From: Chloroflexota bacterium
Lineage (GTDB): Bacteria > Chloroflexota > Anaerolineae > Anaerolineales > Villigracilaceae
Assembly (NCBI GenBank): GCA_021414245.1
Contig: JAIOOU010000015.1
Location: forward strand, 310,001-374,000
DNA length: 64,000 nucleotides
Direction: 5' to 3'
A program made the translations under genes and the position numbers. Under the pieces are notes generated by a model, which saw only the letters and a program-made list of their open reading frames with translations, did no database searches and had not been told where the DNA came from. Shown in pieces: positions 1-64,000 of the stretch. The number at the start of each line of letters is the position of its first letter. Positions within the stretch are counted from its first letter, which is position 1.

Positions 1-231
1 GTCAAATTTGCCGATCCGCTCGGTGATGTGGTCGATATCCGTGCGCGAGATCTCTTTTTCCAGCAGGGTTAGTTCGTTTTCCACGAAGCGCGCGGTCGGC
101 ACGCGGCCCAGATCGATCACGATCTCAAGCAGTTTTTCGCTGTTATTGGCCTTTTCCACCGCATGACGAATGTTTGCAGGCAGCACCTCGAGCAGGGCTT
201 CCAGGTCGTCTGTAATTCGATGTTGTGTCAT
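1..231 (-). CDS. R3H/AAA nucleic-acid-binding protein, N-terminal part
   Basis: This is the first 77 codons of a gene that runs off the left edge of the window. The translation begins MTQHRITDDLEALLEVLP and continues with a helical segment containing LGRVPTARF and a run of acidic and hydrophobic residues (TDIDHITERIG). This matches the N-terminal region of the R3H-domain, SpoIIIAA/Ycf45-like ATPases that bind single-stranded nucleic acid; in that family the AAA core and the R3H domain lie further downstream, outside the window. The ATG at 229-231 is the first start in frame. Family assignment rests on memory of the N-terminal pattern only, because the Walker motifs are not visible here. Confidence 0.6.
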   Translation of the reverse strand, partial: MTQHRITDDLEALLEVLPANIRHAVEKANNSEKLLEIVIDLGRVPTARFVENELTLLEKEISRTDIDHITERIGKFD

Positions 232-470
232 AGTTAAGGTACCAGGTCAAAGTGTCAGGTATCAAGTGACACGGTTGGGTAAAGGAGGAAATTAAATACT
301 TGCGTCGCGCATATTCCAAAGTCTGTGCGACATACACGATCTAACGGGAAGGTTCTTTGGACATTTTATGGTACCGCCTGTTGAATAGAGTCACACGCCG
401 GGTATTGGTCGCGTGCAATCCAATTATAGCAGTGTCGCGGTGAACTGAAAATTAAATGACCGCACTGATT

Positions 471-1304
471 TTACGGATTTGTCAGACCCATGCCTGCATT
501 CTTCCTGCGCCAGTTCCTGAGGACCAGATACACGATCGGCAGGCTGGGACCGACCCCGGAAATGCGGACCACCTTTTTATTGGCCAGCGTGAGCGCAATA
601 AAATAATGTTTGCCGTTGCGCGTTTGGGTGTAACGCAGGTCGACCGAGGCGATCTCGTCCGCAGACAGGGTTTTCCGGTTGAAGAGATAGCGGATCAGGA
701 TGGAAGTTCCCTGGATCGAAACCGACCTGGGCTGGTTGAAGACCATGGCGCCAAAGACCAGCCCGATGATGATGAAAACGATCAGGGGCGAAAGGTTGTC
801 CTGCGTCTGGTCATAAAGAAAAAAGCCAAATCCGATGAAGAGAAGTCCCACAACCGGCAGCAGGATCGTCCCCAGCCAGCTTTTGGACATTTCGCCATAT
901 TCGATCGGGTTGAACAGATCGGGCCGTTTATCCCCGATCATGTTGACCACTTCGTCATAACCGGGCAGCTGCACGCGCGGGGCCACGGTCACATCGCCAA
1001 AGTTGTTGTGAAGTTTGATGCCGTTGCCGCTGCCGGAAACGCGGCTGATCTCATTCCAGGCCAGCGACTTTGTGCCCAGCAGGGTTTGCGTGGAGATCCC
1101 GGACTCCGAGAGGGTCGTTTTGGCGCTCATTGAAAAAAGAACGAACAAAAAAGTGACCCCAAGAATTCCGGCCATCGGGATCAACCAGGGAAGATCGCTT
1201 GAGTTGAAGGATGCCAGGAAGCCGATCCCCAACACCAGAAAGAGCACAACGACCAGGCCGATTTGGAAGGGTGAATTGCGATAGGTGCGCGGTTCGTTTT
1301 GCAT
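471..1304 (-). CDS. Tandem PH-like membrane protein
   Basis: A 277-residue integral membrane protein of unknown function. The architecture is duplicated: two transmembrane helices (about residues 13-31 and 41-60) are followed by a beta-rich soluble segment (about 62-125), and then a second helix pair (about 145-165 and 172-190) is followed by a second beta-rich segment (about 195-265). The soluble parts resemble the bacterial PH-like fold often found after paired helices, with patterns such as SLAWNEISRV and SADEIASVDLRY. The C-terminal tail is basic. It is transcribed divergently from the DUF389 gene, 143 bp away. No catalytic motif is visible. The membrane topology is clear; the PH-like label is an inference. 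Confidence 0.6.
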   Translation of the reverse strand: MQNEPRTYRNSPFQIGLVVVLFLVLGIGFLASFNSSDLPWLIPMAGILGVTFLFVLFSMSAKTTLSESGISTQTLLGTKSLAWNEISRVSGSGNGIKLHNNFGDVTVAPRVQLPGYDEVVNMIGDKRPDLFNPIEYGEMSKSWLGTILLPVVGLLFIGFGFFLYDQTQDNLSPLIVFIIIGLVFGAMVFNQPRSVSIQGTSILIRYLFNRKTLSADEIASVDLRYTQTRNGKHYFIALTLANKKVVRISGVGPSLPIVYLVLRNWRRKNAGMGLTNP

Positions 1305-1447
1305 GCTGTTTTCCTCGCCAACTGTGCAGACACGTCACAACGGCACTATTTTATACGGTTTGCCCGGCCCCGGGTTTCCGGGAAATCCCCCATGACAAAT
1401 CCAATTATTGCGCGGGTATCCTGTATAATTGGGCTTAAGTAAATCCT

Positions 1448-2794
1448 ATGTCCTTTTCCGACGAACCCATCATACCATCCAACTCCACCCCGCCCGAACA
1501 TGACCCGCACGTGGAGGCTGCCCGTTCCCGCCGCAGGCGGGTCACGCGCCGTGACATGATCCCGCACGATGCCGAGGGCCAGGCCGCGCTCATCTCCGCG
1601 CTTTCCCGCCGCGCCTATCCATCCTGGGAGCTGTTCGTCTTTTCGCTGGCCTGCGGTGTGGTGCTTGGCTTTGGCTTTTTGCTTGATTCACAGGCCGTGC
1701 TTTTGCTCGGGGTGCTTGCCACCCCGTTGATGATTCCCTGGGTGGGATTCCTGCTTGCAATCCTGACCGGTTCGCCGCGCTTCCTGTTTGAAACGTTCAT
1801 GGCCCTGGTGATCAGCGCCCTGCTGGTCTTCATCGGCGGCCTGTTGATGGGCGTGATCGTTCGTTTCATTCCGCCCTACACGCTTACCAACGTATACAAT
1901 CATTCGCGTTTGTGGATCCCGGAATTGGTGGTGCTGCTGATCGGGGCGGTCACGCTGGTGGCTTCCTTTGTTCGTTCGGAAAGCAAACCCTTTCTTCCCA
2001 GCGTGATCATCGCCTATGCATTCTTCCTGCCGGTCAACGCGGCCGGCTTCGGCCTGGGCTCCGGCCTGGCGGGCATCTGGCCGCAGGCCATTCTGGTTTT
2101 CGCCGCCCACTTCGCGTGGGTCAGTGTATTCGGTTTAATCACCCTGTTGGTATTGAAACTGCGTCCGTCCGCCGGCGGGATCGCTTTCAGCGTGGCCGCA
2201 TTCGTGCTCTTCGCGCTGATCCTCTTCCTGTTGATGCAGCCCAGCCCACGGTCCACGGCCGATGCGGCGGCGGCTTTGGTCACACCCACCAACGCGGCGA
2301 ATCCGCTTCCTCCCCCGACCGAAAGCCTGCCGCCCACGACAACCAGCAGTCCCGTCCCCGCAAGCACTGCCACCCCGGAAGCCACTCAAATGAACCTGAC
2401 GGAAACCGTGGCCGTGGCCCTGACCCAGGCCGCCCGGACTCCCAGCCCCGTGCCGGTGACCTTGAACGTGACCCTGCCCGCCACGGATACGCTGACCGCC
2501 ACCTTGACCCTGGAAGCGACGCCCATCTACGGAAAGATCAGTTCCAACGAAGGCGGCGGCGCGAACCTGCGCCAGACACCCAACGGAAAATATTTGATGA
2601 CGCTCGGCAACGGCACCATCGTGGAAGTGTATTCGGACTTCAAGCTGGTGAACGGCGTGACCTGGATCCGCATCATCGTGACCCGCAACAATGAACGCAT
2701 CGAAGGCTGGCTGCTGGAATCGACCGTCAGTTATGCCACGCCCGAACCCAACTTCGGACCTTCGTCCACGCCCGGCGTAACGCCCGCTCCGTAA
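1448..2794 (+). CDS. DUF389 membrane protein with C-terminal SH3-like domain
   Basis: A 448-residue protein in three parts. Residues 1-45 are a charged, Arg-rich cytoplasmic leader. Residues about 50-270 carry about seven transmembrane helices that match the DUF389 family, including a segment ending VLLLGVLATPLMIPWVGF; the function of DUF389 proteins is unknown. Residues about 275-360 are a Thr/Pro/Ala-rich linker, and about 365-430 form an SH3b-like barrel (GGGANLRQTP, a central G-T-I-V-E-V strand, W-I-R-I, G-W-L-L-E), which in related proteins sits outside the cell and may bind wall or surface glycans. The ATG at 1448 lacks a strong ribosome binding site; a TATAAT (1424-1429) lies 18 nt upstream. 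The helix-linker-SH3 fusion is shared in style with the lipoproteins elsewhere in the window. Confidence 0.75.
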   Translation: MSFSDEPIIPSNSTPPEHDPHVEAARSRRRRVTRRDMIPHDAEGQAALISALSRRAYPSWELFVFSLACGVVLGFGFLLDSQAVLLLGVLATPLMIPWVGFLLAILTGSPRFLFETFMALVISALLVFIGGLLMGVIVRFIPPYTLTNVYNHSRLWIPELVVLLIGAVTLVASFVRSESKPFLPSVIIAYAFFLPVNAAGFGLGSGLAGIWPQAILVFAAHFAWVSVFGLITLLVLKLRPSAGGIAFSVAAFVLFALILFLLMQPSPRSTADAAAALVTPTNAANPLPPPTESLPPTTTSSPVPASTATPEATQMNLTETVAVALTQAARTPSPVPVTLNVTLPATDTLTATLTLEATPIYGKISSNEGGGANLRQTPNGKYLMTLGNGTIVEVYSDFKLVNGVTWIRIIVTRNNERIEGWLLESTVSYATPEPNFGPSSTPGVTPAP

Positions 2795-2808
2795 AAAAAC
2801 TGCGCACA

Positions 2809-2882
2809 TGTCATTGCGAGGGCGGTCCTGTTCTTCGCCCGAAGCAATCTGCCAATTAAACAACAATCTCAGCGATGAGATT
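2809..2882. repeat. Intergenic palindromic repeat (CATTGCGAG...CGAAGCAATCT type)
   Basis: The spacer between the DUF389 gene and the phosphohexomutase holds TCATTGCGAG at 2811-2820 and CGAAGCAATCT at 2840-2850, flanking a GGGCG/CGCCC stem. This pairing resembles a widespread bacterial intergenic repeat. It is followed by a second hairpin with arms AATCTCA (2865-2871) and TGAGATT (2876-2882) around GCGA. Either could end transcription from the upstream gene. Only one copy is in the window, so its repeat nature is inferred from memory. Confidence 0.45.
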
Positions 2883-2937
2883 TCCTGAAGAGCCGCACGC
2901 AAGTGCAGGTGTAACATACCCCCACTGGAGAACATAA

Positions 2938-4461
2938 ATGCCCATTCATTTTGGAACCGACGGTTGGCGCGCCGTCATCTCGGACAGTTTCACCTTCGAC
3001 AATCTTCGCATTGTGACCCAGGCCATCGCGGACGCGGTGGCTTCCGACCATTGGGACAAGCAGAGCGGTCCCGTGGACAAGCAAAGCAGTCCTGTGGACA
3101 AGCAGAGCGGTCCTGCGGACAAATCCGCGAACGGCGGCCAGGTCCCCGACAAAAACAAAATTATCGTGGGGTACGACACGCGTTTTCTCTCGGATCGTTT
3201 TGCCGGGGAAGTGGCACGCGTGCTGGCCGCGAACGGTTTCAGCGTGCTGCTGGCCCAATCGGATTCGCCCACGCCGGCCATCTCCTTCGCCGTGAAACAC
3301 AACAACGCCATCGCCGGTGTGATGATCACCGCCTCGCACAATGCGCCGCGTTACAACGGCTTGAAGTTGAAAGGCGCCTTCGGCGGTTCGGCTTTGCCCG
3401 AGCAATGCCGGCGCGTGGAAGTGTATATCAACGACAACGAGGAACAGGCGCGCGGTCCCAACCTGATGGATTTCCGCAAGGCGCGCGATGCGGGCCTGAT
3501 CCAGAAGTTCAATCCCCTGCCGGCCTACTTTGAACACCTGCACAAGCTGATCAACACCGAGATCATCGCGGACAATCCCCAGCGCTTCGTGGTGGATGCC
3601 ATGTACGGTTCCGGCCGCGGCGTGATCAAGTCCTTTTTGCAGGGCACCGGCTGTGAGATCGCCGAGATCCGCGGGGAGATGAACCCCGGCTTCGGCGGCG
3701 TGCATCCCGAGCCGATCGCCAAGTATCTCGGTCCGCTCGCAAGCGCGGTCAGCTCGGGCATGGGCAACTTCGGCGTGGTCACCGACGGCGATGCGGACCG
3801 CATCGGCGCCATGGACGAGCGCGGCAATTTCGTCGACCCGCACAAGATCATGGCCCTCTCGTTGAAATATCTGGTCGAGAAACGCGGCATGACCGGCGCG
3901 GTGGTGCGCACGGTCTCGACCACGCGCATGATCGACCGCCTGGCCAAACGCTACGGCTTGAAATTGTATGAAACGCCGGTGGGCTTTAATCACATCGCGG
4001 ACTACATGATGAAGGAGGATGTGCTGATCGGCGGCGAGGAATCCGGCGGCATTTCCTTCAAGGGACACATCCCGGAAGGCGACGGTCCCATCATGGGCCT
4101 GCTGCTGGTGGAGATGGTGGCCGCCTCGAAGAAATCCCTGGTGGAAATGGTGGACGATCTGCTCGCGGACGTAGGCCCGGCCCTGTACGAGCGGGTGGAC
4201 CTGCGTCTGAGCCGTCCCGTGGCCAAGGCCGAGATGACCGAGTTCCTGACCAAAAAGGCCCCGGCCGAGATCGGCGGTCAAAAGGTGCTGGAGATCGGCC
4301 AGCGCGACGGCGTGAAGTACATCATGGCCGACGACTCCTGGCTGTTGATCCGCCCCTCGGGCACGGAACCCGTCCTGCGGGTGTACGCGGAGGGCCGCAC
4401 CGCCGAGATGGTCAAGGCCCTGATGGCCTACGGCAAGACGGTGGCCGAAAGCGCGGTGTAG
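2938..4461 (+). CDS. Phosphohexomutase (phosphoglucomutase/phosphomannomutase family)
   Basis: A 507-residue alpha-D-phosphohexomutase, which interconverts 1- and 6-phosphate forms of hexoses through a phosphoserine. All four family landmarks are present: the N-terminal GTDGWRA, the active-site serine loop TASHNAPRYNG (about residues 131-141), the metal-binding loop DGDADRIG (about 283-290), the sugar-binding loop GGEESGGIS, and the phosphate-binding loop RPSGTEPVLRVY near the C-terminus. GGAGAA just before the ATG at 2938 is a good ribosome binding site. Residues 40-68 contain an extra hydrophilic insertion built from three copies of DKQSGPV-like heptads, encoded by a 21-bp tandem repeat and located between the first helix and the strand IIVGYDTR. 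Substrate (glucose, mannose or glucosamine phosphate) cannot be decided from sequence. Supply of glucose-1-phosphate would fit with glgC in this window. Confidence 0.88.
   Translation: MPIHFGTDGWRAVISDSFTFDNLRIVTQAIADAVASDHWDKQSGPVDKQSSPVDKQSGPADKSANGGQVPDKNKIIVGYDTRFLSDRFAGEVARVLAANGFSVLLAQSDSPTPAISFAVKHNNAIAGVMITASHNAPRYNGLKLKGAFGGSALPEQCRRVEVYINDNEEQARGPNLMDFRKARDAGLIQKFNPLPAYFEHLHKLINTEIIADNPQRFVVDAMYGSGRGVIKSFLQGTGCEIAEIRGEMNPGFGGVHPEPIAKYLGPLASAVSSGMGNFGVVTDGDADRIGAMDERGNFVDPHKIMALSLKYLVEKRGMTGAVVRTVSTTRMIDRLAKRYGLKLYETPVGFNHIADYMMKEDVLIGGEESGGISFKGHIPEGDGPIMGLLLVEMVAASKKSLVEMVDDLLADVGPALYERVDLRLSRPVAKAEMTEFLTKKAPAEIGGQKVLEIGQRDGVKYIMADDSWLLIRPSGTEPVLRVYAEGRTAEMVKALMAYGKTVAESAV
3055..3117 (+). 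repeat. 21-bp coding tandem repeat, three copies
   Basis: Three consecutive 21-bp units (3055-3075, 3076-3096, 3097-3117) each begin GACAAGCA and encode D-K-Q-S-(G/S)-P-(V/A). A fourth unit begins at 3118 (GACAAA) and decays. Units differ by two to four substitutions. The repeat length is a multiple of three, so copy-number change would preserve the mutase frame. It is not a CRISPR: there are no spacers. Confidence 0.9.
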
Positions 4462-4475
4462 AAAAGATGTTGAAG

Positions 4476-4509
4476 AAGCCATTGGAGATAAAATTCCGAT
4501 GGCTTTTTT
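4476..4509 (+). terminator. Rho-independent terminator after the phosphohexomutase
   Basis: AAGCCAT (4476-4482) pairs with ATGGCTT (4499-4505), and the stem runs straight into a T tract at 4504-4509. It sits 15 bp after the mutase stop codon. Confidence 0.65.
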
Positions 4510-4550
4510 GTTCGATTGCCCTTTTGCTTTGAGCGTATAATCCGTATATA

Positions 4551-4589
4551 TTGTGTTATACAGCGGGCTTTATAACACAATAGTTGGGT
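4551..4589 (+). other. Left boundary of integron-like cassettes: inverted repeat plus GTTGGGT core
   Basis: A perfect 10-bp inverted repeat, TTGTGTTATA (4551-4560) and TATAACACAA (4571-4580), is followed three bases later by GTTGGGT (4583-4589). GTTRRRY is the consensus core (R') of integron recombination sites, cut after the first G. The start codon of the first orphan gene lies about 35 nt further on, as expected for a cassette whose gene begins just inside the core site. No integrase gene is visible in the window. Interpretation as a cassette junction is an inference from the three related sites here. Confidence 0.5.
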
Positions 4590-4622
4590 GCTGGCTTGGA
4601 AACACACATTGGAGATGATTTA

Positions 4623-5405
4623 GTGAACAAAAATAACAATATACTCCATTACCTATCACTATTATTCAACGGCTGGTTAGGAATAATCTCTAATGTTGTC
4701 TCTCTTGCATCCCTTGTTGTAGGTTTATGGAATAATTCCGAACTTCCAGTCTTACTATCATCCATACCAAGAGAAGGGTATATTACGTTATCTTTTTTTG
4801 CCTTTGCGATTGCAAATTATCGTGTTTACAAACAAATAGAGAGAAATGATAGTGATTTCAAGTTTGAGATATTAAAGAGCGAAGGCGTGGGAGTCACTTC
4901 TGATATTGTGGTTTTCACTCCAGACCAAATTACTTTTGCGGATGAAATCAAATTCCAAGTTGCGCTTCGGATTTTTATAGTTAACGTTGGACCGCAAACG
5001 GCGGTAAAGTTCTCGGTAGAATCTTTGCCCTCTTTCCCTTCTCAATCTATAAAAGACTTACAACTCGAGTTGCACAAAATTGACTCACACGGGAAAGTAG
5101 ATAATCCATACTATTTTAGAACAGATGATATGTCGGAAAATTTTCAGTTACGAATTAAGTTTTCAGTTCAAACGGAAACTCTAGAGAAAATTTTTGGTTC
5201 ACTTGGAAAAGTTGGCAAAGTTCAAATTAAGATAAGCGCGATTCCTACAGGCAGGCGCCCAATTTTCAAAGATTTTGAATGTGATTTATCGCCAGCATTT
5301 TCTCAGGTAGAAAGCCGAGTTGCAAATAGAGCCATTCAAAGCGTTCCATTAGCAACAAAAGCGATTAATCTAATGAAAAGGTTTTGGATGGGTTCTGATA
5401 AATAA
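4623..5405 (+). CDS. Orphan membrane protein in an AT-rich cassette
   Basis: A 260-residue protein that I do not recognise. The frame is open from a TTG at 4584, but the GTG at 4623 has a GGAG ribosome binding site eight bases upstream and is the better start. Residues about 10-33 and 45-65 are hydrophobic and likely span the membrane; the rest (about 80-230) is a beta-rich soluble domain with no catalytic motif. Base composition is clearly more AT-rich than the flanking genes, with many A- and T-ending codons. It is enclosed by GTTGGGT on the left and an attC-like structure on the right. This suggests acquisition by transfer as a gene cassette. The gene itself appears intact. Confidence 0.6.
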   Translation: MNKNNNILHYLSLLFNGWLGIISNVVSLASLVVGLWNNSELPVLLSSIPREGYITLSFFAFAIANYRVYKQIERNDSDFKFEILKSEGVGVTSDIVVFTPDQITFADEIKFQVALRIFIVNVGPQTAVKFSVESLPSFPSQSIKDLQLELHKIDSHGKVDNPYYFRTDDMSENFQLRIKFSVQTETLEKIFGSLGKVGKVQIKISAIPTGRRPIFKDFECDLSPAFSQVESRVANRAIQSVPLATKAINLMKRFWMGSDK

Positions 5406-5414
5406 AGCAAAACT

Positions 5415-5567
5415 GCCCAACAAAGCATACGCCCCGTGCTCGCCGGGGCGAGCTGCTGAACGCTGGGGTACGGAGCGGCCTTTCAGGCATTTTCCTGGCT
5501 TTGAGTTTATACTGCTCCCAAGAAGAGTCCACACCCGCCCAAAGCCAGTCCACGCAAACCGTTGGGC
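5415..5567 (+). other. attC-like recombination site
   Basis: GCCCAAC (5415-5421, inverse core RYYYAAC) and GTTGGGC (5561-5567, core GTTRRRY) are exact reverse complements bounding a 153-bp structured segment. Inside are further self-complementary parts: GCCCCG/CGGGGC near 5431-5449, and CTGGCTTT (5495-5502) with AAAGCCAG (5541-5548). The next gene starts 47 bp after the core. These are the hallmarks of an integron attC site, although the length is somewhat above the common 57-141 bp range. The left end (5413-5433) recurs almost exactly at 6384-6404. Confidence 0.6.
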
Positions 5568-5613
5568 CGCGCTGCCAGTAACAACTTTATAAAACAAGAG
5601 CGTATTATTCTCG

Positions 5614-6368
5614 ATGTTAAACAATTCATACGAAAAACATATTGAAAAGTACGGCAATGACAAATATCAGGAAGGAGATTTATACATCCCTACCAAAAAA
5701 CCAATTGCGGTAATTTGTTTCTTTCATGGTGGATTTTGGCGAATGCCGTATGACAAAGAGCAATCAACATTGATTTCGATTGACTTCGCAAAAAAGGGTT
5801 TGCCGTTTGGAATATCGAATACAGGCGAATAGGCGCAGATGGCGGAGGTTGGCATGGCACATTGGATGACGCAATTACCTCAATTAACCATCTCGTATTA
5901 TTGAAAGAGAAGTATGATTGTTTGGATTTATCCAAAATAATAATTCTTGGACACTCCGCAGGTGGACACTTAGCAATTTGGTGCGCCAAACAAGTTAAGA
6001 TTAAACCTTATGCCGTAGTCGGATTAGCTCCTGTTACTGACCTGGAAAAAGCATTTATTGCTAAAGCTGGCAACAATGCCGTTTCAGCGCTTCTCAACGG
6101 CTCTCCAAACGACCACCCTGAAAGGTACGCTCTACATTCTCCAATAAGAATATTGCCAATTGGAATACGCCAATTGATAATTCATGGAAATCAGGATGAA
6201 TATCTGCCAGTTGAATGGTCGCGCAACTATGTAACTTGTTCGAAAGACGCTGGCGACAATATTGACTTTATTGAGATTCACAATGGCAAGCATATGGATT
6301 ATCTTGACCCCAACAGTGAAGCGATGTCGAAACTACAAAATTGGCTAGTCAAAATCGCCAATGTATAA
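5614..6368 (+). pseudogene. Alpha/beta hydrolase (kynurenine-formamidase-like), interrupted by a -1 frameshift
   Basis: Two frames together encode one alpha/beta hydrolase of about 250 residues. The first (5614-5832) carries the oxyanion-hole motif HGGFW; the second, open until 6368, carries the nucleophile elbow GHSAGG and a late NGKHMDY that fits the catalytic histidine, with HGNQDEY before it as the likely acid region. Moving back one base at 5790-5796 (GCA AAA AAG) joins them without loss: the joined reading continues GFAVWNIEYRRIG and reaches TLDDAITS, all typical of the family. The site is A AAA AAG, in phase for -1 slippage. It may therefore be a real indel in a homopolymer, an assembly error, or programmed frameshifting. 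Composition is AT-rich, and the gene lies in the second integron-like cassette. No clear ribosome binding site precedes 5614. Confidence 0.75.
5790..5796 (+). other. A AAA AAG slippery heptamer
   Basis: In the reading frame of the 5614 start the codons are GCA AAA AAG GGT, so the heptamer A AAA AAG lies in the X XXY YYZ phase used for -1 frameshifting (as in dnaX and several IS transposases). A -1 slip here restores the full hydrolase frame. I see no convincing downstream stem-loop or upstream Shine-Dalgarno-like stimulator. Confidence 0.6.
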
Positions 6369-6383
6369 TGTTATTATCAAAAG

Positions 6384-6404
6384 CTGCCCAGCAAAGCATA
6401 CGCC
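6384..6404 (+). other. Truncated attC-like end
   Basis: This 21-bp segment matches 5413-5433 at all but one base (CTGCCCAGCAAAGCATACGCC versus CTGCCCAACAAAGCATACGCC in short comparison) and lies 15 bp after the hydrolase stop, as the first does after its gene. No GTTGGGC partner is found downstream before 6500, so the site appears to be half an attC and marks the right edge of the cassette patch. Confidence 0.5.
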
Positions 6405-6497
6405 GTTGAACTTTATCTGCCGGAAACTTCCACAGTATTTCAACAGCGCCTTTTCATACAATCACACAGTTCCAAGAAACGATGACCTGAGGACAAC

Positions 6498-7061
6498 ATG
6501 ACCCTTCGCATGCCATCCTATTTACACGACGTATTTGGCGAGTCTCAAAGCATTGGCGAACTTGTGGCCATTGTGCTTTTCGGAACGGGATTTGCGACCT
6601 TTTTGTTCGTTTCGTTTCCAGAGATGACCCAGGGCATGCCGCTTTGGAGGAGTGTGATCGCTTATCTGCTGGTCATGGATGTTGCCGCAGGCAGCATTGC
6701 CAATTTCACACGGTCCACCAGCAACTATTACGCCGCCCGTGATAAACAACGCCTGGTGTTCATCGCAATCCATGTGCATATCCCGCTCCTGGCGTGGCTG
6801 CTGGGGATCGGACTTTGGAACGCCGTCCTCGTCTGGGGATATACCATTGCGGGCGCATTTATTGTCAATGCCTGCAAGGACAATCCGTTCCAAAAGTTCG
6901 TGGCCGGGGGGATGTTAACCTTCGGCATGGCGGTCATCGTTTTGGGCACCGACACCCCAAAGTATTTCCTGGTCATATCGCTGCTCTTCATGGTCAAGGT
7001 GCTGTACGCCTTCGCCGTTGACCACTATGGTCAGGCGGACAGGTTAACCAGCAATTCCTAG
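6498..7061 (+). CDS. Integral membrane protein of unknown function
   Basis: A 187-residue, very hydrophobic protein with about six predicted helices (roughly residues 20-40, 48-66, 84-105, 107-123, 135-152 and 156-173). Between helices two and three is a polar loop NFTRSTSNYYAARDKQR, and the third helix begins with HVHIP. No enzyme signature is visible. GAGGACAAC before the ATG at 6498 gives an acceptable ribosome binding site. It is the first gene after the AT-rich cassette patch and returns to the normal GC content of the window. Confidence 0.6.
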   Translation: MTLRMPSYLHDVFGESQSIGELVAIVLFGTGFATFLFVSFPEMTQGMPLWRSVIAYLLVMDVAAGSIANFTRSTSNYYAARDKQRLVFIAIHVHIPLLAWLLGIGLWNAVLVWGYTIAGAFIVNACKDNPFQKFVAGGMLTFGMAVIVLGTDTPKYFLVISLLFMVKVLYAFAVDHYGQADRLTSNS

Positions 7062-7147
7062 TGTAAACTCCATAAAACTTAACCGCGCAGCCCGCCGCAC
7101 TTCATCACAAGCAGACCATTCGGGGCGCAAGAAAGGTGCATGACTCC

Positions 7148-8017
7148 ATGAGCACAACCATCCTAAGCATAATTCTGGGAATCGGCGGCATGTTTGGGTG
7201 GGGCATCTACGACTTTCTTGGCGGCGTTTTCGCCCGGCAGATCGGGTCCATCAAGTCCCTGTTCTGGTCGCAATTGGCCGGCTTCATTTCGATCCTTGTG
7301 CTTGCCGTTGTTTTCAAGCCAGTATTCAACGCCCCCGCCTGGGTGATTCTTTTGTCCCTGCTGGCGGCGATATTCTATTCCGCCGGTTATTTGTTTTTCT
7401 TCAAGGGTTTTGAGATGGGCAACGTGTCGATCGTCGCCGCAACCATGAACCTGTGGGCCGTGTTCACCATGTTGTTCGCTTTTATGTTTATGGGGCAGCG
7501 GCTCTCCGCCATGCAGACTGCAGGCGTCCTGATGATCCTCCTGGGCGCCGCCCTGGCTTCGGTAAATTGGGGCGAAATCGGAAAACAGGGGTTCCGGCTT
7601 TCCTCAGGCGTCAAAGAGGCGGTGTTCGGGGCCTTTTTCTTTGGGATCTTTTGGAATGTGAGCGAGGTCATTTCCGAAAAAGCCGGGTGGGTATTAACGA
7701 CCCTGTATATAAAATTTGGGATCATTCTGTTCCTGTTGATCTTCTCGCTTGCGGCAAAACGGGAGATCGGCCCGGGGAAAATTTCGGCGAAAACAAGATC
7801 CATGATTTTGTTAATGGGAGTGATCGAGGCGGGCGCCGTGGCACTCGTTAATTACGGCCTGACAATCGGGGACGCAATATTGATCACACCCATCGCCTCG
7901 GCGTTATCCATCGTGACCATCACCCTGGCTGTTATTTTCCTGAAGGATAAAATCACCAAAACCCAGGGCCTGGGGATCATAACTGCCATCACCGGCATCA
8001 TCGCAACTGCGTTCTAG
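7148..8017 (+). CDS. EamA/DMT-family transporter
   Basis: A 289-residue membrane protein with ten predicted helices in two repeats of five, the arrangement of the drug/metabolite transporter (EamA) superfamily. Characteristic features are the Gly-rich first helix ending GWGIYDFLGGVFARQ, the FFFKGFEMGNVS turn, and the second-repeat ending LITPIASALSIVTITLAVIF followed by a short amphipathic tail (LKDKITKTQGLG), which is the usual family ending. The substrate is unknown. A GTG at 7136 opens the frame, but GAAAGG at 7131-7136 is better placed for the ATG at 7148. It ends six bases before the HAD gene, so the two are probably co-transcribed. Confidence 0.75.
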   Translation: MSTTILSIILGIGGMFGWGIYDFLGGVFARQIGSIKSLFWSQLAGFISILVLAVVFKPVFNAPAWVILLSLLAAIFYSAGYLFFFKGFEMGNVSIVAATMNLWAVFTMLFAFMFMGQRLSAMQTAGVLMILLGAALASVNWGEIGKQGFRLSSGVKEAVFGAFFFGIFWNVSEVISEKAGWVLTTLYIKFGIILFLLIFSLAAKREIGPGKISAKTRSMILLMGVIEAGAVALVNYGLTIGDAILITPIASALSIVTITLAVIFLKDKITKTQGLGIITAITGIIATAF

Positions 8018-8023
8018 GATACA

Positions 8024-8737
8024 ATGCGTCAAACGGAAACCCCCTTCATGGCACTCATCATCCTTGATTATGACGGCGTACTGGCAGACACCCTTGACGA
8101 TTTGCTTCAGTTTGGCCAGCAGGCATGCGACAAACTGGGCGTGGACCATTGGGTCACAAAAGACGACTTAAACGATCTTGAAGTCATGTCTTTTGCTTCC
8201 TATGGACAGGCGTGTGAGGTCCCCGGGCATCTTGTTGACGAGTTCGTCAAAATTTGTTTGAACTTTTTCGCGGAAAAGAAATCGCCGCCCGCCATCTTCC
8301 CTGATTTAGGGGATGTCGTCAAACACCTGTCCGCCAGCCATCCGATCGCCATTGTCACGACAAATTCATCGCAAAATGTAAAGGCTTTTCTCGTCGAGCA
8401 CCGCCTGGACGGTCTCATTCAGGCAGTATACGGGGTCGACACACCCGGTTCCAAGGCGCAGAAAATAATAAAGGCGCGCAATCTGCTCCTCGAAAATGGG
8501 GGGCATGAACCGGTTTTTATGGTGGGGGACTCCTTAAGCGATATCCTTGCAGCAAAAGAGGCGTCCGTCACCAGCATCGCGGTCACCTGGGGTCATCAGA
8601 GTTTGGAAAATTTACTTCGCGGCCATCCCGATCATGTAGCCAGCTCACCTCACGATCTGATCGGGATTATTGAGCAATGGAACGAAGGACAAGGAACAGA
8701 CCATGGAAATTCACATTCGCCGGGCAACCGCCAATGA
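8024..8737 (+). CDS. HAD-superfamily phosphatase
   Basis: A 237-residue haloacid-dehalogenase-like hydrolase. Motif I is DYDGVLADT, with the nucleophile and acid aspartates two apart; motif II is the threonine/serine region IVTTNSSQN; motif III is the lysine in GSKAQKI; motif IV is MVGDSLSDILAAKEA. The alpha-helical cap between motifs I and II is of the phosphoglycolate-phosphatase type. The substrate is not determinable. The ATG at 8024 sits six bases after the transporter stop; an internal ATG at 8048 directly before LIILDYDG is an alternative start. The final 35 bp overlap a remnant of a GNAT gene, and the C-terminal tail (about 20 polar residues) may have been extended by the deletion that removed the neighbour. 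Confidence 0.8.
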   Translation: MRQTETPFMALIILDYDGVLADTLDDLLQFGQQACDKLGVDHWVTKDDLNDLEVMSFASYGQACEVPGHLVDEFVKICLNFFAEKKSPPAIFPDLGDVVKHLSASHPIAIVTTNSSQNVKAFLVEHRLDGLIQAVYGVDTPGSKAQKIIKARNLLLENGGHEPVFMVGDSLSDILAAKEASVTSIAVTWGHQSLENLLRGHPDHVASSPHDLIGIIEQWNEGQGTDHGNSHSPGNRQ

Positions 8738-8822
8738 CTACGACGACTTGCGCGGATTGTACGATGAAATAGATACTTTCCCGCAGGGGAACCGGCAAAG
8801 AAAGGATCATCATGCTAAATAA
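8703..8822 (+). pseudogene. GNAT acetyltransferase N-terminal remnant
   Basis: From an ATG at 8703 the frame encodes 39 residues beginning MEIHIRRATANDYDDL, continuing RGLYDEIDTF and then stopping at 8822. The first strand and helix (IxIRxAxxxDxxxLxxLYxE) are the standard opening of GNAT N-acetyltransferases, which need about 140 residues and a later acetyl-CoA loop. The rest of the gene is absent; the next lipoprotein starts inside the remnant at 8812. I infer a deletion that fused the stump to the lipoprotein leader. An intact micropeptide is less likely. Confidence 0.6.
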
Positions 8823-9369
8823 ACAACAGAAACATGCGATCGCAATTTGGGCGCCCGCCCTGCTCCTTCTCGCATCCCTTTCCTGCCAGGTGACGGGTTC
8901 CCCCGCACCGGCAGAGTCCACACCCATTGTACAGGTCCTGTCGATCACACAGATCGTACCGGTGACGCAGGTCGTGACACCCACTCAAAATCCCCTGGCT
9001 TTGAACGCACCGCTGGGACCGGAGATCATTTTGCAAAGATTGAACGTCTCATTTCTGGGGCAGGATGGGAAAAAGGTGATCGGCAGCGGCTGCCCCGGCA
9101 CGGATGGAAAGGGGAGCATCGTTGATTATCATTTCATGGTCGGCGGGGTGGATGAAAACAGGCAGGTTCAACGGGTGCTGGTGGCGGGGGATAATTCAAC
9201 TCTGACCTGGGCTTCCCCGTGCAATAATACCTGGGCGCTTGAGGCCGCGAATCAGGGGAACGGAGTCTGGGAGATCTTCATTGCCCCCTCGCTGCCATCC
9301 AAAACTTATACCATTCTTTTTTTCTATTCAGACAAAACGATCGCCCTCGGCATGGTCAGCGTGGAGTGA
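8812..9369 (+). CDS. Lipoprotein of unknown function
   Basis: A 185-residue secreted lipoprotein. A basic start (NKQQKH) is followed by a hydrophobic segment ending in the lipobox LSLSC-type sequence (LASLSC, Cys about residue 25), a Thr/Pro/Val-rich linker to about residue 65, and a beta-rich domain to the end. The domain holds two cysteines (SGCPG and SPCNN) that could form a disulfide outside the membrane. No SH3 or enzyme motif is visible. AAAGGATCAT before the ATG at 8812 is a usable ribosome binding site. The gene ends before a strong bidirectional terminator. Confidence 0.65.
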   Translation: MLNKQQKHAIAIWAPALLLLASLSCQVTGSPAPAESTPIVQVLSITQIVPVTQVVTPTQNPLALNAPLGPEIILQRLNVSFLGQDGKKVIGSGCPGTDGKGSIVDYHFMVGGVDENRQVQRVLVAGDNSTLTWASPCNNTWALEAANQGNGVWEIFIAPSLPSKTYTILFFYSDKTIALGMVSVE

Positions 9370-9380
9370 GTAAAAATAAA

Positions 9381-9408
9381 AACGGGACAGCGAATTCGCT
9401 GTCCCGTT
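9381..9408. terminator. Bidirectional terminator
   Basis: A perfect 12-bp stem, AACGGGACAGCG and CGCTGTCCCGTT around an AATT loop, sits between the ends of two convergent genes (9369 and 9426). T-rich sequence lies on the minus-strand side (TTTTTATTTTTAC), so it serves best for the minus-strand operon. Confidence 0.85.
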
Positions 9409-9425
9409 GGCTTTATGAAACCAGC

Positions 9426-9995
9426 CTATCGGTTCAAGGTGGGCGCAACCCGCAGCCTGCGGGCCAGCAGGATCACAACCACGAAAACCAGGGCCATTAC
9501 GACCAGTCCGGGCAGGCCGACATCGTCCGCGAAGCCGGTGTTGGGCAGGGCCAGGGCCGTGGTGGTGACCACAACGGTCTGTTGGGCAATGGCAGCTTGG
9601 GTCAAGGCGGCGCCGACGGTTGCAGTGGCGGCAGCGGGAGTGCCGATATTCGGGTCCGGTGTATTGGTGGCGGTTTCGACACTCACCACGGAGGTGGTGG
9701 TCGCGGTGGGAGTGGTCGAAGCCAGGATGGAGGCATCAAATGTGGCGGTCAGGGCCTGTTGAATGAAGGCGGCCGCGGTCGCGGTCGTGTTGGCTGCGTT
9801 GGCGGTGGCGGCCGCATTCTGCGTGCTCGTCGTATTGGTCCGCCCGAACAAATATACCGCCACAAGACAGGCGACTGAAATCAAAATGATCCCGGCCAGA
9901 ATACCGACCGCGATCATGAAGGTTCGGTTGTTGTTTGACTCCTCGGGAAGCGGGCCGTCACCCAGATCATCAAAATTGGTATCATCGAAAGACAT
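9426..9995 (-). CDS. LPNTG wall-anchor-like surface protein
   Basis: A 189-residue protein with an acidic N-terminal tail, a transmembrane helix (about residues 27-49), a long Ala/Thr-rich stalk (about 55-145), and at the C-terminus LPNTG followed by a hydrophobic helix and the basic tail ARRLR. LPxTG plus helix plus positive tail is the sorting signal recognised by sortases, which join the threonine to the cell wall in Gram-positive-type envelopes. The unusual feature is that the protein has an N-terminal anchor as well. No sortase gene is in the window. It has an AGGAGAG ribosome binding site and follows the hybrid-barrel gene by 43 bp, so it is probably the last gene of the operon. The motif could also be recognised only as a membrane anchor. 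Confidence 0.65.
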   Translation of the reverse strand: MSFDDTNFDDLGDGPLPEESNNNRTFMIAVGILAGIILISVACLVAVYLFGRTNTTSTQNAAATANAANTTATAAAFIQQALTATFDASILASTTPTATTTSVVSVETATNTPDPNIGTPAAATATVGAALTQAAIAQQTVVVTTTALALPNTGFADDVGLPGLVVMALVFVVVILLARRLRVAPTLNR

Positions 9996-10038
9996 GAAGC
10001 ACTCTCCTGGTTATTTTGTTACCGCAATAACTTGGATA

Positions 10039-11094
10039 TTATCCCACAACTTCAAGGTTTACGAGAGGCGCAACGATCGAATCGCCGCTCTCGAGTCTCA
10101 CTTCCGCGGAAGCGGCGCGCAGCCCGCTCGGCAGCTGGGTCAGACCGGGTTTGACCGCAGTAATCACACCGATCATCCCGAGGGCCGGCGGACGACGCAT
10201 GCGCACCTGCAGGCCCGGCGCAAAGGTCTCCACTTCACGGGGCGCGGGCGGATCCGTGGAAATGGGCAGCGGAATAATGGCCTCGGGCCGCGCACCGCTG
10301 TATCGGTCATACACTTCGGCATTAATGGTCACTTCGCGTTTAATATTCGTGCTTAATAATTTATAGGCGGCGGAATTCATCGGCAGGGGACCAAACCCGT
10401 CGGTCACCATGATCGGGTAACGCATTTCACGGGCCGTTTGCATCAGAGATGGATACAGCCCGGAGAGGATCAGTCCGCGCACCGGCAGGTCACCGGCGGC
10501 CTGCAGGGTCTCCGCATCCTTTACCATGCCCGCCAGCAGGATCGAGCCGCGCAGGCTGACATCCAAACGTCCGGCGGTTAACACGCCGTCGGGTTTTTCC
10601 GCAATGTTCACCAACAGCCCGGAATCGATCCGGCCGTTGCCCCACACACCCTGCACCAGGGCGCCCGCAGTCTGAATCACCGCGCCGCGATTGGCAACCA
10701 GCTCGACGATGGTGCCGGGGATACCCGCGCGCAATTCCACCTTGGTTTCACCGACTTCCATCAATACCTGGCCGCCGCCCACCACCACCACCCGTCCTTC
10801 ACGGGGGGCGCGAATTGTGCGCGGGAACAGACCCCGGCCCACGGCGATTTCCGCATTGGCGGCCAGCCGGTCATCAACCTTGCACTTAATAATGCGGTCG
10901 GCGGCGGCTGGCGACAGACGCAGGGTCCGCGCCACATCGATGATGATGTGCTCGCGCGCCCAGTTCGTTTCAGCGATGACATCGTTCGGGCTGACCTTTT
11001 GATTCAGGCGTGCCAGAACCGTGCCCGAGACCGGCAGCAGCCGCTCGCGCACGATCGATGTCAATCCAACAATATGATTTACCGGCGCCTGCAT
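10039..11094 (-). CDS. Hybrid-barrel/KOW-like protein of the MutL-like cluster
   Basis: A 351-residue soluble protein that I do not recognise as a named family. Residues about 90-150 (APREGRVVVVGGG, then GIPGTIVELVANRGAVIQTAGALVQGVWGNG) look like a biotinyl/lipoyl-type hybrid-barrel domain, but without the lysine that carries a cofactor. Residues about 195-250 include LPVRGLILSGL and PIMVTDGFGPLPMN, an alpha/beta region. The last 60 residues (GLQVRMRRPPALGMIGVITAV) resemble a KOW-type barrel. It starts three bases after the stop of the MutL-like ATPase gene, so the pair is translationally linked. It probably works with that ATPase; the function is unknown. Confidence 0.6.
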   Translation of the reverse strand: MQAPVNHIVGLTSIVRERLLPVSGTVLARLNQKVSPNDVIAETNWAREHIIIDVARTLRLSPAAADRIIKCKVDDRLAANAEIAVGRGLFPRTIRAPREGRVVVVGGGQVLMEVGETKVELRAGIPGTIVELVANRGAVIQTAGALVQGVWGNGRIDSGLLVNIAEKPDGVLTAGRLDVSLRGSILLAGMVKDAETLQAAGDLPVRGLILSGLYPSLMQTAREMRYPIMVTDGFGPLPMNSAAYKLLSTNIKREVTINAEVYDRYSGARPEAIIPLPISTDPPAPREVETFAPGLQVRMRRPPALGMIGVITAVKPGLTQLPSGLRAASAEVRLESGDSIVAPLVNLEVVG

Positions 11095-11097
11095 CTT

Positions 11098-12855
11098 TTA
11101 TTCGCCTCCCAGAGTCCAGTTCCATTTTTTGATCATCTCGCGGCGGCGGACCGCATCCGAAGGCAGGTCCAGCGGACGTCCGCGGCCGTCAAAGACCACA
11201 CCCAGCGCGCCGCCACTGACCGGGATCGTGCCGCCACGGCCGGGGCCGAAGCCCACGTCCGCACCGCGTAAACACTGGACCGTTAATGTACCGGCCTCGC
11301 CGCTCGCCAGGGGCAGGGTCTCCAGGTTTCCATATTTCAATTCCACACGCGCCTCGCTGCCGTTTTCATAACGCAGCCTTCCGTGCAGGATGGGCGCACC
11401 GAATGTGGTGGTCACCACCGGAGAGACAACGGTCCCAACACTCAGGAAGGCGCCCGACTCAAGCACCTGCACAGGCAGGATGTTGTTTTGCGAGGCGGCC
11501 GCCCCCAACAGGGGCAGTAAATTATTTTGATCGAGAATGACCGTGGTCACGCCCACAGGCTGAAGCGAATCAAGCAGTAGAAGCAGGCCCTGGCCGGGGC
11601 GTGAAGCGTCGCTTAATGCGGCGCCGCCCGCCAGGATCGGCTCGAACAGCGGGGTCAGGTTCGGTTTGATCGAAGCAATATTGCGCGGGAAATCGCGGCG
11701 CGCGAATTGCATCGCAAGTGAAAGCGCCTGTCGGGCGACCGCCTGCGAGATGACCAGATCTTCCTTTGTGGCGGAGATCGTGGATGGGTGCAGCGCCTTT
11801 TGATAAAGATAATCGCGCAAGACACCCTCTGACACATCCAGGGATGACCAGCGCAGGATCTCGCCGAGGCTGGTGTAATTCAACAGGCGCGATAGATTTT
11901 CACCCAGCCCGAATTGCGGATACACGTTCAAGGTGGATTTGTTCTTAAAGCCCGCCGAAACAACCGCCGCGGAAGACCCGATATCTATACTTAGGATCCC
12001 TTTTTGGGAGCCATAGACCTTGGACAGAAAACGCACCATGCGGCCGGTCGCGTAAGCGGTGGGCAGCATGTGGCCGCCGGACCAAAGGTCCAACATGTCA
12101 ACGCCCTTGATCTGCCGTTTGCGGATATTGATGACCATGCGTGCGAGCTCGCGTTCGGCGGGTTCAAGGTCCTCGGTTTCCAGGGAGGGGCGTACGTTCG
12201 GGCTGAAATGCATCGAGGCGGCCAACGAACCCACAAGGGTCTTAACATCGTCCTTGATCTTTTCATTGCCCGCAAAGAGCACAGCCGGACGTTTTTCTTC
12301 AAGCATAAGAAAACTGGCCAGGCCGATCGGTTCAAGTAATTTTTGGACGGACCGCGATGCACCGCCATCGGTGCCGCCGCTGATCACGACCAGATCAGGC
12401 TGCGCCCGCAGAATACTGTCGATCTGCTGGTCCGGCTTGCGTGTGTCGTTCAACCCGATGGTTTCGATCACCCGCGCGTAGGTGGACTCTGTCAACCTGC
12501 GCGCGCTTTCGACCGAGACATCCTTGAGCAGACCAACGACCACGGTCTTGATGGTCGGTCCTGCGGACAGGGTCACCACCAGCGCATCCACACCGGACCC
12601 GTTGGACTGGCTCGGCGTGATCAGGCCTTTGGCCGCATCCAGCAAAGTCTTGCCCACGATGACCTGCAGGCTTGCAATGGCATTGCGGGCCCCTTCACTG
12701 ACATCCTTGAAGGGCGCCTCCGCCGTGGAAGGGGCGGTGCCGGAAGCCACAAAGCGATATTCGCCTTCGACCACGTCGAACAGGACCGCGCGCGTACTGG
12801 TTGCGCCGATGTCCAATGCCAGGAGGGAGTTACCGTCAACAAGTGAAGAGGGCAT
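11098..12855 (-). CDS. MutL/GlmL-family ASKHA ATPase
   Basis: A 585-residue protein that opens with LLALDIGATSTRAVLFD, the phosphate-1 loop of the actin-like (ASKHA) fold, and has a second such loop ILSIDIGSSAAVVSAGF at about residue 290. The region LVVISGGTDGG and the late ILAGGAAL also fit the fold. Overall it resembles GlmL/MutL, the putative reactivator linked to adenosylcobalamin-dependent glutamate mutase. No mutase (GlmE/GlmS) or B12 gene occurs nearby, and the gene is instead embedded between membrane-protein genes with one- to four-base gaps. A role as an ATP-driven assembly or chaperone component of an envelope complex is an inference. Confidence 0.75.
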   Translation of the reverse strand: MPSSLVDGNSLLALDIGATSTRAVLFDVVEGEYRFVASGTAPSTAEAPFKDVSEGARNAIASLQVIVGKTLLDAAKGLITPSQSNGSGVDALVVTLSAGPTIKTVVVGLLKDVSVESARRLTESTYARVIETIGLNDTRKPDQQIDSILRAQPDLVVISGGTDGGASRSVQKLLEPIGLASFLMLEEKRPAVLFAGNEKIKDDVKTLVGSLAASMHFSPNVRPSLETEDLEPAERELARMVINIRKRQIKGVDMLDLWSGGHMLPTAYATGRMVRFLSKVYGSQKGILSIDIGSSAAVVSAGFKNKSTLNVYPQFGLGENLSRLLNYTSLGEILRWSSLDVSEGVLRDYLYQKALHPSTISATKEDLVISQAVARQALSLAMQFARRDFPRNIASIKPNLTPLFEPILAGGAALSDASRPGQGLLLLLDSLQPVGVTTVILDQNNLLPLLGAAASQNNILPVQVLESGAFLSVGTVVSPVVTTTFGAPILHGRLRYENGSEARVELKYGNLETLPLASGEAGTLTVQCLRGADVGFGPGRGGTIPVSGGALGVVFDGRGRPLDLPSDAVRRREMIKKWNWTLGGE

Positions 12856-12856
12856 A

Positions 12857-13552
12857 TTACAGGAATTTCCCGATGAAGTTAATGAGGAATGCGATGCGTT
12901 CGATCAGGGCGGTCAATGCGGCGGCATAAACGCCGGCAAAGATCGCGCCCAGGGTGATGCCGATGAAAATACGCCCAAGCCATGCGAAGATCTCGATCAA
13001 ACCCAGACGGCGCATGGAACCGTCCGGCTTGGGGTGCGCCCCAAAATGGAAATAGATCAGGGTAAAGATCGTCCCAGCCAGGGTAATGGCCCCGCTGCCG
13101 ATCACTTCAAAGGGTTGAATGTTGCGTGCAAGGGCGGCGTTCATATCAAAGGTGTTGATCGCGCCCAGCGCCTGCGGAAGCAGGGTGCCGGTCAACGCTC
13201 CGGCGATGGTCACCGCTGCAGCCACTCCCACCAGAAAGGCCATCGCAACCCGTCCCATGCCGGCCAGGCGGGGCGAGATCTTCATAAAGATCAGGAGCGA
13301 GAAAAGCACCGGCACCAGAGTCAGGCTTTTGTCCAGCAAAGACCCGGAGATCATTGCCACGGCAAAGGGTTGAAAGAGGCGCAGCAAAATGATCTGCCGA
13401 AAGATCACGGCCGCAACATATCCGGAAGACACGCCTACAAATGCATAGATCGCGATTCGAAAGAGGGGATTATCACCGATCAAATAACTAAAGATCAACA
13501 GGGTGATCAAAAAGCTGACAGCGCCGGTGATCAGATCAAGGGAGAAGGTCAT
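12857..13552 (-). CDS. Membrane protein of the MutL-like cluster
   Basis: A 231-residue protein with about six or seven transmembrane helices (for example residues 2-22, 26-50, 70-95, 100-125, 165-185, 195-220). Its stop TAA is followed after one base by the ATG of the MutL-like ATPase. There is no transport or enzyme motif that I can name. Charged residues are rare and lie in short loops (PHPKPDGSMRRLG), giving a cytoplasmic loop near residue 180. Expression is surely coupled to its neighbours; function unknown. Confidence 0.6.
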   Translation of the reverse strand: MTFSLDLITGAVSFLITLLIFSYLIGDNPLFRIAIYAFVGVSSGYVAAVIFRQIILLRLFQPFAVAMISGSLLDKSLTLVPVLFSLLIFMKISPRLAGMGRVAMAFLVGVAAAVTIAGALTGTLLPQALGAINTFDMNAALARNIQPFEVIGSGAITLAGTIFTLIYFHFGAHPKPDGSMRRLGLIEIFAWLGRIFIGITLGAIFAGVYAAALTALIERIAFLINFIGKFL

Positions 13553-13555
13553 TTC

Positions 13556-16150
13556 CTATGCCTCCCTTACCGCAGCGCGGTCGCGCAGACCCAGGCCCAG
13601 GTTGAGCAGGCCGCCGCCCAGAATCAGCACCATGGCAAGCAGCATGCCGAGGCTGAAGGAATCCCAATAAGCGCGTGCGGTCCCGGGTCCGCCGGGGTTG
13701 TTGGCTTCCAGGACAGCGCTGCCGTACAGACCTCCGACCAGTCCATTGATCTGTTGTGATTCAAAGTAGGGATGAATCATCGGTGCGGCCTGTGCGCTGG
13801 AAATCACCACAAATGGAATGGCGCCGCGGGCGGATCCAGTTTGTTCGATCCATGCGCGCGCATCATCCGCATTGTCCGTGATCAGGATGAAAGCTGAAAA
13901 TTGCGAGAAGGAGGATATCCCGGTCAACTGTGGCATGGCGGCGGAGGGAAATTCCGCAAAGGCACGGATGCCCATTTGACCGCCGGGCAGATATCCCAAA
14001 TTCGAATAAGAGAGTCCGCCGCCATTGTTAAGCGATGTCATGGGTCCCGATGCGAAGCGATCTGCCAGCAGGGCCCCGGTCTCATTGGTGGAGAGAAAGG
14101 TCAGGGCGGGGTTTTTCATCAAATTAAACAAGGGTGCGGCAATGGCTTCCATTTCTCCGACGCGTGCAGGTTCATAATCGAAAGCCACCAGAACAGGTGC
14201 GCCTTCCGGAATGGATTGAACGACCTGCCATGCACTTCCAATTTCATAAGGGACATCCGTCGGCAGGGAGAAGATGCGGGTCTGCGCGAAGGATGCAACT
14301 GTCAACACCGCCAAAAGAACGGCAGCGAGGATCCAGCGCAGGGTACGAGAGGTCCGCAGTGCGGAAAAGGATGCGATCGGCACAGGCTCGGTTTCGGCGG
14401 CAAGGATCTGTTCCAGAAGGGCCGCATGAGCCTGCTGTTCATCGCTGGCCTGCAACTTGATGGAATAGGCCTTGGGTTTGCTGGTGGGTGCATAGCCCGG
14501 CACAGACGGAAGCACGCCCTGCAAACCAGCCAGGGCCCCGCGAGACTCGAGGGTTTGATCGCTGGATTGGGGCGAGGACGACATGACCGGCCGCGAAGGA
14601 GTGGAATCGACCGGGCGCATGGCCTGCACCCACGAGGGCAATTCACCGGGCGCGATGCTTTCCGGATTAGTAACAGAGGACCGGCTTGAACTGCTTTCGG
14701 TTACATTCGAAAGCCAGTCGGGCATTTCAGTGAAGAGAGCCTCTCCGCTTTTTTCTTCGAGGGGGTCGGAAGTAAATGCCGGTGCGGATGACTCAAAGGA
14801 TTCATCCAAAGAGAACGCCGGCGTCTGCTGCGACGCATCCACGGATTTAAAAGCATTCAACCAATCGGGTGCATCGGCGGAATCTGAAACCGCGGTTGCC
14901 GGCTGCTCCGAAGGCGGGATATCAAACACACTGGATTGCGGAGCGGCAGCTTGCAGCCAGCCCGGGACATCATCGCCAAGGTTTGCTGACTGGTCGTCCA
15001 TCAAGAAAGGTTCCGGCTTACCGGCGGCAGGCTCGACCGGGGTTGGCGTCTCGGCCAACCATACCGGCACTTCCTCTTCTTCGGGGGGCGTGTTGGATTC
15101 ATCCTTCAACCATGCCGGCAGCTGACCTGTCTTCCTGGGCTTGCTGGCACTCTCAACTGGTGACGGAGCCTTCAACCAGTCGGGCATGTTTTCATCCGGG
15201 ACTGCGGGAATTACAGGCGCTTCAGGCTCAGTGCTGCCTGATCCCGGGAAATTAAAAGGATCAGCGCTTTGAGCGGGTTCTTCCGAAACACCGCCCATGG
15301 CGCGCAGCCAATCCGGGGTATCCGAGGAGGGGACATCAAAAGCCGGTTTGGACTCATTCCGGAGCGGGGTTTCATTTTTAATATCCTCCTGCTCGTTCAT
15401 TTGACGCAGCCAGTCGGGTGTGTCCGCCGAGGAGGAGGGCGCTTTGAAAGCTTCGTTTTTATTGTTGAAACCGGAGCCGTCATCCTGCATGCTGTCCGCG
15501 GCCATTTGCTTCAACCAATCGGCTGTGCCATCATTGGAGGAAGGGATTTCAAAGGGACTGACCTTGGCAGGCTGCAGCGGTTCATCCGTGCTGCTTGCGG
15601 CGCGAAACCAGTCGCCCAATTCGTCTTTTTCGTCAGGCTTGGAATTTGCGGCATTGATATCAGCCAGCCAGGCGGGAGTTTCAGACTTGGCAGGAGGCTC
15701 TTCCTTTGGAAAATCCTTTGCATCGCCCAATTCAACCCAGCGCACCTCGGGAGATTCGGCCTGGGCCTTCCTTGATTTGGGTGTATCGCCTGTGATGCTT
15801 GCCAGCCAGTCCGGTGTTTCGTCTTCGTCGCTGTCTGCCTGGGAATGCAAACCAGCCAGCAGGTCGGGCGCGGAGGAAGCGGGGGCTGCCTGGGCCTTCT
15901 TTGCGGCCAGGGCGGCATCGTCCTCGGCGGATTTGCGGGCGGTATCGCGGGCATCCCTTAACCATTGAGGAAGAATAGGTTCGAGTTCAGCCGTATTTTT
16001 CTTGGTTGGGAGCTGGCCGGGTTTAATGGGAGCATCGGCCCCTTTGGTGGAGCTGGTCAAGGGCTGCAGCCGCGTCCGGCAATAATGACAGAATTCCTGG
16101 TCGGGCTGGTTGCTTTCACCGCAGGAGGGGCACTTAATCAGGTCCGCCAT
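13556..16150 (-). CDS. Zinc-ribbon membrane protein with an array of PxWL motifs
   Basis: An 864-residue protein. The N-terminus is a zinc ribbon with Cys7-x2-Cys10 and Cys21-x2-Cys24. Residues about 55-540 are a disordered, acidic, Ser/Pro-rich region that holds about 14 copies of a short motif PxWL (seen as PDWLR, PDWLK, PAWLA, PVWLA, PGWLQ and similar; two positions have DWF or SWV), spaced about 20-45 residues apart. A transmembrane helix follows at about 615-635 (LRWILAAVLLAVLTVASFA), then an external domain of about 170 residues and a final helix near 830-850 ending LGLRDRAAVREA. The repeated tryptophan motif is probably a multivalent docking site for a partner. Its gene overlaps the previous one by one base. 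Confidence 0.7.
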   Translation of the reverse strand: MADLIKCPSCGESNQPDQEFCHYCRTRLQPLTSSTKGADAPIKPGQLPTKKNTAELEPILPQWLRDARDTARKSAEDDAALAAKKAQAAPASSAPDLLAGLHSQADSDEDETPDWLASITGDTPKSRKAQAESPEVRWVELGDAKDFPKEEPPAKSETPAWLADINAANSKPDEKDELGDWFRAASSTDEPLQPAKVSPFEIPSSNDGTADWLKQMAADSMQDDGSGFNNKNEAFKAPSSSADTPDWLRQMNEQEDIKNETPLRNESKPAFDVPSSDTPDWLRAMGGVSEEPAQSADPFNFPGSGSTEPEAPVIPAVPDENMPDWLKAPSPVESASKPRKTGQLPAWLKDESNTPPEEEEVPVWLAETPTPVEPAAGKPEPFLMDDQSANLGDDVPGWLQAAAPQSSVFDIPPSEQPATAVSDSADAPDWLNAFKSVDASQQTPAFSLDESFESSAPAFTSDPLEEKSGEALFTEMPDWLSNVTESSSSRSSVTNPESIAPGELPSWVQAMRPVDSTPSRPVMSSSPQSSDQTLESRGALAGLQGVLPSVPGYAPTSKPKAYSIKLQASDEQQAHAALLEQILAAETEPVPIASFSALRTSRTLRWILAAVLLAVLTVASFAQTRIFSLPTDVPYEIGSAWQVVQSIPEGAPVLVAFDYEPARVGEMEAIAAPLFNLMKNPALTFLSTNETGALLADRFASGPMTSLNNGGGLSYSNLGYLPGGQMGIRAFAEFPSAAMPQLTGISSFSQFSAFILITDNADDARAWIEQTGSARGAIPFVVISSAQAAPMIHPYFESQQINGLVGGLYGSAVLEANNPGGPGTARAYWDSFSLGMLLAMVLILGGGLLNLGLGLRDRAAVREA

Positions 16151-16770
16151 TAATTTCCCCCGTATGGACGGTCAGCGCCAAATAATACACGTAAGCCGGT
16201 GGTCAACGTCCCAAGGGCAACGCCGATCAAAATTCCGCGCGCACCACCAAGCGCCCAGACCTGGGAAACCCATCTGGCCACGGTGCCCAGAATGGGTATG
16301 TTCCCGAATGGAAGGGTGGCTGATCCGAGAATAAGGAAGGCGGCGGTCAACAGGAACAAAATACTGGTTGCATCTGTACGGCGGCGCAGCAAACGGATGG
16401 CGGCATACAGCAACGAAATGGTTAATATCCCCAACAAGGAGGCTTCGGCGGGAACGATCACGCCATTCAGAACGATCTTCATGGCTTCATTTTCCGTACC
16501 CAGGATCATGCCGAACAAAAGGGTGGATACCAGGCCGATCACCAGAACGGCGCTGTAGATGCTTCCCTTTTCGCGCAGACGAATCTTATCCGTATGAACG
16601 AAGATCAGATTGAAAATCCCTGCGAGTGCGGCCATGCCGGTCAGAAGAATGGCCCAGTTCAGTAAAAGGGCCTGCACGCTGGCCAGGGCCGGAAAAATCC
16701 CCTGAAGAAAATACCCGGCCAGGACCAGCACGCCCGCGGCAATTGCGATAACAGCTGTGACCACTCGCAT
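16150..16770 (-). CDS. Membrane protein of the MutL-like cluster
   Basis: A 206-residue protein with six predicted helices (about residues 4-24, 32-55, 69-90, 99-121, 131-152 and 165-190). The last helix region reads GGARGILIGVALGTL, a Gly-rich pattern that is probably packed against another subunit. No enzyme motif is visible. Start and stop codons overlap those of both neighbours by one base, so all three genes are translationally coupled. Confidence 0.6.
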   Translation of the reverse strand: MRVVTAVIAIAAGVLVLAGYFLQGIFPALASVQALLLNWAILLTGMAALAGIFNLIFVHTDKIRLREKGSIYSAVLVIGLVSTLLFGMILGTENEAMKIVLNGVIVPAEASLLGILTISLLYAAIRLLRRRTDATSILFLLTAAFLILGSATLPFGNIPILGTVARWVSQVWALGGARGILIGVALGTLTTGLRVLFGADRPYGGN

Positions 16771-17510
16771 TAGACAATCCCGAAAAATGTCAAAAATTTA
16801 ACCGCCACACCACCCAGGATCGCGACGATCACCAGCCAGCGCAGGATATCCTGCACGGTCAGGCTGGCGAGATGGGAGGCGCCCGCCCCAAGATAGGCGC
16901 CAGTCGCAAACAATTCCTCCCCGATCAGCGCATCCTGCGTGCTTGCAAAAAGAATGGCCTGACCGGTCAGGTCATCGCTGGCACCAATGACGGTGATATT
17001 TTCGCGATCAGAAGCCTCAGCCAACAGGGCAGCTTCGCTTCCAAAATAACCGATCATGATGTTGGCGGAAACATCCTCATTTTGTGAAATATACATCGCG
17101 CCGGCTGCATAACTAAATGGGCTGAGACCTGCCACACGGCCGGTGGTCGGAACATAGAGTTCCTCGACACCGGCAGCCTGATAACCGGCCTGCAAGGTAT
17201 CCTGGGTGAGCAGACCCAGTGTAGAGTCACCGGAGGAGGCCACCGAAGGCTTGTCACTAACGGAGGTGCGTTCGGCAATGTGGCGTAACAAGGCCAGACC
17301 GGCGAGGGCCGAACCTCCGCGGGCGTTCAATAAACCACCGTGACCGAGGGAAATGTGCAGGCGGGTGCCGTCTTCCATGCTTAAGCCGAGCGTCCGGTAG
17401 AGGAAGGTCAGGGCGGGGATTTCACGCAGATTTGCCGGGGAACGGCGTTTCCACAGGGTGATGACGAACAAAAGGAATGCGCTTGTGCCGATAACGACCA
17501 GTTCGATCAT
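16770..17510 (-). CDS. Membrane protein resembling DUF6754
   Basis: A 246-residue protein with one helix at each end (about residues 2-18 and 222-243) around a soluble, Gly/Ala-rich domain. The domain includes GTRLHISLGHGGLLN and the segments SGDSTLGLLTQDTLQ, ADxxxA-type helices and ASDDLTGQAILFAST, a Rossmann-like alternation. It resembles a Chloroflexota family that I recall as DUF6754, function unknown. The start ATG overlaps the stop of the upstream small gene (17507-17510). The extracellular or cytoplasmic side of the central domain cannot be decided. Confidence 0.6.
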   Translation of the reverse strand: MIELVVIGTSAFLLFVITLWKRRSPANLREIPALTFLYRTLGLSMEDGTRLHISLGHGGLLNARGGSALAGLALLRHIAERTSVSDKPSVASSGDSTLGLLTQDTLQAGYQAAGVEELYVPTTGRVAGLSPFSYAAGAMYISQNEDVSANIMIGYFGSEAALLAEASDRENITVIGASDDLTGQAILFASTQDALIGEELFATGAYLGAGASHLASLTVQDILRWLVIVAILGGVAVKFLTFFGIV

Positions 17511-17752
17511 GAGGTTCCCCTGTCACTGACCAGAAAAGAAGCGAAAGCCCGGGCTTCCTCATCCTCTTCAAGAGTGGCGGCCAGGGCTGATAACTGCTCC
17601 CCGCCGATAAACCCCTGACTAAAATAAAGCGCCTGCGCTCCAAGCAAAGCAACAGGGCTTCCAGCTTCAAGGAGCGAGGCGGTGAATTCGTGAAGTTGAT
17701 AATGGCGCAAGGTCTCTGCCCAGCGCGGCCAGTATTCGCGCGAAGACTTCAT
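17507..17752 (-). CDS. Small helical protein, first gene of the MutL-like cluster
   Basis: An 81-residue, mostly helical protein (MKSSREYWPRWAETLRHYQ at the start) with a conserved-looking middle GSPVALLGAQALYFSQGF and an acidic end. I do not recognise it. An ATG at 17770 opens the frame, but the ATG at 17752 lies only eight bases after a strong TGCTATACT promoter element, so the mRNA is probably leaderless and starts with this ATG. Its stop overlaps the next ATG by four bases. Confidence 0.5.
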   Translation of the reverse strand: MKSSREYWPRWAETLRHYQLHEFTASLLEAGSPVALLGAQALYFSQGFIGGEQLSALAATLEEDEEARAFASFLVSDRGTS

Positions 17753-17760
17753 ATTATGCG

Positions 17761-17769
17761 AGTATAGCA
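17761..17769 (-). promoter_or_regulatory. Extended -10 promoter for the MutL-like cluster
   Basis: TGCTATACT on the minus strand is an extended -10 element. It ends eight bases before the ATG at 17752, which puts the transcription start at or next to the start codon. Confidence 0.5.
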
Positions 17770-17833
17770 TAATTTTAAGGTTGACCTGGCGGCCTGCAGG
17801 ATGATAAAGTCGTTGCGAAACCGGATTGCCGGG

Positions 17834-19084
17834 TTATTCGGGCGCGATTTTTGTGCCCGCGGCGAGCTCGGTATCCTTCGGAATGACGACGATCCCGTCA
17901 CGGACATACCATTTTTCATTATCGAGATCCGTGTTACGCGGGAAGGGACGGATGGTGACGTTGTCCCCGATCCGCACGTTTTTATCGAGAATTGCGCCTT
18001 CAATATGGCAATTCGCGCCGATGCCAATTGGCAGGCCCTCCTCGCCGCGCTCATAATAATCCGACCCCATCATGATGCTGTCCTTAATGGTGCATCCCGA
18101 TGAGACCTGGCTGCGAATCCCGATGATCGAATGGGTGATGTCAGACTTAAGGATGCGGCTGCCCTCGGCAATCAGTACATCACGCAATTTGCTGTCTTCA
18201 ATGATGGAGCCCGGCAGGAAACGCCTGTCGGTGTACATGGGCAGTTTCGGGTCGTAAAAATTGAACGGGGTCTCCGGCGTGGTCAGTGCAAGATTGGTTT
18301 CATAAAAGGAGCGGATCGTTCCAATGTCCTGCCAGTAGCCGTCAAAATCAAACCCGTAGACCTTGTGGGACTTGATCGCTTCGGGGATGATGTCGCTTCC
18401 AAAATCATGGTGGCTGGGAAAGCTCGCCAGCAGTTCCATTAATACCCTGGTCTTGAACATGTAAATCCCCATCGAACCCAGGAACGGGCGCGCGGGATCG
18501 TCACGACTGATGAACTTATCCTGGACGGCAACCTCCCTTGGTTTCTCCACAAAGGAGGAGATCCGTCCATCCGTTTCCCGTTTCAGGATTCCCAAACGGG
18601 GGGCTTCCTCGCGCGGCACGGGCTGGACCGCCACGGTGATGTCCGCCTTGTTGGCCCAGTGATACTCGGCCATGGCCTTGTAATCCATGCGGTACAAATG
18701 GTCACCGGCCAGGATCAGCACGTTTTTGGCCCCGCTGGATTGGATCTCGAGTGTTTGTTTGCGGACCGCATCGGCGGTGCCTTGATACCAGTCCGCGCTT
18801 TCAATGGTCTGTTCCGCGGCCCAGATCTGCACCCAGCCGGTATGGAAGGCATCAAAGTCATAGGTGTTGGTGATGTGGCGATGGAGGGACACCGAATTAA
18901 ACTGGGTCAACACTGCGATACGATAGATCCCCGAATTGATGCAGTTGCTGATCGGAATGTCGATCAGGCGGTATTTCCCGGCGATCGGCACGGCTGGTTT
19001 GGAGCGCATCTGCGTCAGCGGGTACAGCCGCGCGCCGCGGCCTCCACCCAAAATCACTGCCAGGACTTCGTTTAATGAGGGCAT
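17834..19084 (-). CDS. glgC: Glucose-1-phosphate adenylyltransferase
   Basis: A 416-residue ADP-glucose pyrophosphorylase, which makes ADP-glucose from ATP and glucose-1-phosphate for glycogen synthesis. The nucleotidyltransferase domain opens with VILGGGRGARLYPLTQMRSKPAVP (seen in two pieces around the GGGRG loop) and continues with YRLIDIPISNCINSG and VLILAGDHLYRMDY, the catalytic aspartate region. The sugar-binding FVEKPREV follows, and the last 130 residues form the left-handed beta-helix (IGIRSQVSSGCTIKDSIMMG). Length is normal. The gene has its own upstream space and lies 63 bp before the MutL-like cluster on the same strand. The ADP-glucose could also matter for GpgS in this window, which in some species uses ADP-glucose. 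Confidence 0.95.
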   Translation of the reverse strand: MPSLNEVLAVILGGGRGARLYPLTQMRSKPAVPIAGKYRLIDIPISNCINSGIYRIAVLTQFNSVSLHRHITNTYDFDAFHTGWVQIWAAEQTIESADWYQGTADAVRKQTLEIQSSGAKNVLILAGDHLYRMDYKAMAEYHWANKADITVAVQPVPREEAPRLGILKRETDGRISSFVEKPREVAVQDKFISRDDPARPFLGSMGIYMFKTRVLMELLASFPSHHDFGSDIIPEAIKSHKVYGFDFDGYWQDIGTIRSFYETNLALTTPETPFNFYDPKLPMYTDRRFLPGSIIEDSKLRDVLIAEGSRILKSDITHSIIGIRSQVSSGCTIKDSIMMGSDYYERGEEGLPIGIGANCHIEGAILDKNVRIGDNVTIRPFPRNTDLDNEKWYVRDGIVVIPKDTELAAGTKIAPE

Positions 19085-19126
19085 GAGTGCCTCCTGGATT
19101 TATTTTACTGGCAATTTGGCAACTTG

Positions 19127-19234
19127 CTAATGTCTCGAGCCTCTCATTTTCCGAATGCGATGCATGATGTAGGCAATCGGATAGGCGATCAAGATCAACA
19201 AGTCAATCGCTGCAACGAGAAAATATAGTTTCAT
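19127..19234 (-). CDS. Candidate 35-residue membrane micropeptide
   Basis: From an ATG at 19234 a short frame encodes 35 residues: MKLYFLVAAIDLLILIAYP, then a second hydrophobic stretch and the basic tail HRIRKMRGSRH. One helix followed by positive charges is a classic small membrane protein. An AGGGACCAGG stretch precedes the ATG. It lies between tRNA-Leu and glgC with no other gene in the gap. It is short, so chance cannot be excluded. Confidence 0.45.
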   Translation of the reverse strand: MKLYFLVAAIDLLILIAYPIAYIMHRIRKMRGSRH

Positions 19235-19368
19235 CCTGGTCCCTTTCCCTGGAAAGTCCTCCTGATCGGCGCTGTCTGTTCAAAAAAATTACAAACTCTC
19301 CTGATTTATTCTACAATTCGAAAATATCCGTGTCAACACAGGCGGGCATCCCGCATATAAATATATAA

Positions 19369-19404
19369 CACGAACGTCCTCCCAAGTCTGAAAGGACGTT
19401 CGTG
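19369..19404 (-). terminator. Hairpin after tRNA-Leu
   Basis: A perfect 12-bp stem (CACGAACGTCCT at 19369-19380 and AGGACGTTCGTG at 19393-19404) lies 32 bp past the tRNA 3' end and is followed on the minus strand by an AT-rich tract. It is likely to end tRNA transcription. Confidence 0.6.
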
Positions 19405-19436
19405 TATAATACCGTTTCGGGTACCTGCTGCTTTTG

Positions 19437-19519
19437 TGCCGAAGGAGGGAATCGAACCCTCATTCCCGTAGGGAACACGATTTTGAGTCGTGCGCGTCTG
19501 CCTATTCCGCCACTTCGGC
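19437..19519 (-). tRNA. tRNA-Leu(CAA)
   Basis: On the minus strand an 83-nt class II tRNA folds with acceptor GCCGAAG/CTTCGGC and discriminator A. The anticodon stem CACGA/TCGTG holds loop CTCAAAA, giving anticodon CAA (codon UUG, leucine). A long variable arm (TGTTCCCTACGGGAATGA region) and the T-loop GGTTCGATTCC are present. CCA is not encoded. Confidence 0.95.
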
Positions 19520-19541
19520 TTACGGTTGTTGAGCGCCCGCA

Positions 19542-19571
19542 AGTATAACAAATCCCCATCGATAAGGTCAA
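19542..19571 (-). promoter_or_regulatory. Promoter for tRNA-Leu
   Basis: On the minus strand TTGACC (19571-19566) and TATACT (19547-19542) are separated by 18 bp and end 22 bp before the tRNA 5' end. The -35 box lies just before the ATG of the divergent ychF gene, so the two may compete. Confidence 0.7.
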
Positions 19572-19573
19572 GC

Positions 19574-20635
19574 ATGAAACTAGGAATCATCGGATTACCC
19601 CAATCAGGAAAAACCACGATCTATAACGCCCTCACCAGGGGCAACACCCCCACCACCGCCTCCGCCGGGCGCATTGAAGTACACACGGCCGTGGTGGACG
19701 TCCCCGACCCGCGCGTGACTCTGCTCTCGGAGATGTTCAAACCAAAGAAGACCATCTACGCCAAGGTGACCTACGCGGATATTGCCGGACTGGAAGCGGG
19801 TTCAGCCAAAAGCGGCATTTCCGGACAGTTGTTGAATCAACTCAACCAGATGGAAGGCCTGATCCTCATCGTCCGCGGTTTCAACGATGACAATGTCATG
19901 CACCCGAGCGGAAGCATTGATCCGATGCGTGACGCCGAGAGCATGCTGACCGAACTCCTGCTGAACGACCTGATCGCCGTCGAAAGAAAACTCGAAAAAC
20001 TGATTGACGAACGCAAAAAGGGCGGCACAGACAAGACCCTCAACGCCCGCCAGACGGAATTGTTCGAGAAATTGCACAAGACTCTTTCAGACGGCAAACC
20101 TTTACGTACCATGGAATTTACCAACGACGAACAGAAGGAACTCGCCAGCTTTGGACTGTTGACCCGCAAACCCATCCTGACCGTGTTTAACATGGGCGAA
20201 GGCCAGTCTGCTCCGGATGGCGGCAAACTCGATCATCCTTCGGTTGCATTGATGGGCAAACTTGAAATGGAAATCGCCCAGCTCAGCCCGGAGGATGCCG
20301 CCGTCTTCATGCAGGAATACGGGATCAAGGAACTCAGCCTGAACCGCATGATCAACCTATCGTATGACCTGCTGCAGGTGCAGACCTTCTTCACCGTCGG
20401 CGAGGACGAAGTGCGCGCCTGGACCACCCGGCGCGGCGCGACAGCCGCCGAATCCGCGGCCGAGATTCATACCGACCTGCAGCGTGGATTTGTCCGGGCC
20501 GAGGTGGTGGCCTACGAAGACCTGGTCAGCCTCGGGTCCATGAATGAAGCGAAAGCCAAGGGCAAGTTAAGACTCGAAGGCAAGGAATATCCCGTTAAAG
20601 ATGGCGATATCATGCACATTCGGTCCAGCCTGTAA
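19574..20635 (+). CDS. ychF: YchF/OLA1-type ATPase
   Basis: A 353-residue member of the Obg-like YchF family, a ribosome-associated P-loop NTPase that prefers ATP. The P-loop is GLPQSGKTT (residues 7-15), switch II is DIAGLEAGSA, and the specificity loop is NMGE in place of the NKxD of true GTPases, the family hallmark. A coiled-coil domain follows (about 120-200), and the C-terminal TGS domain ends LRLEGKEYPVKDGDIMHIR. The ATG at 19574 is chosen because MKLGIIGLPQSG matches the family start; the longer upstream frame runs through the tRNA. It is somewhat shorter than E. coli YchF (363). Confidence 0.9.
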   Translation: MKLGIIGLPQSGKTTIYNALTRGNTPTTASAGRIEVHTAVVDVPDPRVTLLSEMFKPKKTIYAKVTYADIAGLEAGSAKSGISGQLLNQLNQMEGLILIVRGFNDDNVMHPSGSIDPMRDAESMLTELLLNDLIAVERKLEKLIDERKKGGTDKTLNARQTELFEKLHKTLSDGKPLRTMEFTNDEQKELASFGLLTRKPILTVFNMGEGQSAPDGGKLDHPSVALMGKLEMEIAQLSPEDAAVFMQEYGIKELSLNRMINLSYDLLQVQTFFTVGEDEVRAWTTRRGATAAESAAEIHTDLQRGFVRAEVVAYEDLVSLGSMNEAKAKGKLRLEGKEYPVKDGDIMHIRSSL

Positions 20636-20702
20636 ATCCCCACCAAGGTAGCTACAAAATCCATTAAATTAATGGTAAAAGCACCCCAAGGAGACATATA
20701 TC

Positions 20703-22553
20703 ATGGCATATAAAATCTCAAAATGGAGCCTGGCTCCCCTCTACCCCGGATACGAAAGCGCCGAACTGGAAAATGCCTTTGACATGATCGAGGAGCAGGT
20801 CTCGTCGTTCGAAGGCGTGCGCGGAAAGCTCGGGCCCGATATTTCCACCGAACAATTCATGCAGGTCATGCATGCCAGTGAAGAGACGGTCCGCATTGCG
20901 AACAAGTTGTATTCCTTCGCAGGCCTGTCCTTCACGGCCAACACCCAGGACCAGGCTGCCCAGTCGCTGCAATCGCGTGCGCAGCAATTCCTGGCCGAGG
21001 TCGAAAACCGGACCCTGTTCTTCAACCTGTGGTGGAAGGAATTGGATGAGGCCAACGCCAGGCGACTGATGGATGCCTCGGGGGATTACAGGTATTATCT
21101 GGAGGCCCTGCGACTCTTCAAGCCGCATACGCTGAGCGAACCCGAGGAAAAGGTGGTCAACCTGAAAAACGTGACCGGCGTCAACGCATTGACCACGTTG
21201 TACGACTCGATCACCAGCCGTTATGTTTTCAAATTGAAGGTGGACGGAAAGATCCGGGAACTCACCCGCGGACAGTTGATGCAATTCGCCCAGGGCGGCG
21301 ATTCCAAGTTGCGCGCCGCAGCCTACCAGGAACTGTATCGTGTCTACGGCGAGGCCGGACCCATCCTTGGGCAGCTCTACCAGACCGTGGCAAGGGACTG
21401 GCATAACGAGAACATCTCGCTGCGAAAATTCAGCGATCCACTCTCCGTCCGCAATCTTGCGAACGATGTTCCCAATGAGGCTGTGGATGCGTTGCTCGAC
21501 ACCGCGCGCAAGAATGCAAAGATCTTCCAGCGCTATTTCAAATTAAAGGCAAAGGCGCTCGGCGTGAAGAAGCTGCGCCGTTACGATGTTTATGCTCCCG
21601 TGGCCGGTTCGGACAAGAAATATGAGTACGGCTTGGCAGCCAACATGGTTTTGGATTCGTTCAGCGCTTTCGAACCCAAAGTGGGCGACCTGGCGCGCCG
21701 CGTTTTCGAGGAAAGCCGGGTGGACAGCGAAGTGCGCAAGGGCAAACGAGACGGAGCCTTCTGCTGGTCCATCGTGCCGGAGATGACTCCCTATGTTCTG
21801 CTGAACTATCAAGGCAAGGCCCGTGACGTTGCCACCATGGCCCATGAACTGGGACATGCAATTCACTCCATGCTGGCTTCGCACCACAGTGCATTTACCT
21901 ATCACTCCTCCCTGCCGCTGGCGGAAACCGCCTCCACGTTCGGTGAAATGATGTTCACGGATAAACTGCTCTCCGAGGAAAAAGATGAAGCGGTACGCCG
22001 CGACATCCTCTTCAAGCAGGTCGACGACGCATACGCGACCATCATGCGCCAGTCCTATTTCGCGATGTTCGAGAAGCAGGCGCATGAAATGATCCAGAAG
22101 AACGCCTCCGTGGATGAATTATGCGCGGCTTACATGGAGAACCTAAAGGAGCAATTCGGCGACTCGCTCGAACTGAGCGATGAATTCAAATGGGAGTGGG
22201 TGTCCATTCCCCATATCTATCACACCCCGTTCTACGTCTATGCGTACGCCTTCGGACAATTACTGGTCTTCTCGCTTTATCAGCAATACAAGGTGGAAGG
22301 CGAGTCCTTCAAGCCGCGTTACCTCAAGATCCTCTCGGCCGGCGGCTCGGAAGCACCCGCAAAGATCCTCGAGGATGCCGGCATCAACATCCGCGACCCG
22401 AAGTTCTGGCAGGGCGGCTTCGATGTGCTGGAGAAGCTGGTCAGTGAATTGGAGAAACTGCCGGTTGGCGAAAAACCAAAACCCGCGCCGAAGGCCAAAG
22501 CGAAAAAAGCACCGGCAAGGAAATTAAATACAAAGAAAAAGGCGCGAAAATAA
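20703..22553 (+). CDS. pepF: M3-family oligoendopeptidase F
   Basis: A 616-residue cytosolic zinc metallopeptidase that cleaves short peptides. The zinc site is HELGHAIH at about residues 381-388, with the third ligand in PLAETASTFGEMMF about 25 residues later. The N-terminal helical cap and the C-terminal HTPFYVYAYAFGQLL also match the PepF/M3B subfamily. The last 30 residues are a Lys/Ala/Pro-rich tail, probably disordered and not part of the enzyme. AAGGAGACATATATC before the ATG at 20703 is a strong ribosome binding site. A small palindrome (CCATTAAATTAATGG, 20661-20675) lies in the leader. Confidence 0.93.
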   Translation: MAYKISKWSLAPLYPGYESAELENAFDMIEEQVSSFEGVRGKLGPDISTEQFMQVMHASEETVRIANKLYSFAGLSFTANTQDQAAQSLQSRAQQFLAEVENRTLFFNLWWKELDEANARRLMDASGDYRYYLEALRLFKPHTLSEPEEKVVNLKNVTGVNALTTLYDSITSRYVFKLKVDGKIRELTRGQLMQFAQGGDSKLRAAAYQELYRVYGEAGPILGQLYQTVARDWHNENISLRKFSDPLSVRNLANDVPNEAVDALLDTARKNAKIFQRYFKLKAKALGVKKLRRYDVYAPVAGSDKKYEYGLAANMVLDSFSAFEPKVGDLARRVFEESRVDSEVRKGKRDGAFCWSIVPEMTPYVLLNYQGKARDVATMAHELGHAIHSMLASHHSAFTYHSSLPLAETASTFGEMMFTDKLLSEEKDEAVRRDILFKQVDDAYATIMRQSYFAMFEKQAHEMIQKNASVDELCAAYMENLKEQFGDSLELSDEFKWEWVSIPHIYHTPFYVYAYAFGQLLVFSLYQQYKVEGESFKPRYLKILSAGGSEAPAKILEDAGINIRDPKFWQGGFDVLEKLVSELEKLPVGEKPKPAPKAKAKKAPARKLNTKKKARK

Positions 22554-22570
22554 CCGCGGCTGATTAAATC

Positions 22571-22606
22571 AAAAAGACGGCCACCTTTTCAGGTGGCCGT
22601 CTTTTT
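22571..22606. terminator. Bidirectional terminator between pepF and ssb
   Basis: AAAAAGACGGCCACC (22571-22585) pairs with GGTGGCCGTCTTTTT (22592-22606) around TTTTCA. Poly-A on one side and poly-T on the other make it work for both convergent genes. Confidence 0.9.
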
Positions 22607-22611
22607 ATTGG

Positions 22612-22995
22612 CTATGCTTCGTAGTCGCCGAGGTCGTCTTCCATGGACATGACCGGCTCTTCAGCGGTTTTCTTATCCAGGAATTGCAGGGTTTGCGCCA
22701 CGACCTTCGTGAAATACTTCGTTTCGCCCTTATCCTCGTACTTGTCGGTCTTCATGCGACCTTCAACAAAGACAAGGCTGCCCTTCTTGAGGTACTCCTG
22801 GCAGACCTCGCCCAGGCGTCCCCAAGCCTCGATGTTGACCCACTCGGTCGATTCTTTCGTCTCGCCGCTCTTGTCCTTCCAGTGATTGCTCACGGCAAGG
22901 CTGAAATGGGCCACTTTTTTGCCTGAGGGGGTGAACTTGCTTTCAGGGTCCTTCCCCAAACGGCCGATCAATTGAACGCGGTTTAGTGTTGGCAT
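22612..22995 (-). CDS. ssb: Single-stranded DNA-binding protein
   Basis: A 127-residue OB-fold protein that coats single-stranded DNA. The N-terminal PTLNRVQLIGRLGKDPE and the central TEWVNIEAWGRLGEVCQEYLKKGSLVFVEGR are typical of bacterial SSB. The C-terminal tail is short and ends EDDLGDYEA: it is acidic but lacks the usual terminal Pro-Phe that binds partner proteins. The start overlaps a short upstream frame (22983-23045), which has the stronger ribosome binding site. This may be a second, specialised SSB rather than the main replicative one. Confidence 0.9.
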   Translation of the reverse strand: MPTLNRVQLIGRLGKDPESKFTPSGKKVAHFSLAVSNHWKDKSGETKESTEWVNIEAWGRLGEVCQEYLKKGSLVFVEGRMKTDKYEDKGETKYFTKVVAQTLQFLDKKTAEEPVMSMEDDLGDYEA

Positions 22996-23045
22996 GTCAT
23001 CCCCCCGTGTGCTGCGTTGCTTTTAGATGCTCGTGTACGTGTCAT
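22983..23045 (-). CDS. Candidate leader peptide overlapping ssb
   Basis: An ATG at 23045 preceded by AAAAAGGAGAC begins a 20-residue frame (MTRTRASKSNAAHGG at the start) that ends at 22983, 13 bases inside ssb. The ribosome binding site is stronger than that of ssb itself. Termination just beyond the ssb start would allow ribosomes to reinitiate, so this is a candidate for translational coupling. The composition is not informative. Confidence 0.4.
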   Translation of the reverse strand: MTRTRASKSNAAHGGMTCQH

Positions 23046-23104
23046 AATAGTCTCCTTTTTGTCTAAAAGAACAATGAATTGTGTCGAACAGGGTTATACT
23101 TTGT

Positions 23105-23317
23105 TTACCCTGCTGTTTCCACCTTCTTTTCGGCGCCTCCATCGGCAGCGGCTTGTTTCTTGAGGACGGGCAGGCCGGTCTTCATTTCAACAACATCGTA
23201 GCCGGCGGGAACTGCGTCCAAAGCGCCTTCTTTGACTTCCTTTGAGAAGAAGAACATTCTTCCCTTTGAGTGCAGAAAATAGGTAACACCTTTTGAGTTG
23301 GTATGTCCGTAAGCCAT
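23105..23317 (-). CDS. Small conserved-looking protein next to ssb
   Basis: A 70-residue protein of unknown function: MAYGHTNSKGVTYFLHSKGR, then an aromatic and basic middle (MFFFSKEVKEG) and DVVEMKTGLPVLKK, ending in an Ala/Glu/Lys-rich tail. The ATG at 23317 is used because AAGGAGATCTACA lies directly upstream; the longer frame has no such site. The leader element TCTCCTTTTTGTCT (plus-strand reading, near 23323-23337) is repeated in front of the ssb leader ORF, so the two may be controlled together. It could be a nucleic-acid-associated accessory protein; there is no direct evidence. Confidence 0.6.
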   Translation of the reverse strand: MAYGHTNSKGVTYFLHSKGRMFFFSKEVKEGALDAVPAGYDVVEMKTGLPVLKKQAAADGGAEKKVETAG

Positions 23318-23428
23318 TGTAGATCTCCTTTTTGTCTGGTTGGTTGCAAGAGTGTAGAACAAAATTTCTAGCCTGTCAAGGCCGGATTCAATGATTGGTA
23401 TAGACAAATATTACTCGCAAGGCTCCCT

Positions 23429-24262
23429 ATGCAAATCGTATCTACTCTGTCTGATTTAAGAACAGCCCGCCTCTCTCTCGACGGGACGGTTGCTTTGGTC
23501 CCGACCATGGGGTATCTGCACGAGGGACATCTCTCCCTGATTCGCAAGGCCAAGCAGGAGTGCAGGAATGTGGTCCTGAGCATCTTCGTCAACCCGGCCC
23601 AGTTCGGGGCAAATGAAGATCTGTCCAAGTATCCCCGCGATCTAGAACGTGACCTGGCCCTTGTCAGCCCCCTAGGCGTGGATCTGGTGTGGACTCCCAC
23701 CCCGGAGATCATGTATCCGAACGGGTACCAGACCTGGGTGGAGGTGGAAGCGATGACCCGTCCTCTGGAAGGCGCCATGAGGCCGACTCATTTCAAGGGT
23801 GTCACCACCGTGGTGGCGAAACTATTCAACGCCACCCAGCCTGACAAGGCTTATTTCGGTCAAAAGGATGCCCAACAGGCGGCGGTCATCCGCCAGATGG
23901 TACGGGACCTGAACTTTCCGATCGAAATTATCGTCTGCCCGACCATGCGCGAAGCCGATGGGCTGGCCATGTCCAGCCGGAATAAGTATCTCGAAGGGGA
24001 TGACCGCAAGGCCGCCACGATCTTGTTTCGGGCCTTAACCGCTGCAAGGTCCGCCTACGAGGGCGGTGAGCGGAATGCTGAAGTTTTGCGAAGAAAAATG
24101 AGGGAAGTATTGGGAAATGAGCCGCGCGCCCAGGTCCAATACGTTTCGTGTGCAGATTACGACACACTTGAAGAACTGGAGACTATAAATGGAAAAACCC
24201 TGCTTTCGATGGCCGTGCTGCTCGGAAAAACAAGGTTGATCGACAATTTCGTGCTGGAATAA
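23429..24262 (+). CDS. panC: Pantothenate synthetase
   Basis: A 277-residue enzyme joining pantoate and beta-alanine with ATP, the last step of vitamin B5 synthesis. The ATP-binding PTMGYLHEGHLSLI (HxGH class), FVNPAQFG, the pantoate-binding region ending THFKGVTTVV, and the KMSKS-like MSSRN near residue 180 are all in place. Length is normal. It is not next to panB or panD here. The gene has no obvious strong ribosome binding site (CAAGGCTCCCT before the ATG). It ends at a perfect bidirectional terminator. Confidence 0.95.
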   Translation: MQIVSTLSDLRTARLSLDGTVALVPTMGYLHEGHLSLIRKAKQECRNVVLSIFVNPAQFGANEDLSKYPRDLERDLALVSPLGVDLVWTPTPEIMYPNGYQTWVEVEAMTRPLEGAMRPTHFKGVTTVVAKLFNATQPDKAYFGQKDAQQAAVIRQMVRDLNFPIEIIVCPTMREADGLAMSSRNKYLEGDDRKAATILFRALTAARSAYEGGERNAEVLRRKMREVLGNEPRAQVQYVSCADYDTLEELETINGKTLLSMAVLLGKTRLIDNFVLE

Positions 24263-24298
24263 CAAGCAGGCCGGCGATAAATCGCCGGCCTGCTTGTT
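24261..24298. terminator. Bidirectional terminator after panC
   Basis: An 18-bp perfect stem: AACAAGCAGGCCGGCGAT (24261-24278) and ATCGCCGGCCTGCTTGTT (24281-24298). It begins within the panC stop region and lies between the two convergent genes. Confidence 0.85.
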
Positions 24299-24310
24299 AT
24301 TTACTAACGA

Positions 24311-25537
24311 CTAGGGTCCCCACTTCAGGGTAAACCCAAAGGGAAGGAGCGGGGTCATCACACTGTGACCGTCCGTGTAATACAGCTCAACGATGCCGCC
24401 CTGGTAAACATCCGCGATCGGACCGGAAGCAGTGATCACAAAGCTCGCATCCGGCGCCCAGAGCGCCTCGTTCAATGTGGTAAATAAATCCGGAAGCAAC
24501 ACTGTTCTATTGCTCACGCCGTCCGGTGAGGAGCGCACAAGCTGCAAAGAGACCCGGTTGACTTCATCCTGCTGGGTATAAGGCTGTGTTGCGTAGAAAA
24601 AATACAGTTGTCCATCAGGGGCGGGAAACGGATCGGCCGCAAAGTTGAGGGTATCCTGGTTCCCGGAGAAGGCGGGGATCAAGTCGGTGACAGAACCTGT
24701 AATCCCGTCCACACGCCAGAGACCCGGGGTAATAAACGGATTAAAAGAGGCATAGCTTCCATATAATGTGTTGTTATCACCCGCCCATTGCAGGGAACAG
24801 CAAATTCTGTGGCTGGCCCCGGCTCCCAAACGGACAAGCGAATGATTCCCCAGCGAAAAGATGCCCATGGCCCCGCCATCCGAAGCCAAAGGCACAATGT
24901 TGGTCAACAACTTGCTTCCATCCGGCGAATAACTGACGGGGGAGTTAACCTCCCCGAAGGTGAAGCCGTTATCGGTCTGCAATTGATCGGGATACACGAT
25001 CGTGGATTGTCCGCCCGCGATCGAATAAAGACTGATCCCGTGATGGCCGTATGCGATGGTCTGCCCGTCCGGCGACCAAAGCGGAGTGCTGACACGGTTC
25101 AAAAAAACATTATTGGGATCGATCGGCCCGCCGTCCACGATCATGCTGCGGTTGCTGCCATCTACATTGACAGTGAATATCTGATTGTTGGTCAGATACG
25201 CCACACTCCCGTCCAGCGGGGAGACATCGTATCCCTCGACATTGACTGGCTCGAAGGTCACCTGGGTCACAGTCCTGGCGTCCCTTTCAAGGCGATACAC
25301 CTGAACCAGTCCGGCGGCATCGTTGTTGAGAAAATACATCGAATGCGGAAGCAGGCTTTCATTGTCGGGAGGGAGCGTGGCAACCGGCTGTTGGACCGGG
25401 GCGGTCAATGCCTGCAATGTGGCCGCGACCACGGTCTCGACATTGGCGGGCTGGGCGGGGCTGGTCACGGGATTGGCACAGGCCAGAACAGCGGCAAGGA
25501 ACACAAAAAGTACAGCATACATCCGTTTTTTTTTCAT
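24311..25537 (-). CDS. Beta-propeller lipoprotein (TolB/WD40-like)
   Basis: A 408-residue lipoprotein. KKKRMY, a hydrophobic helix and the lipobox AAVLAC (Cys about residue 20) form the signal; a Pro/Gln/Val-rich linker leads to repeated beta blades from about residue 65. Several blades carry the TolB-like signature SPDG (STPLWSPDGQTIAYG, SYSPDGSKLL, SSPDG, and WAPDASFVI in variant form). Such propellers bind proteins or ligands outside the membrane. No catalytic site is visible. The function is unknown; it may be a sensor or scaffold. Confidence 0.7.
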   Translation of the reverse strand: MKKKRMYAVLFVFLAAVLACANPVTSPAQPANVETVVAATLQALTAPVQQPVATLPPDNESLLPHSMYFLNNDAAGLVQVYRLERDARTVTQVTFEPVNVEGYDVSPLDGSVAYLTNNQIFTVNVDGSNRSMIVDGGPIDPNNVFLNRVSTPLWSPDGQTIAYGHHGISLYSIAGGQSTIVYPDQLQTDNGFTFGEVNSPVSYSPDGSKLLTNIVPLASDGGAMGIFSLGNHSLVRLGAGASHRICCSLQWAGDNNTLYGSYASFNPFITPGLWRVDGITGSVTDLIPAFSGNQDTLNFAADPFPAPDGQLYFFYATQPYTQQDEVNRVSLQLVRSSPDGVSNRTVLLPDLFTTLNEALWAPDASFVITASGPIADVYQGGIVELYYTDGHSVMTPLLPFGFTLKWGP

Positions 25538-25653
25538 CTTTACCTCGTGGAAAATTTATACCTTCCCGGTTGAATGGTGCAATGGGTGCCGGGATGGGAA
25601 AAAGATACTTCACTTTATTCCGTACGACACTCCATCCTGTGGGGGATTAAACA

Positions 25654-25700
25654 AAACAAAGACGTCAAACGAGCCGTGTGGCCCCATAACGTCTTTGTTT
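25654..25700 (-). terminator. Terminator of the osmoadaptation operon
   Basis: On the minus strand AAACAAAGACGT (25700-25689) pairs with ACGTCTTTGTTT (25665-25654), followed by TTGTTT. It lies 14 bp after the last gene of the operon (ending 25715). Confidence 0.75.
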
Positions 25701-25714
25701 GACAATGCGATTGA

Positions 25715-25975
25715 CTACACTTGTTCGAAGTGCTGCACGGGAACCACAAAAAGGGTTGCCCGTTTTTTGTCATTCGAGGCGGGCAGGGAATCGTGCACGA
25801 CCTTGATGGCCGCATCCACCTGTTGATCCTCAACGCCCAGCAGCATGGTCACCACCCCGCTGCGCATGAATCCGCCCGTGGAAGCCACGCGCGTCACGCG
25901 GAAATTATTCGCAGTGAACGACTGTGTAAGCGTATCGGCATCGTGATCCTTGACAATAATAATGATCATCTTCAT
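25715..25975 (-). CDS. c-di-AMP receptor-like protein (DarA/PstA family) 1
   Basis: An 86-residue protein with a PII-like ferredoxin fold of the cyclic-di-AMP receptor family (PstA/DarA). The signature TGGFMRSGVVTMLLGVED (about residues 31-48) matches the TGGF-x-R-x-G loop and following strand that hold the nucleotide in that family; the C-terminal VVPVQHFEQV is also typical. The family's usual length is about 110, so a loop is shortened. The ATG at 25975, directly after AGGAGAG, is chosen over the one at 25999. It is the last gene of the long minus-strand operon. Binding of c-di-AMP is inferred from family, and no diadenylate cyclase is in the window. Confidence 0.75.
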   Translation of the reverse strand: MKMIIIIVKDHDADTLTQSFTANNFRVTRVASTGGFMRSGVVTMLLGVEDQQVDAAIKVVHDSLPASNDKKRATLFVVPVQHFEQV

Positions 25976-26032
25976 GAGGGTCTCTCCTGATAATTTCAAC
26001 TGAAACTGCCATTTGCGGCAGCGGAAGCTGGT

Positions 26033-26371
26033 CTAAATTTGTTCGAATCTCTCAACCGGCAGGGCAAAGACGGTCGCACCGCCCACCGTGACGGGCACCG
26101 GCGCGGGCATCGGCATGGGCGATCCTTCGAGTGGAAGGGTCATGTATTCGATTCGCTGGCGGCAGGCCGTATGCAGGGCTTCGAGCGCTTGCTTTTCCTT
26201 TTCAACAGGCAGGCCGATCAATAATGTCGCGTTGCGGCGGCCAAGAAATCCGCCTGCGCTGGACAAATACGTGAGCGAAGCTCCCACCCCCTGCAGGGCC
26301 TTGGTCGCGGTCTCCAGATCCTGATCCTGGATGACCGCCATTAACAATAAATGGATCGGGGCTGTTGTCAT
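26033..26371 (-). CDS. c-di-AMP receptor-like protein 2
   Basis: A 112-residue paralogue of the preceding gene. The signature reads SSAGGFLGRRNATLLIGLP, keeping the GGF and the charged position after it, and the end VFALPVERFEQI parallels VVPVQHFEQV. A proline/methionine-rich loop (GSPMPMPAPVPV) extends the segment before the last strand, a place where family members differ. The start overlaps the stop of the PII-like gene by four bases (26368-26371). Two paralogues in tandem suggest a heteromer or two ligand affinities. The ligand is inferred. Confidence 0.65.
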   Translation of the reverse strand: MTTAPIHLLLMAVIQDQDLETATKALQGVGASLTYLSSAGGFLGRRNATLLIGLPVEKEKQALEALHTACRQRIEYMTLPLEGSPMPMPAPVPVTVGGATVFALPVERFEQI

Positions 26372-26730
26372 TTTCTTTTTCCTTGATTATCAATGCCATA
26401 TACCTTAAACACAGGCACGGCCACAAGAACACCGCTTCCGGGAACATTCAGATCACCCGTCACGCGCTGCGTGGCCGCAAGGATCTTATCAATCATAGAT
26501 TCTTCTTTTATCACAGCAAAAACCGTACGGCTGATCGTTTCAGGAGCTTTATAAAAATCATCAAGAGAGGGAATCAGCGGAATATCGTCGCGAATGCCGT
26601 GTTTTTGAAGAATTCTTTCCATCCCCGTACTGAATTGGACCGTTGCGCCTTCCACGCCTTCTTTATCCCATTCTTTTAACAATTCTTCCAGTAAATCCGG
26701 GTTATACAAAAACAAAATAATCAAAAACAT
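26368..26730 (-). CDS. PII-like protein
   Basis: A 120-residue protein, hydrophobic at the start (MFLIILFLYNPDLLEELLKEW), with a C-terminal half resembling PII-type trimers: TVFAVIKEESMIDKILAATQ followed by VPGSGVLVAVPVFKVYG. The start of the translation looks like a first beta strand plus helix with the order seen in PII proteins. The T-loop is reduced and lacks the uridylylated tyrosine. Start and antiporter stop share one base (26730). The likely role is a ligand-responsive regulator of the neighbouring antiporter; the ligand is unknown. Confidence 0.6.
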   Translation of the reverse strand: MFLIILFLYNPDLLEELLKEWDKEGVEGATVQFSTGMERILQKHGIRDDIPLIPSLDDFYKAPETISRTVFAVIKEESMIDKILAATQRVTGDLNVPGSGVLVAVPVFKVYGIDNQGKRK

Positions 26731-27986
26731 TAAGACACCTCCGATTCCTTTTCTTCAGACCGACCCGGGGGTTGATCCGTTTCTACGACTTCCTTCAATG
26801 CCTTATCTTCCTTCCGGGCAAACAATGTACGCAGGATGGGCGGCGTAATCAGGGTGGTGATCAATACCATGACGACAATGGCGGAAAACTCCTCTGCACT
26901 TACCAAATTATCCTTCACCCCCACACTTGCCACAATAAGTCCCACTTCACCACGCGAAATCATTCCCGCACCTAGTTGAATCGATTCCTGTCTTGAAAGC
27001 CCGCCAAGCCGAGCGCCCCATCCTGAACCCAGCCATTTGCCGACAACAGCCACTACAATAATAACAACTGTAAGGAACAGTGCCTCCAGTTGAAAGGTCT
27101 GCAAATCAATGGATAAGCCGATATTCACGAAAAAGATCGGTACAAATAATCCATATGCGAGTGCGTGCATGCCGGACTCAATTCTCTCTTTCTCATGCGT
27201 ACGGGCCAGCATCAAGCCCGCCAAAAACGCGCCGGTGATGGCAGCCATTCCGCCAAAGTATTCTGAAGCGATGCCATAAGCCAGCATGATGACGAGAGAA
27301 ATGGTAAGCAAACCCTGGCTGATTGGAAGCTTGGAAATACGGCGAATAATCCACGGCAGCACCCACAACCCGATCATGACCGAAAGGACAAGGAACAGGA
27401 TCATACGAACAATGATAACAAGAACACCATATGTACTTCCTTCCCCGCCCTGCAAGGCAAGAAATATGGAAAGCAACAAGATGATCAAAATATCATCAAA
27501 AACTGCCGCACCCAGAAGGCTGAGCCCTACACGACTGCGCAACGCCTTGAGCTCAATCATCGTCTGCGCAGAGATACTTACACTGGTGGCGCCAAGCGTC
27601 AAACCCAAAAAGATCGCAGCAGATTGATCCAAACCAAAAAGCAGGCCCACGCCCCATCCCAATAATACAGGCCAGACCACACCCATTAATCCAGCAAGAG
27701 CAGCTACGCGTAAATTCTGCTTCATCTCATCAAAGTGCAATTCCAGTCCTGCAAGAAACATAAGCAGGAGCACGCCAAGCTCGCCAAGTTTGGCAACCGT
27801 CTCAGCTAGTTCGTGTTCGACAAAAGAGAAATTCAGAAGATTAATGATGGAGGGTCCAAGCAGAATACCAACCAATAATTCACCCAGAACAGAGGGCTGC
27901 CCCAGACGAATGCTGGCATATCCCGCCATCTTTGCAGACAGCAGAATAACTGAAAGGAGAAAGGCGAGTTGAAGAAACAGGCTCAT
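26730..27986 (-). CDS. Cation/proton antiporter (CPA2 family)
   Basis: A 418-residue membrane protein with about twelve helices, typical of the Kef/NapA branch of monovalent cation:proton antiporters. Key marks are GELLVGILLGPSIINLL in helix 2, LMFLAGLELHFDEMK, GLTLGATSVSISAQTM, and the ion-binding helix LLGAAVFDDILIILLL with the FDD pair. The end is a charged cytoplasmic tail of about 30 residues (REDKALKEVVETDQPPGRSEEK region) without an RCK domain. It exchanges Na+ or K+ for protons across the cell membrane. Adjacent PII-like and c-di-AMP receptor-like genes suggest small-ligand control. Confidence 0.85.
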   Translation of the reverse strand: MSLFLQLAFLLSVILLSAKMAGYASIRLGQPSVLGELLVGILLGPSIINLLNFSFVEHELAETVAKLGELGVLLLMFLAGLELHFDEMKQNLRVAALAGLMGVVWPVLLGWGVGLLFGLDQSAAIFLGLTLGATSVSISAQTMIELKALRSRVGLSLLGAAVFDDILIILLLSIFLALQGGEGSTYGVLVIIVRMILFLVLSVMIGLWVLPWIIRRISKLPISQGLLTISLVIMLAYGIASEYFGGMAAITGAFLAGLMLARTHEKERIESGMHALAYGLFVPIFFVNIGLSIDLQTFQLEALFLTVVIIVVAVVGKWLGSGWGARLGGLSRQESIQLGAGMISRGEVGLIVASVGVKDNLVSAEEFSAIVVMVLITTLITPPILRTLFARKEDKALKEVVETDQPPGRSEEKESEVS

Positions 27987-28011
27987 GTGATTAATAGTAT
28001 AACTCGAAAAA

Positions 28012-29841
28012 TTATGATGCTTGATGTTTTATCTTGATTTTTTCAAGGTATTCTTGCACTTGGATCATCGGTGGGCGTTCGCCCTCGGCAATCTCTTCAA
28101 TCTCAAGAAAGAAACGATCCTGCTCATAACGGATCATCTTCATGGTCTTGTTAATATTCTCCAAAATACTCTGGCCGTATTTTCCCTCGAGTTTTCGGAT
28201 AACCGCCTGGATGATGGCAAAGGACATTTTCCCCAAGGCATCCAGGGGCTGATTATGATGAATGCGTTCGAGCAAATCAACCTGGGCGATCGATCGTAAT
28301 CCGAACCTGTCAAGCATGTCAATTAACAAGCCGATCTCGACCCCATATCCGGAAAAGAAGGGGAGTTGTTCCAAAACGCTGCGCCTGCCGCCATATTCCC
28401 CTGAAAGAGGCTGCACCATGCCCGAAAGTTCCGGGTAAAACAAATTAAGCAACGGCCGGGCTGTCAACTCGGTGACGCGACCGCCGCTGCCTGCCTGCAT
28501 CTTGTTCCCGACTTTCAAGGGGCGGCGATAAAACCCCTTCACAAAATCAATCTCGGGTCGAAGAAGAAGCGGGCCGACCAATCCGTAGATAAAGCGCGGG
28601 TGAATATTCACAATATCCGTATCGATCCAGATGATGATATCCCCGTGCGTGCAATACAGGCTTTTCCATAATGCCTCGCCCTTCCCCTTTCGCGCACCAT
28701 ATTGAGGCAATATCTGTTGATGGATTTGAACGGGCACTCCCATCCGTTGTGCGATCTGGCGGGTGCGATCCGTGGAATTGGAATCGATTAACACGATTTC
28801 ATCCAACAGAGGGAAACGTCTCATCAGAACATTCTTGATCGTTCTGAGAACCTTGCCAACTGTCTTTTCCTCGTTAAGGGCCGGCAATGCCAGGCTGATC
28901 GTCAGGTTCTGTTTTTGTTTCAGGGTCAGCAGGTATTTCAGATCGGCGAATTCATCCGCATGGAATGTATTTTCCGCAAACCATTTATCCACCAGCACGG
29001 AGATGGCCGTTTGCGCCGCCTCTTCGCTGGCGGGGTTAACTTCATAGGGAAGCTTTGTTTTGACGACAATCACGCCCCGCTGGCTTTCCTGCATGATCCG
29101 TTCCGCGACTGGACCCATGGAAGGCACTTCGGAAATGGGCCTTGCAGACGCGCCCATGACGATCAGATCATATCGTTGGGCGGCATCGAAAATGGCCCCG
29201 GCGGGATCATCCGTTACAACCTCCTCCCTTTTGATCTCAGGGAGGTTTTTCAGCACCCGATTAACCCCTGTGAAGGCGGCATCCTGATCTCTGGTAATGT
29301 TACCCGGGAAAAGATGCATGGATGAAATCTCGGCACGATTCGATTTTCGAATGGACAGGGCGATCCTCAGACTTAACTCCGCGTATGGGCCCCCTCGAAT
29401 GGGGATCAACATGTTTTTGATATTAGGGCCGATACGCTGATTGACGATGGCAATATTGCATGGCGCCTGCGAAAGAACCTCCGCAACGGACACCTTCAAC
29501 GCATCAAAATGGCAGGGCCATTCAAGCAGCAACAGGTCGATCTCTTCGCTTTTTACAACATCGATTACTTCGCCCCATAAATCATGCGAAACATGCACCT
29601 GGGCCCATTTATCTCCACGCTTCACCTTGTAAAGTTTTTTGAGGGTTTGCCTCAACTGGCGCGCCTCCAACGCCGCGGTGCTGAGAGACTGATCTTCAGG
29701 AACAAAGACAAAGCCTGTCAGCAGGACCCTTTCATCCCCGGCGATCGAATGTGCAGCCTGAATGGCAGATCTCTGATCACAGGGATTGAGGACGGGGACC
29801 AGAACCTTCCCGACAAAGGCATTCCTTGATGCAGGGTACAT
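28012..29841 (-). CDS. gpgS: USP-USP-glucosyl-3-phosphoglycerate synthase fusion
   Basis: A 609-residue fusion. Residues about 10-135 and 140-265 are two universal-stress-protein-like domains; the second has DLIVMGASAR and the basic GVIVVKTK end, the usual phosphate-binding region of USPs. Residues about 310-580 are a GT2 glycosyltransferase: ALPALNEEKTV, IVLIDSNSTDRT, the DTD metal motif at 407-409 (WIDTDIVN), VKGFYRRP, and LSGEYGGRRSVLEQLPFFSGYGVE (as two pieces). These match glucosyl-3-phosphoglycerate synthase, which transfers glucose from an NDP-glucose to 3-phosphoglycerate, the first step of glucosylglycerate synthesis. Normal GpgS proteins are about 320-420 residues, so the USP half is an addition, perhaps a nucleotide sensor. 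It sits 13 bp from the upstream GT4 gene. Confidence 0.85.
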   Translation of the reverse strand: MYPASRNAFVGKVLVPVLNPCDQRSAIQAAHSIAGDERVLLTGFVFVPEDQSLSTAALEARQLRQTLKKLYKVKRGDKWAQVHVSHDLWGEVIDVVKSEEIDLLLLEWPCHFDALKVSVAEVLSQAPCNIAIVNQRIGPNIKNMLIPIRGGPYAELSLRIALSIRKSNRAEISSMHLFPGNITRDQDAAFTGVNRVLKNLPEIKREEVVTDDPAGAIFDAAQRYDLIVMGASARPISEVPSMGPVAERIMQESQRGVIVVKTKLPYEVNPASEEAAQTAISVLVDKWFAENTFHADEFADLKYLLTLKQKQNLTISLALPALNEEKTVGKVLRTIKNVLMRRFPLLDEIVLIDSNSTDRTRQIAQRMGVPVQIHQQILPQYGARKGKGEALWKSLYCTHGDIIIWIDTDIVNIHPRFIYGLVGPLLLRPEIDFVKGFYRRPLKVGNKMQAGSGGRVTELTARPLLNLFYPELSGMVQPLSGEYGGRRSVLEQLPFFSGYGVEIGLLIDMLDRFGLRSIAQVDLLERIHHNQPLDALGKMSFAIIQAVIRKLEGKYGQSILENINKTMKMIRYEQDRFFLEIEEIAEGERPPMIQVQEYLEKIKIKHQAS

Positions 29842-29854
29842 TGCGTCTCCTTAT

Positions 29855-31072
29855 CTAGCGCTTCAATAAGAGCTTGATCCTTCCAGCATAGATCCGCTCC
29901 CAGGTGAATTGCCCGCGGACGAACGTTCGCAGACCAAAGGTTTTGTCACTTGAAAAATACCCGGCCATCCTCCCGGCTACCACTTCAGGTTTTTCTTCGA
30001 GTGAAAAATAGTGCCCAAAATCACCACCAAGTTTCTTTAACGGTGGAATATCCGAACAAAAAACCGGTATGCCTGCAAAGCCTGCCTCCAAAATTGGGAT
30101 TCCAAACCCTTCTTCAAAACTAGGGAATAACAGTGCATCTGCAAGTTTGTAGAAATCCGAAATGACCGGATCAGGGATGAACTCTTCCGTCAATTCGGCC
30201 AGAAAATGCACACTTCGATTCAAACCCAGTTTTTCCCGCAGAGAATCCAATTTTTCGAAGTATTTTCGATTCGCCGGGTTATGCGGACCCAGGGGACCGG
30301 TCACGATCATTTGCGCGGAAGGAAACCCCTCTCGCAGGACTTCCAGAATCTGCATGGCAAACTCGATATTCTTGCGCGGTGTGATGCGGACAGGCAGCAG
30401 AAGCAGGGGAGTGGCTTGCAATAGGTCCAGTTTTTTGATCCATCCAAAGGTCTGATCCTCGAGTTTGAGGAATGCAGCCAGGTCAACTCCGTTGGGAATC
30501 ACATGGATCCGGGATGGATCCAGACTCATCAGGTTCGAGAGTTCCTCCCGGCGCATTTCGGAGATGGTGACCTGTGTCGCCTCAGGCCAGGCGGTTTTCA
30601 ACAAATCCCACGGATAACCTTCATACAGTTCGGATCGATAACGGGGGGTTGTCCACGCCAGGTCATGATGCCAGATGATGAGGCGCGGAAGTTTTCCGGC
30701 AACCTGTAATTGGTGGAGCGCGGCAGTCAGTGCGAGGTTCTTGTTCAACGAGCATACATTATGGGCAATCAAAATCTCAACATCTGTAACGGCAGTTAAT
30801 ATTTGCCCGGCTAATTCATCACGCAGCGATTCAAAATCCTTTGTTGCTTCGCCCCGATCCAATTGTTCCTTGACCTCAGCCACCCGGGCATTGCGTGAAT
30901 CTGCAAGTGGAATAATGGTCAGGGGAATCTGACTGCCGAGAGGCTCCCCGCGCGCCGCAATCAAACGCACGGAATGTCCGTCTGCGGACATCAGGCGCGC
31001 GTGATGGGCAATGACGGCCTCCACCCCTCCCACAACGGGCGGCACGGAATAGTGAAGAATGGCAATGTTCAT
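29855..31072 (-). CDS. GT4 glycosyltransferase
   Basis: A 405-residue GT-B-fold enzyme of family GT4. The N-terminal domain opens with HYSVPPVVGGVEAVI, the GG-containing loop that binds acceptor and donor, and the C-terminal domain has VIPNGVDLAAF, LPVRITPRKN, and FPSFEEGFGIPILEAGFAG with the E-x7-E pair of retaining GT4 enzymes. The acceptor is unknown; operon context suggests a compatible-solute or storage glycoside. Its ATG overlaps the ClC stop by four bases (31069-31072). It shares low similarity with the other GT4 gene of the operon (32748-34082), so the two are not recent duplicates. Confidence 0.8.
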   Translation of the reverse strand: MNIAILHYSVPPVVGGVEAVIAHHARLMSADGHSVRLIAARGEPLGSQIPLTIIPLADSRNARVAEVKEQLDRGEATKDFESLRDELAGQILTAVTDVEILIAHNVCSLNKNLALTAALHQLQVAGKLPRLIIWHHDLAWTTPRYRSELYEGYPWDLLKTAWPEATQVTISEMRREELSNLMSLDPSRIHVIPNGVDLAAFLKLEDQTFGWIKKLDLLQATPLLLLPVRITPRKNIEFAMQILEVLREGFPSAQMIVTGPLGPHNPANRKYFEKLDSLREKLGLNRSVHFLAELTEEFIPDPVISDFYKLADALLFPSFEEGFGIPILEAGFAGIPVFCSDIPPLKKLGGDFGHYFSLEEKPEVVAGRMAGYFSSDKTFGLRTFVRGQFTWERIYAGRIKLLLKR

Positions 31073-32685
31073 TCTATGGGTTCCTGACGAGACGATTTAC
31101 AGCCTTTGCGTAGAAGCGCTATGCCTTCCAATGCGTCAGTTTCAATGACAGCAGTAATACGCGTGTTTGCCTCCAGCCGGGTATTGGCTTTTGGTACCCA
31201 TTCACGTTTTCCCCTGGAACAGCGCACAAGAATACATCCCGAAGGCAACCCCAACGCATGCACAATCTTCCCATCAAATGGAGAGCCTTCCTGCACTGTG
31301 AAATCCATGACAACAGGTTTGGTAAATTTTTGAGGATCCCCTGCCTGCAACAAATCCCGTTCAAAAAGGGCTTCATAGATCGGCAAATCCTTTAAATATT
31401 CCGCGACTGCATAAGCAAAGAAACAACTGATCAGCAACGGCAGCATTTGCTCATAATTCCCCGTCATTTCAATGATCAGCACAACACCGGTCAAAGGGGC
31501 ACGCACAATGGCTGTAAAATAAGCTGCCATTCCCACCACCGCGAAGACAGCAGGCACCGGGACCGCCGAGGGAATGATCAGTTGAGTAATTTCCCCAACT
31601 CCCAGGCCAATTAACGCGCCCAGTACAAGGAGCGGGGCAAAAATACCGCCTGGAGCCCCTGTGCCATAACTGGAAATTGTCAGCAGGAAACGAATGACGA
31701 ACCATAACGGAATTACAGTTAAAGCCATTTTCCCGGACAAGACCATTTCCGTCAGTGAATGGCCGCTGCCGATGGCCGTTGAAGAAAACCAGCCAGTCAA
31801 TCCGATGGCCGCACCTGTGACAGCCATCGCCAGGGTCTTATTTTTCAGCCCTCCATAAAAATCGAGCGAAAAGATCAAACTTCGGTTGAAGGCGATTCCA
31901 AATAATCCAGCCAAAATTCCGAGAATTGCAAAAGCGGGAAGCGCTGCCAGAGGCGGCGTTGGATATTTGATCATGGCGAAGACCGGGAAAGGGTCTGCAC
32001 CTATGCGCGCAATCACATCCGCAACTGCTGCGGCAAGAAAAGCGGCGCCAAAAACAATAGGCTGAAAATCGCGTTGGACTTCCTCCAGGACAAACACCAA
32101 ACCGGAAAGCGGAGCATTGAATGCAGCGGCAAGGCCGGCGCCCGCCCCGGCCGCAATCAATGTCAACCGTTCACGCGGCGAAACTTTCAATGCCTTTGAA
32201 ACCGCATCCCCTACAGCACCTCCCATTTGAACAGTTGGACCTTCCCTGCCAAGGGCAAGCCCGCTGCCAATTGCTGCAATCCCACCCAGAAATTTGACAG
32301 GTAATACCCGTGTCCATTCCAATTCCTGTAATCGTTGCAGGACGGCTTCCAGGTGAGGAATTCCGCTTCCTTTTGTTTCCGGCGCATAGCGTCTTGTCAG
32401 GATAAGGCTGAGCGTTGCTCCGACCGCGCTGAAAATTACCGGAAAAATCCAGCCCCACAGCGGCTGTTCATGTGCTTTTTCAAGCAGGGAATTTCGCAAG
32501 ACATCCATGCCCGACAATGCGCCACGAAACAGAATGGCAACAATGCCCGCACACAACCCAACCAGGGCCGCAATGGGCAACAATCGACGTCTCTGCTGGC
32601 GCATAAGAAGAAATCCCTGAACTTCTGATTCCACAAGTTCAACTTTCATCCGGGACGATTCTTTTTCGTTATAGGTATTTTCCAT
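31069..32685 (-). CDS. ClC-type chloride channel/antiporter with RCK_C domain
   Basis: A 538-residue ClC-family protein. The filter-forming segments are GSGIPHLEAV, GREGPTVQMGGAVGDAVSK and GTGAPGGIFAPLLVLGALIG; a glutamate in GREGP is the gating or proton glutamate. About eleven hydrophobic segments fit the ClC fold. The final 85 residues (VMDFTVQEGSPFDGKIVHALGLP and the stretch to TRITAVIETDAL) form an RCK_C/TrkA_C-like domain, a regulatory module that in K+ transporters can bind c-di-AMP. Whether it transports as channel or exchanger is not certain. The operon partners are solute enzymes and c-di-AMP receptors, so a role in anion balance during osmotic change fits. Confidence 0.85.
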   Translation of the reverse strand: MENTYNEKESSRMKVELVESEVQGFLLMRQQRRRLLPIAALVGLCAGIVAILFRGALSGMDVLRNSLLEKAHEQPLWGWIFPVIFSAVGATLSLILTRRYAPETKGSGIPHLEAVLQRLQELEWTRVLPVKFLGGIAAIGSGLALGREGPTVQMGGAVGDAVSKALKVSPRERLTLIAAGAGAGLAAAFNAPLSGLVFVLEEVQRDFQPIVFGAAFLAAAVADVIARIGADPFPVFAMIKYPTPPLAALPAFAILGILAGLFGIAFNRSLIFSLDFYGGLKNKTLAMAVTGAAIGLTGWFSSTAIGSGHSLTEMVLSGKMALTVIPLWFVIRFLLTISSYGTGAPGGIFAPLLVLGALIGLGVGEITQLIIPSAVPVPAVFAVVGMAAYFTAIVRAPLTGVVLIIEMTGNYEQMLPLLISCFFAYAVAEYLKDLPIYEALFERDLLQAGDPQKFTKPVVMDFTVQEGSPFDGKIVHALGLPSGCILVRCSRGKREWVPKANTRLEANTRITAVIETDALEGIALLRKGCKSSRQEPIE

Positions 32686-32747
32686 GATCAGATTCCTGAG
32701 TACATCAATTTTAAAAACTCAACGCAGGATTTGACAAACATTCATAT

Positions 32748-34082
32748 TCATCCTTGTTGCCCAAAACAATCTGCGAGGATGGATTGCAGACGGCGCTCCA
32801 AAACAGCGAAGGAAAAATATCGTTTTGCAAGCTGATAATTTATCTGCGCCCATTCCCCTGCCTGCGCATCATCCGTCAAAATTTGGCGCACCCGCTTCAG
32901 CGTTTCAGCGTTGATAAACCCGTCAAACCAAACTGTTCGAAATCCTTTGGGTTTGATATCCACCTCATAGATCGAATAATTATTAACCAGGATCGGGCGG
33001 CGGTAATAGACGGCTTCAAGAAAGGCATTCCCGAATCCCTCTATGCTTGATGGATAGGTCACCAGATCAGCCTGTGGATAGACATCCCCCAGGGTGTAGA
33101 TCTTTTTTCCGTCTTTAGTCAGGCCGCGTTCATCCTGCACCTGCTCGGATTCGAAACGGACAGCCACATTCAACAAATGGGCATACTCGCGAACGCGCTG
33201 CTCATAATCCGTGCCTTCATCTCCCGAAGCATGCGAGATGACGAGTTTTGCGGGAAGTTCAAGCCGCCGCACAAGTTCCACGGCATGTTCGATCCCTTTG
33301 CGCTGAATCACCCGCGTAGGCTGAAGAATAAGGAATTCCCCCGGTCGTACGTCGAAGTCTTTGCGAACGGTCTGTGTGTACGCATCGGGGGCGGGCGGCG
33401 GGTTGTCAAAATCCATCACATTCGGGATCACCCGCGCAGTCACGCCATAACGCGATGCGATCTGCTGCGACTGAATGGAATTGATGACCACATGACGGAC
33501 CGATGGAAGGGTCGGTGGAAATGCAGCCGCGAGATAATCCCCCACACAATTGACCTGAAAACGCTGGCGCTCCCAATGAAAATCATGATGATGCGCGATG
33601 ACCGGGTACCCCGTTTCGGCGATGAATTCCGTCAAGGCAAGACCCAGCGGCAGGTTAAGCGGGATCGTCACCGCATTCTCGATCACCAGAATCTCCACAT
33701 CGAACCGTCTGGCGAATTTATACAACTCCACTTTGAAATAATCCTTGAGCTCGTTGATGCGACGGGTCATCCCGGGCGGGCGCACATAAATGGAGAAAAA
33801 ATCCTTGTGCAGATCAGACATTTCGGGATGTGACTCACGCGCCTCGCGTGTCACAGTCCAGCTGCCCGAAAAGGCCTGTTGATTAATTTTGTCAATTTCC
33901 GGGTGACGATAATGCGCCTCGGGCACGACCTGGGATCTGTCGCTGCTTCGATCACATTCACCGGCAAAATAGAAACATTCATGCCCCAGCCGCCCGAACA
34001 CGGCCGCCCATTTTTCCGTTTCAAGGGAAACACCGTCCGTACCTGCAAAACGCGTGGAAACAAAACCAATATGATGGGTCAT
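32748..34082 (-). CDS. GT4 glycosyltransferase resembling mannosylglucosylglycerate synthase (MggA-like)
   Basis: A 444-residue GT4 enzyme. It opens HIGFVSTRFAGTDGVSLETEKW, a start I associate with MggA-like enzymes of the mannosylglucosylglycerate pathway. HHHDFHWERQRF, VIPNVMDFDNPP, LQPTRVIQRKGIEHAVELVRR and PSSIEGFGNAFLEAVYYRRP with the E-x7-E pair complete the fold. The ATG at 34082 overlaps the stop of the upstream GH13 gene by four bases (ATGA), which makes translational coupling very likely and decides the start over 34217. The activity (mannose or glucose donor) cannot be told from sequence, but the GpgS partner in the operon supports a glycosylglycerate product. Confidence 0.75.
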   Translation of the reverse strand: MTHHIGFVSTRFAGTDGVSLETEKWAAVFGRLGHECFYFAGECDRSSDRSQVVPEAHYRHPEIDKINQQAFSGSWTVTREARESHPEMSDLHKDFFSIYVRPPGMTRRINELKDYFKVELYKFARRFDVEILVIENAVTIPLNLPLGLALTEFIAETGYPVIAHHHDFHWERQRFQVNCVGDYLAAAFPPTLPSVRHVVINSIQSQQIASRYGVTARVIPNVMDFDNPPPAPDAYTQTVRKDFDVRPGEFLILQPTRVIQRKGIEHAVELVRRLELPAKLVISHASGDEGTDYEQRVREYAHLLNVAVRFESEQVQDERGLTKDGKKIYTLGDVYPQADLVTYPSSIEGFGNAFLEAVYYRRPILVNNYSIYEVDIKPKGFRTVWFDGFINAETLKRVRQILTDDAQAGEWAQINYQLAKRYFSFAVLERRLQSILADCFGQQG

Positions 34083-35764
34083 AGTTTCATCCATAAAAAC
34101 TGATGGGGTCCAAGCACAATATCGGATGCCGGCAAAGGCCGGCCTGTAAACAGATCGATCGCCGCTTTCAGTTCCATCCGGGCGGACAACCCGGCTGCGC
34201 TGACATTGTGCAGGCACAGCACGCGCGACATGCCGTCAGGTGAAATACGTTCGATCGCAAACAGGGCCGGGTGAACATTCAGGATCTTTTGTGCGCCGTG
34301 CGGATCAAACGCCGGCGCGCCGCTTCTTGCCTTCAGCAATTTGCGATAGCGCCTGAAAACTTTCGCACGCAGGGAGTTCTCGTCAGCAAGTTCGTTCTGC
34401 AATGCATCAACCTGATATTTCTCACGGTTGATCGCGCGAGGGTGACCTGTCCGTTTTACTCCTTCGCTCCATCCGCGCGAACCGAACAGGCTGTGAAAAT
34501 AGATTCCCGGCAGGCCGGCGAGCGAAAGCATAATGGCTTGAGCGGTCATGAAGCGGTCAATTTGCACATCCAAAGACTCACTGCCATTTGGGTTGGACAG
34601 CGCATCAAAATAATTGATGTTCATTTCATACGGGCTCTGAATCCCGTCTGGATTGTGCCTGCTGGAGATCAAACCGCCATGAACGACCGTCCTGTCCACC
34701 AGCGAGTCGATTTCAGCGCTGGATAGAATTCCCCGGACAGGATTCAGCCCGATCCCGTCGTGCGATGCGAGGAAATTAAAAAAAGTTGCCTTATCCGAAG
34801 GCAGGGACAACGTCCCCGCCCAATCCGATAACACCTGCGCATTCCCTTTCTGAAAAGCATGCAGGGTTAACGGCGGCAGGGCAAAATTGTAAATTAAGTG
34901 GGCCTCGTTGGTTCCATCCCCGAAATAGGAGAGATTATCCTCATGCGGGACATTGGTCTCGGTAATCAAACGAACATGCGGTGCGGCCTGATCGAGTGCA
35001 GCCCGTAAAAATCGAACCACAAGATGGGTCTGCAGCAGGTGAATGCAGGCCGTGCCGGCTTCCTTCCAAAGATAGGCAACCGCATCAAGACGAATGAAGT
35101 CCGCACCGTGTTGAATGTACATTAGCAGAACATCAAGGATTTCAAACAACACCTCTGGGTCTTTATAATTCAAATCGACTTGATCCGCGCTGAATGTCGT
35201 CCATATCCGCTTTTCGCCGGATGGTGTTTGAAAGGAGGTCAGCAACGGAAGCGTACGCGGCCGGACGACCTGCGAGAGATCGGGAGAACCATTCACGGCA
35301 ATAAAGTAATTTTTATACTTTGAATCGTTCTGCAGGAAGCTTTTGAACCATTCACTTTGCGAAGAGACGTGATTGATCACACCGTCGAACATCAAACGGA
35401 ATCCACTCCGCCGAATCGAGGCGATATCATCCCAATTGCCGAATTCCGGGTCCACCTTGCGGTAATCAGCCACGGAAAAGCCGTCATCCGAAGTGGATGG
35501 ATAAAAGGGCAGGATATGAAGCCCGCTGACAGCATCTTTCAAATATTGTTTGCTAAATAACTGGAGTGTTTGCAGGGGGGATTTATCCGCCGATCGGACC
35601 TGATCGGCGTACAAGATCAGAATGGAGTCCCTCTCGGTCAAACCTTCATTGCGTGGGGATATTTTTTTCCGGTAGTCGTCGATCAATTTCTGCGTGCGTT
35701 CATACAGCCGTGGTGCTTTGTCTTCCCCGTATAATAAAGTGAGGTATTTGATGATTTTTTTCAT
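34079..35764 (-). CDS. GH13_18-type disaccharide phosphorylase (glucosylglycerate phosphorylase-like)
   Basis: A 561-residue (beta/alpha)8 enzyme of the sucrose-phosphorylase subfamily of GH13. ILPFYPSTSDDGFSVADYRKVDPE and VNHVSSQSEWF are typical, the nucleophile aspartate is in DFIRLDAVAYLWKE, the acid/base glutamate in LITETNVPH, and the third carboxylate in LASHDGIG. GH13_18 enzymes split sucrose, glucosylglycerol or glucosylglycerate with phosphate to give glucose-1-phosphate. With gpgS downstream, glucosylglycerate phosphorolysis is the most likely reaction; this is inference. Its product could feed phosphohexomutase or glgC. It is the first gene of the operon; a loose TTGAAA/TATTAA pair lies upstream. 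Confidence 0.8.
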   Translation of the reverse strand: MKKIIKYLTLLYGEDKAPRLYERTQKLIDDYRKKISPRNEGLTERDSILILYADQVRSADKSPLQTLQLFSKQYLKDAVSGLHILPFYPSTSDDGFSVADYRKVDPEFGNWDDIASIRRSGFRLMFDGVINHVSSQSEWFKSFLQNDSKYKNYFIAVNGSPDLSQVVRPRTLPLLTSFQTPSGEKRIWTTFSADQVDLNYKDPEVLFEILDVLLMYIQHGADFIRLDAVAYLWKEAGTACIHLLQTHLVVRFLRAALDQAAPHVRLITETNVPHEDNLSYFGDGTNEAHLIYNFALPPLTLHAFQKGNAQVLSDWAGTLSLPSDKATFFNFLASHDGIGLNPVRGILSSAEIDSLVDRTVVHGGLISSRHNPDGIQSPYEMNINYFDALSNPNGSESLDVQIDRFMTAQAIMLSLAGLPGIYFHSLFGSRGWSEGVKRTGHPRAINREKYQVDALQNELADENSLRAKVFRRYRKLLKARSGAPAFDPHGAQKILNVHPALFAIERISPDGMSRVLCLHNVSAAGLSARMELKAAIDLFTGRPLPASDIVLGPHQFLWMKL

Positions 35765-35842
35765 CGCCGTATTTTTTATGGTGTATTGCGACCTTAATAT
35801 TTTTATACCATGACTTTCAATCTCCGTGATTAATTCCCCTTC

Positions 35843-35880
35843 ATAACGAACAGCCGCCTTGCAAGGCGGCTGTTCGTTAT
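35843..35880. terminator. Bidirectional terminator before the GH13 operon
   Basis: ATAACGAACAGCCGCC (35843-35858) pairs with GGCGGCTGTTCGTTAT (35865-35880) around TTGCAA, a 16-bp perfect stem. On the minus strand it ends the 35900-38284 gene and separates it from the GH13 operon. Confidence 0.85.
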
Positions 35881-35899
35881 GGCTTGAAGTTTTTTAGAT

Positions 35900-38284
35900 T
35901 TACATCTCAACCACGCAGGGCTGTTCCCCGGTTACGATCAGGCTTTCCCCATTCCTGAAAGTGACCACGGTTTGTTCCATGCCGCGCACGATCGTCAGTC
36001 CCTTGTATTTGATCGTCACCGGCCAGGGAAATAAATTCGCGCCCTCCAGTCTGACTTTTGTCGAGGAAAGAACAGTCACGCCCAGCGCCTGCATGAATAA
36101 TCCCACAGGCGCAAACCCTGACAGCGCATTCCGTTCTCCGATCCCGGTGCCTTTTTCCGCATGATAACGCTGGTAAAAAGCATGGTTTTGCTTAAGGTTT
36201 TGAATGACCGCGTTCATCAAATGCGCGGTCAGGCGCGTGGCCTCCGCGCGAAAGCCGTAGGCAAGCAGTCCTTCGCCGATCAATTGATTCCAGGGCAGGC
36301 TGACGCCCATCGAGACATCCTCCGCTTCCGGGTCCGGTGGAACCGTGAGCGCAGGCATGCCAAAGGGCCGGTCAAACCGGTCCGCGGTCATCAGGTTGCG
36401 TCCCAACATGGCAGTCGCCTGCTGTGCGTCAGGGATGCCTGCCCAAAGCGGCAATGCGAGTGTGATATCTTCTCCCGAAGTATCAACCGTTTTCACAACG
36501 ATCCTGTCTTTTTCATCCAGGCCGGTCACGGTGACCCTGCCCACGCGGAAGAATATTTTTTGAGTGGCAGCCACCAATCCGCCGGTCCGCCACTGGAATT
36601 GGTGGCCCGGAATGGTTTCGACTTCGCCTTTGGATTTCGTGAAGAATTCGCTGACCTCGACCTGGGGGCGCTTCGCAGCGGGACTTTTGGTCTGGATCTC
36701 GATCAACAACCGGGTGCCCGCTTCAAACTCGGCCTTGGGACGCATGTTGCCATCGCCTTTTTTCTTTGCGATGACCATGCCTGTGGAGGTCAGGCCCGTT
36801 TCGCGGTCACGATAGGAGTAAAAACTTTGGTTTGCATTCCAACCGGCAAGGAGCGAGGCCTTTAAGGTCCCCGCCTGGGACAGGACCAGCGCGACATCCT
36901 CCTCCGGTTTGCCGATCTTTTTCGCGATCCGGAGAATCGACAGGGCCTCGCGATACAGCATGGCTTCGAGGGAGGGGCTATGGACAAGGGAAATATCCAG
37001 TCCCTGGGACCACGGATTCCATACATCGAAGAGGGGATTATCTTCAAACCCGGTCTGCAGGATGTGGTCCCATTCGGGGATGCCGTCACGGTTGCGGTCA
37101 TGCACGGAGGAAAACCAGGACCAGAAAAACCTGGTTAATTTTGGAAATACATCTGCAAGAAATGACTCGTCCTGCGAAGTTTGATAATACTTCCATGCAA
37201 GGCTGGCCAGCAGGGGAGCAGCGCTTAATTTTCCACGCTGTGCAGCCAGGCCCGGCCTGCCGTCCACTTCGCCATCCTCGTCCTGCGTGGAAAGGAAATT
37301 TAAGATCAGGTTTTTGGCCACCTGCGGGGAACCTTGTAGAATGTCTGAAAGATAATAAGACTCGAGCGGGGACTGGCCATTCCAGGAAGGCGGATAATCC
37401 GCGCCGTCCCCCTTGCGGGAGAAACCGTTGTCCACGTTGCGCGCATTTACAAAGGACGGGTGAGGCAGCTGTTCGCTGCTGTTGAAGAATAATCCGTGCG
37501 CAGCCTTTTGACTGAAAGAGAGCGCGGCATCCCAATCCGGGTCGCCAGTACGGATGTCCAATATTTGGGAGGCATCCAACAATTCAATGCGGGTGCGTTC
37601 CGCCTCCCACGAGCGCGCAGCGCTGTGCCGGGCCAGTTCAAAGGATGTCGCAACGGTATCCAGGGCGGCCTCGGCAAAGCTGATCTGCCTGGTTGAACCG
37701 GGACCCAGCTCGAGGTCAAGTAGGAGCGAGGGATAGGGACCGGGACCGTGCTTGGGGCCGCCGGTCATAAAGACCACCGGAGCGATCCCGCTGGTTTGTC
37801 CGGCCAGAACATTCACCAATTGCTGCTGGGTGGGGATGATGGATTGGCCATCGAGGGGCGCAAGCAGGGCACACACCTCAAGTTTGAGCTGGCGTATGCT
37901 GTTGCTTTTGTTGGTGAGCATCACCCGGCCGGCTACAGCGTGGGATTCGGGCACCCAAAATTCGGTTGTGACGTACAGGTTCTCAAGGGGAACAAAATCA
38001 AGGGTCAGGAAGTTTGGGTAGAAGCGGCGCAGTGACGGTTTGGAGACGAAGGTGTTAGGGTCTGTAACGGAGACATTATTCTCCGTGAAACGCAGGAACA
38101 TACGCATGGAACGGGCACGCAGACCAAACGTGGTATGCAGGGAAACAGCAGCCCGTTCCGGATCGCCCCCGCCGAGTTCGACTTCCCAGATATGATCGTT
38201 GACGTAATCCGGCCTGCACAAACGGGCGTCCGCGGCTAGGGACAGGTAAAGCGGGTCGCCGGGGTGTAGGGACCAATCACGCAT
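35900..38284 (-). CDS. (alpha/alpha)6 glycoside hydrolase (amylo-1,6-glucosidase/GH63-like)
   Basis: A 794-residue enzyme. The N-terminal third is beta-sandwich-rich (VTTEFWVPESHAVAGRVMLTNKS), and the rest is an (alpha/alpha)6 barrel with patterns such as PPSWNGQSPLESYYLSDIL, DEDGEVDGRPGLAAQ, DRNRDGIPEWDHILQTGFED (seen in two pieces) and GISERNALSGF-like GIGERNALSGFAPVGLF. This resembles glycogen-debranching or GH63-type trimming enzymes and the mannosylglycerate/glucosylglycerate hydrolases. It could recycle the same solute as the operon downstream. An ATG at 38320 opens the frame, but MRDWSLHPGDPL from 38284 looks like the true start. Confidence 0.65.
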   Translation of the reverse strand: MRDWSLHPGDPLYLSLAADARLCRPDYVNDHIWEVELGGGDPERAAVSLHTTFGLRARSMRMFLRFTENNVSVTDPNTFVSKPSLRRFYPNFLTLDFVPLENLYVTTEFWVPESHAVAGRVMLTNKSNSIRQLKLEVCALLAPLDGQSIIPTQQQLVNVLAGQTSGIAPVVFMTGGPKHGPGPYPSLLLDLELGPGSTRQISFAEAALDTVATSFELARHSAARSWEAERTRIELLDASQILDIRTGDPDWDAALSFSQKAAHGLFFNSSEQLPHPSFVNARNVDNGFSRKGDGADYPPSWNGQSPLESYYLSDILQGSPQVAKNLILNFLSTQDEDGEVDGRPGLAAQRGKLSAAPLLASLAWKYYQTSQDESFLADVFPKLTRFFWSWFSSVHDRNRDGIPEWDHILQTGFEDNPLFDVWNPWSQGLDISLVHSPSLEAMLYREALSILRIAKKIGKPEEDVALVLSQAGTLKASLLAGWNANQSFYSYRDRETGLTSTGMVIAKKKGDGNMRPKAEFEAGTRLLIEIQTKSPAAKRPQVEVSEFFTKSKGEVETIPGHQFQWRTGGLVAATQKIFFRVGRVTVTGLDEKDRIVVKTVDTSGEDITLALPLWAGIPDAQQATAMLGRNLMTADRFDRPFGMPALTVPPDPEAEDVSMGVSLPWNQLIGEGLLAYGFRAEATRLTAHLMNAVIQNLKQNHAFYQRYHAEKGTGIGERNALSGFAPVGLFMQALGVTVLSSTKVRLEGANLFPWPVTIKYKGLTIVRGMEQTVVTFRNGESLIVTGEQPCVVEM

Positions 38285-38411
38285 GGCGCCTATTGTACGG
38301 GCGAAATGACGGAAGGTCAAACAGGTATAATTTGGTTTGATGGTTTTGCCGTTTGACAGGCCGGCCGCCCCGGGCAGGCGAAACCAACATTAAACAACGA
38401 GGAGAGAGAGC

Positions 38412-38861
38412 ATGGCTGGACTTTACTTTGAGGAATTTTCCGTTGGACAGAAGGTCGAAACGGTCGGACGGACGGTGAGTGAAGGCGACATCTTCAACTT
38501 TGCCGGGTTAACAGGCGATTTTAATCAGATCCACACCAATGCAGCCTTCGCCAGCAAGACCCAGTTCGGTCAGCGCATCGCCCACGGACTTTTGGGATTG
38601 TCGATCGCCACCGGCCTGATCATGAGGACGGGGTTTCTGGAAGGCACCGTGCTGGCCTTCCGCGAGATCAACGAATGGAAATTCGTCAAACCCTTCCTGA
38701 TCGGCGATACGATCTCCGCGGAATTAACGATCACCGAAACCAAGGCTTTGCCGCGCATCGGCGGCGGCGCCATCATTGCGTCCATTGCCGTCAAGAATCA
38801 AAACGACGAGATCTGCCAACGCGGTTCCCTGAACCTGCTGGTGTTGAGCAAGCCAAAATAA
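38412..38861 (+). CDS. MaoC-like (R)-specific enoyl hydratase
   Basis: A 149-residue hot-dog-fold protein. The active-site loop AGLTGDFNQIHTN carries the Asp (about 36) and His (about 41) pair of R-hydratases, and IAHGLLGLSIATGL follows as the usual substrate-tunnel helix. It may hydrate crotonyl-type CoA esters or serve in acyl-CoA breakdown. GAGGAGAGAGC before the ATG is a strong ribosome binding site, and a TATAAT lies at 38326-38331. It is followed by a long hairpin. Confidence 0.85.
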   Translation: MAGLYFEEFSVGQKVETVGRTVSEGDIFNFAGLTGDFNQIHTNAAFASKTQFGQRIAHGLLGLSIATGLIMRTGFLEGTVLAFREINEWKFVKPFLIGDTISAELTITETKALPRIGGGAIIASIAVKNQNDEICQRGSLNLLVLSKPK

Positions 38862-38864
38862 GAC

Positions 38865-38911
38865 CACCAATGAAAGCGGACAAACACAGATATTCTCCGC
38901 ATTCATTGGTG
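38865..38911 (+). repeat. Intergenic inverted repeat between maoC and PBP genes
   Basis: CACCAATGAAAGCGG (38865-38879) and CCGCATTCATTGGTG (38897-38911) pair with one mismatch. There is no T tract after it, so it is a weak terminator at best. The type (ATGAAxxCGG...CCGxxTTCATTGGTG) resembles dispersed intergenic palindromes of many bacteria. Confidence 0.55.
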
Positions 38912-38929
38912 ATGATTTGTGGATGAATA

Positions 38930-41917
38930 ATGAGCAACGAAGATAACGACCGGTTACGCCGATTAAAACAATCCGAAGAGGAAACGCAGGGAGTGTATAA
39001 CCCCGCGCCTCTAACGCCCGACTCCAAAATCACCGATAAATACTACCGCCCCGCTTTGGACAAGGACAACATGCCTTTGCCGCGCCGTGTGAATGAAATT
39101 GATATCGAAGGCACCCGGGTTACACGCGCCGCGTACGAACCGACCTCCCGGCAGGTCCCACCCCGATCTCAACAAAACACACCTGCCCGGAAAAAAATTT
39201 GGCAGGGAAATACAGGCTGTTTGCTGCGCGGACTGATCGCGATGGCTTTTCTGGGTGTAATTCTTGGACTGTGCATCGGCTCGTATTTTGTTTACCAATA
39301 TTATTCCATCGCCAGCGCCTTGCCAGATGTGGGGGGACTCAGCGACAAAGCCTCGCAATTCGAGACCACGCGCATCCTGGATCGCAACGGCCAGGTTCTG
39401 TACGAGATCCTTGATCCCAACGCGGGCCGGCGGACCTACATTCCCCTTTCAGAGATCTCCCCCAATGTGGTGGCTGCCACCATCGCCACCGAGGACAAGG
39501 GCTTTTACACCCATCCCGGTTTTGACTTTTGGGCCATCGTACGCGCCTTGTGGGAAAACTATAAAACCGGCGGGCAGGGCGGCGGCGCTTCCACCATCAC
39601 CCAGCAGCTTGCGCGCGCCCTTTTGCTTTCCCCGGAGGAACGCGCCCAGCGCACGTATTCCCGAAAGGTGCGCGAGATCATTCTTGCCGCAGAGATCACG
39701 CGCCGCTATTCCAAGGATGAAATCCTCGAACTGTATTTGAATGAGATCTATTACGGCAATCTTGCCTATGGCGTGGAAGCCGCAGCTGAAACATACTTCG
39801 GAAAATCCGCAAAGAACCTGACTCTGGGAGAGGCAGCCTTTCTGGCCGGGCTGCCCCAGTCCCCGGCTGTGTATGACATTTACACCAATGCCGATGCCAC
39901 ACTGCTCCGCCAGCAGCAGGTGCTGGTGTTGATGTTCGAGTTAAGTAACCTGCAAAACTGCATCCGGGTCAGCAACAGCCCCTCACCGGTCTGTGTGGAC
40001 CCGCAGGCCGCCACCCAGGCTGCGGACGAAATGAAGATCTATTCCTTCCGTCCAATTTCGTTCGATGCGAAATATCCGCATTGGGTCAATTTCGTGCGTG
40101 AACAGCTTGAAACAAAATACGATGCCCAGACGATCTATCGCTCCGGCTTTGTGGTCTACACCACTCTTGACTCGCTCATGCAGGACCAGGCCCAGCAGCT
40201 TGTGACCGATCAGGTCGCGGCCATGGCGGATAACAACACCCACAATGGCGCCCTCGTCGCCATTCGTCCGTCCACCGGGGAAATTCTGGCAATGGTGGGG
40301 TCGCCTGATTTCAATAACACAGAAATCTCCGGGCAGATCAACATGGCAAACAGCCCGACCCGCCAACCCGGTTCCTCCATCAAACCATTTACCTATCTTG
40401 CGGCCTTTGAAAAAGGCTGGACGCCCTCCACCCTGATCTGGGATGTACCGACCCAATTTCCGGACGGCGCCAATCCACCGTATGAGCCAAGAAATTATGA
40501 CGGTAAATTCCACGGCGGCGTGACCGTGCGCATTGCGCTTTCCAACTCCTTCAACATCCCGGCTGTGAAGACTCTGGAGTTTGTCGGAATTTATGACGAC
40601 CCAAGTACCCCTCAAAAGGACGGACTGATCGGCATGGCCGAAAAGTTGGGGATCACATCCCTGACCCGTAACGATTACGGCCTGTCACTGACCCTCGGCG
40701 GCGGCGATGTCAGCCTGATCGACATGACCTCCGCCTATTCGGTGATTGCCAACGGCGGCAAACGAATACCTCCCGTGGCCATTCTGAAGATCACGGATTT
40801 TTCAGGCAAGGTCATTTATGAATATCAGCCTCCGGCCGGAGAACAGGTCATCCGCCCGGAGCATGCCTACCTGATGTCATCGATTCTTTCGGACAACAAC
40901 GCGCGTTCGTTGATGTTCGGTCCGAACTCCCCATTAAATCTTTCCTTTCCTGTGGCCGCAAAAACAGGCACCACGAACGACATCCGCGACAATTGGACTC
41001 TCGGCTACACCCCGGACCTCGTGACCGGAGTTTGGATCGGCAACGCGGATTACACCCCGATGGTCAACTCATCGGGTCTGAGCGGCGCGGCCCCGATCTG
41101 GTCGAAGTTCATGGAATTTGCCGTGCCCTATCTGACCAACGGTGCGCCCACCCCCTTTAATCGTCCGTCCGGAATTATTGATAAAGTGGTCTGTAAATTG
41201 TCTGGAACGGAACCATCCAATTCCTGCGGAAATCAATACACCGAAGTCTTTGCTTTTGACCAGCCGCCGCTCCCGCCCGGCAGGGACCTGGCCCGTCGTG
41301 TGAAGATCGACCTATGGACAGGCTTGCAAGCTTCGGATGCCTGCAAAGGGCCCAGTGAAGACCGCATGGTTTTGAACGTGACCGATAAATGGGCGCGCGA
41401 ATGGTTTCAAACGAATGCCGGCCGTGACTGGCTTGAAAATCACGATCTGCCGCGCAATCCAGATTACGCCCCTGACCGCGAATGTAATGCCAACGATCCC
41501 CAGCCCCTGGTTGAGCTGAATTTGAACGACGGGCAGGTCATTACCACGGTCAATTTGGAGATCAAGGGCTCGGCTTCCGCGGATTCAGGCTTAAAGAAAT
41601 GGACTTTGGAATACGGTCAGGGCGGGAATCCAGGCTCCTGGACCGTTCTGAGCGAGAGCAATACCCCGGTTAAAAACGGGACGCTGTACTCCTGGGACTT
41701 GACCAACATCCCCAATGGCATCGTCACCTTGCGCTTGACCCTGTTCGGTGAAAAGACGGATGTGGAAAAACGGGTCTCTCTTAACCTCAATCTGCCTTTG
41801 CCGCCGACACAGGTCCCCACCGACACGCCCCCGCCAACGGCCACCCAGATCATCATTACCGACACGCCAATTCCCTCGGAGACACCCACCGAAACAGCAA
41901 CACCTGGTGGACCCTAG
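38930..41917 (+). CDS. Class A penicillin-binding protein (PBP1-type)
   Basis: A 995-residue bifunctional peptidoglycan synthase. A long, charged cytoplasmic tail (residues 1-96) precedes the membrane anchor (about 100-125). The transglycosylase (GT51) domain has the catalytic glutamate in ATEDKGFYTHPGFDF (E188), QGGGASTITQQLARAL and LELYLNEIYYGNLAYGVEAAA. The transpeptidase domain has the nucleophile in SSIKPFTY (S482), and KTGTTNDIRDNWTLGYTPDLVTGVW (in pieces) for the third motif. From about residue 865 follows a beta-sandwich, and the end is a Thr/Pro-rich tail. It polymerises glycan chains and crosslinks stem peptides. Presence of this enzyme with an LPNTG protein fits a cell with a peptidoglycan wall. 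Confidence 0.92.
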   Translation: MSNEDNDRLRRLKQSEEETQGVYNPAPLTPDSKITDKYYRPALDKDNMPLPRRVNEIDIEGTRVTRAAYEPTSRQVPPRSQQNTPARKKIWQGNTGCLLRGLIAMAFLGVILGLCIGSYFVYQYYSIASALPDVGGLSDKASQFETTRILDRNGQVLYEILDPNAGRRTYIPLSEISPNVVAATIATEDKGFYTHPGFDFWAIVRALWENYKTGGQGGGASTITQQLARALLLSPEERAQRTYSRKVREIILAAEITRRYSKDEILELYLNEIYYGNLAYGVEAAAETYFGKSAKNLTLGEAAFLAGLPQSPAVYDIYTNADATLLRQQQVLVLMFELSNLQNCIRVSNSPSPVCVDPQAATQAADEMKIYSFRPISFDAKYPHWVNFVREQLETKYDAQTIYRSGFVVYTTLDSLMQDQAQQLVTDQVAAMADNNTHNGALVAIRPSTGEILAMVGSPDFNNTEISGQINMANSPTRQPGSSIKPFTYLAAFEKGWTPSTLIWDVPTQFPDGANPPYEPRNYDGKFHGGVTVRIALSNSFNIPAVKTLEFVGIYDDPSTPQKDGLIGMAEKLGITSLTRNDYGLSLTLGGGDVSLIDMTSAYSVIANGGKRIPPVAILKITDFSGKVIYEYQPPAGEQVIRPEHAYLMSSILSDNNARSLMFGPNSPLNLSFPVAAKTGTTNDIRDNWTLGYTPDLVTGVWIGNADYTPMVNSSGLSGAAPIWSKFMEFAVPYLTNGAPTPFNRPSGIIDKVVCKLSGTEPSNSCGNQYTEVFAFDQPPLPPGRDLARRVKIDLWTGLQASDACKGPSEDRMVLNVTDKWAREWFQTNAGRDWLENHDLPRNPDYAPDRECNANDPQPLVELNLNDGQVITTVNLEIKGSASADSGLKKWTLEYGQGGNPGSWTVLSESNTPVKNGTLYSWDLTNIPNGIVTLRLTLFGEKTDVEKRVSLNLNLPLPPTQVPTDTPPPTATQIIITDTPIPSETPTETATPGGP

Positions 41918-41929
41918 AAATTAAGCAGG

Positions 41930-41967
41930 CCCGGGCCTTCTTCAGCTACAGGAAGTGCCCGGGTTTT
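41930..41967 (+). terminator. Terminator after the PBP gene
   Basis: CCCGGGC (41930-41936) and GCCCGGG (41957-41963) with internal CTTC/GAAG pairing, followed by TTTT. It lies 13 bp after the PBP stop. Confidence 0.65.
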
Positions 41968-42041
41968 GCCGAGGCAGGCAAAGGGTCGGTTTGAGGCGCT
42001 TTTGTGCTTTAAAGTCAGGGACTCTTCACTAGTTAACACCC

Positions 42042-42070
42042 TTGACGTGCACCCCCTGTATGCGTATAAT
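42042..42070 (+). promoter_or_regulatory. Strong sigma-70-type promoter for rpoC
   Basis: TTGACG (42042-42047) and TATAAT (42065-42070) with exactly 17 bp between. It lies 140 bp before the rpoC start, leaving a structured leader. Confidence 0.85.
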
Positions 42071-42104
42071 CCACTGGTTGGATGTAAAAACCGAGCTATA
42101 AACA

Positions 42105-42139
42105 GCAAGCGCTTGAGAAAATACTCTCAAAGCGCTTGC
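42105..42139 (+). promoter_or_regulatory. Attenuator-like hairpin in the rpoC leader
   Basis: GCAAGCGCTTGAGA (42105-42118) pairs with TCTCAAAGCGCTTGC (42125-42139) with one bulged base and a 6-nt loop, followed by CTTTGTTTGT. It sits between the promoter and the rpoC start with no ORF between. It could terminate a fraction of transcripts; whether it is regulated is unknown. Confidence 0.55.
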
Positions 42140-42209
42140 CTTTGTTTGTCTCTGCGTTAAGACATCAGAGCAGGCTCGAATTGATCTCTATTTTTTGAGG
42201 AGAGTACCA

Positions 42210-45200
42210 GTGGAAACAAAGGGACTTACCGCACTTCGTATCAGCCTTGCCTCACCCCAGACGATTTTATCGTGGTCTTACGGTGAGGTACTCAAACCCG
42301 AAACCATTAACTATCGCCGCCTGCGGCCGGAAAAAGACGGGTTGTTTTGTGAAGCCATATTTGGACCCACCCGCGACTGGCAGTGCTATTGCGGTAAATA
42401 CAAGAACCCGCGTTACAAGGGCATCACCTGCGACAAATGTGGTGTTGAAGTCACCCGCTCCGCAGTTCGCCGCGAGCGTATGGGACATATCACCCTCGCC
42501 ACACCCATTGCACATATCTGGTACACACGCCGCATCCCGTCACAGATGGGCATGCTGTTGGATGTATCCCGCCGCAATCTCGACCGCGTTTTATATTTCG
42601 CCCAATACATTGTCACCTATGTGGACGAAGATGCACGCAAGAAGGCCCTGCAGCGCCTTGAAGACGAAATTTCGGTCTCCGAGCGCGAGCAGGCCGCGGA
42701 TGTGAACTCCAAGATCGTCGAGATCAAGACCAAGCGCGACCAGAAGATTGCCGAGCTCAAGCAGAAACAGGCCGCCCTTGAACAAGGCTACGACGAAAAC
42801 ATTGCCGAGAAGATGGAACCGATCATCAAGGAAGGCCAGAAACTCGAGAAGCAATTACAGGATCAAATGGGTGAACCGGCCAAGAAGACGGTTGTCTTCG
42901 AGCTGACCGGTGAGAAGATCCTGGACGCCGGCGACAAGGTCAACAGCAAACACATTACCCTCATTCAAAAGAATGTCCAGAAGAAAATTGAAGTTCTTGA
43001 AAATGAGCTGAAGGACAAAAAGCAGCGCGAACTGGAGGCTTTGAAGACGCAGTCCGCCACGATCAAGGCACAGGCGGACCAGGATATGGAAGCCCTGCGC
43101 GGTGAACTGGAAACACAGACCTCCGCCTCCTCCAACAATTCATCCCGCCTGCGCGATGAACTGCTTGAACTTCGCCCTTTCACCTTCATCAGCGAAATCC
43201 GATACCGCGAACTCAAACAACGCTGGGGACAGGTCTTCCGCGCCGACATGGGCGCCGAGGCCTTCTTCGACATTCTCGAACGCCTCGACCTCGACAAGCT
43301 TTCCGAGGAACTCTGGCACGAGGTCCGCTCCACCAAAAGCAAGCAGAAGCGCAAGAAGTCCACGACCCGTTTGAAGGTGGTGGAAGCCTTCCGCCGTTCC
43401 GGCAACCGTCCCGAGTGGATGATTCTGACCGTCCTGCCTGTCATTCCCCCCGATCTGCGCCCGATGGTCCAGCTGGACGGTGGTCGTTTTGCGACCTCTG
43501 ATCTCAACGATCTGTACCGCCGTGTGATCAATCGTAACAACCGTCTGAAGAGACTGCTCGAACTCGGAGCACCGGATGTTATCATTCGCAACGAAAAGCG
43601 CATGCTCCAGGAAGCCGTCGACAGCCTGATCGACAACTCCCAGCGCGGGAAGGCCCTTTCCCGCCGTGGGCGCCGCGAACTGAAATCCCTGAGCGACATG
43701 CTCAAGGGCAAGAAGGGACGTTTCCGCCGCAACCTGCTCGGCAAGCGCGTGGATTATTCCGGCCGTTCGGTGATCGTGGTGGGTCCGCAGTTGAAACTAA
43801 ACCAATGCGGTCTGCCCAAGAGCATGGCGCTTGAGTTGTATCGTCCGTTCGTGATCGCCCGACTCGTTCAGAATAACTACGCCGCCAATGTAAAAGGTGC
43901 CCGCCGCCTGATCGAGCGCAACAGGCCCGAGGTCTGGGAAGCCCTTGAAGGCGTGATCGGCGACCGCCCGGTATTGCTTAACCGTGCGCCCACCCTGCAT
44001 CGTCTTGGTATTCAGGCCTTTGAACCGATTTTGATCGAAGGATCCGCCATTCAGTTGCATCCGCTGGTCACCACCGCCTTCAACGCGGATTTCGACGGCG
44101 ATCAAATGGCTGTTCATGTTCCGCTTTCACAGAAAGCCGTAACCGAGGCGCGTGAACTCATGCTGGCCTCCAAGAACCTGCTCAAACCCGCCGATGGCGA
44201 ACCGATCATCTCCCCGTCCAAGGACATGGTATTGGGTGTGTATTATCTGACCATGGAAAAGAAGGCCGTTCATCGTGGCGATGGCCGCGCCTTTGCGGAC
44301 ATCAATGAAGTGGAACTGGCCTACGCCCTGGATCAGGTGGATATTCACACCGAGATCAAGTTCCGCGCGAAGACCTGGTACGACGATAACGGCACCCGCC
44401 TGCCGGCACCGGAAATCCGTCTCATCAATACGACCATCGGACGCGTGCTCTTTAACCGCGTCCTGCCCGAGCAGGTTCAATTCATCAATCAGAAGCTGGA
44501 CAAAGGCGGCGTGAAGGACCTGATCGCCGAAGTCTACGAATTGTGCGGACAGGAAGTCACCACCGATGTGGCCGATGACATCAAGAGCATTGGCTTTGAA
44601 TACGCCACACGCTCCGGCACCACCCTGGCGGTTGCAGATATTTCCATTCCTCCGGAACGCAAGGGCATCATCGAGGAAGCTCTTAAAGCCGTTGAAGTGG
44701 TCCTGCGCGATTTCCGCCGCGGCCTGCTCACCGAGCAGGAAAAGAACGAACGCGAGATCCAGATCTGGCAGGAGACCACGGAGCGCGTGGGCGTTGCCGT
44801 AAGAAAACACATGGATCCCGACGGCAATCTTTCCACAATGGCCACCTCTGGCGCGACCAAGGGTGGTTTCTCCACAATTTCCCAGCTGGCCGGCATGCGC
44901 GGTTTGATGGCGGATCCCTCCGGGCGCATCATCCCGATGCCGATCCGTTCCAATTTCCGCGAAGGCCTGACCGCCCAGGAATATTTCATCTCCACGCACG
45001 GCGCCCGCAAGGGTTTGGCCGATACCGCTCTGCGTACCGCGGACGCCGGGTACCTGACTCGTCGTCTTGTGGATATCGCACAGGACATCATCATCAACGA
45101 GCACGACTGCGGCACCCATGAAGGAATCTGGGTCCGCAAATCGGATGACGTTGCCGGTCAGAGCCTGATGAGCCGCATTTACAGCCGTCTCGCTGCCGAA

Positions 45201-46460
45201 CGCATCCTCGATCCGAAGACCGGCGAAGTGATCGCTGAATACAACGACGTGATCACCCATGACCTGGCCCGCAAGATCGCAAATGCCGGCGTATCCGAGA
45301 TCAAACTGCGTTCACCGATGACCTGTCAGTTGACACACGGCATCTGCGCGAAATGCTACGGGATTGACCTTGCCCGCGGTGAAACTGTGGAATTGGGTGC
45401 AGCCGTTGGCATTGTGGCCGCCCAGTCCATCGGTGAGCCCGGCACACAGCTGACCCTGCGCACCTTCCACACCGGTGGTGTGGCTTCCAGCGGCGCCTCC
45501 GACATCACGACCGGTCTCCCGCGCGTGGAGGAAATTTTCGAAGCCCGCAAGATGCCAAAGGGTGAAGCCGTGGTGGCTGAGATCGCCGGCGTGGTCAGAA
45601 TTCTGCAATCCGAAAAATACACCGACATGCGCGAAGTTCACATTGAGCAGGCGGAAATGGTCCATGACGAATACGCCCTTCCTGAGGAATGGAAGTTCGT
45701 CGCCAAGGATGAGACCGAAGTGCAGGCTGGCGACATCCTCGCCAGCAAGGACAAGGCCAACATCACCGCCCAGCACGGCGGACGCGTGGCTGTAGAAAAG
45801 AAGGAACGCAAGATCATCGTTTCCTACGAACAGCGCGAGGAAGTCATCGCCGACGTTCCCACCTCTTCCCGTTTGCTGGTCAAGGACGGCGCGCACGTGG
45901 AGGCCGGCCAGCCGCTCACGGAAGGTTCGCTCAACCCGCACCGCATCCTGAAGATCCAGGGCCGCGATGCCTGCCAGATGTACCTGATGACCGAAGTCCA
46001 GCGCGTGTACCGCTCACAGGGCCAGAACATTCACGACAAGCACTTTGAAGTCATCATCCGCAAGATGTTGAGCAAGGTCCAGGTCACCCGACCCGGCGAC
46101 ACCAAATACCTGCCTGGGGATGCGGTCGACCGCCTCGAAATCCGCAAGACCAACGAAGCCTTGCTGGCTGAAGGCAAGACCGCAGCCCGCTTCCAGGAAG
46201 TGCTGCTCGGTGTGACCAAGGCATCCCTGAGCACCGACTCCTTCCTGTCCGCCTCCTCCTTCCAGCACACGATCAAGGTGCTGGCCAGCGCAGCCATCGG
46301 TTCCACCACCGATCCATTGTTCGGCCTGAAGGAAAACGTGATCATCGGCAAGCTCATCCCGGCCGGCACCGGCTTTGTCCACGGACGTTTCGCGGACACG
46401 GAAACGGTTCACAACGCCACGCAGTGGTCCAACCTGCCCGACGTGGGCAACATTGGATAG
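42210..46460 (+). CDS. rpoC: RNA polymerase beta-prime subunit with coiled-coil insertion
   Basis: A 1,416-residue RpoC. The frame is open from a TTG at 42195, but the GTG at 42210 with AGGAGAG just upstream is the right start ([17 protein letters not shown]). Landmarks: N-terminal zinc site [19 protein letters not shown] (about 58-75), the active site NADFDGDQM (about 628-636), [13 protein letters not shown], the trigger-loop region [20 protein letters not shown], and the second zinc site with [11 protein letters not shown]. Between about residues 143 and 320 is an insertion of about 170 residues rich in Lys/Glu/Gln heptads (for example [20 protein letters not shown]), predicted coiled coil, placed in the clamp between the lid and the RLDLDKL helix. 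rpoB is not adjacent; the gene has its own promoter, unlike the usual rpoBC operon. Confidence 0.95.
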
Positions 46461-46483
46461 GTAATAAAGTTTCACCGATTTAC

Positions 46484-46511
46484 AAAGAGCGGCCCGATCA
46501 GGCCGCTCTTT
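46484..46511 (+). terminator. Terminator after rpoC
   Basis: AAAGAGCGGCC (46484-46494) pairs with GGCCGCTCTTT (46501-46511) around CGATCA. A short T-rich stretch follows. Confidence 0.8.
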
Positions 46512-46517
46512 GCTTTT

Positions 46518-46523
46518 ATAATC
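46518..46523 (+). promoter_or_regulatory. -10 element placed for a leaderless mRNA
   Basis: TATAAT ends five bases before the ATG at 46529 and lies directly after the rpoC terminator. This spacing puts the transcription start at the start codon. Confidence 0.45.
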
Positions 46524-46528
46524 CGTGC

Positions 46529-47350
46529 ATGAATGTACGGCATCTCCGCACAAAGAAACCCGTGGGACAACCCACCCGTGGAAAGACCGCTTCGAACCGC
46601 CTGCGCCGGGTCGATAACTTTATCCTGCTTTACGAGCCGGCGCTTCTCTCCCGGACCGATGGCCGGTTCCAGCGTTCTCTGTTCGTTGACCTCGGCTACG
46701 GCTTTGACGCCCGCACCACCCTCGAAAGCGCCGGACGTTTCAGGCGTGTGAACCCGGATCTTCCCATCCTCGGGGTGGAGATCGACAAGGAGCGTGTCGA
46801 AGCGGCCCTGCCTTTCGCAGACGAGATCACGCACTTTCGGCTGGGTGGATTCAATTTGCCTTTGCAGGCAGGCGAATCGGTCAGATTGATCCGGGCTTTT
46901 AATGTCCTGCACCAATACGAGGAGGGGGATTTTGCGCCGGCGTACGAACGTCTCGCGGAGCACGTCCTGCCGGGCGGCTTGATGATCGAAGGCACATCGA
47001 ATCCGTTTGGAAGCATCTGGGCCGCGAATCTGGCCAGAAAGCTTGAAAATGGATCATGGAGGATGGAGGCTTTGGTCTTCAGCACGAATTTCCGAATGGG
47101 CTTTGATGTAAAGGAATTTCAAACCATTCTTCCGAAGAATTACATTCATCACGTTGTAAAAGGCGAGCAGGTGTATGATTTCTTTGAACTATGGAGGCGT
47201 GCTGCAGCGGAGGCGGTGCATGCCAGAATTTTTGGACCGCGCCAGTGGTTTTCCGCCGCATGTAAAAAACTGGCGGGTCATGGGTTTGATGTGTTGCTTG
47301 CAAGCAAATGGTTGTCGAAAGGATATTTGATCTGGAACAATCCCCAATGA
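46529..47350 (+). CDS. SAM-dependent methyltransferase-like protein
   Basis: A 273-residue protein with a class-I methyltransferase-like fold. SLFVDLGYGFDARTTLES is the SAM-binding loop (D-L-G-Y-G in place of D-x-G-x-G), PILGVEIDKERV the acidic ribose-binding position, and LIRAFNVLHQYEEGDFAP the motif-IV region, followed by VLPGGLMIEGTSNPF. The first 30 residues are basic and may contact RNA or DNA. The substrate is unknown. The ATG at 46529 is chosen because the longer frame runs back into the terminator and rpoC end, and a -10 box ends five bases upstream. Confidence 0.65.
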   Translation: MNVRHLRTKKPVGQPTRGKTASNRLRRVDNFILLYEPALLSRTDGRFQRSLFVDLGYGFDARTTLESAGRFRRVNPDLPILGVEIDKERVEAALPFADEITHFRLGGFNLPLQAGESVRLIRAFNVLHQYEEGDFAPAYERLAEHVLPGGLMIEGTSNPFGSIWAANLARKLENGSWRMEALVFSTNFRMGFDVKEFQTILPKNYIHHVVKGEQVYDFFELWRRAAAEAVHARIFGPRQWFSAACKKLAGHGFDVLLASKWLSKGYLIWNNPQ

Positions 47351-47387
47351 TCACCCGTCTTTGTGGAATATTCCGGAAAGGAAAATT

Positions 47388-48326
47388 ATGAAAAGCACGA
47401 AACGAACACTTTCATTTTTATTTATTTTATTGTTGGCCGTGCTGGCCTGCAGTACGTCAACCCCTGTGGCTGTACCCACCCAATCAATTCAGATTGACCT
47501 GGATACCATTGTCGCACAAACCGCTGCGGCGGCAATGACTCAAACGGCCCTGGTCGGGCCGTCCTCCTCAGAGACCTTCACGCCTGAAATTCCCTTTACA
47601 GTCACAAATACCGCCACCGAAACACCAACCGCAACCCTGTTTTTTACGGCCACCATGGAAGTTCCCATGATCAGTGTTTCCATATCGACAAATTGCCGGA
47701 GCGGACCGGGGAAGGTATACGATTACCGGAGTGCATTGCTGGTGGGCGTGACTGCTGAAATTTTTGCGCGCGAAGCCACCGGCAAGTACTGGTACATCCG
47801 TGACCCCGAAGCCGCTGACGAACAATACTGCTGGGTATGGGGCGAGTATGCGACGATTGTTGGAAATACAAATATTTTGCCGATCTACACCCCGCCGCCT
47901 ACGCCAACTGCAACGATGACTCCTGTTGTGACGAATACGCCGGTGAACACAGCGACGAAAAAAACACCAGCCGGGTCCTTTGTTGTTTCCTACAACAATA
48001 CAGACACCTGCAGCCCCAACTGGTGGACAGATTTTAGACTAAGGAACAACGGCAGCATTTCGTTTGATTCCTTTAAAATTTCGATTAAGGACATGTCGAA
48101 TGGCGCCGCTGTATTTGAAAAATCATCCAATGTTTTTACCGATCTGGCTGGCTGCTCCACGCTGTCTGAAAAGGACACTCTAGACCCGGCGGACATCCTG
48201 CTTTTTAGCGGCCCTGCTTTTTCCTATGACCCGGCCGGGCATAAGCTGCGCATTTTACTGATCTTGTGCACGGGAAACAATCAAAAGGGGACGTGCATGA
48301 AACAAAACTTTGATGTCCAGTTGTAA
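47388..48326 (+). CDS. SH3-like lipoprotein (NCR-GPG family) A
   Basis: A 312-residue lipoprotein with three parts: signal with lipobox AVLAC (Cys about residue 20), a Thr/Pro/Ala-rich linker, and an SH3b-like domain at about residues 98-150 (NCRSGPGKVYDYRSALLVG, YWYIRDP, QYCWVWGEYATIVGN). A second linker (TPPPTPTATMTP) leads to a C-terminal beta domain that contains several Cys. The two cysteines in the SH3 part may form a disulfide. Two further genes in the window (49000-49812, 58574-59275) share this plan. GGAAAGGAAAATT before the ATG at 47388 is a strong ribosome binding site and is repeated exactly at 57825-57838. It may bind cell-wall glycans; the true ligand is unknown. Confidence 0.65.
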   Translation: MKSTKRTLSFLFILLLAVLACSTSTPVAVPTQSIQIDLDTIVAQTAAAAMTQTALVGPSSSETFTPEIPFTVTNTATETPTATLFFTATMEVPMISVSISTNCRSGPGKVYDYRSALLVGVTAEIFAREATGKYWYIRDPEAADEQYCWVWGEYATIVGNTNILPIYTPPPTPTATMTPVVTNTPVNTATKKTPAGSFVVSYNNTDTCSPNWWTDFRLRNNGSISFDSFKISIKDMSNGAAVFEKSSNVFTDLAGCSTLSEKDTLDPADILLFSGPAFSYDPAGHKLRILLILCTGNNQKGTCMKQNFDVQL

Positions 48327-48345
48327 AATTGATCATTCCACGATT

Positions 48346-48395
48346 AAATAGATAAAATGCGGCTTCCTGGTTGAAACCGCATTTTATCTATTTAT
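48346..48395. terminator. Bidirectional terminator, 18-bp stem
   Basis: TAAATAGATAAAATGCGG (48346-48363) pairs perfectly with CCGCATTTTATCTATTTA (48378-48395). It lies between two convergent genes; the AT-rich arms give T-rich ends on both strands. Confidence 0.8.
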
Positions 48396-48410
48396 ATTTT
48401 GCGGGGCAAA

Positions 48411-48827
48411 TCATCCTTTTTTCCTGCGAATCAATATAAGCGGCACCAGCATCAATGGAATGGATATGACCACTCCGATCAATCCGCCAAAGCCGAACAT
48501 CCCGCCAATGGAAGCCAGCGCATATTGTTCGTTCCGGATGGTCTTCGTGCTCCCATCCGCAAAATAACAGGTGACTTCCACCGTGTGACCGTACGGGCCG
48601 GTCGGGTCGCTGGTTGTCTGCGTGGATGCACCCTCCTGCAGCGTGGAAGATTCCGCCCCGGGGCAAAACAGGGCCAGGGCGATCTTATCGGTTGCACTCT
48701 GGCCGCCGAACAGGGCCGGGCCAACGGTAAAAGTGGCCATAAAAATGATCCCGCAGGAAATCGCGCCGAGCACGACCCAGGCAATGATGCGGGCGATCCA
48801 GACTTCCCTTGCTGAATTGAGTTTCAT
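48411..48827 (-). CDS. Small membrane protein with external domain
   Basis: A 138-residue protein with a first helix at about residues 13-35 (IIAWVVLGAISCGIIFMAT), a polar loop with two Cys (FCPGAES and EVTCYF) likely outside the cell, and a second helix at about 108-132 ending IRRKKG. I do not recognise it. The loop looks beta-rich and could be disulfide-linked. GGTCACCTCC region (minus: GGAGGTGACCG) before the ATG at 48827 gives a strong ribosome binding site. Confidence 0.6.
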   Translation of the reverse strand: MKLNSAREVWIARIIAWVVLGAISCGIIFMATFTVGPALFGGQSATDKIALALFCPGAESSTLQEGASTQTTSDPTGPYGHTVEVTCYFADGSTKTIRNEQYALASIGGMFGFGGLIGVVISIPLMLVPLILIRRKKG

Positions 48828-48999
48828 CGGTCACCTCCATTTTATCCGGCAATTCTACCGAACCTGAATGTGAGATGCAATCACCTAAAGGGCCGAGCGG
48901 GTGGGGTGCGCCGGGATCAGATGCTTTCAACCTTCCCTCTTGCGCAAAAACCACTTCTGCAATATGGTTACGCTTAAACCGGATCATTCAAGAGGAAAC

Positions 49000-49812
49000 A
49001 TGCGGACAACCTTCTTCAAAATTTTCTGTTTACTGACCAGTGTGATGCTGGTCCTGTCGGCTTGCAACCTGCCCGCCAACATTGTGACTTCCGGGCCGGA
49101 ACAACCCGCAACAAGCACTGAAGCAACGGTTGAATTGCCTGATACACAAACACCCACTGAGACGGCCACTGAAACGCCCGTTCCAGAACCAAGTGATACG
49201 GCTACTCCCGAACCTCCATTGGCGAAGGTTGGGCGCGAGACCAACTGCCGGGTCGGCCCGGGCGGGCTTTACGACCTGGTAGCCACCTATCAAGCCGGGC
49301 AGCTGGTCGAAGTAGTCGCCAAGGATCTGGGGGGAGGTTACTGGTTTGTCAAAAACCCCGAAAAGCCCGAGGAACAATGTTATCTTCTGGCAAATAACAT
49401 TACCATCACCGGTGACACCTCAACTTTGCCGCAATTCACGCCTCTGCCCTCGCCCCTCGCACCCCCGTTTTTCAATGTCTCTTTCAAAAAATTCGAAAAA
49501 TGCAACGGCCGGGATTATGCAGTTTTTATCGTCGAGAATACCGGCAGTGTCCCTTTCCGTTCGTTCTATGTCAGAGTCACAGGCAAAAAGAATGAAAAAT
49601 CGGTTGACCAGGTGCTGAATGCTTTTGATCTTCGCGTGAAGTGTACGCTGATCAAAATCATCAACCCGCTCAATTCCGGAGAGACGGGTTACGTGAACAG
49701 CCCGCAGTTTGAGTGGCAGGTGACTCAAAATAAACTCGTGGCGGTCATCATGCTTTGTACGGAAAAAGACCTGAAGGGTTCCTGCGTCACGCAGAGCCTG
49801 GATGTGAAGTAG
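49000..49812 (+). CDS. SH3-like lipoprotein (NCR-GPG family) B
   Basis: A 270-residue lipoprotein and paralogue of 47388-48326. The lipobox is VLSAC (Cys about 20), the linker is Thr/Pro/Glu-rich (PTETATETPVPEPSDTATP), and the SH3 part reads NCRVGPGGLYDLVATYQAGQ, YWFVKNP, EEQCYLL. The C-terminal domain again carries paired cysteines (FEKCNGRDYAVF, VKCTLIKI, MLCTEKDLKGSC). The ATG at 49000 follows AGAGGAAAC. It is convergent with none; the next gene (gyrA) is on the same strand, 259 bp away, behind an inverted repeat. Confidence 0.65.
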   Translation: MRTTFFKIFCLLTSVMLVLSACNLPANIVTSGPEQPATSTEATVELPDTQTPTETATETPVPEPSDTATPEPPLAKVGRETNCRVGPGGLYDLVATYQAGQLVEVVAKDLGGGYWFVKNPEKPEEQCYLLANNITITGDTSTLPQFTPLPSPLAPPFFNVSFKKFEKCNGRDYAVFIVENTGSVPFRSFYVRVTGKKNEKSVDQVLNAFDLRVKCTLIKIINPLNSGETGYVNSPQFEWQVTQNKLVAVIMLCTEKDLKGSCVTQSLDVK

Positions 49813-49876
49813 AAAAAACCAATCCTCTTTGCCAGCCTTCTTTGTACTGATGGGTGACGATCGCAAGCCCGGCCGG

Positions 49877-49910
49877 GTCAAGTGTGCTGTACTCAACAAG
49901 CACACTTGAC
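49877..49910 (+). terminator. Inverted repeat before the gyrA promoter
   Basis: GTCAAGTGTGCT (49877-49888) and AGCACACTTGAC (49899-49910) pair perfectly around a 10-nt loop; T-rich GCCTTTTCCCTTT follows. It can end transcription of the lipoprotein gene. The second arm also contains the TTGAC of the next promoter, so a protein bound to the palindrome could act as operator. Confidence 0.55.
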
Positions 49911-49934
49911 GCCTTTTCCCTTTCCCCGTAAGAT
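49906..49934 (+). promoter_or_regulatory. Promoter of the gyrA-like gene
   Basis: TTGACG (49906-49911) and TAAGAT (49929-49934) separated by 17 bp. The -35 box overlaps the second arm of the inverted repeat. Confidence 0.55.
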
Positions 49935-50030
49935 AGGCCTCGCGATAGAACATACATTCAGTACAGAAGATCGTCCTCCACCAAGAAGACAAAGGAAACT
50001 TTTAAAATTTACTTTGTGCGCCTGACGTGC

Positions 50031-50062
50031 TTCGCGGTAAAAAAGAAACTTTGCGGTAAAAA
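50031..50062 (+). repeat. Short direct repeat before the gyrA-like gene
   Basis: TTCGCGGTAAAAA (50031-50043) and TTTGCGGTAAAAA (50050-50062) differ by one base and end at the AAGGAATTC ribosome binding site. Phrases of this type recur between genes in many genomes; only this one is in the window. Confidence 0.4.
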
Positions 50063-50071
50063 GGAATTCAT

Positions 50072-52672
50072 ATGGACCTCGGTATCGTTCGAAAGATTGA
50101 CATTGACAGCGAAATGCAGCAATCGTATCTCGATTATGCAATGAGTGTCATTGTGGCGCGCGCCCTGCCCGATGCGCGCGATGGACTTAAGCCTGTGCAA
50201 AGGCGCATTTTGTATGCGATGTACGACATGGGCATTCGCGCCGACACAGCCTATAAGAAGTCCGCCCGCATTGTGGGTGAAGTACTCGGTAAATATCATC
50301 CGCATGGCGACTCGGCCGTGTACGAAGCCATGGCGCGCATGGCGCAGGATTTCTCCCTGCGCACGTTGCTCGTCGACGGCCAGGGCAACTTCGGTTCGGT
50401 GGACGGTGATCCGCCCGCTGCCATGCGTTATACCGAGGCACGCCTGACCTCCGCCGCGCTGGATATTCTTTTTGACCTGAACAAGGAAACGGTTGATTTT
50501 GTCCCGAACTTCGATGACACACTCGAGGAGCCGGGTGTGCTGCCTGCAGCGATCCCTAATCTTTTGGTGAACGGCGCGACCGGCATTGCCGTGGGCATGG
50601 CCACCTCCATTCCGCCGCATAATCTCGGCGAAATCGTGGACGCGCTCGTATATATGATCGAGAAGTGGGACAAACTCGATGATATCGATGTCGAGCAGTT
50701 AATGGAATTCGTGCAGGGACCCGACTTCCCCACAGGCGGCATCATCATCCAGGAAAAGGGCGAGGACGGCATTGAGTCCGCCTATGGCTCGGGGCGCGGA
50801 CGGGTGACCGTGCAAGCCAAGGCTCACATCGAAGAGATGGAACGCGGCAAAAGCCGGATCATTGTCACGGAATTACCGTATCAGGTCAACAAGTCCAGTT
50901 TGATCGAGCGCATTGCCGAGCTGGCCCGCGACGGTCATCTCGAGGGTCTGTCTGATCTGCGCGACGAATCCGACCGTCAGGGCATGCGCATTGTGCTCGA
51001 AATGACGAAGAATGTTGAACCGGAAACCGTGCTGCGTGAGCTCTATAAACGTACACCCATGCAAACCACCTTCGGCATTAACCTGCTGGCATTGGTGGAC
51101 GGCGAACCGCGCACATTAACTTTGAAACAGGCCCTGCGCGTTTATGTGGAACATCGTTTAACCATCATCAAACGGCGTGCCGAATTTGACCTGGATAAGG
51201 CCAGGGCGCGCGCGCATATCCTCGAGGGATATTTAACTGCGTTAAAGAATCTGGATGAGATCATTCAGATCATCCGCAACGCACCGGACGTGGAGACTGC
51301 CCGGGGTAAACTGATGAAGCGCTACAAGCTGACGGAACTGCAGGCCAACGCGATCCTGGACATGCAGCTGCGCCGGCTGGCCGCACTTGAGCGCAAGAAG
51401 ATCGAAACCGAATACAAGGAAGTGACCGCGATCATCAAGGACCTGACGGACCTGTTGAAATCCTCCAAACGCATGCGTGCTGTGGTATCGGATGAATTAC
51501 TGCGCGTGAAAGCCGCCTATGGCGACCGCCGCCGCACGCAAATAGTCAGTCTAAAGAAAGGCGGCAAGGGCGCGAAGTCCCTGGTCGCCACGGACTTGAT
51601 CACTGAACAAACCGTGTGGATCGGCGTGACTGCCGAAGGCATCATGGCCCGCACCCACGAAGACAAGGCGCCGCGTCCCTCCGGCAATGACGCACCGCAC
51701 TTCCTCGTCAGGGCTTCGTCGACCGATACGCTTTATCTGGTTTCCGAAAACGGGAAGGCAGCCGCGATCGCATTACACACCCTGCCTGAGGTCGGCGCGA
51801 ATGGGCATTTGCACGACGGCATTCCCTATTTCAAAGCCTCTCCATTAACCGAAGAGGATAAACTGGCGGCTGTATTTTCGATGCCCGCCAAACGTTCCGA
51901 ATTCCCTCCGGAAACCTGTGTCATCACAGTTACACGTTTCGGCATGGTCAAGAAGAGTCTCATCACGGAAATGCCCGGTCCCTCCGCCCAGACCTTTGTG
52001 CTGGCCCGCGTCAACGAAGGCGACCGGCTCGGCTGGGTGGGATTAACCGACGGCAGGAAAAAAGATGTTTTGCTGGTCACAGCGCTGGGCATGGCGATCC
52101 GTTTCAAGGAGGAGGATGTGCGTCCGATGGGACTCGTCGCCGCCGGCGTGAACGGAATCAAACTGGACGACAAGGATGAATTGGTTGGCGCGGAGATTCT
52201 GCCCGCTGAAGGCGATATCCTGCTGATGGCTTCGGATGGCAAAGCCAAGCGTGTGGACCAAAAGGAATTCCCAACACAGGGGCGCTACGGCAAGGGCGTG
52301 ACGGTCTGGTCCCTGCCGAAGAAAGTCATGCTGGCAGGCGTTGCATCGGGTAAACCGAATCACATCGCCACCATTCACACCAGCAAAGGCGCACCCAAGT
52401 CCGCGCGGCTGGATGCGGCCGCCACCCGTAAACGCGCCGCCACCAAGGGTGACCTGCTTGTGGAAGTGAAACCCGGCGAGACAGTCACCTCGGTGGTGGT
52501 GGGCTGGACCGTGGAGAGATTTGTGAAAATCGCGAAAGCTGTTGAAGAAAAACCCGAGAAATCAGCACCAGCAAAGGGAAAGAAAAAAGCAGCCAAACCA
52601 GCCAGGAAACCCGTCGCCAAGAAGGCAGCCAAGCCTGTCAAGAAGAATACGGTAAAGAAAAAGAAGAAATAA
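50072..52672 (+). CDS. gyrA: DNA gyrase/topoisomerase IV subunit A with a degenerate GyrA box
   Basis: An 866-residue type IIA topoisomerase subunit that cuts and rejoins DNA. The N-terminal catalytic domain is typical: [33 protein letters not shown], the helix before [13 protein letters not shown], and the active-site tyrosine in MRYTEARL (about residue 120). The coiled-coil tower (about 360-490) is complete. The C-terminal beta-pinwheel begins about 500. In the first blade the canonical GyrA box (QRRGGKG) is not at its usual place; there [10 protein letters not shown] is found, whereas [10 protein letters not shown] lies about 40 residues earlier. The last 40 residues are a Lys/Ala/Pro-rich tail. 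The DNA-wrapping ability is therefore uncertain, and a ParC-like assignment is possible. Confidence 0.85.
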
Positions 52673-52692
52673 ATCCAAATATAACAAGTTGA

Positions 52693-52729
52693 AAAAAGGG
52701 TTGTGGATGGAATATCCACAACCCTTTTT
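52693..52729 (+). terminator. Terminator after the gyrA-like gene
   Basis: AAAAAGGGTTGTGGAT (52693-52708) pairs with ATCCACAACCCTTTTT (52714-52729) around GGAAT. A perfect 16-bp stem with a T tract. Confidence 0.9.
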
Positions 52730-52855
52730 GGTTAAGTTATCTGCAGATCATGTTCTTTCAAGGCTTTCTATTTCGCCCTTGATTTCAGCGATATAATCCC
52801 AATATCATACCTGAGCGACGCACCGTCACCCATAATGAGCAGGATGGAGCGAAAT

Positions 52856-53242
52856 ATGGAATATACAATCCGGCACAGGGAAGATCAAAACATCATCATT
52901 GCCACTGCCAGAGGGGGATTGGATCCAAAGATCGAAAATCTGATGGTTCGCGGGATCATGGAGGCGGTTGGCTCAACCGGAAGCACAAGAGTACTCCTGG
53001 ATATCCGGGAGCTTCAATATGAGCTGACCATGTCCCGCATCTTTGAGCGAACTCAGGAAGTGTTGAAGCAACGCGAGGAATTTAAACACGTCAGCAGGAA
53101 GGTTGCAATCTTATATCCGTCAGCAGATCCCAAGATCGACGAAAACAGCAGATTCTTTGAGACCGTGGCTAGAAATCGCGGTCTGCCCTACCGCGCATTC
53201 AGGGATATGGAGAGCGCCCTGGAATGGCTGACAGGTACATAA
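52856..53242 (+). CDS. STAS/SpoIIAA-like small protein
   Basis: A 128-residue protein with an alpha/beta pattern like SpoIIAA-type STAS domains: IRHREDQNIIIATARGGLD, then VLLDIRELQYELTMSR as the central strand and helix, then VAILYPSADPKIDEN and RAFRDMESALEWL. The phosphorylatable serine of anti-anti-sigma factors is not evident. Its role could be protein-protein signalling. ATG codons at 52835, 52844 and 52856 are in frame; GGAG six bases before 52856 decides the last. Confidence 0.55.
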   Translation: MEYTIRHREDQNIIIATARGGLDPKIENLMVRGIMEAVGSTGSTRVLLDIRELQYELTMSRIFERTQEVLKQREEFKHVSRKVAILYPSADPKIDENSRFFETVARNRGLPYRAFRDMESALEWLTGT

Positions 53243-53311
53243 ATTGAATAAATAATGGGAACCGGGACTTTAAAAAATCCTGCCGAAAACTTCGCATTTT
53301 CAGATTAGGCA

Positions 53312-53340
53312 TTGAAAACCGCTGTGAATTGTTTTATACT
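53312..53340 (+). promoter_or_regulatory. Promoter of the FHA gene
   Basis: TTGAAA (53312-53317) and TATACT (53335-53340) separated by 17 bp, 38 bp before the ATG at 53379. Confidence 0.7.
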
Positions 53341-53378
53341 CTTCCCAAGGAGCGGCCCCAACCGGGGCTTGTAGAGGG

Positions 53379-53846
53379 ATGGACCAACCAAATATCACGC
53401 CACCAGAAAATAATGAAAATCCGGGAATGGAAATCTCCATCCCCGAAAATGTTTTTTTAATCTTTCAGGGTGTAAAAGCAATCCCTTTAAACCAGGCGGT
53501 CACCAGCATCGGCCGGAGCCACGACAACACTGTCGTGATCGATGACCCGCGCATTTCAAGACACCACCTGGAGATCCGGGTTGTCCAGGAAAGTTTCGTG
53601 GTTTTCGATCTGCATTCCACCGGCGGAACCTATATTAATGGCCAGCGCATCACCCAGGGTCTGCTTTATCCCGGCGATTTGATCTCCCTCGCCGGGGTCA
53701 ACCTGGTGTTCATGCAGGACCAGTTGCTGCCGGGACGCGGCAAATCCGACACCACCCCGATTGGCCCCGGGGTTCATTCCACTGCTATTTTCCAATCCTC
53801 CATGACCAGCAAGAACATCAAGGATGCCAGGAAAAAATCGCCCTGA
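53379..53846 (+). CDS. FHA-domain protein
   Basis: A 155-residue protein almost wholly one forkhead-associated domain (residues about 30-115): TSIGRSHDNTVVIDDPRISRHHLEI, then STGGTYINGQRI and GDLISLAGVNLVF. The Arg in IGRS, the Ser in ISRHH and the Asn in YINGQ are the phosphothreonine-binding residues and are present, so it should bind Thr-phosphorylated partners. N- and C-terminal tails are polar. No Ser/Thr kinase is in the window. The adjacent minus-strand gene encodes a TIR protein. Confidence 0.85.
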   Translation: MDQPNITPPENNENPGMEISIPENVFLIFQGVKAIPLNQAVTSIGRSHDNTVVIDDPRISRHHLEIRVVQESFVVFDLHSTGGTYINGQRITQGLLYPGDLISLAGVNLVFMQDQLLPGRGKSDTTPIGPGVHSTAIFQSSMTSKNIKDARKKSP

Positions 53847-53871
53847 TATCCTGTTCGGACGGGGGATGTGA

Positions 53872-55467
53872 TCATTTTCCTTTATACGGAAACCAGCGGG
53901 TCAAGTCGGCAAAATTCCAGATTGCAAATAGACTGATCAAAACAATCCCCAGGGCAAAGCTGAGGGGTAGAAAAATAATGATATAGCCCCGGGTCAATTC
54001 CGGTTTAACAGCCCCGGTCAACACCAGGATGACATTGGTAATGTATATGGTTTGAACAAATCCGATCAACCCGATCCACAGGACCGAGAGGATCAGCCGT
54101 CCCAGGGAGGCAAGTTTTCCCTGCCGGCGGATCAAGGCGCGCCTTGTGTTGAAAACCGCGCGCACGATCAGGATCGAAAGAATGGCATTGATGATCAAAA
54201 AGGGGGCCAGGCTGTCGTACTCCAGGAATTGTTTATAAAATTCAAGCCAGAGCGGTATCCAAATGCTGATCGAAAAGAAAGCCAGAAGCGTAAGGAAATA
54301 ATCCAGCATCTGAATGATGCGCGGATAAACAGCCTGGTTGCTGATCGGAATAACGCCCAGCGCCTTCATCAGCTTTGCAGGTTCTGGCAGCAGGATGGCA
54401 AGATTTTTTAAATTCCTCAGGCCCCGGCGAAAATCGATCCATTGAATGCGCTGGAGGGACTCCTCCTCAATGACCGTGTCCTGGACAATGATCGGATACA
54501 CCATCTGCTTTTCCGGGTCCATGGAAGTTGTGTTCCTGTAGCGGGATACGATCAGAAAACTGACCTGCGCCCCGGCTGCATCAGGGACCTGGGGATGGCC
54601 GTATTTTTTCAAACCGTTACTGATCGCCTCGGCAAACTTCCGGTCTTCGGGGGCATGCTCAATATAAAAGGGAATCGGCGCCGGCTGACTGATCCCGGGT
54701 CGGTACCGGACAGACCGAGGGGCGGAGGCGCCGGGCTTTCCCCAGGCACGCATTCCTCTGGAGGAAAGTAAAAACAACATGGCAGGCGCCGCCAGAAAAC
54801 TGATCAGCATGCAATACGTGATCGGAACGTTGGTGAATTTATAAGGCAGGAAAAAGGACCAGCTCAACACCAGGATGACCGGCAGCGTGATCACGGCAAA
54901 ACGGACCCTGTAAAAATAAAGATCCCGATTCAAAACATGAAAGGGGAGCGGAATCAACAGAATCGGAATGAACAGGGTCCACCAGGCGGGCAGGGAGATG
55001 GCGGCCATCAGCAAACTGAGAAAAAAAGATGCCCATACCGTCAACGAGGTCCGAAATCCCCTTTGCGGGGCCGGGGCTTTCACCGGGGCCGGGTTATCAA
55101 GCAGGTCGCGCAATTGGCGGATGTTTTTCCCAAAGGCGCCTCGAAAATCCATCCATTCACAATCCTGCAGGAACGCCGGAAGCACTACGGCTTCAAAAAT
55201 GACGAGCAGGATGCGTTTCTTTTGTTCAAGGGCATGTTGAATTTCCAATCCCACGTTTTTCGATTCGAGTGATGCCTTGGACACCACCAGTAAAAAAATA
55301 TCCGCATGTTCAATGCCGGCCAGAATTTGCTCCAACCAGGGCCGGCCGGGGATCAGGCTCTGATAGTCCACCCAGACATTGACTTGGTTGTCATCCAGTG
55401 CATCGGATAACAGGTCCACAAAAGACGCTTCGCGGCGGGAATAGCTGATAAAGACGTTTTTGTTCAT
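53872..55467 (-). CDS. Membrane protein with two TIR-like domains
   Basis: A 531-residue protein. Residues 1-125 are a TIR domain: NVFISYSRREASFVDLLSDAL, VWVDYQSLIPGRPW, DIFLLVVSKASLESKNVGLE, with Glu75 in the place of the catalytic glutamate of NAD-cleaving TIRs, and the closing WMDFRG. Helices at about 143-180, 190-210 and 215-236 follow. Residues about 265-365 are a second, more divergent TIR-like domain (PIPFYIEHAPEDRKFAEAIS, VSFLIVSRYRNTTS, IQWIDFRRG), whose catalytic glutamate is not obvious. Four more helices end the protein. Such a double TIR on a membrane core is unusual. It may be a stress or phage-defence protein, or a signalling adaptor; no companion effector is obvious. Confidence 0.75.
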   Translation of the reverse strand: MNKNVFISYSRREASFVDLLSDALDDNQVNVWVDYQSLIPGRPWLEQILAGIEHADIFLLVVSKASLESKNVGLEIQHALEQKKRILLVIFEAVVLPAFLQDCEWMDFRGAFGKNIRQLRDLLDNPAPVKAPAPQRGFRTSLTVWASFFLSLLMAAISLPAWWTLFIPILLIPLPFHVLNRDLYFYRVRFAVITLPVILVLSWSFFLPYKFTNVPITYCMLISFLAAPAMLFLLSSRGMRAWGKPGASAPRSVRYRPGISQPAPIPFYIEHAPEDRKFAEAISNGLKKYGHPQVPDAAGAQVSFLIVSRYRNTTSMDPEKQMVYPIIVQDTVIEEESLQRIQWIDFRRGLRNLKNLAILLPEPAKLMKALGVIPISNQAVYPRIIQMLDYFLTLLAFFSISIWIPLWLEFYKQFLEYDSLAPFLIINAILSILIVRAVFNTRRALIRRQGKLASLGRLILSVLWIGLIGFVQTIYITNVILVLTGAVKPELTRGYIIIFLPLSFALGIVLISLFAIWNFADLTRWFPYKGK

Positions 55468-55500
55468 CGGGAGTCCTGTTTACCAATAAATAAAGTGGGG

Positions 55501-56067
55501 CTATTTTAAATTTCCAACCAGGTCCAGTTCCGGCGCGATCGTGCGCATGGCGGTAATGACATTGGCGACATGCTCCCAAAGTTCCACACCCAGGACCTGC
55601 GCGGCATGTTCCATTTCTCCGCGGTCCGTGCCGGCGGCAAAGGCCTTGTCCTTCCATTTCTTTTTTACAGAGGAGGCTTCCAAATCATATAACGACCTCG
55701 AAGGACGCACCAACGCAACAGCGGTGATCAAACCCGTCACCTCATCACATGCGGCAATTGCTTTTCTCCGAATGGTATCCCGGGGCTGTCCCAGGTGATC
55801 TGCATGGCTGAGAATGTCCTGAATGATCTCCTCGCTCAGGCCGCGCTCCCGCAGGATGGGCGCGCCCGCCTGGGGATGTTCCTCCAGGGTGGGATGGATC
55901 TCCCAGTCAAAATCATGCAGCAGACCAATCAGCCCCCAGGTCTCAACATCCTCCCCATACTTCCCGGCATAGAAACGCATGGCGGCTTCCACCGACAACA
56001 TGTGCCGCACCAAACCTTCGTTTTTGACATATTCACGCACAAGGGCAAGAGCTTCTTCACGAGTCAT
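55501..56067 (-). CDS. HD-domain metal-dependent hydrolase
   Basis: A 188-residue HD-superfamily protein. The metal ligands are H22 (VRHMLSVE), the HD pair H51-D52 (GLLHDFDWEIHP), H88 and H91 in SHADHLG, and an aspartate in AACDEVTGLI near 108. The closest relatives I know are HDIG-type proteins of unknown substrate; nucleotide phosphate ester hydrolysis is a general guess. A strong AGGAGAAATC precedes the ATG. It is on the same strand as the TIR gene, 33 bp upstream of it, so the two could be co-transcribed. Confidence 0.8.
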   Translation of the reverse strand: MTREEALALVREYVKNEGLVRHMLSVEAAMRFYAGKYGEDVETWGLIGLLHDFDWEIHPTLEEHPQAGAPILRERGLSEEIIQDILSHADHLGQPRDTIRRKAIAACDEVTGLITAVALVRPSRSLYDLEASSVKKKWKDKAFAAGTDRGEMEHAAQVLGVELWEHVANVITAMRTIAPELDLVGNLK

Positions 56068-56097
56068 GATTTCTCCTTGATCGATCTACCAATATTT

Positions 56098-56748
56098 TTA
56101 TTGCGGGATGGGTGCGGGTTCCCCCAGCACAGGCAGCGGTTTTGCAATTAATACGTCCCAGACTGCCTGAAAATTCGCGAATAATTCGCGCGTATGCCAG
56201 TATATCCGCGAGACTTTTCGGAAATAATGATTATTCGCCTCCACGCCTGTGGACTGCACCCCAAACCAATTGCACAAAAAGAGCGCGCGCGGCAGATGAA
56301 AGGATTGGGTCACCAGGATGGCCGAGTCCACCTGAAAAATGACATGGGCCCGATAACAGGTATCATAAGTGCGGCGGCCCGCATAGTCCAAAATTATATC
56401 TGTATCCGGCACGCCAAAACCAAGCGCATACTGACGCATGGCCTCGGGCTCATTGTATTCAACGATCCGGTTATCGCCGCTCATCAACAGCTTGTCGGCC
56501 CTGCCCAGTTGGTACAACTGCACTGCCGTCTCCACACGATCACGCAGCACGGGTCCGGCGGAACCATCCCGCAGCAGACCCGCGCCAAAAACAATTACAA
56601 CCCGGTCCGCAGGCACATTCTCCACGGTGAATGTGCGCGGTCCTGCAAATAGAAGGACGATCCATTTGGGCAGGAATAATCCGGCCGCGATCAGCAGACC
56701 GGACAGGAACGTCACACGCAGGATGAATTTCATCGTCTGAATGAACAT
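56098..56748 (-). CDS. YdcF/SanA-like DUF218 membrane protein
   Basis: A 216-residue protein: one N-terminal helix (about residues 9-30), then the DUF218 domain with VIVFGAGLLRDGSAGPVLRDRVETAVQLYQ, KLLMSGDNR, EAMRQYALGFGVPDTDIILDYAGRRTYDT and ILVTQSFHLPRALF. YdcF and SanA are implicated in envelope physiology in E. coli. Catalysis is unproven. A TTG at 56772 could extend the frame by eight codons and overlap the upstream gene; the ATG at 56748 is chosen but has no clear ribosome binding site. Confidence 0.75.
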   Translation of the reverse strand: MFIQTMKFILRVTFLSGLLIAAGLFLPKWIVLLFAGPRTFTVENVPADRVVIVFGAGLLRDGSAGPVLRDRVETAVQLYQLGRADKLLMSGDNRIVEYNEPEAMRQYALGFGVPDTDIILDYAGRRTYDTCYRAHVIFQVDSAILVTQSFHLPRALFLCNWFGVQSTGVEANNHYFRKVSRIYWHTRELFANFQAVWDVLIAKPLPVLGEPAPIPQ

Positions 56749-56764
56749 AAAAACCACAGGCGCG

Positions 56765-57772
56765 TTATTCAATCAACCCCGACAGGTCCAATCCGGAAGC
56801 GCTGACGAAGAGTGCGAAGTTTGTATATGCGGCATCCTCCACCACCTGCAATTCATCCACCCCGTACGCAGTCTGCATCGCGGATTTTCCGTCCGTCGTG
56901 AGCATCAGGTCAATGAAAGCGCGCTGCAACACCCGGCGCATTTCAACCGGCAGGGAGGTGGAGAGTGAAATGTTTTCATAGGGAATTAAATTGGGAATGC
57001 GCCAGATGACCATGACCCGTTCCATGACATCGGGGTAGCTTGCCTCCAGGATTGGCGATTGACGCGCATCGATGAAGGTCGCGCCAAAATCACAGATGTC
57101 GTCCGCATAGACGGCCCGCACGACGCTTGGCTGGCCCTCAAGAAACGCCCCGCTTCTTGTCCGGACCTGGGTCTGATTCAGCACTCCGAGCGGCACCACA
57201 TACCCCGACGGAGAGACCATGTCACTCCAGCAGGGTTTTTTATCTTGAAATTGTTTCAGAGCTTCCGCGGCTTCGGCAGTGTTTTCATTTCGTTCCGCAT
57301 TGAAATAGGGAACAAATCCACCATCGCGATTGGCAATGAATTGTGCACCGTAGACGATCTGGCCATCGCGCACGCTGGCAAGGATGGCTGTGACCAGGTC
57401 ATTCTGACGGGCCAGCAGGTATGCAAAGGGCGGGAGGACGGCGATCTGCGCGTTGCCTTTTCCAAACGCATCCACCAGGCTTGTCTGAGAGGCAGGGACG
57501 ATGGTGACCACCCTATACCCCGTCTGCGATTCGATGAATGCCGAAATGACATCCCCGGCTGCGATCACTTCTGCGTCCGGGTGGGCGGACGGGCTCAGGG
57601 CGAGGATCAAAGGGTTTTTTTCAGTACCAGGCTCGGCCGTGGCTTGAGGCGTGGCTGTCGGAGCAGACGCCGGCCCGGGAGTGGAAACAGGCGTGGGCGT
57701 CCCCACGGTCAATTGAACCGGGAATGAACACCCAAGGACGGCCAGACAAAGCGTGAGCAGGACTTTTTTCAT
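56765..57772 (-). CDS. PhnD-like phosphonate/phosphate-binding lipoprotein
   Basis: A 335-residue lipoprotein. The signal ends in lipobox LAVLGC, followed by a Pro/Thr/Ala-rich linker to about residue 48. The remainder resembles PhnD-type periplasmic binding proteins: LILALSPSAHPDAEVIAAGDVISAFIE, VVTIVPASQTSLVDAFGKGNAQIAVLPPFAYLLA, and GYVVPLGVLNQT with ARRSFVRA-like SVVRAVYADDICDFG. Cognate permease and ATPase genes are not adjacent, so it may bind a ligand for another system or act as a sensor. The ATG at 57772 is chosen because MKKVLL is a typical signal start. Confidence 0.75.
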   Translation of the reverse strand: MKKVLLTLCLAVLGCSFPVQLTVGTPTPVSTPGPASAPTATPQATAEPGTEKNPLILALSPSAHPDAEVIAAGDVISAFIESQTGYRVVTIVPASQTSLVDAFGKGNAQIAVLPPFAYLLARQNDLVTAILASVRDGQIVYGAQFIANRDGGFVPYFNAERNENTAEAAEALKQFQDKKPCWSDMVSPSGYVVPLGVLNQTQVRTRSGAFLEGQPSVVRAVYADDICDFGATFIDARQSPILEASYPDVMERVMVIWRIPNLIPYENISLSTSLPVEMRRVLQRAFIDLMLTTDGKSAMQTAYGVDELQVVEDAAYTNFALFVSASGLDLSGLIE

Positions 57773-57838
57773 CTTGCAGAATTGCATCGGCACAATCATA
57801 CTATGTTGCTATAATTGGATAAGTTGGAAAGGAAAATT

Positions 57839-58519
57839 ATGAAAAACAGTTTAAGCACAATCATGTCCATCCTGATTTTAATCGTACTGGCGGCAGGCGT
57901 TTATTTTATCGTACAAACCGTGCGCGAGAGCGCCGCCGCGGCCCAGGCGGCTGCGGCGGCTCCCTTCCAGGGTTTACAGCAGGCCAATGAATCCATGCAG
58001 ACGCAGGTCTCCCAGCTGTTGAACCCCACGCCCACCATCATTCCGGATCCGGTCACTTATATCAATGAGATCCGCGCCATTGCGCGCCTAGAGACCATCC
58101 AATACACCATTGAAAAGGTCATCACCGCCGAAGTGGGCCAGGGGACCTTCGGTTTCGCCTTCGGCGATAAATTGTTGTTCGTGGCACACGGCATTGTCAT
58201 CGCCGGCATTGACATGGAGAAACTGCAGCCCGGGGATATGCGGCTGGAGAACGGTGTTTTGTACGTGCGCCTGCCTGCCACGGAGATCTTCGTGGCCACC
58301 CTGGATAACGAAAAATCCTATGTTTATGACCGCGATACCGGTCTGCTGACCAAGGGCAGCATCGACCTGGAGACCCTTGCCCGCCAGTCCGCCGAGGATG
58401 AGATCCGCAAGGCCGCGCTGGAGGACGGCATTCTGACCCAGGGCCAGACAAACGCGGAGAATTATTTGTTGAAGTTCTTTACCGCGCTCGGATACAAGAC
58501 CGTATTATTCGAGCATTAG
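57839..58519 (+). CDS. DUF4230 membrane-anchored protein
   Basis: A 226-residue protein with one N-terminal helix (about residues 7-27), an Ala-rich stretch, a Pro/Thr-rich linker and a DUF4230 domain from about residue 78 (RLETIQYTIEKVITAEVGQ, GIVIAGIDMEKLQPGDM, VYVRLPATEIFVATLDNEKSYVYDRDTGLLTK). The domain's function is not known to me. The ATG at 57839 follows GGAAAGGAAAATT, identical to the leader of 47388. A TATAAT lies about 25 bp upstream (57813-57818). Divergent from the PhnD-like gene. Confidence 0.8.
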   Translation: MKNSLSTIMSILILIVLAAGVYFIVQTVRESAAAAQAAAAAPFQGLQQANESMQTQVSQLLNPTPTIIPDPVTYINEIRAIARLETIQYTIEKVITAEVGQGTFGFAFGDKLLFVAHGIVIAGIDMEKLQPGDMRLENGVLYVRLPATEIFVATLDNEKSYVYDRDTGLLTKGSIDLETLARQSAEDEIRKAALEDGILTQGQTNAENYLLKFFTALGYKTVLFEH

Positions 58520-58531
58520 GTCTGACAAAAC

Positions 58532-58563
58532 AAAAAAGAGGCTGAATGATCAGCCTCTTTTTT
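58532..58563. terminator. Bidirectional terminator
   Basis: AAAAAAGAGGCTGA (58532-58545) pairs with TCAGCCTCTTTTTT (58550-58563), 14 bp, between convergent genes. Confidence 0.85.
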
Positions 58564-58573
58564 GTTCCCGCAA

Positions 58574-59275
58574 TCAGGAATTACAACTGACCGGAATATT
58601 TACCTGTTGCGCCAGTTCATTGGGTGTGAGAATGTACAGCTTTACCCAGTATTCATTCGGCCCGCCGATCTGGTAATACTCATTGATCACCTGGGTTCCC
58701 GCCTCCTGAAAAACCAGGGTGCCCACATCCGATATGACCCCGGTGCTGGCTTCCCATTTCCAGGTCATCAAGGTTGGTCCATTGGTGGTGATCAATGCCT
58801 CCAGAAAAACGGTCTGTGGAAATTGGCTGCAATTCACCAGGATCCGGCTGGGTTCCACGCGCAAACTGAAATCTGTCACAGTGACAAAAGGAGGCTGGGT
58901 GACAGGCAGTTCACTCACCAGCCCGCTTGTCTCGACGACAGCAACAGACACCCAGCAAAAACCGTCGGGGTTGCCGGGATCGCGAATATACAACCAGCTG
59001 GATGCATCATTCCTGCCGATCACACGTGCAGATTGATCCTGATGCAGTTCATTGACAAGTGCGTATTCCGTGCCGGGACCCAATCTGCAATTTATCAATT
59101 CCTCCCTGACAACCAGGCTCATCCTGGTCTGTGTTGCTGTCGGGATCACTGTTGCCGTGGAAGCTGGAATTTCCGTATACGTGGGGGTGGCGGCCGGTGC
59201 AGGCGTTGGGCTATTGACATTACAGGCCGTCAACAGAATGGTAAAGAGACCTGCAAACAAAACAGGGCGATTCAT
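58574..59275 (-). CDS. SH3-like lipoprotein (NCR-GPG family) C
   Basis: A 233-residue lipoprotein, third member of the family. Lipobox LLTAC (Cys about 18), Thr/Pro/Ala linker, then NCRLGPGTEYALVNELHQDQ, WLYIRDP, and DGFCWVSVAVVE, with the same Cys pair. The rest is a beta-sandwich with two further Cys (VNCSQF and near the end PVSCNS). AAGGAGAAAA precedes the ATG at 59275 and decides the start. It is followed on the same strand upstream by the I42 inhibitor gene. Confidence 0.65.
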   Translation of the reverse strand: MNRPVLFAGLFTILLTACNVNSPTPAPAATPTYTEIPASTATVIPTATQTRMSLVVREELINCRLGPGTEYALVNELHQDQSARVIGRNDASSWLYIRDPGNPDGFCWVSVAVVETSGLVSELPVTQPPFVTVTDFSLRVEPSRILVNCSQFPQTVFLEALITTNGPTLMTWKWEASTGVISDVGTLVFQEAGTQVINEYYQIGGPNEYWVKLYILTPNELAQQVNIPVSCNS

Positions 59276-59313
59276 TTTTTCTCCTTGGAAAGAAAAGGCG
59301 ACCGGATGGTCGC

Positions 59314-59706
59314 CTACTTTACTGTAACAGTAAAAGTCACCTTTTGTTGCGGGCCCACAGCATCGTTCGAAGGGGGATAGTACGAAAGGGTGATATGAAC
59401 CTCGCCCGGCTTGACAGCCTTGAATATCCACACGTCACGTCCGCCCGAACCGGGCATGGCAGGTTCATCCGCGACATATTCATTTGAAACAAACTGAACA
59501 ATGGTCCCATCCAGTTCCTCATCCAGCTCCCAATGGTAGCCCGTGCCGGGATTTGAATCAAGAACAATCTTGAACTCATTGCCGGCCGTGGCTTCCAGGT
59601 TTTTTGCGGGATCGGATATGACAAGGTTGTTCTTTTGAGAATCAACCCTGCTTCCACAGGCGGTCAGGATGACTGCCATGCACAAATAAAGAAAAAATTT
59701 TTTCAT
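59314..59706 (-). CDS. Chagasin-like (I42) protease-inhibitor lipoprotein
   Basis: A 130-residue lipoprotein with lipobox LTAC (Cys17) and an immunoglobulin-like beta fold. Loops that enter cysteine-peptidase active sites in chagasin are present: NPGTGYHW (residues 52-59, the NPTTGY loop), GSGGRDVW (86-93, the GxGG loop), while the RPW loop near 109-116 is altered to YYPPSND. I42 inhibitors block papain-family peptidases. Being lipid-anchored outside the cell, it may protect from host or neighbour peptidases. The loss of RPW could change specificity. Confidence 0.8.
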   Translation of the reverse strand: MKKFFLYLCMAVILTACGSRVDSQKNNLVISDPAKNLEATAGNEFKIVLDSNPGTGYHWELDEELDGTIVQFVSNEYVADEPAMPGSGGRDVWIFKAVKPGEVHITLSYYPPSNDAVGPQQKVTFTVTVK

Positions 59707-59789
59707 GTCTGCCTCGAGATCAATTATAAATCCATCGCCGAATCAGGGCGTCACAGGTTCAAAAGAGGATAATTCATGTCGCAATTTTA

Positions 59790-59798
59790 TGCTATAAT
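59790..59798 (+). promoter_or_regulatory. Extended -10 promoter of the BNR gene
   Basis: TGCTATAAT (59790-59798) is an exact extended -10 element, 42 bp before the ATG at 59840, which has its own AAGGAGA ribosome binding site. Confidence 0.55.
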
Positions 59799-59839
59799 TA
59801 TTAGAACATATATTCTTATTTGGTCGGAAGGAGATTCCC

Positions 59840-61000
59840 ATGAGCAAAAAAGTATTGGTAATGGTTGGGACCAGCAAGGGTGGTTTTATCTTCAGCAGCG
59901 ACGCCAAACGGAAGAAGTGGCAGGCCGGTGACATTCATTTCAAAAGCTGGAATGTGATGCACATGCAAATGGACCCGCGTGACCGGCGATTGCACGCCGC
60001 GGCAAGCCATTTTGTATACGGCCCAACCACCCATTATTCGGATGATCTGGGAAAGACCTGGGTTCAGGCAAAGCAGGTACCGGCCATCCTGCGGCCATCA
60101 AAATCCGGCAGGCCATCCGGCACGGTGGATGAAGAGTTTCGTTCCTCTGCAGGGGAAAATGTAAAGGAAAAACCGGAAAAAATGATCAAGGTTTGGAATA
60201 TCACTCCGGGGCGCGCCAGCGAACCCAATGTGCTCTATGCGGGCGCCCAGCCCGCTTCGCTTTTCATTTCCAGGGATCGCGGTGAAACATGGGAGATGAA
60301 CGAACACTTCTTTGACCATCCGCAGCGCGGCGCCTGGTCACCGGGAAATGGCGGGCTGTGTCTTCACACCATTCTATTGGACCCGTCCAAAAAGGAGCGC
60401 ATGTACATCGCCGTATCGGCTGCAGGCTGTTACCGTACAGATGACGGTGGAGTGACCTGGGCCCCACACAATAAAAATGTGCGTGCGGATTTTCACCCTG
60501 AAAAATTTCCCGAGTTTGGGCAATGCGTGCATAAGATGGCCATGCATCCCAACCAACCAGAGGTGATCTACCAGCAAAACCATTGTGGTGTATATCGCAG
60601 CGACAACAGCGGCGAAGATTGGATCGATATCGGGGAAGGCAAACTGCCCGCCCGTTTTGGGTTTCCGATTGCCGTTCACCCGACCGATCCCCGGACCATT
60701 TATGTGGCACTCGAGGAAAGCGATGAGTACCGCATGAGCGTGGAAGGCCAGTTCGCGGTCTGGCGCAGCCGGGACGCGGGCGATTCATGGCAAAGGATGA
60801 CAAAAGGACTGCCTGAAAACGCCCACCTGGTGGTCTTGCGTGAGGCCATGTCAACGGATACTTTTGAGGATGCCGGAATATACATCGGCACGAATACAGG
60901 TCAGCTTTTTTACAGCCGCGATTCCGGCACAACCTGGGAGTTGATGGCTGATTATCTTCCCCCAATCTATTCAGTGGAAGCAGCCGTGTTGGAGGATTGA
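59840..61000 (+). CDS. BNR/sortilin-like beta-propeller protein
   Basis: A 386-residue soluble protein without a signal peptide, built of repeated beta blades. Asp-box-like motifs SRDRGETWEM, YRTDDGGVTWAP, YRSDNSGEDWID, WRSRDAGDSWQR and YSRDSGTTWELM are spaced about 60-70 residues apart. BNR/Asp-box propellers occur in sialidases, sortilins and PSII assembly factors; the sialidase catalytic triad is not visible. The name of such proteins in databases (exo-alpha-sialidase-like) would be misleading. GGAAGGAGATTCCC before the ATG is a strong ribosome binding site. Confidence 0.75.
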   Translation: MSKKVLVMVGTSKGGFIFSSDAKRKKWQAGDIHFKSWNVMHMQMDPRDRRLHAAASHFVYGPTTHYSDDLGKTWVQAKQVPAILRPSKSGRPSGTVDEEFRSSAGENVKEKPEKMIKVWNITPGRASEPNVLYAGAQPASLFISRDRGETWEMNEHFFDHPQRGAWSPGNGGLCLHTILLDPSKKERMYIAVSAAGCYRTDDGGVTWAPHNKNVRADFHPEKFPEFGQCVHKMAMHPNQPEVIYQQNHCGVYRSDNSGEDWIDIGEGKLPARFGFPIAVHPTDPRTIYVALEESDEYRMSVEGQFAVWRSRDAGDSWQRMTKGLPENAHLVVLREAMSTDTFEDAGIYIGTNTGQLFYSRDSGTTWELMADYLPPIYSVEAAVLED

Positions 61001-61008
61001 CCGGCACC

Positions 61009-61048
61009 AGCAAAAGGACGAAGGAAGGTTTTCCTTCGTCCTTTTGCT
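61009..61048 (+). terminator. Terminator after the BNR gene
   Basis: AGCAAAAGGACGAAGGAA (61009-61026) and TTCCTTCGTCCTTTTGCT (61031-61048) form an 18-bp perfect stem with loop GGTT. Confidence 0.85.
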
Positions 61049-61095
61049 TAATGACACAGGCGCAGAGCGGGACGAATCTCACGCTGATTTCATGA

Positions 61096-61124
61096 TTGCC
61101 CAATCCGAAGTTCACCCCTATAAT
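61096..61124 (+). promoter_or_regulatory. Promoter of lipoprotein 61149
   Basis: TTGCCC (61096-61101) and TATAAT (61119-61124) separated by 17 bp; the ATG at 61149 follows AAGGAGGATATC. Confidence 0.65.
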
Positions 61125-61148
61125 TCGACTAAGTCCAAGGAGGATATC

Positions 61149-61964
61149 ATGAAAAATTACCGTCGTTTTTTTCTGTCTACACTGGTCTTCCTGCTTGCTT
61201 GTGGCACAATTCCGGGGCTAAGCCCGGCCGCCACGCCAACTCCTGAACCATCCTTTACCCCTCCTCCGACGGATACAGCAACACCACAACCAACCCCCAC
61301 ACCCAATGCCATGCAAACAAAAGCAGCCCTGGCGACCCAGACTACAAGTGAGGTCATGCAGGAGCTGGATAGTTTATTGGATGACACGGATATTCCCTAT
61401 CAGCAGGGGTATCTGGCCTGGAAGTATGATCAACCGATCACCGTCAGCCTGACCGGGCCGGAACAAAAGGTACAGGCGCTCGACGATAAACTCATTGGAA
61501 GTAATTTCATCATGAAATCGGATGTTACATGGCGGGCCACCGGCATCATTGTTTGCGGATCCATTTTCCGCTCGGAGCCGGACCTTGCCCAGGGCAAGCA
61601 ATATCTATTCGAGTTCTTGCGTCTCTCAGGATTGCCGGCCTGGTCCATCGACGTGGCTGAATTCGGGCGGTTTAAAAATTCACCCACCAGGACTCAATTT
61701 TCCAGTGCCCTGCTGCAGGACAATGGCGCCACCAATCAGTTTGTATTGGTGGCCATTGACGAACAATTCACCCTGTATATCAACCATGTGCGTCAGGGGC
61801 GGTTTTTCGATAACAGCAAACAGCGCAGTGAGGGAATCTTTGGGCTGCTTGCCTACCAGGATTCCGGAAAGGGCAGCTGCGAGTTCGAAAACAGCTGGAT
61901 CTGGTCACTGGAACCACCCCCTCCCGGTGGCGCAGTGATCGGATTTAAACAGCCCGGGTCATGA
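61149..61964 (+). CDS. Lipoprotein with concanavalin-like beta domain
   Basis: A 271-residue lipoprotein: lipobox FLLAC (Cys about 17), a Thr/Pro linker (TPTPEPSFTPPPTDTATPQP region), a short helix (about 70-85), and a beta-rich domain from about residue 95. Pieces such as YLFEFLRLSGLPAW, QFVLVAIDEQFTLYIN, GRFFDNSKQRSEGIFGLLAYQ resemble the LamG/DUF1080-like jelly-roll fold that binds glycans. No catalytic residues are visible. The strong ribosome binding site AAGGAGGA decides the ATG at 61149. It overlaps the convergent histidine kinase gene by six bases at their 3' ends. Confidence 0.65.
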   Translation: MKNYRRFFLSTLVFLLACGTIPGLSPAATPTPEPSFTPPPTDTATPQPTPTPNAMQTKAALATQTTSEVMQELDSLLDDTDIPYQQGYLAWKYDQPITVSLTGPEQKVQALDDKLIGSNFIMKSDVTWRATGIIVCGSIFRSEPDLAQGKQYLFEFLRLSGLPAWSIDVAEFGRFKNSPTRTQFSSALLQDNGATNQFVLVAIDEQFTLYINHVRQGRFFDNSKQRSEGIFGLLAYQDSGKGSCEFENSWIWSLEPPPPGGAVIGFKQPGS

Positions 61965-64000
61965 ATTTGACCCTGTGTTTGCGGGCAATGTGAAATAAAA
62001 AGTCGTGCCTTTCGCCGCTTCACTCTCAACCCAGATCCTGCCTCCGTGAAACTCAATAATGCGTTTCACCAAAGCAAGACCGATCCCCGTTCCTTCACTA
62101 TCGGGGTCCAGTTTGTTGAACATTCCGAAAATACGGTCGTGATATTGCGGGTCAATGCCCATGCCATTATCGCGGACAAAGAAAACAGGCATGCCTGATC
62201 CATCGGAGCCGTTCATGCCGATCTGAATGACCGGATTCTTCTGATCGCCGATATATTTGGCGGCGTTGTCGAGCAGGTTTTGCAATACCTCCAGCAGGCG
62301 CATCCTGTCTCCGTAGACAGAGGGCAGGCCCGGCTGAATTTGAACCGTGGTTTCGTGTCGCTGAATGCGTCCATGAACGATTTCCTGGGCCTCCCGGATC
62401 AAGTCCTCGAATGGTATTTCCTGGGGCTGACTGATCATCCTGCCAACGCGGGAAAGCTCCAGAACATCCTTAAGCAGACTATCCATTCGATCCGTGGCGG
62501 CACTGACCCGCTGCATGTCCCTGCGAAACCCGTCCATATCCCCCTGGTTGGCATATCGTTCCATATAGCCCAGGAAACCCCGAATGGTGACCAGAGGGGA
62601 ACGAAGATCATGGGATACGGTGTAGGTAAATCTTTCCAGTTCCGCATTTTTCGATTCAAGTTCGTTGATCAATTTCTGCCTGAGGGAAAGCTCAGCCTGC
62701 AATTCGGTAAACAAGCGTGCGTTCTCGAGTGCAATGGCCACCTGGTCGGCATAGCTCAGGGCCAGTTCCGCATCCCTTGCAGAAAACTGGCCGATCCGAT
62801 AGCCGTCCAGCGCAATAATACCGATGATTCTGCCCTTGACCTTCAATGGAATGGCCATCCAGGCACGAATGTTATTGTGTGGAATGTCATTGAAGGATGG
62901 GATGGAAAACTGAATATCCTCATAAAGAACATAGGGGACTTTCCCGAGAATGACAGGGTATGCGGGTTCGTTCTCATCGACCCGGAAATTTTTTTGTTCG
63001 TTTTCCTTACCCCCCCGCTCGCTGACAATTTCCAGGATATCCCCGTTCAACAGCTGAACGGAAGCGCTGTCAAAGGGAAGGACCTGCTTGAGCTGTTCCA
63101 GGATGCGTTCGATCGCTTCGGATTGCTCCAGAGTGGCCGCCACGATCGCCACACTCTTCCGAAGCGTCTCGGACTCAGCATTCCTGACCTCAAGTTCGTT
63201 GATCAAGGCCTTGCGCTTCTGAAGCTCACTCTGCAGGGTTGCATCGACCTGCTGGCGTTTGATGGCGGCGCCCAGGAGGTTTGCAGTAATCACCAGGCCG
63301 TCGATTTCCGCATTGGACCATTCACGGGTCCGCGCCATATCATCAATGCCGATGGTTCCCCACCACCTGTCATCGATATAGATCGGCACATCCAGCAGGG
63401 CATAAATGCCGCGTAAAGCCAGCTCATACATATCCTCCCGCGAGGCATGACCGGCATCCCCAACATAGGGAACGGCCCGGTTCACGCTGTTATTCCAGCT
63501 CTCCATATAATCCACTTCCAGGGGCCTATCCCTGTATTTGGGATTCATCAGGTCGCTGGGAATCCCCGGGGCGGACCATTCATATTTAATGCTCATGAGA
63601 ATCGAGTTGTCCGCGGCGAGACTGTTCTCAAAAATATAAACATGACTTGCATTGACCGCTTTTCCAAGGCGTTCGAGAAGCTGATTAACCTCCTTATGCC
63701 AGATGTCCGGCGTCCAGGTGGGCACCTTCAGGAATAGACTGGCGGCATTGGCGACAATTTCCAAAATGGCCTCCCGTTGGAGCAGGTCTTTTTCCACCTG
63801 TTTGCCATCCGTAATATCCTGCACCGCGCCATAGATCCCGGCCAGACGATGTTCTTTTTCATCCCAATCCGGATGACCATAAGCACGCACCCAGCGGACA
63901 TTTCCATCCTTCCTGACCAGCCTGACCTCCGTGACGACTTTTTGATTGGCATGCAGATGTTCCATGTCATCGGCGTCCTGCTGGAGGTCATTCGGATGGA
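61959..64000 (-). CDS. PAS-GAF-GAF histidine kinase, 5' end beyond the window
   Basis: At least 680 codons of a sensor histidine kinase; the reading frame stays open to the right edge, with HPNDLQQDADDM upstream of the visible methionine. Order: PAS/PAC (EVRLVRKDGNVRWVRAYG and GIYGAVQDITD), GAF 1 (about 95-235 of the visible part), coiled coil, GAF 2 (about 265-410, with VPYVLYEDIQ and MAIPLKVKGRIIGIIALDG), HisKA with the H box YTVSHDLRSPLVTIRGFL, and HATPase with N box LLDNAAKY, G1 DNGMGIDP and G2 GTGIGLALVKRII. It has no transmembrane helices in the visible part, so it probably senses a cytoplasmic signal. A response regulator is not in the window. Confidence 0.9.
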   Translation of the reverse strand, partial: HPNDLQQDADDMEHLHANQKVVTEVRLVRKDGNVRWVRAYGHPDWDEKEHRLAGIYGAVQDITDGKQVEKDLLQREAILEIVANAASLFLKVPTWTPDIWHKEVNQLLERLGKAVNASHVYIFENSLAADNSILMSIKYEWSAPGIPSDLMNPKYRDRPLEVDYMESWNNSVNRAVPYVGDAGHASREDMYELALRGIYALLDVPIYIDDRWWGTIGIDDMARTREWSNAEIDGLVITANLLGAAIKRQQVDATLQSELQKRKALINELEVRNAESETLRKSVAIVAATLEQSEAIERILEQLKQVLPFDSASVQLLNGDILEIVSERGGKENEQKNFRVDENEPAYPVILGKVPYVLYEDIQFSIPSFNDIPHNNIRAWMAIPLKVKGRIIGIIALDGYRIGQFSARDAELALSYADQVAIALENARLFTELQAELSLRQKLINELESKNAELERFTYTVSHDLRSPLVTIRGFLGYMERYANQGDMDGFRRDMQRVSAATDRMDSLLKDVLELSRVGRMISQPQEIPFEDLIREAQEIVHGRIQRHETTVQIQPGLPSVYGDRMRLLEVLQNLLDNAAKYIGDQKNPVIQIGMNGSDGSGMPVFFVRDNGMGIDPQYHDRIFGMFNKLDPDSEGTGIGLALVKRIIEFHGGRIWVESEAAKGTTFYFTLPANTGSNS

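Follow-up and report, generated by a model that had tools for sequence, protein, structure and literature searches.

A tandem of DarA-like proteins as a putative c-di-AMP-linked control cassette for ion antiport in Chloroflexota

Structures of the DarA/PstA proteins, the PF06153 c-di-AMP receptors of Bacillota, have been known since 2014-2015. PstA of Listeria was described in 2015 as a protein without known function that may regulate membrane transporters (PMC4475381), and the abstract of a 2021 paper still lists DarA among the c-di-AMP targets of unknown function (PMC7900238). Coupling of a cation/proton antiporter to a c-di-AMP receptor domain is known from the Staphylococcus aureus K+/H+ antiporter CpaA, where the domain is an RCK_C domain and, according to extracts of one report, c-di-AMP activates the transporter (PMC10243994); passages of another report name the cyanobacterial NhaS5 and NhaS2 as putative c-di-AMP receptors (PMC10117731). 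In SbtB and other transporter-partnered PII-like proteins, the gene of a PII-fold regulator adjoins that of a membrane transporter, while the described glucosylglycerate pathway comprises GpgS, a GGa phosphorylase and a GGa hydrolase. Searches of the open-licence literature found no paper that links DarA/PstA with an antiporter partner or c-di-AMP with glucosylglycerate genes.

The window analysed here, a stretch of 64,000 nucleotides from a Chloroflexota bacterium of the order Anaerolineales (GCA_021414245.1), carries the following run of genes, given in transcription order:

35900-38284, minus strand: MGH-like glycoside hydrolase (PF22422, 60.8 bits against 27)
34079-35764, minus strand: GH13 enzyme of the sucrose/glucosylglycerol/glucosylglycerate phosphorylase type (PF00128, 96.7 bits)
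32748-34082, minus strand: GT4a, a glycosyltransferase related to mannosylglucosylglycerate synthase (NF041101, 218.2 bits, cut-off 640)
31069-32685, minus strand: ClC H+/Cl- exchanger with a TrkA_C/RCK_C domain (PF00654 and PF02080 over cut-off; NF003640, 461.2 against 350)
29855-31072, minus strand: GT4b, a glycosyltransferase (PF00534, 62.1 bits)
28012-29841, minus strand: Usp-Usp-GpgS fusion, glucosyl-3-phosphoglycerate synthase (NF010496, 380.2 against a cut-off of 262; PF00582 in two stretches)
26730-27986, minus strand: CPA2-type monovalent cation/proton antiporter without an RCK domain (PF00999, 220.2 bits)
26368-26730, minus strand: PII-fold protein, its gene coupled to the antiporter gene (AlphaFold2 and Foldseek)
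26033-26371, minus strand: DarA1, DarA/PstA-like, pocket kept (PF06153, 74.3 bits against 27)
25715-25975, minus strand: DarA2, short and DarA-like, pocket altered (PF06153, 76.4 bits against 27)

Nine of these genes, from GH13 to DarA2, had been described in a first-pass annotation as packed on the minus strand, and all nine open reading frames were found where it had placed them. The MGH-like glycosidase gene, which it had omitted, lies 135 bp upstream of GH13 and probably belongs to the unit as its first gene, its start ATG at 38284 having been picked by comparison with a homologue (L089); the unit probably comprises ten genes, from 38284 down to 25715. Gaps were computed in transcription order from the chosen start codons. 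With its ATG at 34082, GT4a shares an ATGA with the stop codon of GH13 (an ATG at 34094 would give -16), and the gaps after it are 62 (GT4a-ClC), -4 (ClC-GT4b), 13 (GT4b-Usp-GpgS), 25 (Usp-GpgS-CPA2), -1 (CPA2-PII-fold), -4 (PII-fold-DarA1) and 57 (DarA1-DarA2), the last with the DarA2 ATG at 25975, which is preceded by AGGAG, while the listed TTG at 25999 gives 33. A same-genus locus (L040) has the MGH-like gene and the other eight genes in identical order, without ClC. The genome's only two PF06153 genes, DarA1 and DarA2, and one of its three PF00999 genes lie in this unit, and the arrangement recurs, so the grouping is more than chance; the genes would form a single transcript. A pattern scan for promoter-like sites (20 against a shuffled mean of 11.7) and terminator-like sites (12 against 17.4) was uninformative as a guide to transcription units. 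Control by a c-di-AMP riboswitch was discarded, RF00379 having no match in the genome and tRNA being the sole RNA match in the window.

The antiporter scores 200.2 bits against the CPA2 family TIGR00932, under the cut-off of 238.3. PF00999 is its sole Pfam domain, and the absence of RCK_N and RCK_C sets it apart from the CpaA-type architecture; as with CpaA, a cation/proton antiporter appears coupled to a c-di-AMP receptor domain, but the receptor here would be a DarA-type PII fold rather than RCK_C. The adjoining 120-residue protein has no Pfam family, and PF00543 gave no match even at E<=0.01, a threshold at which 11 of 19 family members match it; one homologue (L083) reaches 30.6 against 25. 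The AlphaFold2 model of this protein (pLDDT 79.1, with the T-loop region poorly predicted) has PII/GlnK chains as top Foldseek matches (E 8.1e-07), and the predicted fold is that of PII, not DarA. The layout resembles SbtB-type systems in that a PII-fold regulator gene adjoins a transporter gene, but differs in that the partner is a cation antiporter and that three PII-fold genes stand in succession.

On the best reading of these data, the DarA1-DarA2 tandem acts as a c-di-AMP-linked cassette that controls ion antiport and in some cases lies inside a glucosylglycerate operon. GpgS would make glucosyl-3-phosphoglycerate, extension of the solute may fall to the two GT4 enzymes, and the phosphorylase-type GH13 enzyme and the MGH-like glycosidase would take it back. 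The CPA2 antiporter would move K+ or Na+ against H+, with the PII-fold protein and the DarA1-DarA2 pair as its control part: DarA1 would bind c-di-AMP synthesised by the CdaA of this genome and set antiporter activity together with DarA2, which would sit in the same, mixed trimer or in a neighbouring one, so that ion export would be adjusted to how much organic solute is present. DarA would contact the antiporter, and the analogy with CpaA suggests activation of export. That one unit combines organic-solute and ion-transport genes, as had been proposed, was borne out; that the stretch is one osmoadaptation unit in which DarA1, reading c-di-AMP, sets antiporter activity together with DarA2 is given slightly better than even weight.

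The surroundings of DarA1 were compared in 80 Chloroflexota loci, the nearest 80 of 235 and not independent by descent, and the expected recurrence was found in other Anaerolineales-type genomes. DarA2 is present in 79 of the 80 loci, and a CPA1, CPA2 or NhaA antiporter in 36, or 55 when ArsB/CitMHS-type transporters, which passed no NCBIfam antiporter cut-off, are counted. Usp-GpgS occurs in 32, together with one of the 55 antiporter-type genes in 26, and an MGH-like glycosidase is a same-strand neighbour in 25; neither an antiporter-type gene nor GpgS is found in 19, 16 of which have the MGH-like gene. The DarA1 tree gives a count of at least 29 partner changes, part of them across starred forks. 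Queries for CPA1, CPA2, NhaA, ArsB/CitMHS-type, Usp-GpgS, MGH and PII-like genes gave no match at 60 PF06153 loci of other orders, a control set that was picked by us from more distant genomes, has shorter loci (median 8501 against 12321 bases) and leaves out two loci (L066, L067) known to lie beside GpgS.

Across the order, the DarA1-DarA2 pair is repeatedly linked to antiporters and to the MGH-like glycosidase. In-frame fusions of DarA1 to a CPA1 antiporter occur at 14 of 40 order-level loci, in 14 of 30 genomes and in seven families, both Pfam domains being over cut-off in all 10 fusion ORFs tested; DarA2 is not adjacent to the fusion in three genomes of one family (f69; L072, L074, L105). 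None of the searched partners was found at the order-level pairs L076, L077, L082, L086, L087, L096 and L098, and 26 of 61 order-level genomes have no PF06153 match. An antiporter-DarA fusion outside the order was considered and set aside: CPA1 homologues occur in 64 of 298 class genomes, and in the 60 of these that belong to other families than the window's no alignment runs past model position 549 of 628, most frames being about 520-570 aa long. This is limited by four frames of 614 aa or longer (G088, G069, G016, G093) and by G148, which has a DarA tail and also aligned only to 506, so that alignment ends are no proof of a missing tail.

It is possible, although we place it somewhat below even, that PII proteins of the DarA type serve as exchangeable control subunits for cation/proton antiporters: in one order a single kind of DarA1-DarA2 pair would serve CPA1, CPA2 and NhaA antiporters and ArsB/CitMHS-type transporters, by cis fusion or trans operon, c-di-AMP controlling ion export while the transporter is swapped and the sensor kept. 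A third DarA-like protein of that order lies inside an F-type ATPase operon. If true, this would supply the missing target class of the DarA/PstA family. The recurrence of the pair with sodium/potassium antiporters and with genes for a protective sugar compound, in a group of mostly uncultured bacteria, suggests a role for a poorly understood receptor family, and in-frame DarA-Na+/H+ antiporter fusions, together with transporter exchange beside a constant DarA pair, make the idea of transporter regulation testable. Against the antiporter reading, the partners are of unrelated fold, which makes a single conserved contact surface unlikely; a DarA1 that is not fused may therefore act indirectly.

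The solute genes share with the glucosylglycerate pathway a GpgS over its cut-off and a GH13 enzyme related to the GH13_18 phosphorylases, glucosylglycerol and sucrose phosphorylases being among its nearest solved relatives. Unlike in that pathway, Usp domains are fused to GpgS, no phosphatase gene lies in the unit, and neither GH13 (200.2 bits against sucrose phosphorylase TIGR03852, cut-off 334.4) nor GT4a is over a specific cut-off. The earlier label of MggA-like was not supported for GT4a, which is far under the mannosylglucosylglycerate-synthase cut-off (218 against 640 bits); GT4b, the usual neighbour of Usp-GpgS across the class, scores 67.0 bits against the same model (NF041101, MggA/MggS, cut-off 640). 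A search by sequence found no solved relative of the MGH-like glycosidase. A PF00300 histidine phosphatase was considered as the phosphatase for the GpgS product and set aside; it is a neighbour in 7 of 80 related loci, and two distant relatives of putative function lie elsewhere in the window genome. The Usp domains were rejected as c-di-AMP sensors: a simple pattern search of 66 Usp-GpgS ORFs found the KdpD-type motif (A/G/C)xSxSxxN in none, nor a Usp ATP motif.

Control by the DarA pair could instead be directed at solute synthesis (GpgS or GT4), the antiporters being merely co-members of an osmotic regulon. Usp-GpgS, which is present in 32 of the 80 loci, lies directly upstream of DarA1 in six of them with no antiporter-type gene found between. 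Two loci of a distant family (f42; L066, L067) have, between GT4b and Usp-GpgS, a DarA that resembles standard DarA much more closely. At class level, however, Usp-GpgS occurs in 37 of 120 genomes, with a DarA-like gene in just five of the 37 loci and none in 32, and the order survey found GpgS and DarA at one place only in the window's genus; in the broader samples the link is confined to that genus and the one distant family. Seven families have DarA1 fused to an antiporter, and no fusion to GpgS or a glycosyltransferase was found, which makes this alternative unlikely. A general DarA-GpgS link was rejected on the class-level counts.

DarA1 and DarA2 share the fold of the Bacillota receptors but differ in forming a two-gene tandem, in being fused to or linked with antiporters, and in scoring 83.4 and 77.3 bits against the NCBIfam DarA equivalog NF058593 (cut-off 140), for which reason they are named DarA-like, not DarA. 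Listeria PstA is the closest solved chain to DarA1, and PstA the nearest fold to the AlphaFold2 model of DarA2 (pLDDT 89.1). Of the PstA pocket residues checked (GGFL34-37, Asn41, Gly47, GGA94-96, Thr97, Phe99 and His108), the window's DarA1 keeps every one except His108, where Glu stands, including the T-loop GGFL, Asn41 and GGA of the Bacillota proteins. DarA2 lacks Asn41, G94, G95 and His108, and Met replaces Leu37; its alignment shows Asn41 lost in 75 of 79 rows and the B-loop GG in all 79, which makes it a doubtful receptor. Pocket invariance in the 80 DarA1 rows is partly selection, the rows having been found by patterns holding GGFL..N or GGA; in 22 rows picked by us from 41 Pfam-route sequences, Asn47, Gly40-Gly41-Phe42 and Gly98-Ala99 occur in at least 90%.

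The pair might read another adenine nucleotide, acting as an energy or metabolite sensor near osmotic genes. PII-fold relatives bind ATP, ADP or AMP, His108 is replaced in both proteins, and the Asn41 lost with the B-loop glycines in DarA2 is the residue whose change to Ala raises the Kd of PstA to about 140 uM. DarA1 nevertheless keeps GGFL, Asn41, Gly47, GGA and Phe99, and a CdaA-type diadenylate cyclase is encoded in the genome; we regard a different nucleotide as rather improbable, and c-di-AMP would be the ligand of DarA1.

The ClC exchanger is an extra gene of this genome and was rejected as a core part of the unit, having been found in none of the 80 related loci. Extracts of a study of EriC, a ClC homologue of Group B Streptococcus, report that the isolated RCK_C domain gave no c-di-AMP signal, a null that its authors take to leave the full-length protein as a possible binder, and that c-di-AMP is bound by such domains in other transporters (PMC5919688). 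The first-pass version, in which the unit is switched jointly by a number of c-di-AMP receptors, the ClC RCK_C domain among them, could appeal to those other transporters but is very improbable in view of the ClC missing from related loci, the silent isolated EriC domain, the altered DarA2 pocket and a Usp part in which the simple pattern search found no KdpD-type motif in any of 66 ORFs. In other orders of the class, many PF06153 genes score higher and adjoin instead what we take to be a thymidylate-kinase-like gene, at 34 of 60 loci by clustering.

The nine minus-strand genes at 25715-35764, which the first-pass annotation described as a candidate c-di-AMP-linked operon joining ion transport to a compatible solute, are present as it described, and a tenth gene, encoding an MGH-like glycoside hydrolase (35900-38284, minus), lies 135 bp upstream.

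Genes of the set in the window, with families from Pfam and NCBIfam
within 25715-35764, minus: a GH13 and a GT4 protein
31069-32685, minus: ClC protein with TrkA_C
29855-31072, minus: second GT4 (GT4b)
28012-29841, minus: Usp-GpgS fusion
26730-27986, minus: CPA2-type antiporter without RCK domain
26033-26371, minus: DarA1 (PF06153)
25715-25975, minus: DarA2 (PF06153)

The product of the ninth gene (26368-26730, minus) is 120 aa long and matches no Pfam or NCBIfam family; its model resembles the PII fold (pLDDT 79.1). Of the 19 proteins related to it, 11 match PF00543 at E<=0.01, the window protein not being among them. The gene that follows DarA2 (24311-25537) is lipoprotein-like and contains weak WD40-like repeats; its homologues, cluster K2, occur in 28 of the clustered loci. 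The window genome has a single DAC domain, which is of the CdaA type (207.9 vs 188.8 bits), and four DHH genes; searches of this genome found no c-di-AMP riboswitch and no PF06153 gene beyond DarA1 and DarA2.

PF06153 genes are present in 264 of 396 class genomes. In the window's order a match was obtained in 35 of 61 genomes, all low-scoring (best 1.5e-24) and mostly representing the DarA1-DarA2 tandem. In a survey of this order (40 loci from 30 genomes), DarA1 is fused to the C-terminus of CPA1 antiporters at 14 loci, in 14 genomes of seven families, with both domains in one frame by Pfam in all 10 ORFs tested and TIGR00831 of NCBIfam above cut-off in 3/3. Of all the observations, this fusion points most strongly to physical coupling. 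The order CPA2, PII-like, DarA1, DarA2 recurs in three further genomes of two families (L081, L083, L088). Elsewhere, the pair follows an MGH-like gene (L079, L089, L101) or adjoins an MFS transporter (L085, L090, L092, L094, L095, as well as L149, with PF07690 confirmed for L092 and L149), has none of the searched-for partners (L076, L077, L082, L086, L087, L096, L098), or is split, DarA2 lying away from the CPA1-DarA1 fusion in three f69 genomes (L072, L074, L105). An MFS transporter also adjoins a single DarA-like gene at L109.

A scan of the DarA1 alignment against 84,980 species genomes yielded 235 relatives, and the best 80 of these, all titled Chloroflexota, were retained, with partners counted on the DarA1 strand. 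DarA2 occurs at 79/80 loci, directly after DarA1 in 78. CPA2 was found at 22 loci, an ArsB/CitMHS-type transporter at 25, unfused CPA1 at 8 and fused CPA1 at 5, NhaA at 4, Usp-GpgS at 32, the MGH-like gene at 25, the PII-like gene at 18, a CBS protein at 22 and a Na/Ca exchanger at 13; ClC was found at none of the 80. CPA1, CPA2 or NhaA is present at 36 loci, a number counted by hand, and at 55 when the ArsB/CitMHS type is included; GpgS accompanies one of these 55 at 26 loci. At 77/80 loci there is at least one among antiporter-type genes, GpgS and the MGH-like gene. NhaA exceeds its NCBIfam cut-off (408.3 vs 254). The ArsB/CitMHS-type gene matches PF03600 (284.9 bits) and PF02040 (75.4 bits) and misses every NCBIfam antiporter cut-off. 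The DarA1 tree, a weak one in which only 8 of 78 inner branches are starred, implies at least 29 changes of immediate partner. Starred forks unite ArsB/CitMHS-type loci with a CPA1 fusion (L238, L249), with NhaA (L198, L206, L225) and with CPA1 (L172, L174, L197, L201). Two-CBS proteins, as at L203:4232-4687, are often encoded upstream of the ArsB/CitMHS-type transporter; certain other CBS proteins are c-di-AMP receptors, and by analogy these may be a further sensor. A Fic-domain protein is encoded directly upstream of DarA1 at L227 and L230.

With the same queries, which derive from the window's order, 60 PF06153 loci of other orders, hand-picked from the class list and shorter (median 8501 vs 12321 bases), gave zero matches to CPA1, CPA2, NhaA or the ArsB/CitMHS type, zero to Usp-GpgS, MGH, PII-like or the Na/Ca exchanger, and one to CBS; this set omits the two f42 loci L066 and L067, already known to have DarA between GT4b and Usp-GpgS. 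Three PF00999 genes per 3.87 Mb in the window genome provide a rough yardstick. Near 34 of the 60 lies a gene from one homology cluster, which we take to be thymidylate kinase.

Of 120 class genomes, 37 carry a Usp-GpgS fusion, and a DarA-like gene is present at only five of these 37 loci (three in the window's genus, two in f42); in the order survey the two were found together only in the window's genus. The arrangement pointed out by the first-pass annotation is therefore real and repeated near the window lineage (32/80), with a separate distant case in f42, but it does not hold generally. Antiporters and the MGH-like glycosidase accompany the DarA pair more widely than GpgS does. The f42 DarA genes lie between GT4b and the GpgS homologue (L066:8359-8715, L067:8837-9169); at 126.0 and 130.2 bits, respectively, vs a cut-off of 140, they come close to standard DarA. 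Pfam detects no Usp domain in the L066 GpgS homologue. At 7/80 loci Usp-GpgS is adjoined by a gene for a histidine phosphatase (PF00300; L203:2468-3058), which may be the missing GpgP-type phosphatase.

The closest solved chains to the PF06153 pair are Listeria PstA and Bacillus-type DarA/YaaQ. The PstA study lists contacts to c-di-AMP by GGFL34-37, Thr28, Asn41, Gly47, GGA94-96, Thr97, Phe99 and His108, and a weakening of binding to about 140 uM in Asn41Ala (PMC4475381). Window DarA1 keeps every contact residue except His108, which is Glu. Across 81 rows (window and 80 loci) these residues are near-invariant save Thr28 (Thr in 60) and position 108 (Glu in 80), an invariance partly due to selection, because the loci were found with patterns including GGFL..N or GGA. 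The Pfam model gave a further 41 rows; in 22 of these, chosen by hand, at least 90% have the Asn, the GGF and the GA belonging to GGA. The 79 DarA2 rows, free of selection on their own residues, all keep Thr28, GG and Gly47; Asn41 is present in 4, with Val there in 65, and the B-loop GG in none, Lys-Arg being usual instead. The predicted DarA2 structure (pLDDT 89.1) has PstA as its nearest fold. Together with the altered residues, this model therefore indicates that DarA2 is a protein of predicted PstA fold with a changed pocket.

In our reading, the DarA pair would serve as the sensor for an ion-antiport branch inside an osmolyte operon. In the window, CPA2 and the PII-like gene overlap by 1 base and the PII-like gene and DarA1 by 4. 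Among the 80 loci, 17 have PII-like as immediate neighbour, and the 4-base overlap recurs at 10 of them; the translational coupling that these overlaps suggest would agree with a complex. We infer c-di-AMP as the ligand, contact with the antiporter and the direction of control. The partners' unrelated build counts against a single mode of contact with all of them. Antiporter control by c-di-AMP is already known in kind: CpaA export is activated by c-di-AMP (PMC10243994), and NhaS5 and NhaS2, two antiporters of cyanobacteria, are described as putative receptors (PMC10117731). A DarA-type subunit would reach the same control by another route. On present evidence, drawn from the open-licence literature, a DarA-type receptor as coupled part and the exchange of transporters beside it appear to be new.

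At four loci of f48 and f49, an F-type ATPase operon contains a third DarA-like gene, placed between alpha and gamma; Pfam confirmed the ATPase names for L107 and the DarA-like genes for L097 and L107.

Third DarA-like genes
L097:4122-4448
L107:4089-4409
L108:4003-4323
L110:4382-4702

The L107 c-subunit contains an EST..Y stretch, presumably a Na+-binding signature, and operons of this type may therefore encode a Na+-translocating N-ATPase in which a DarA-like protein is a subunit.
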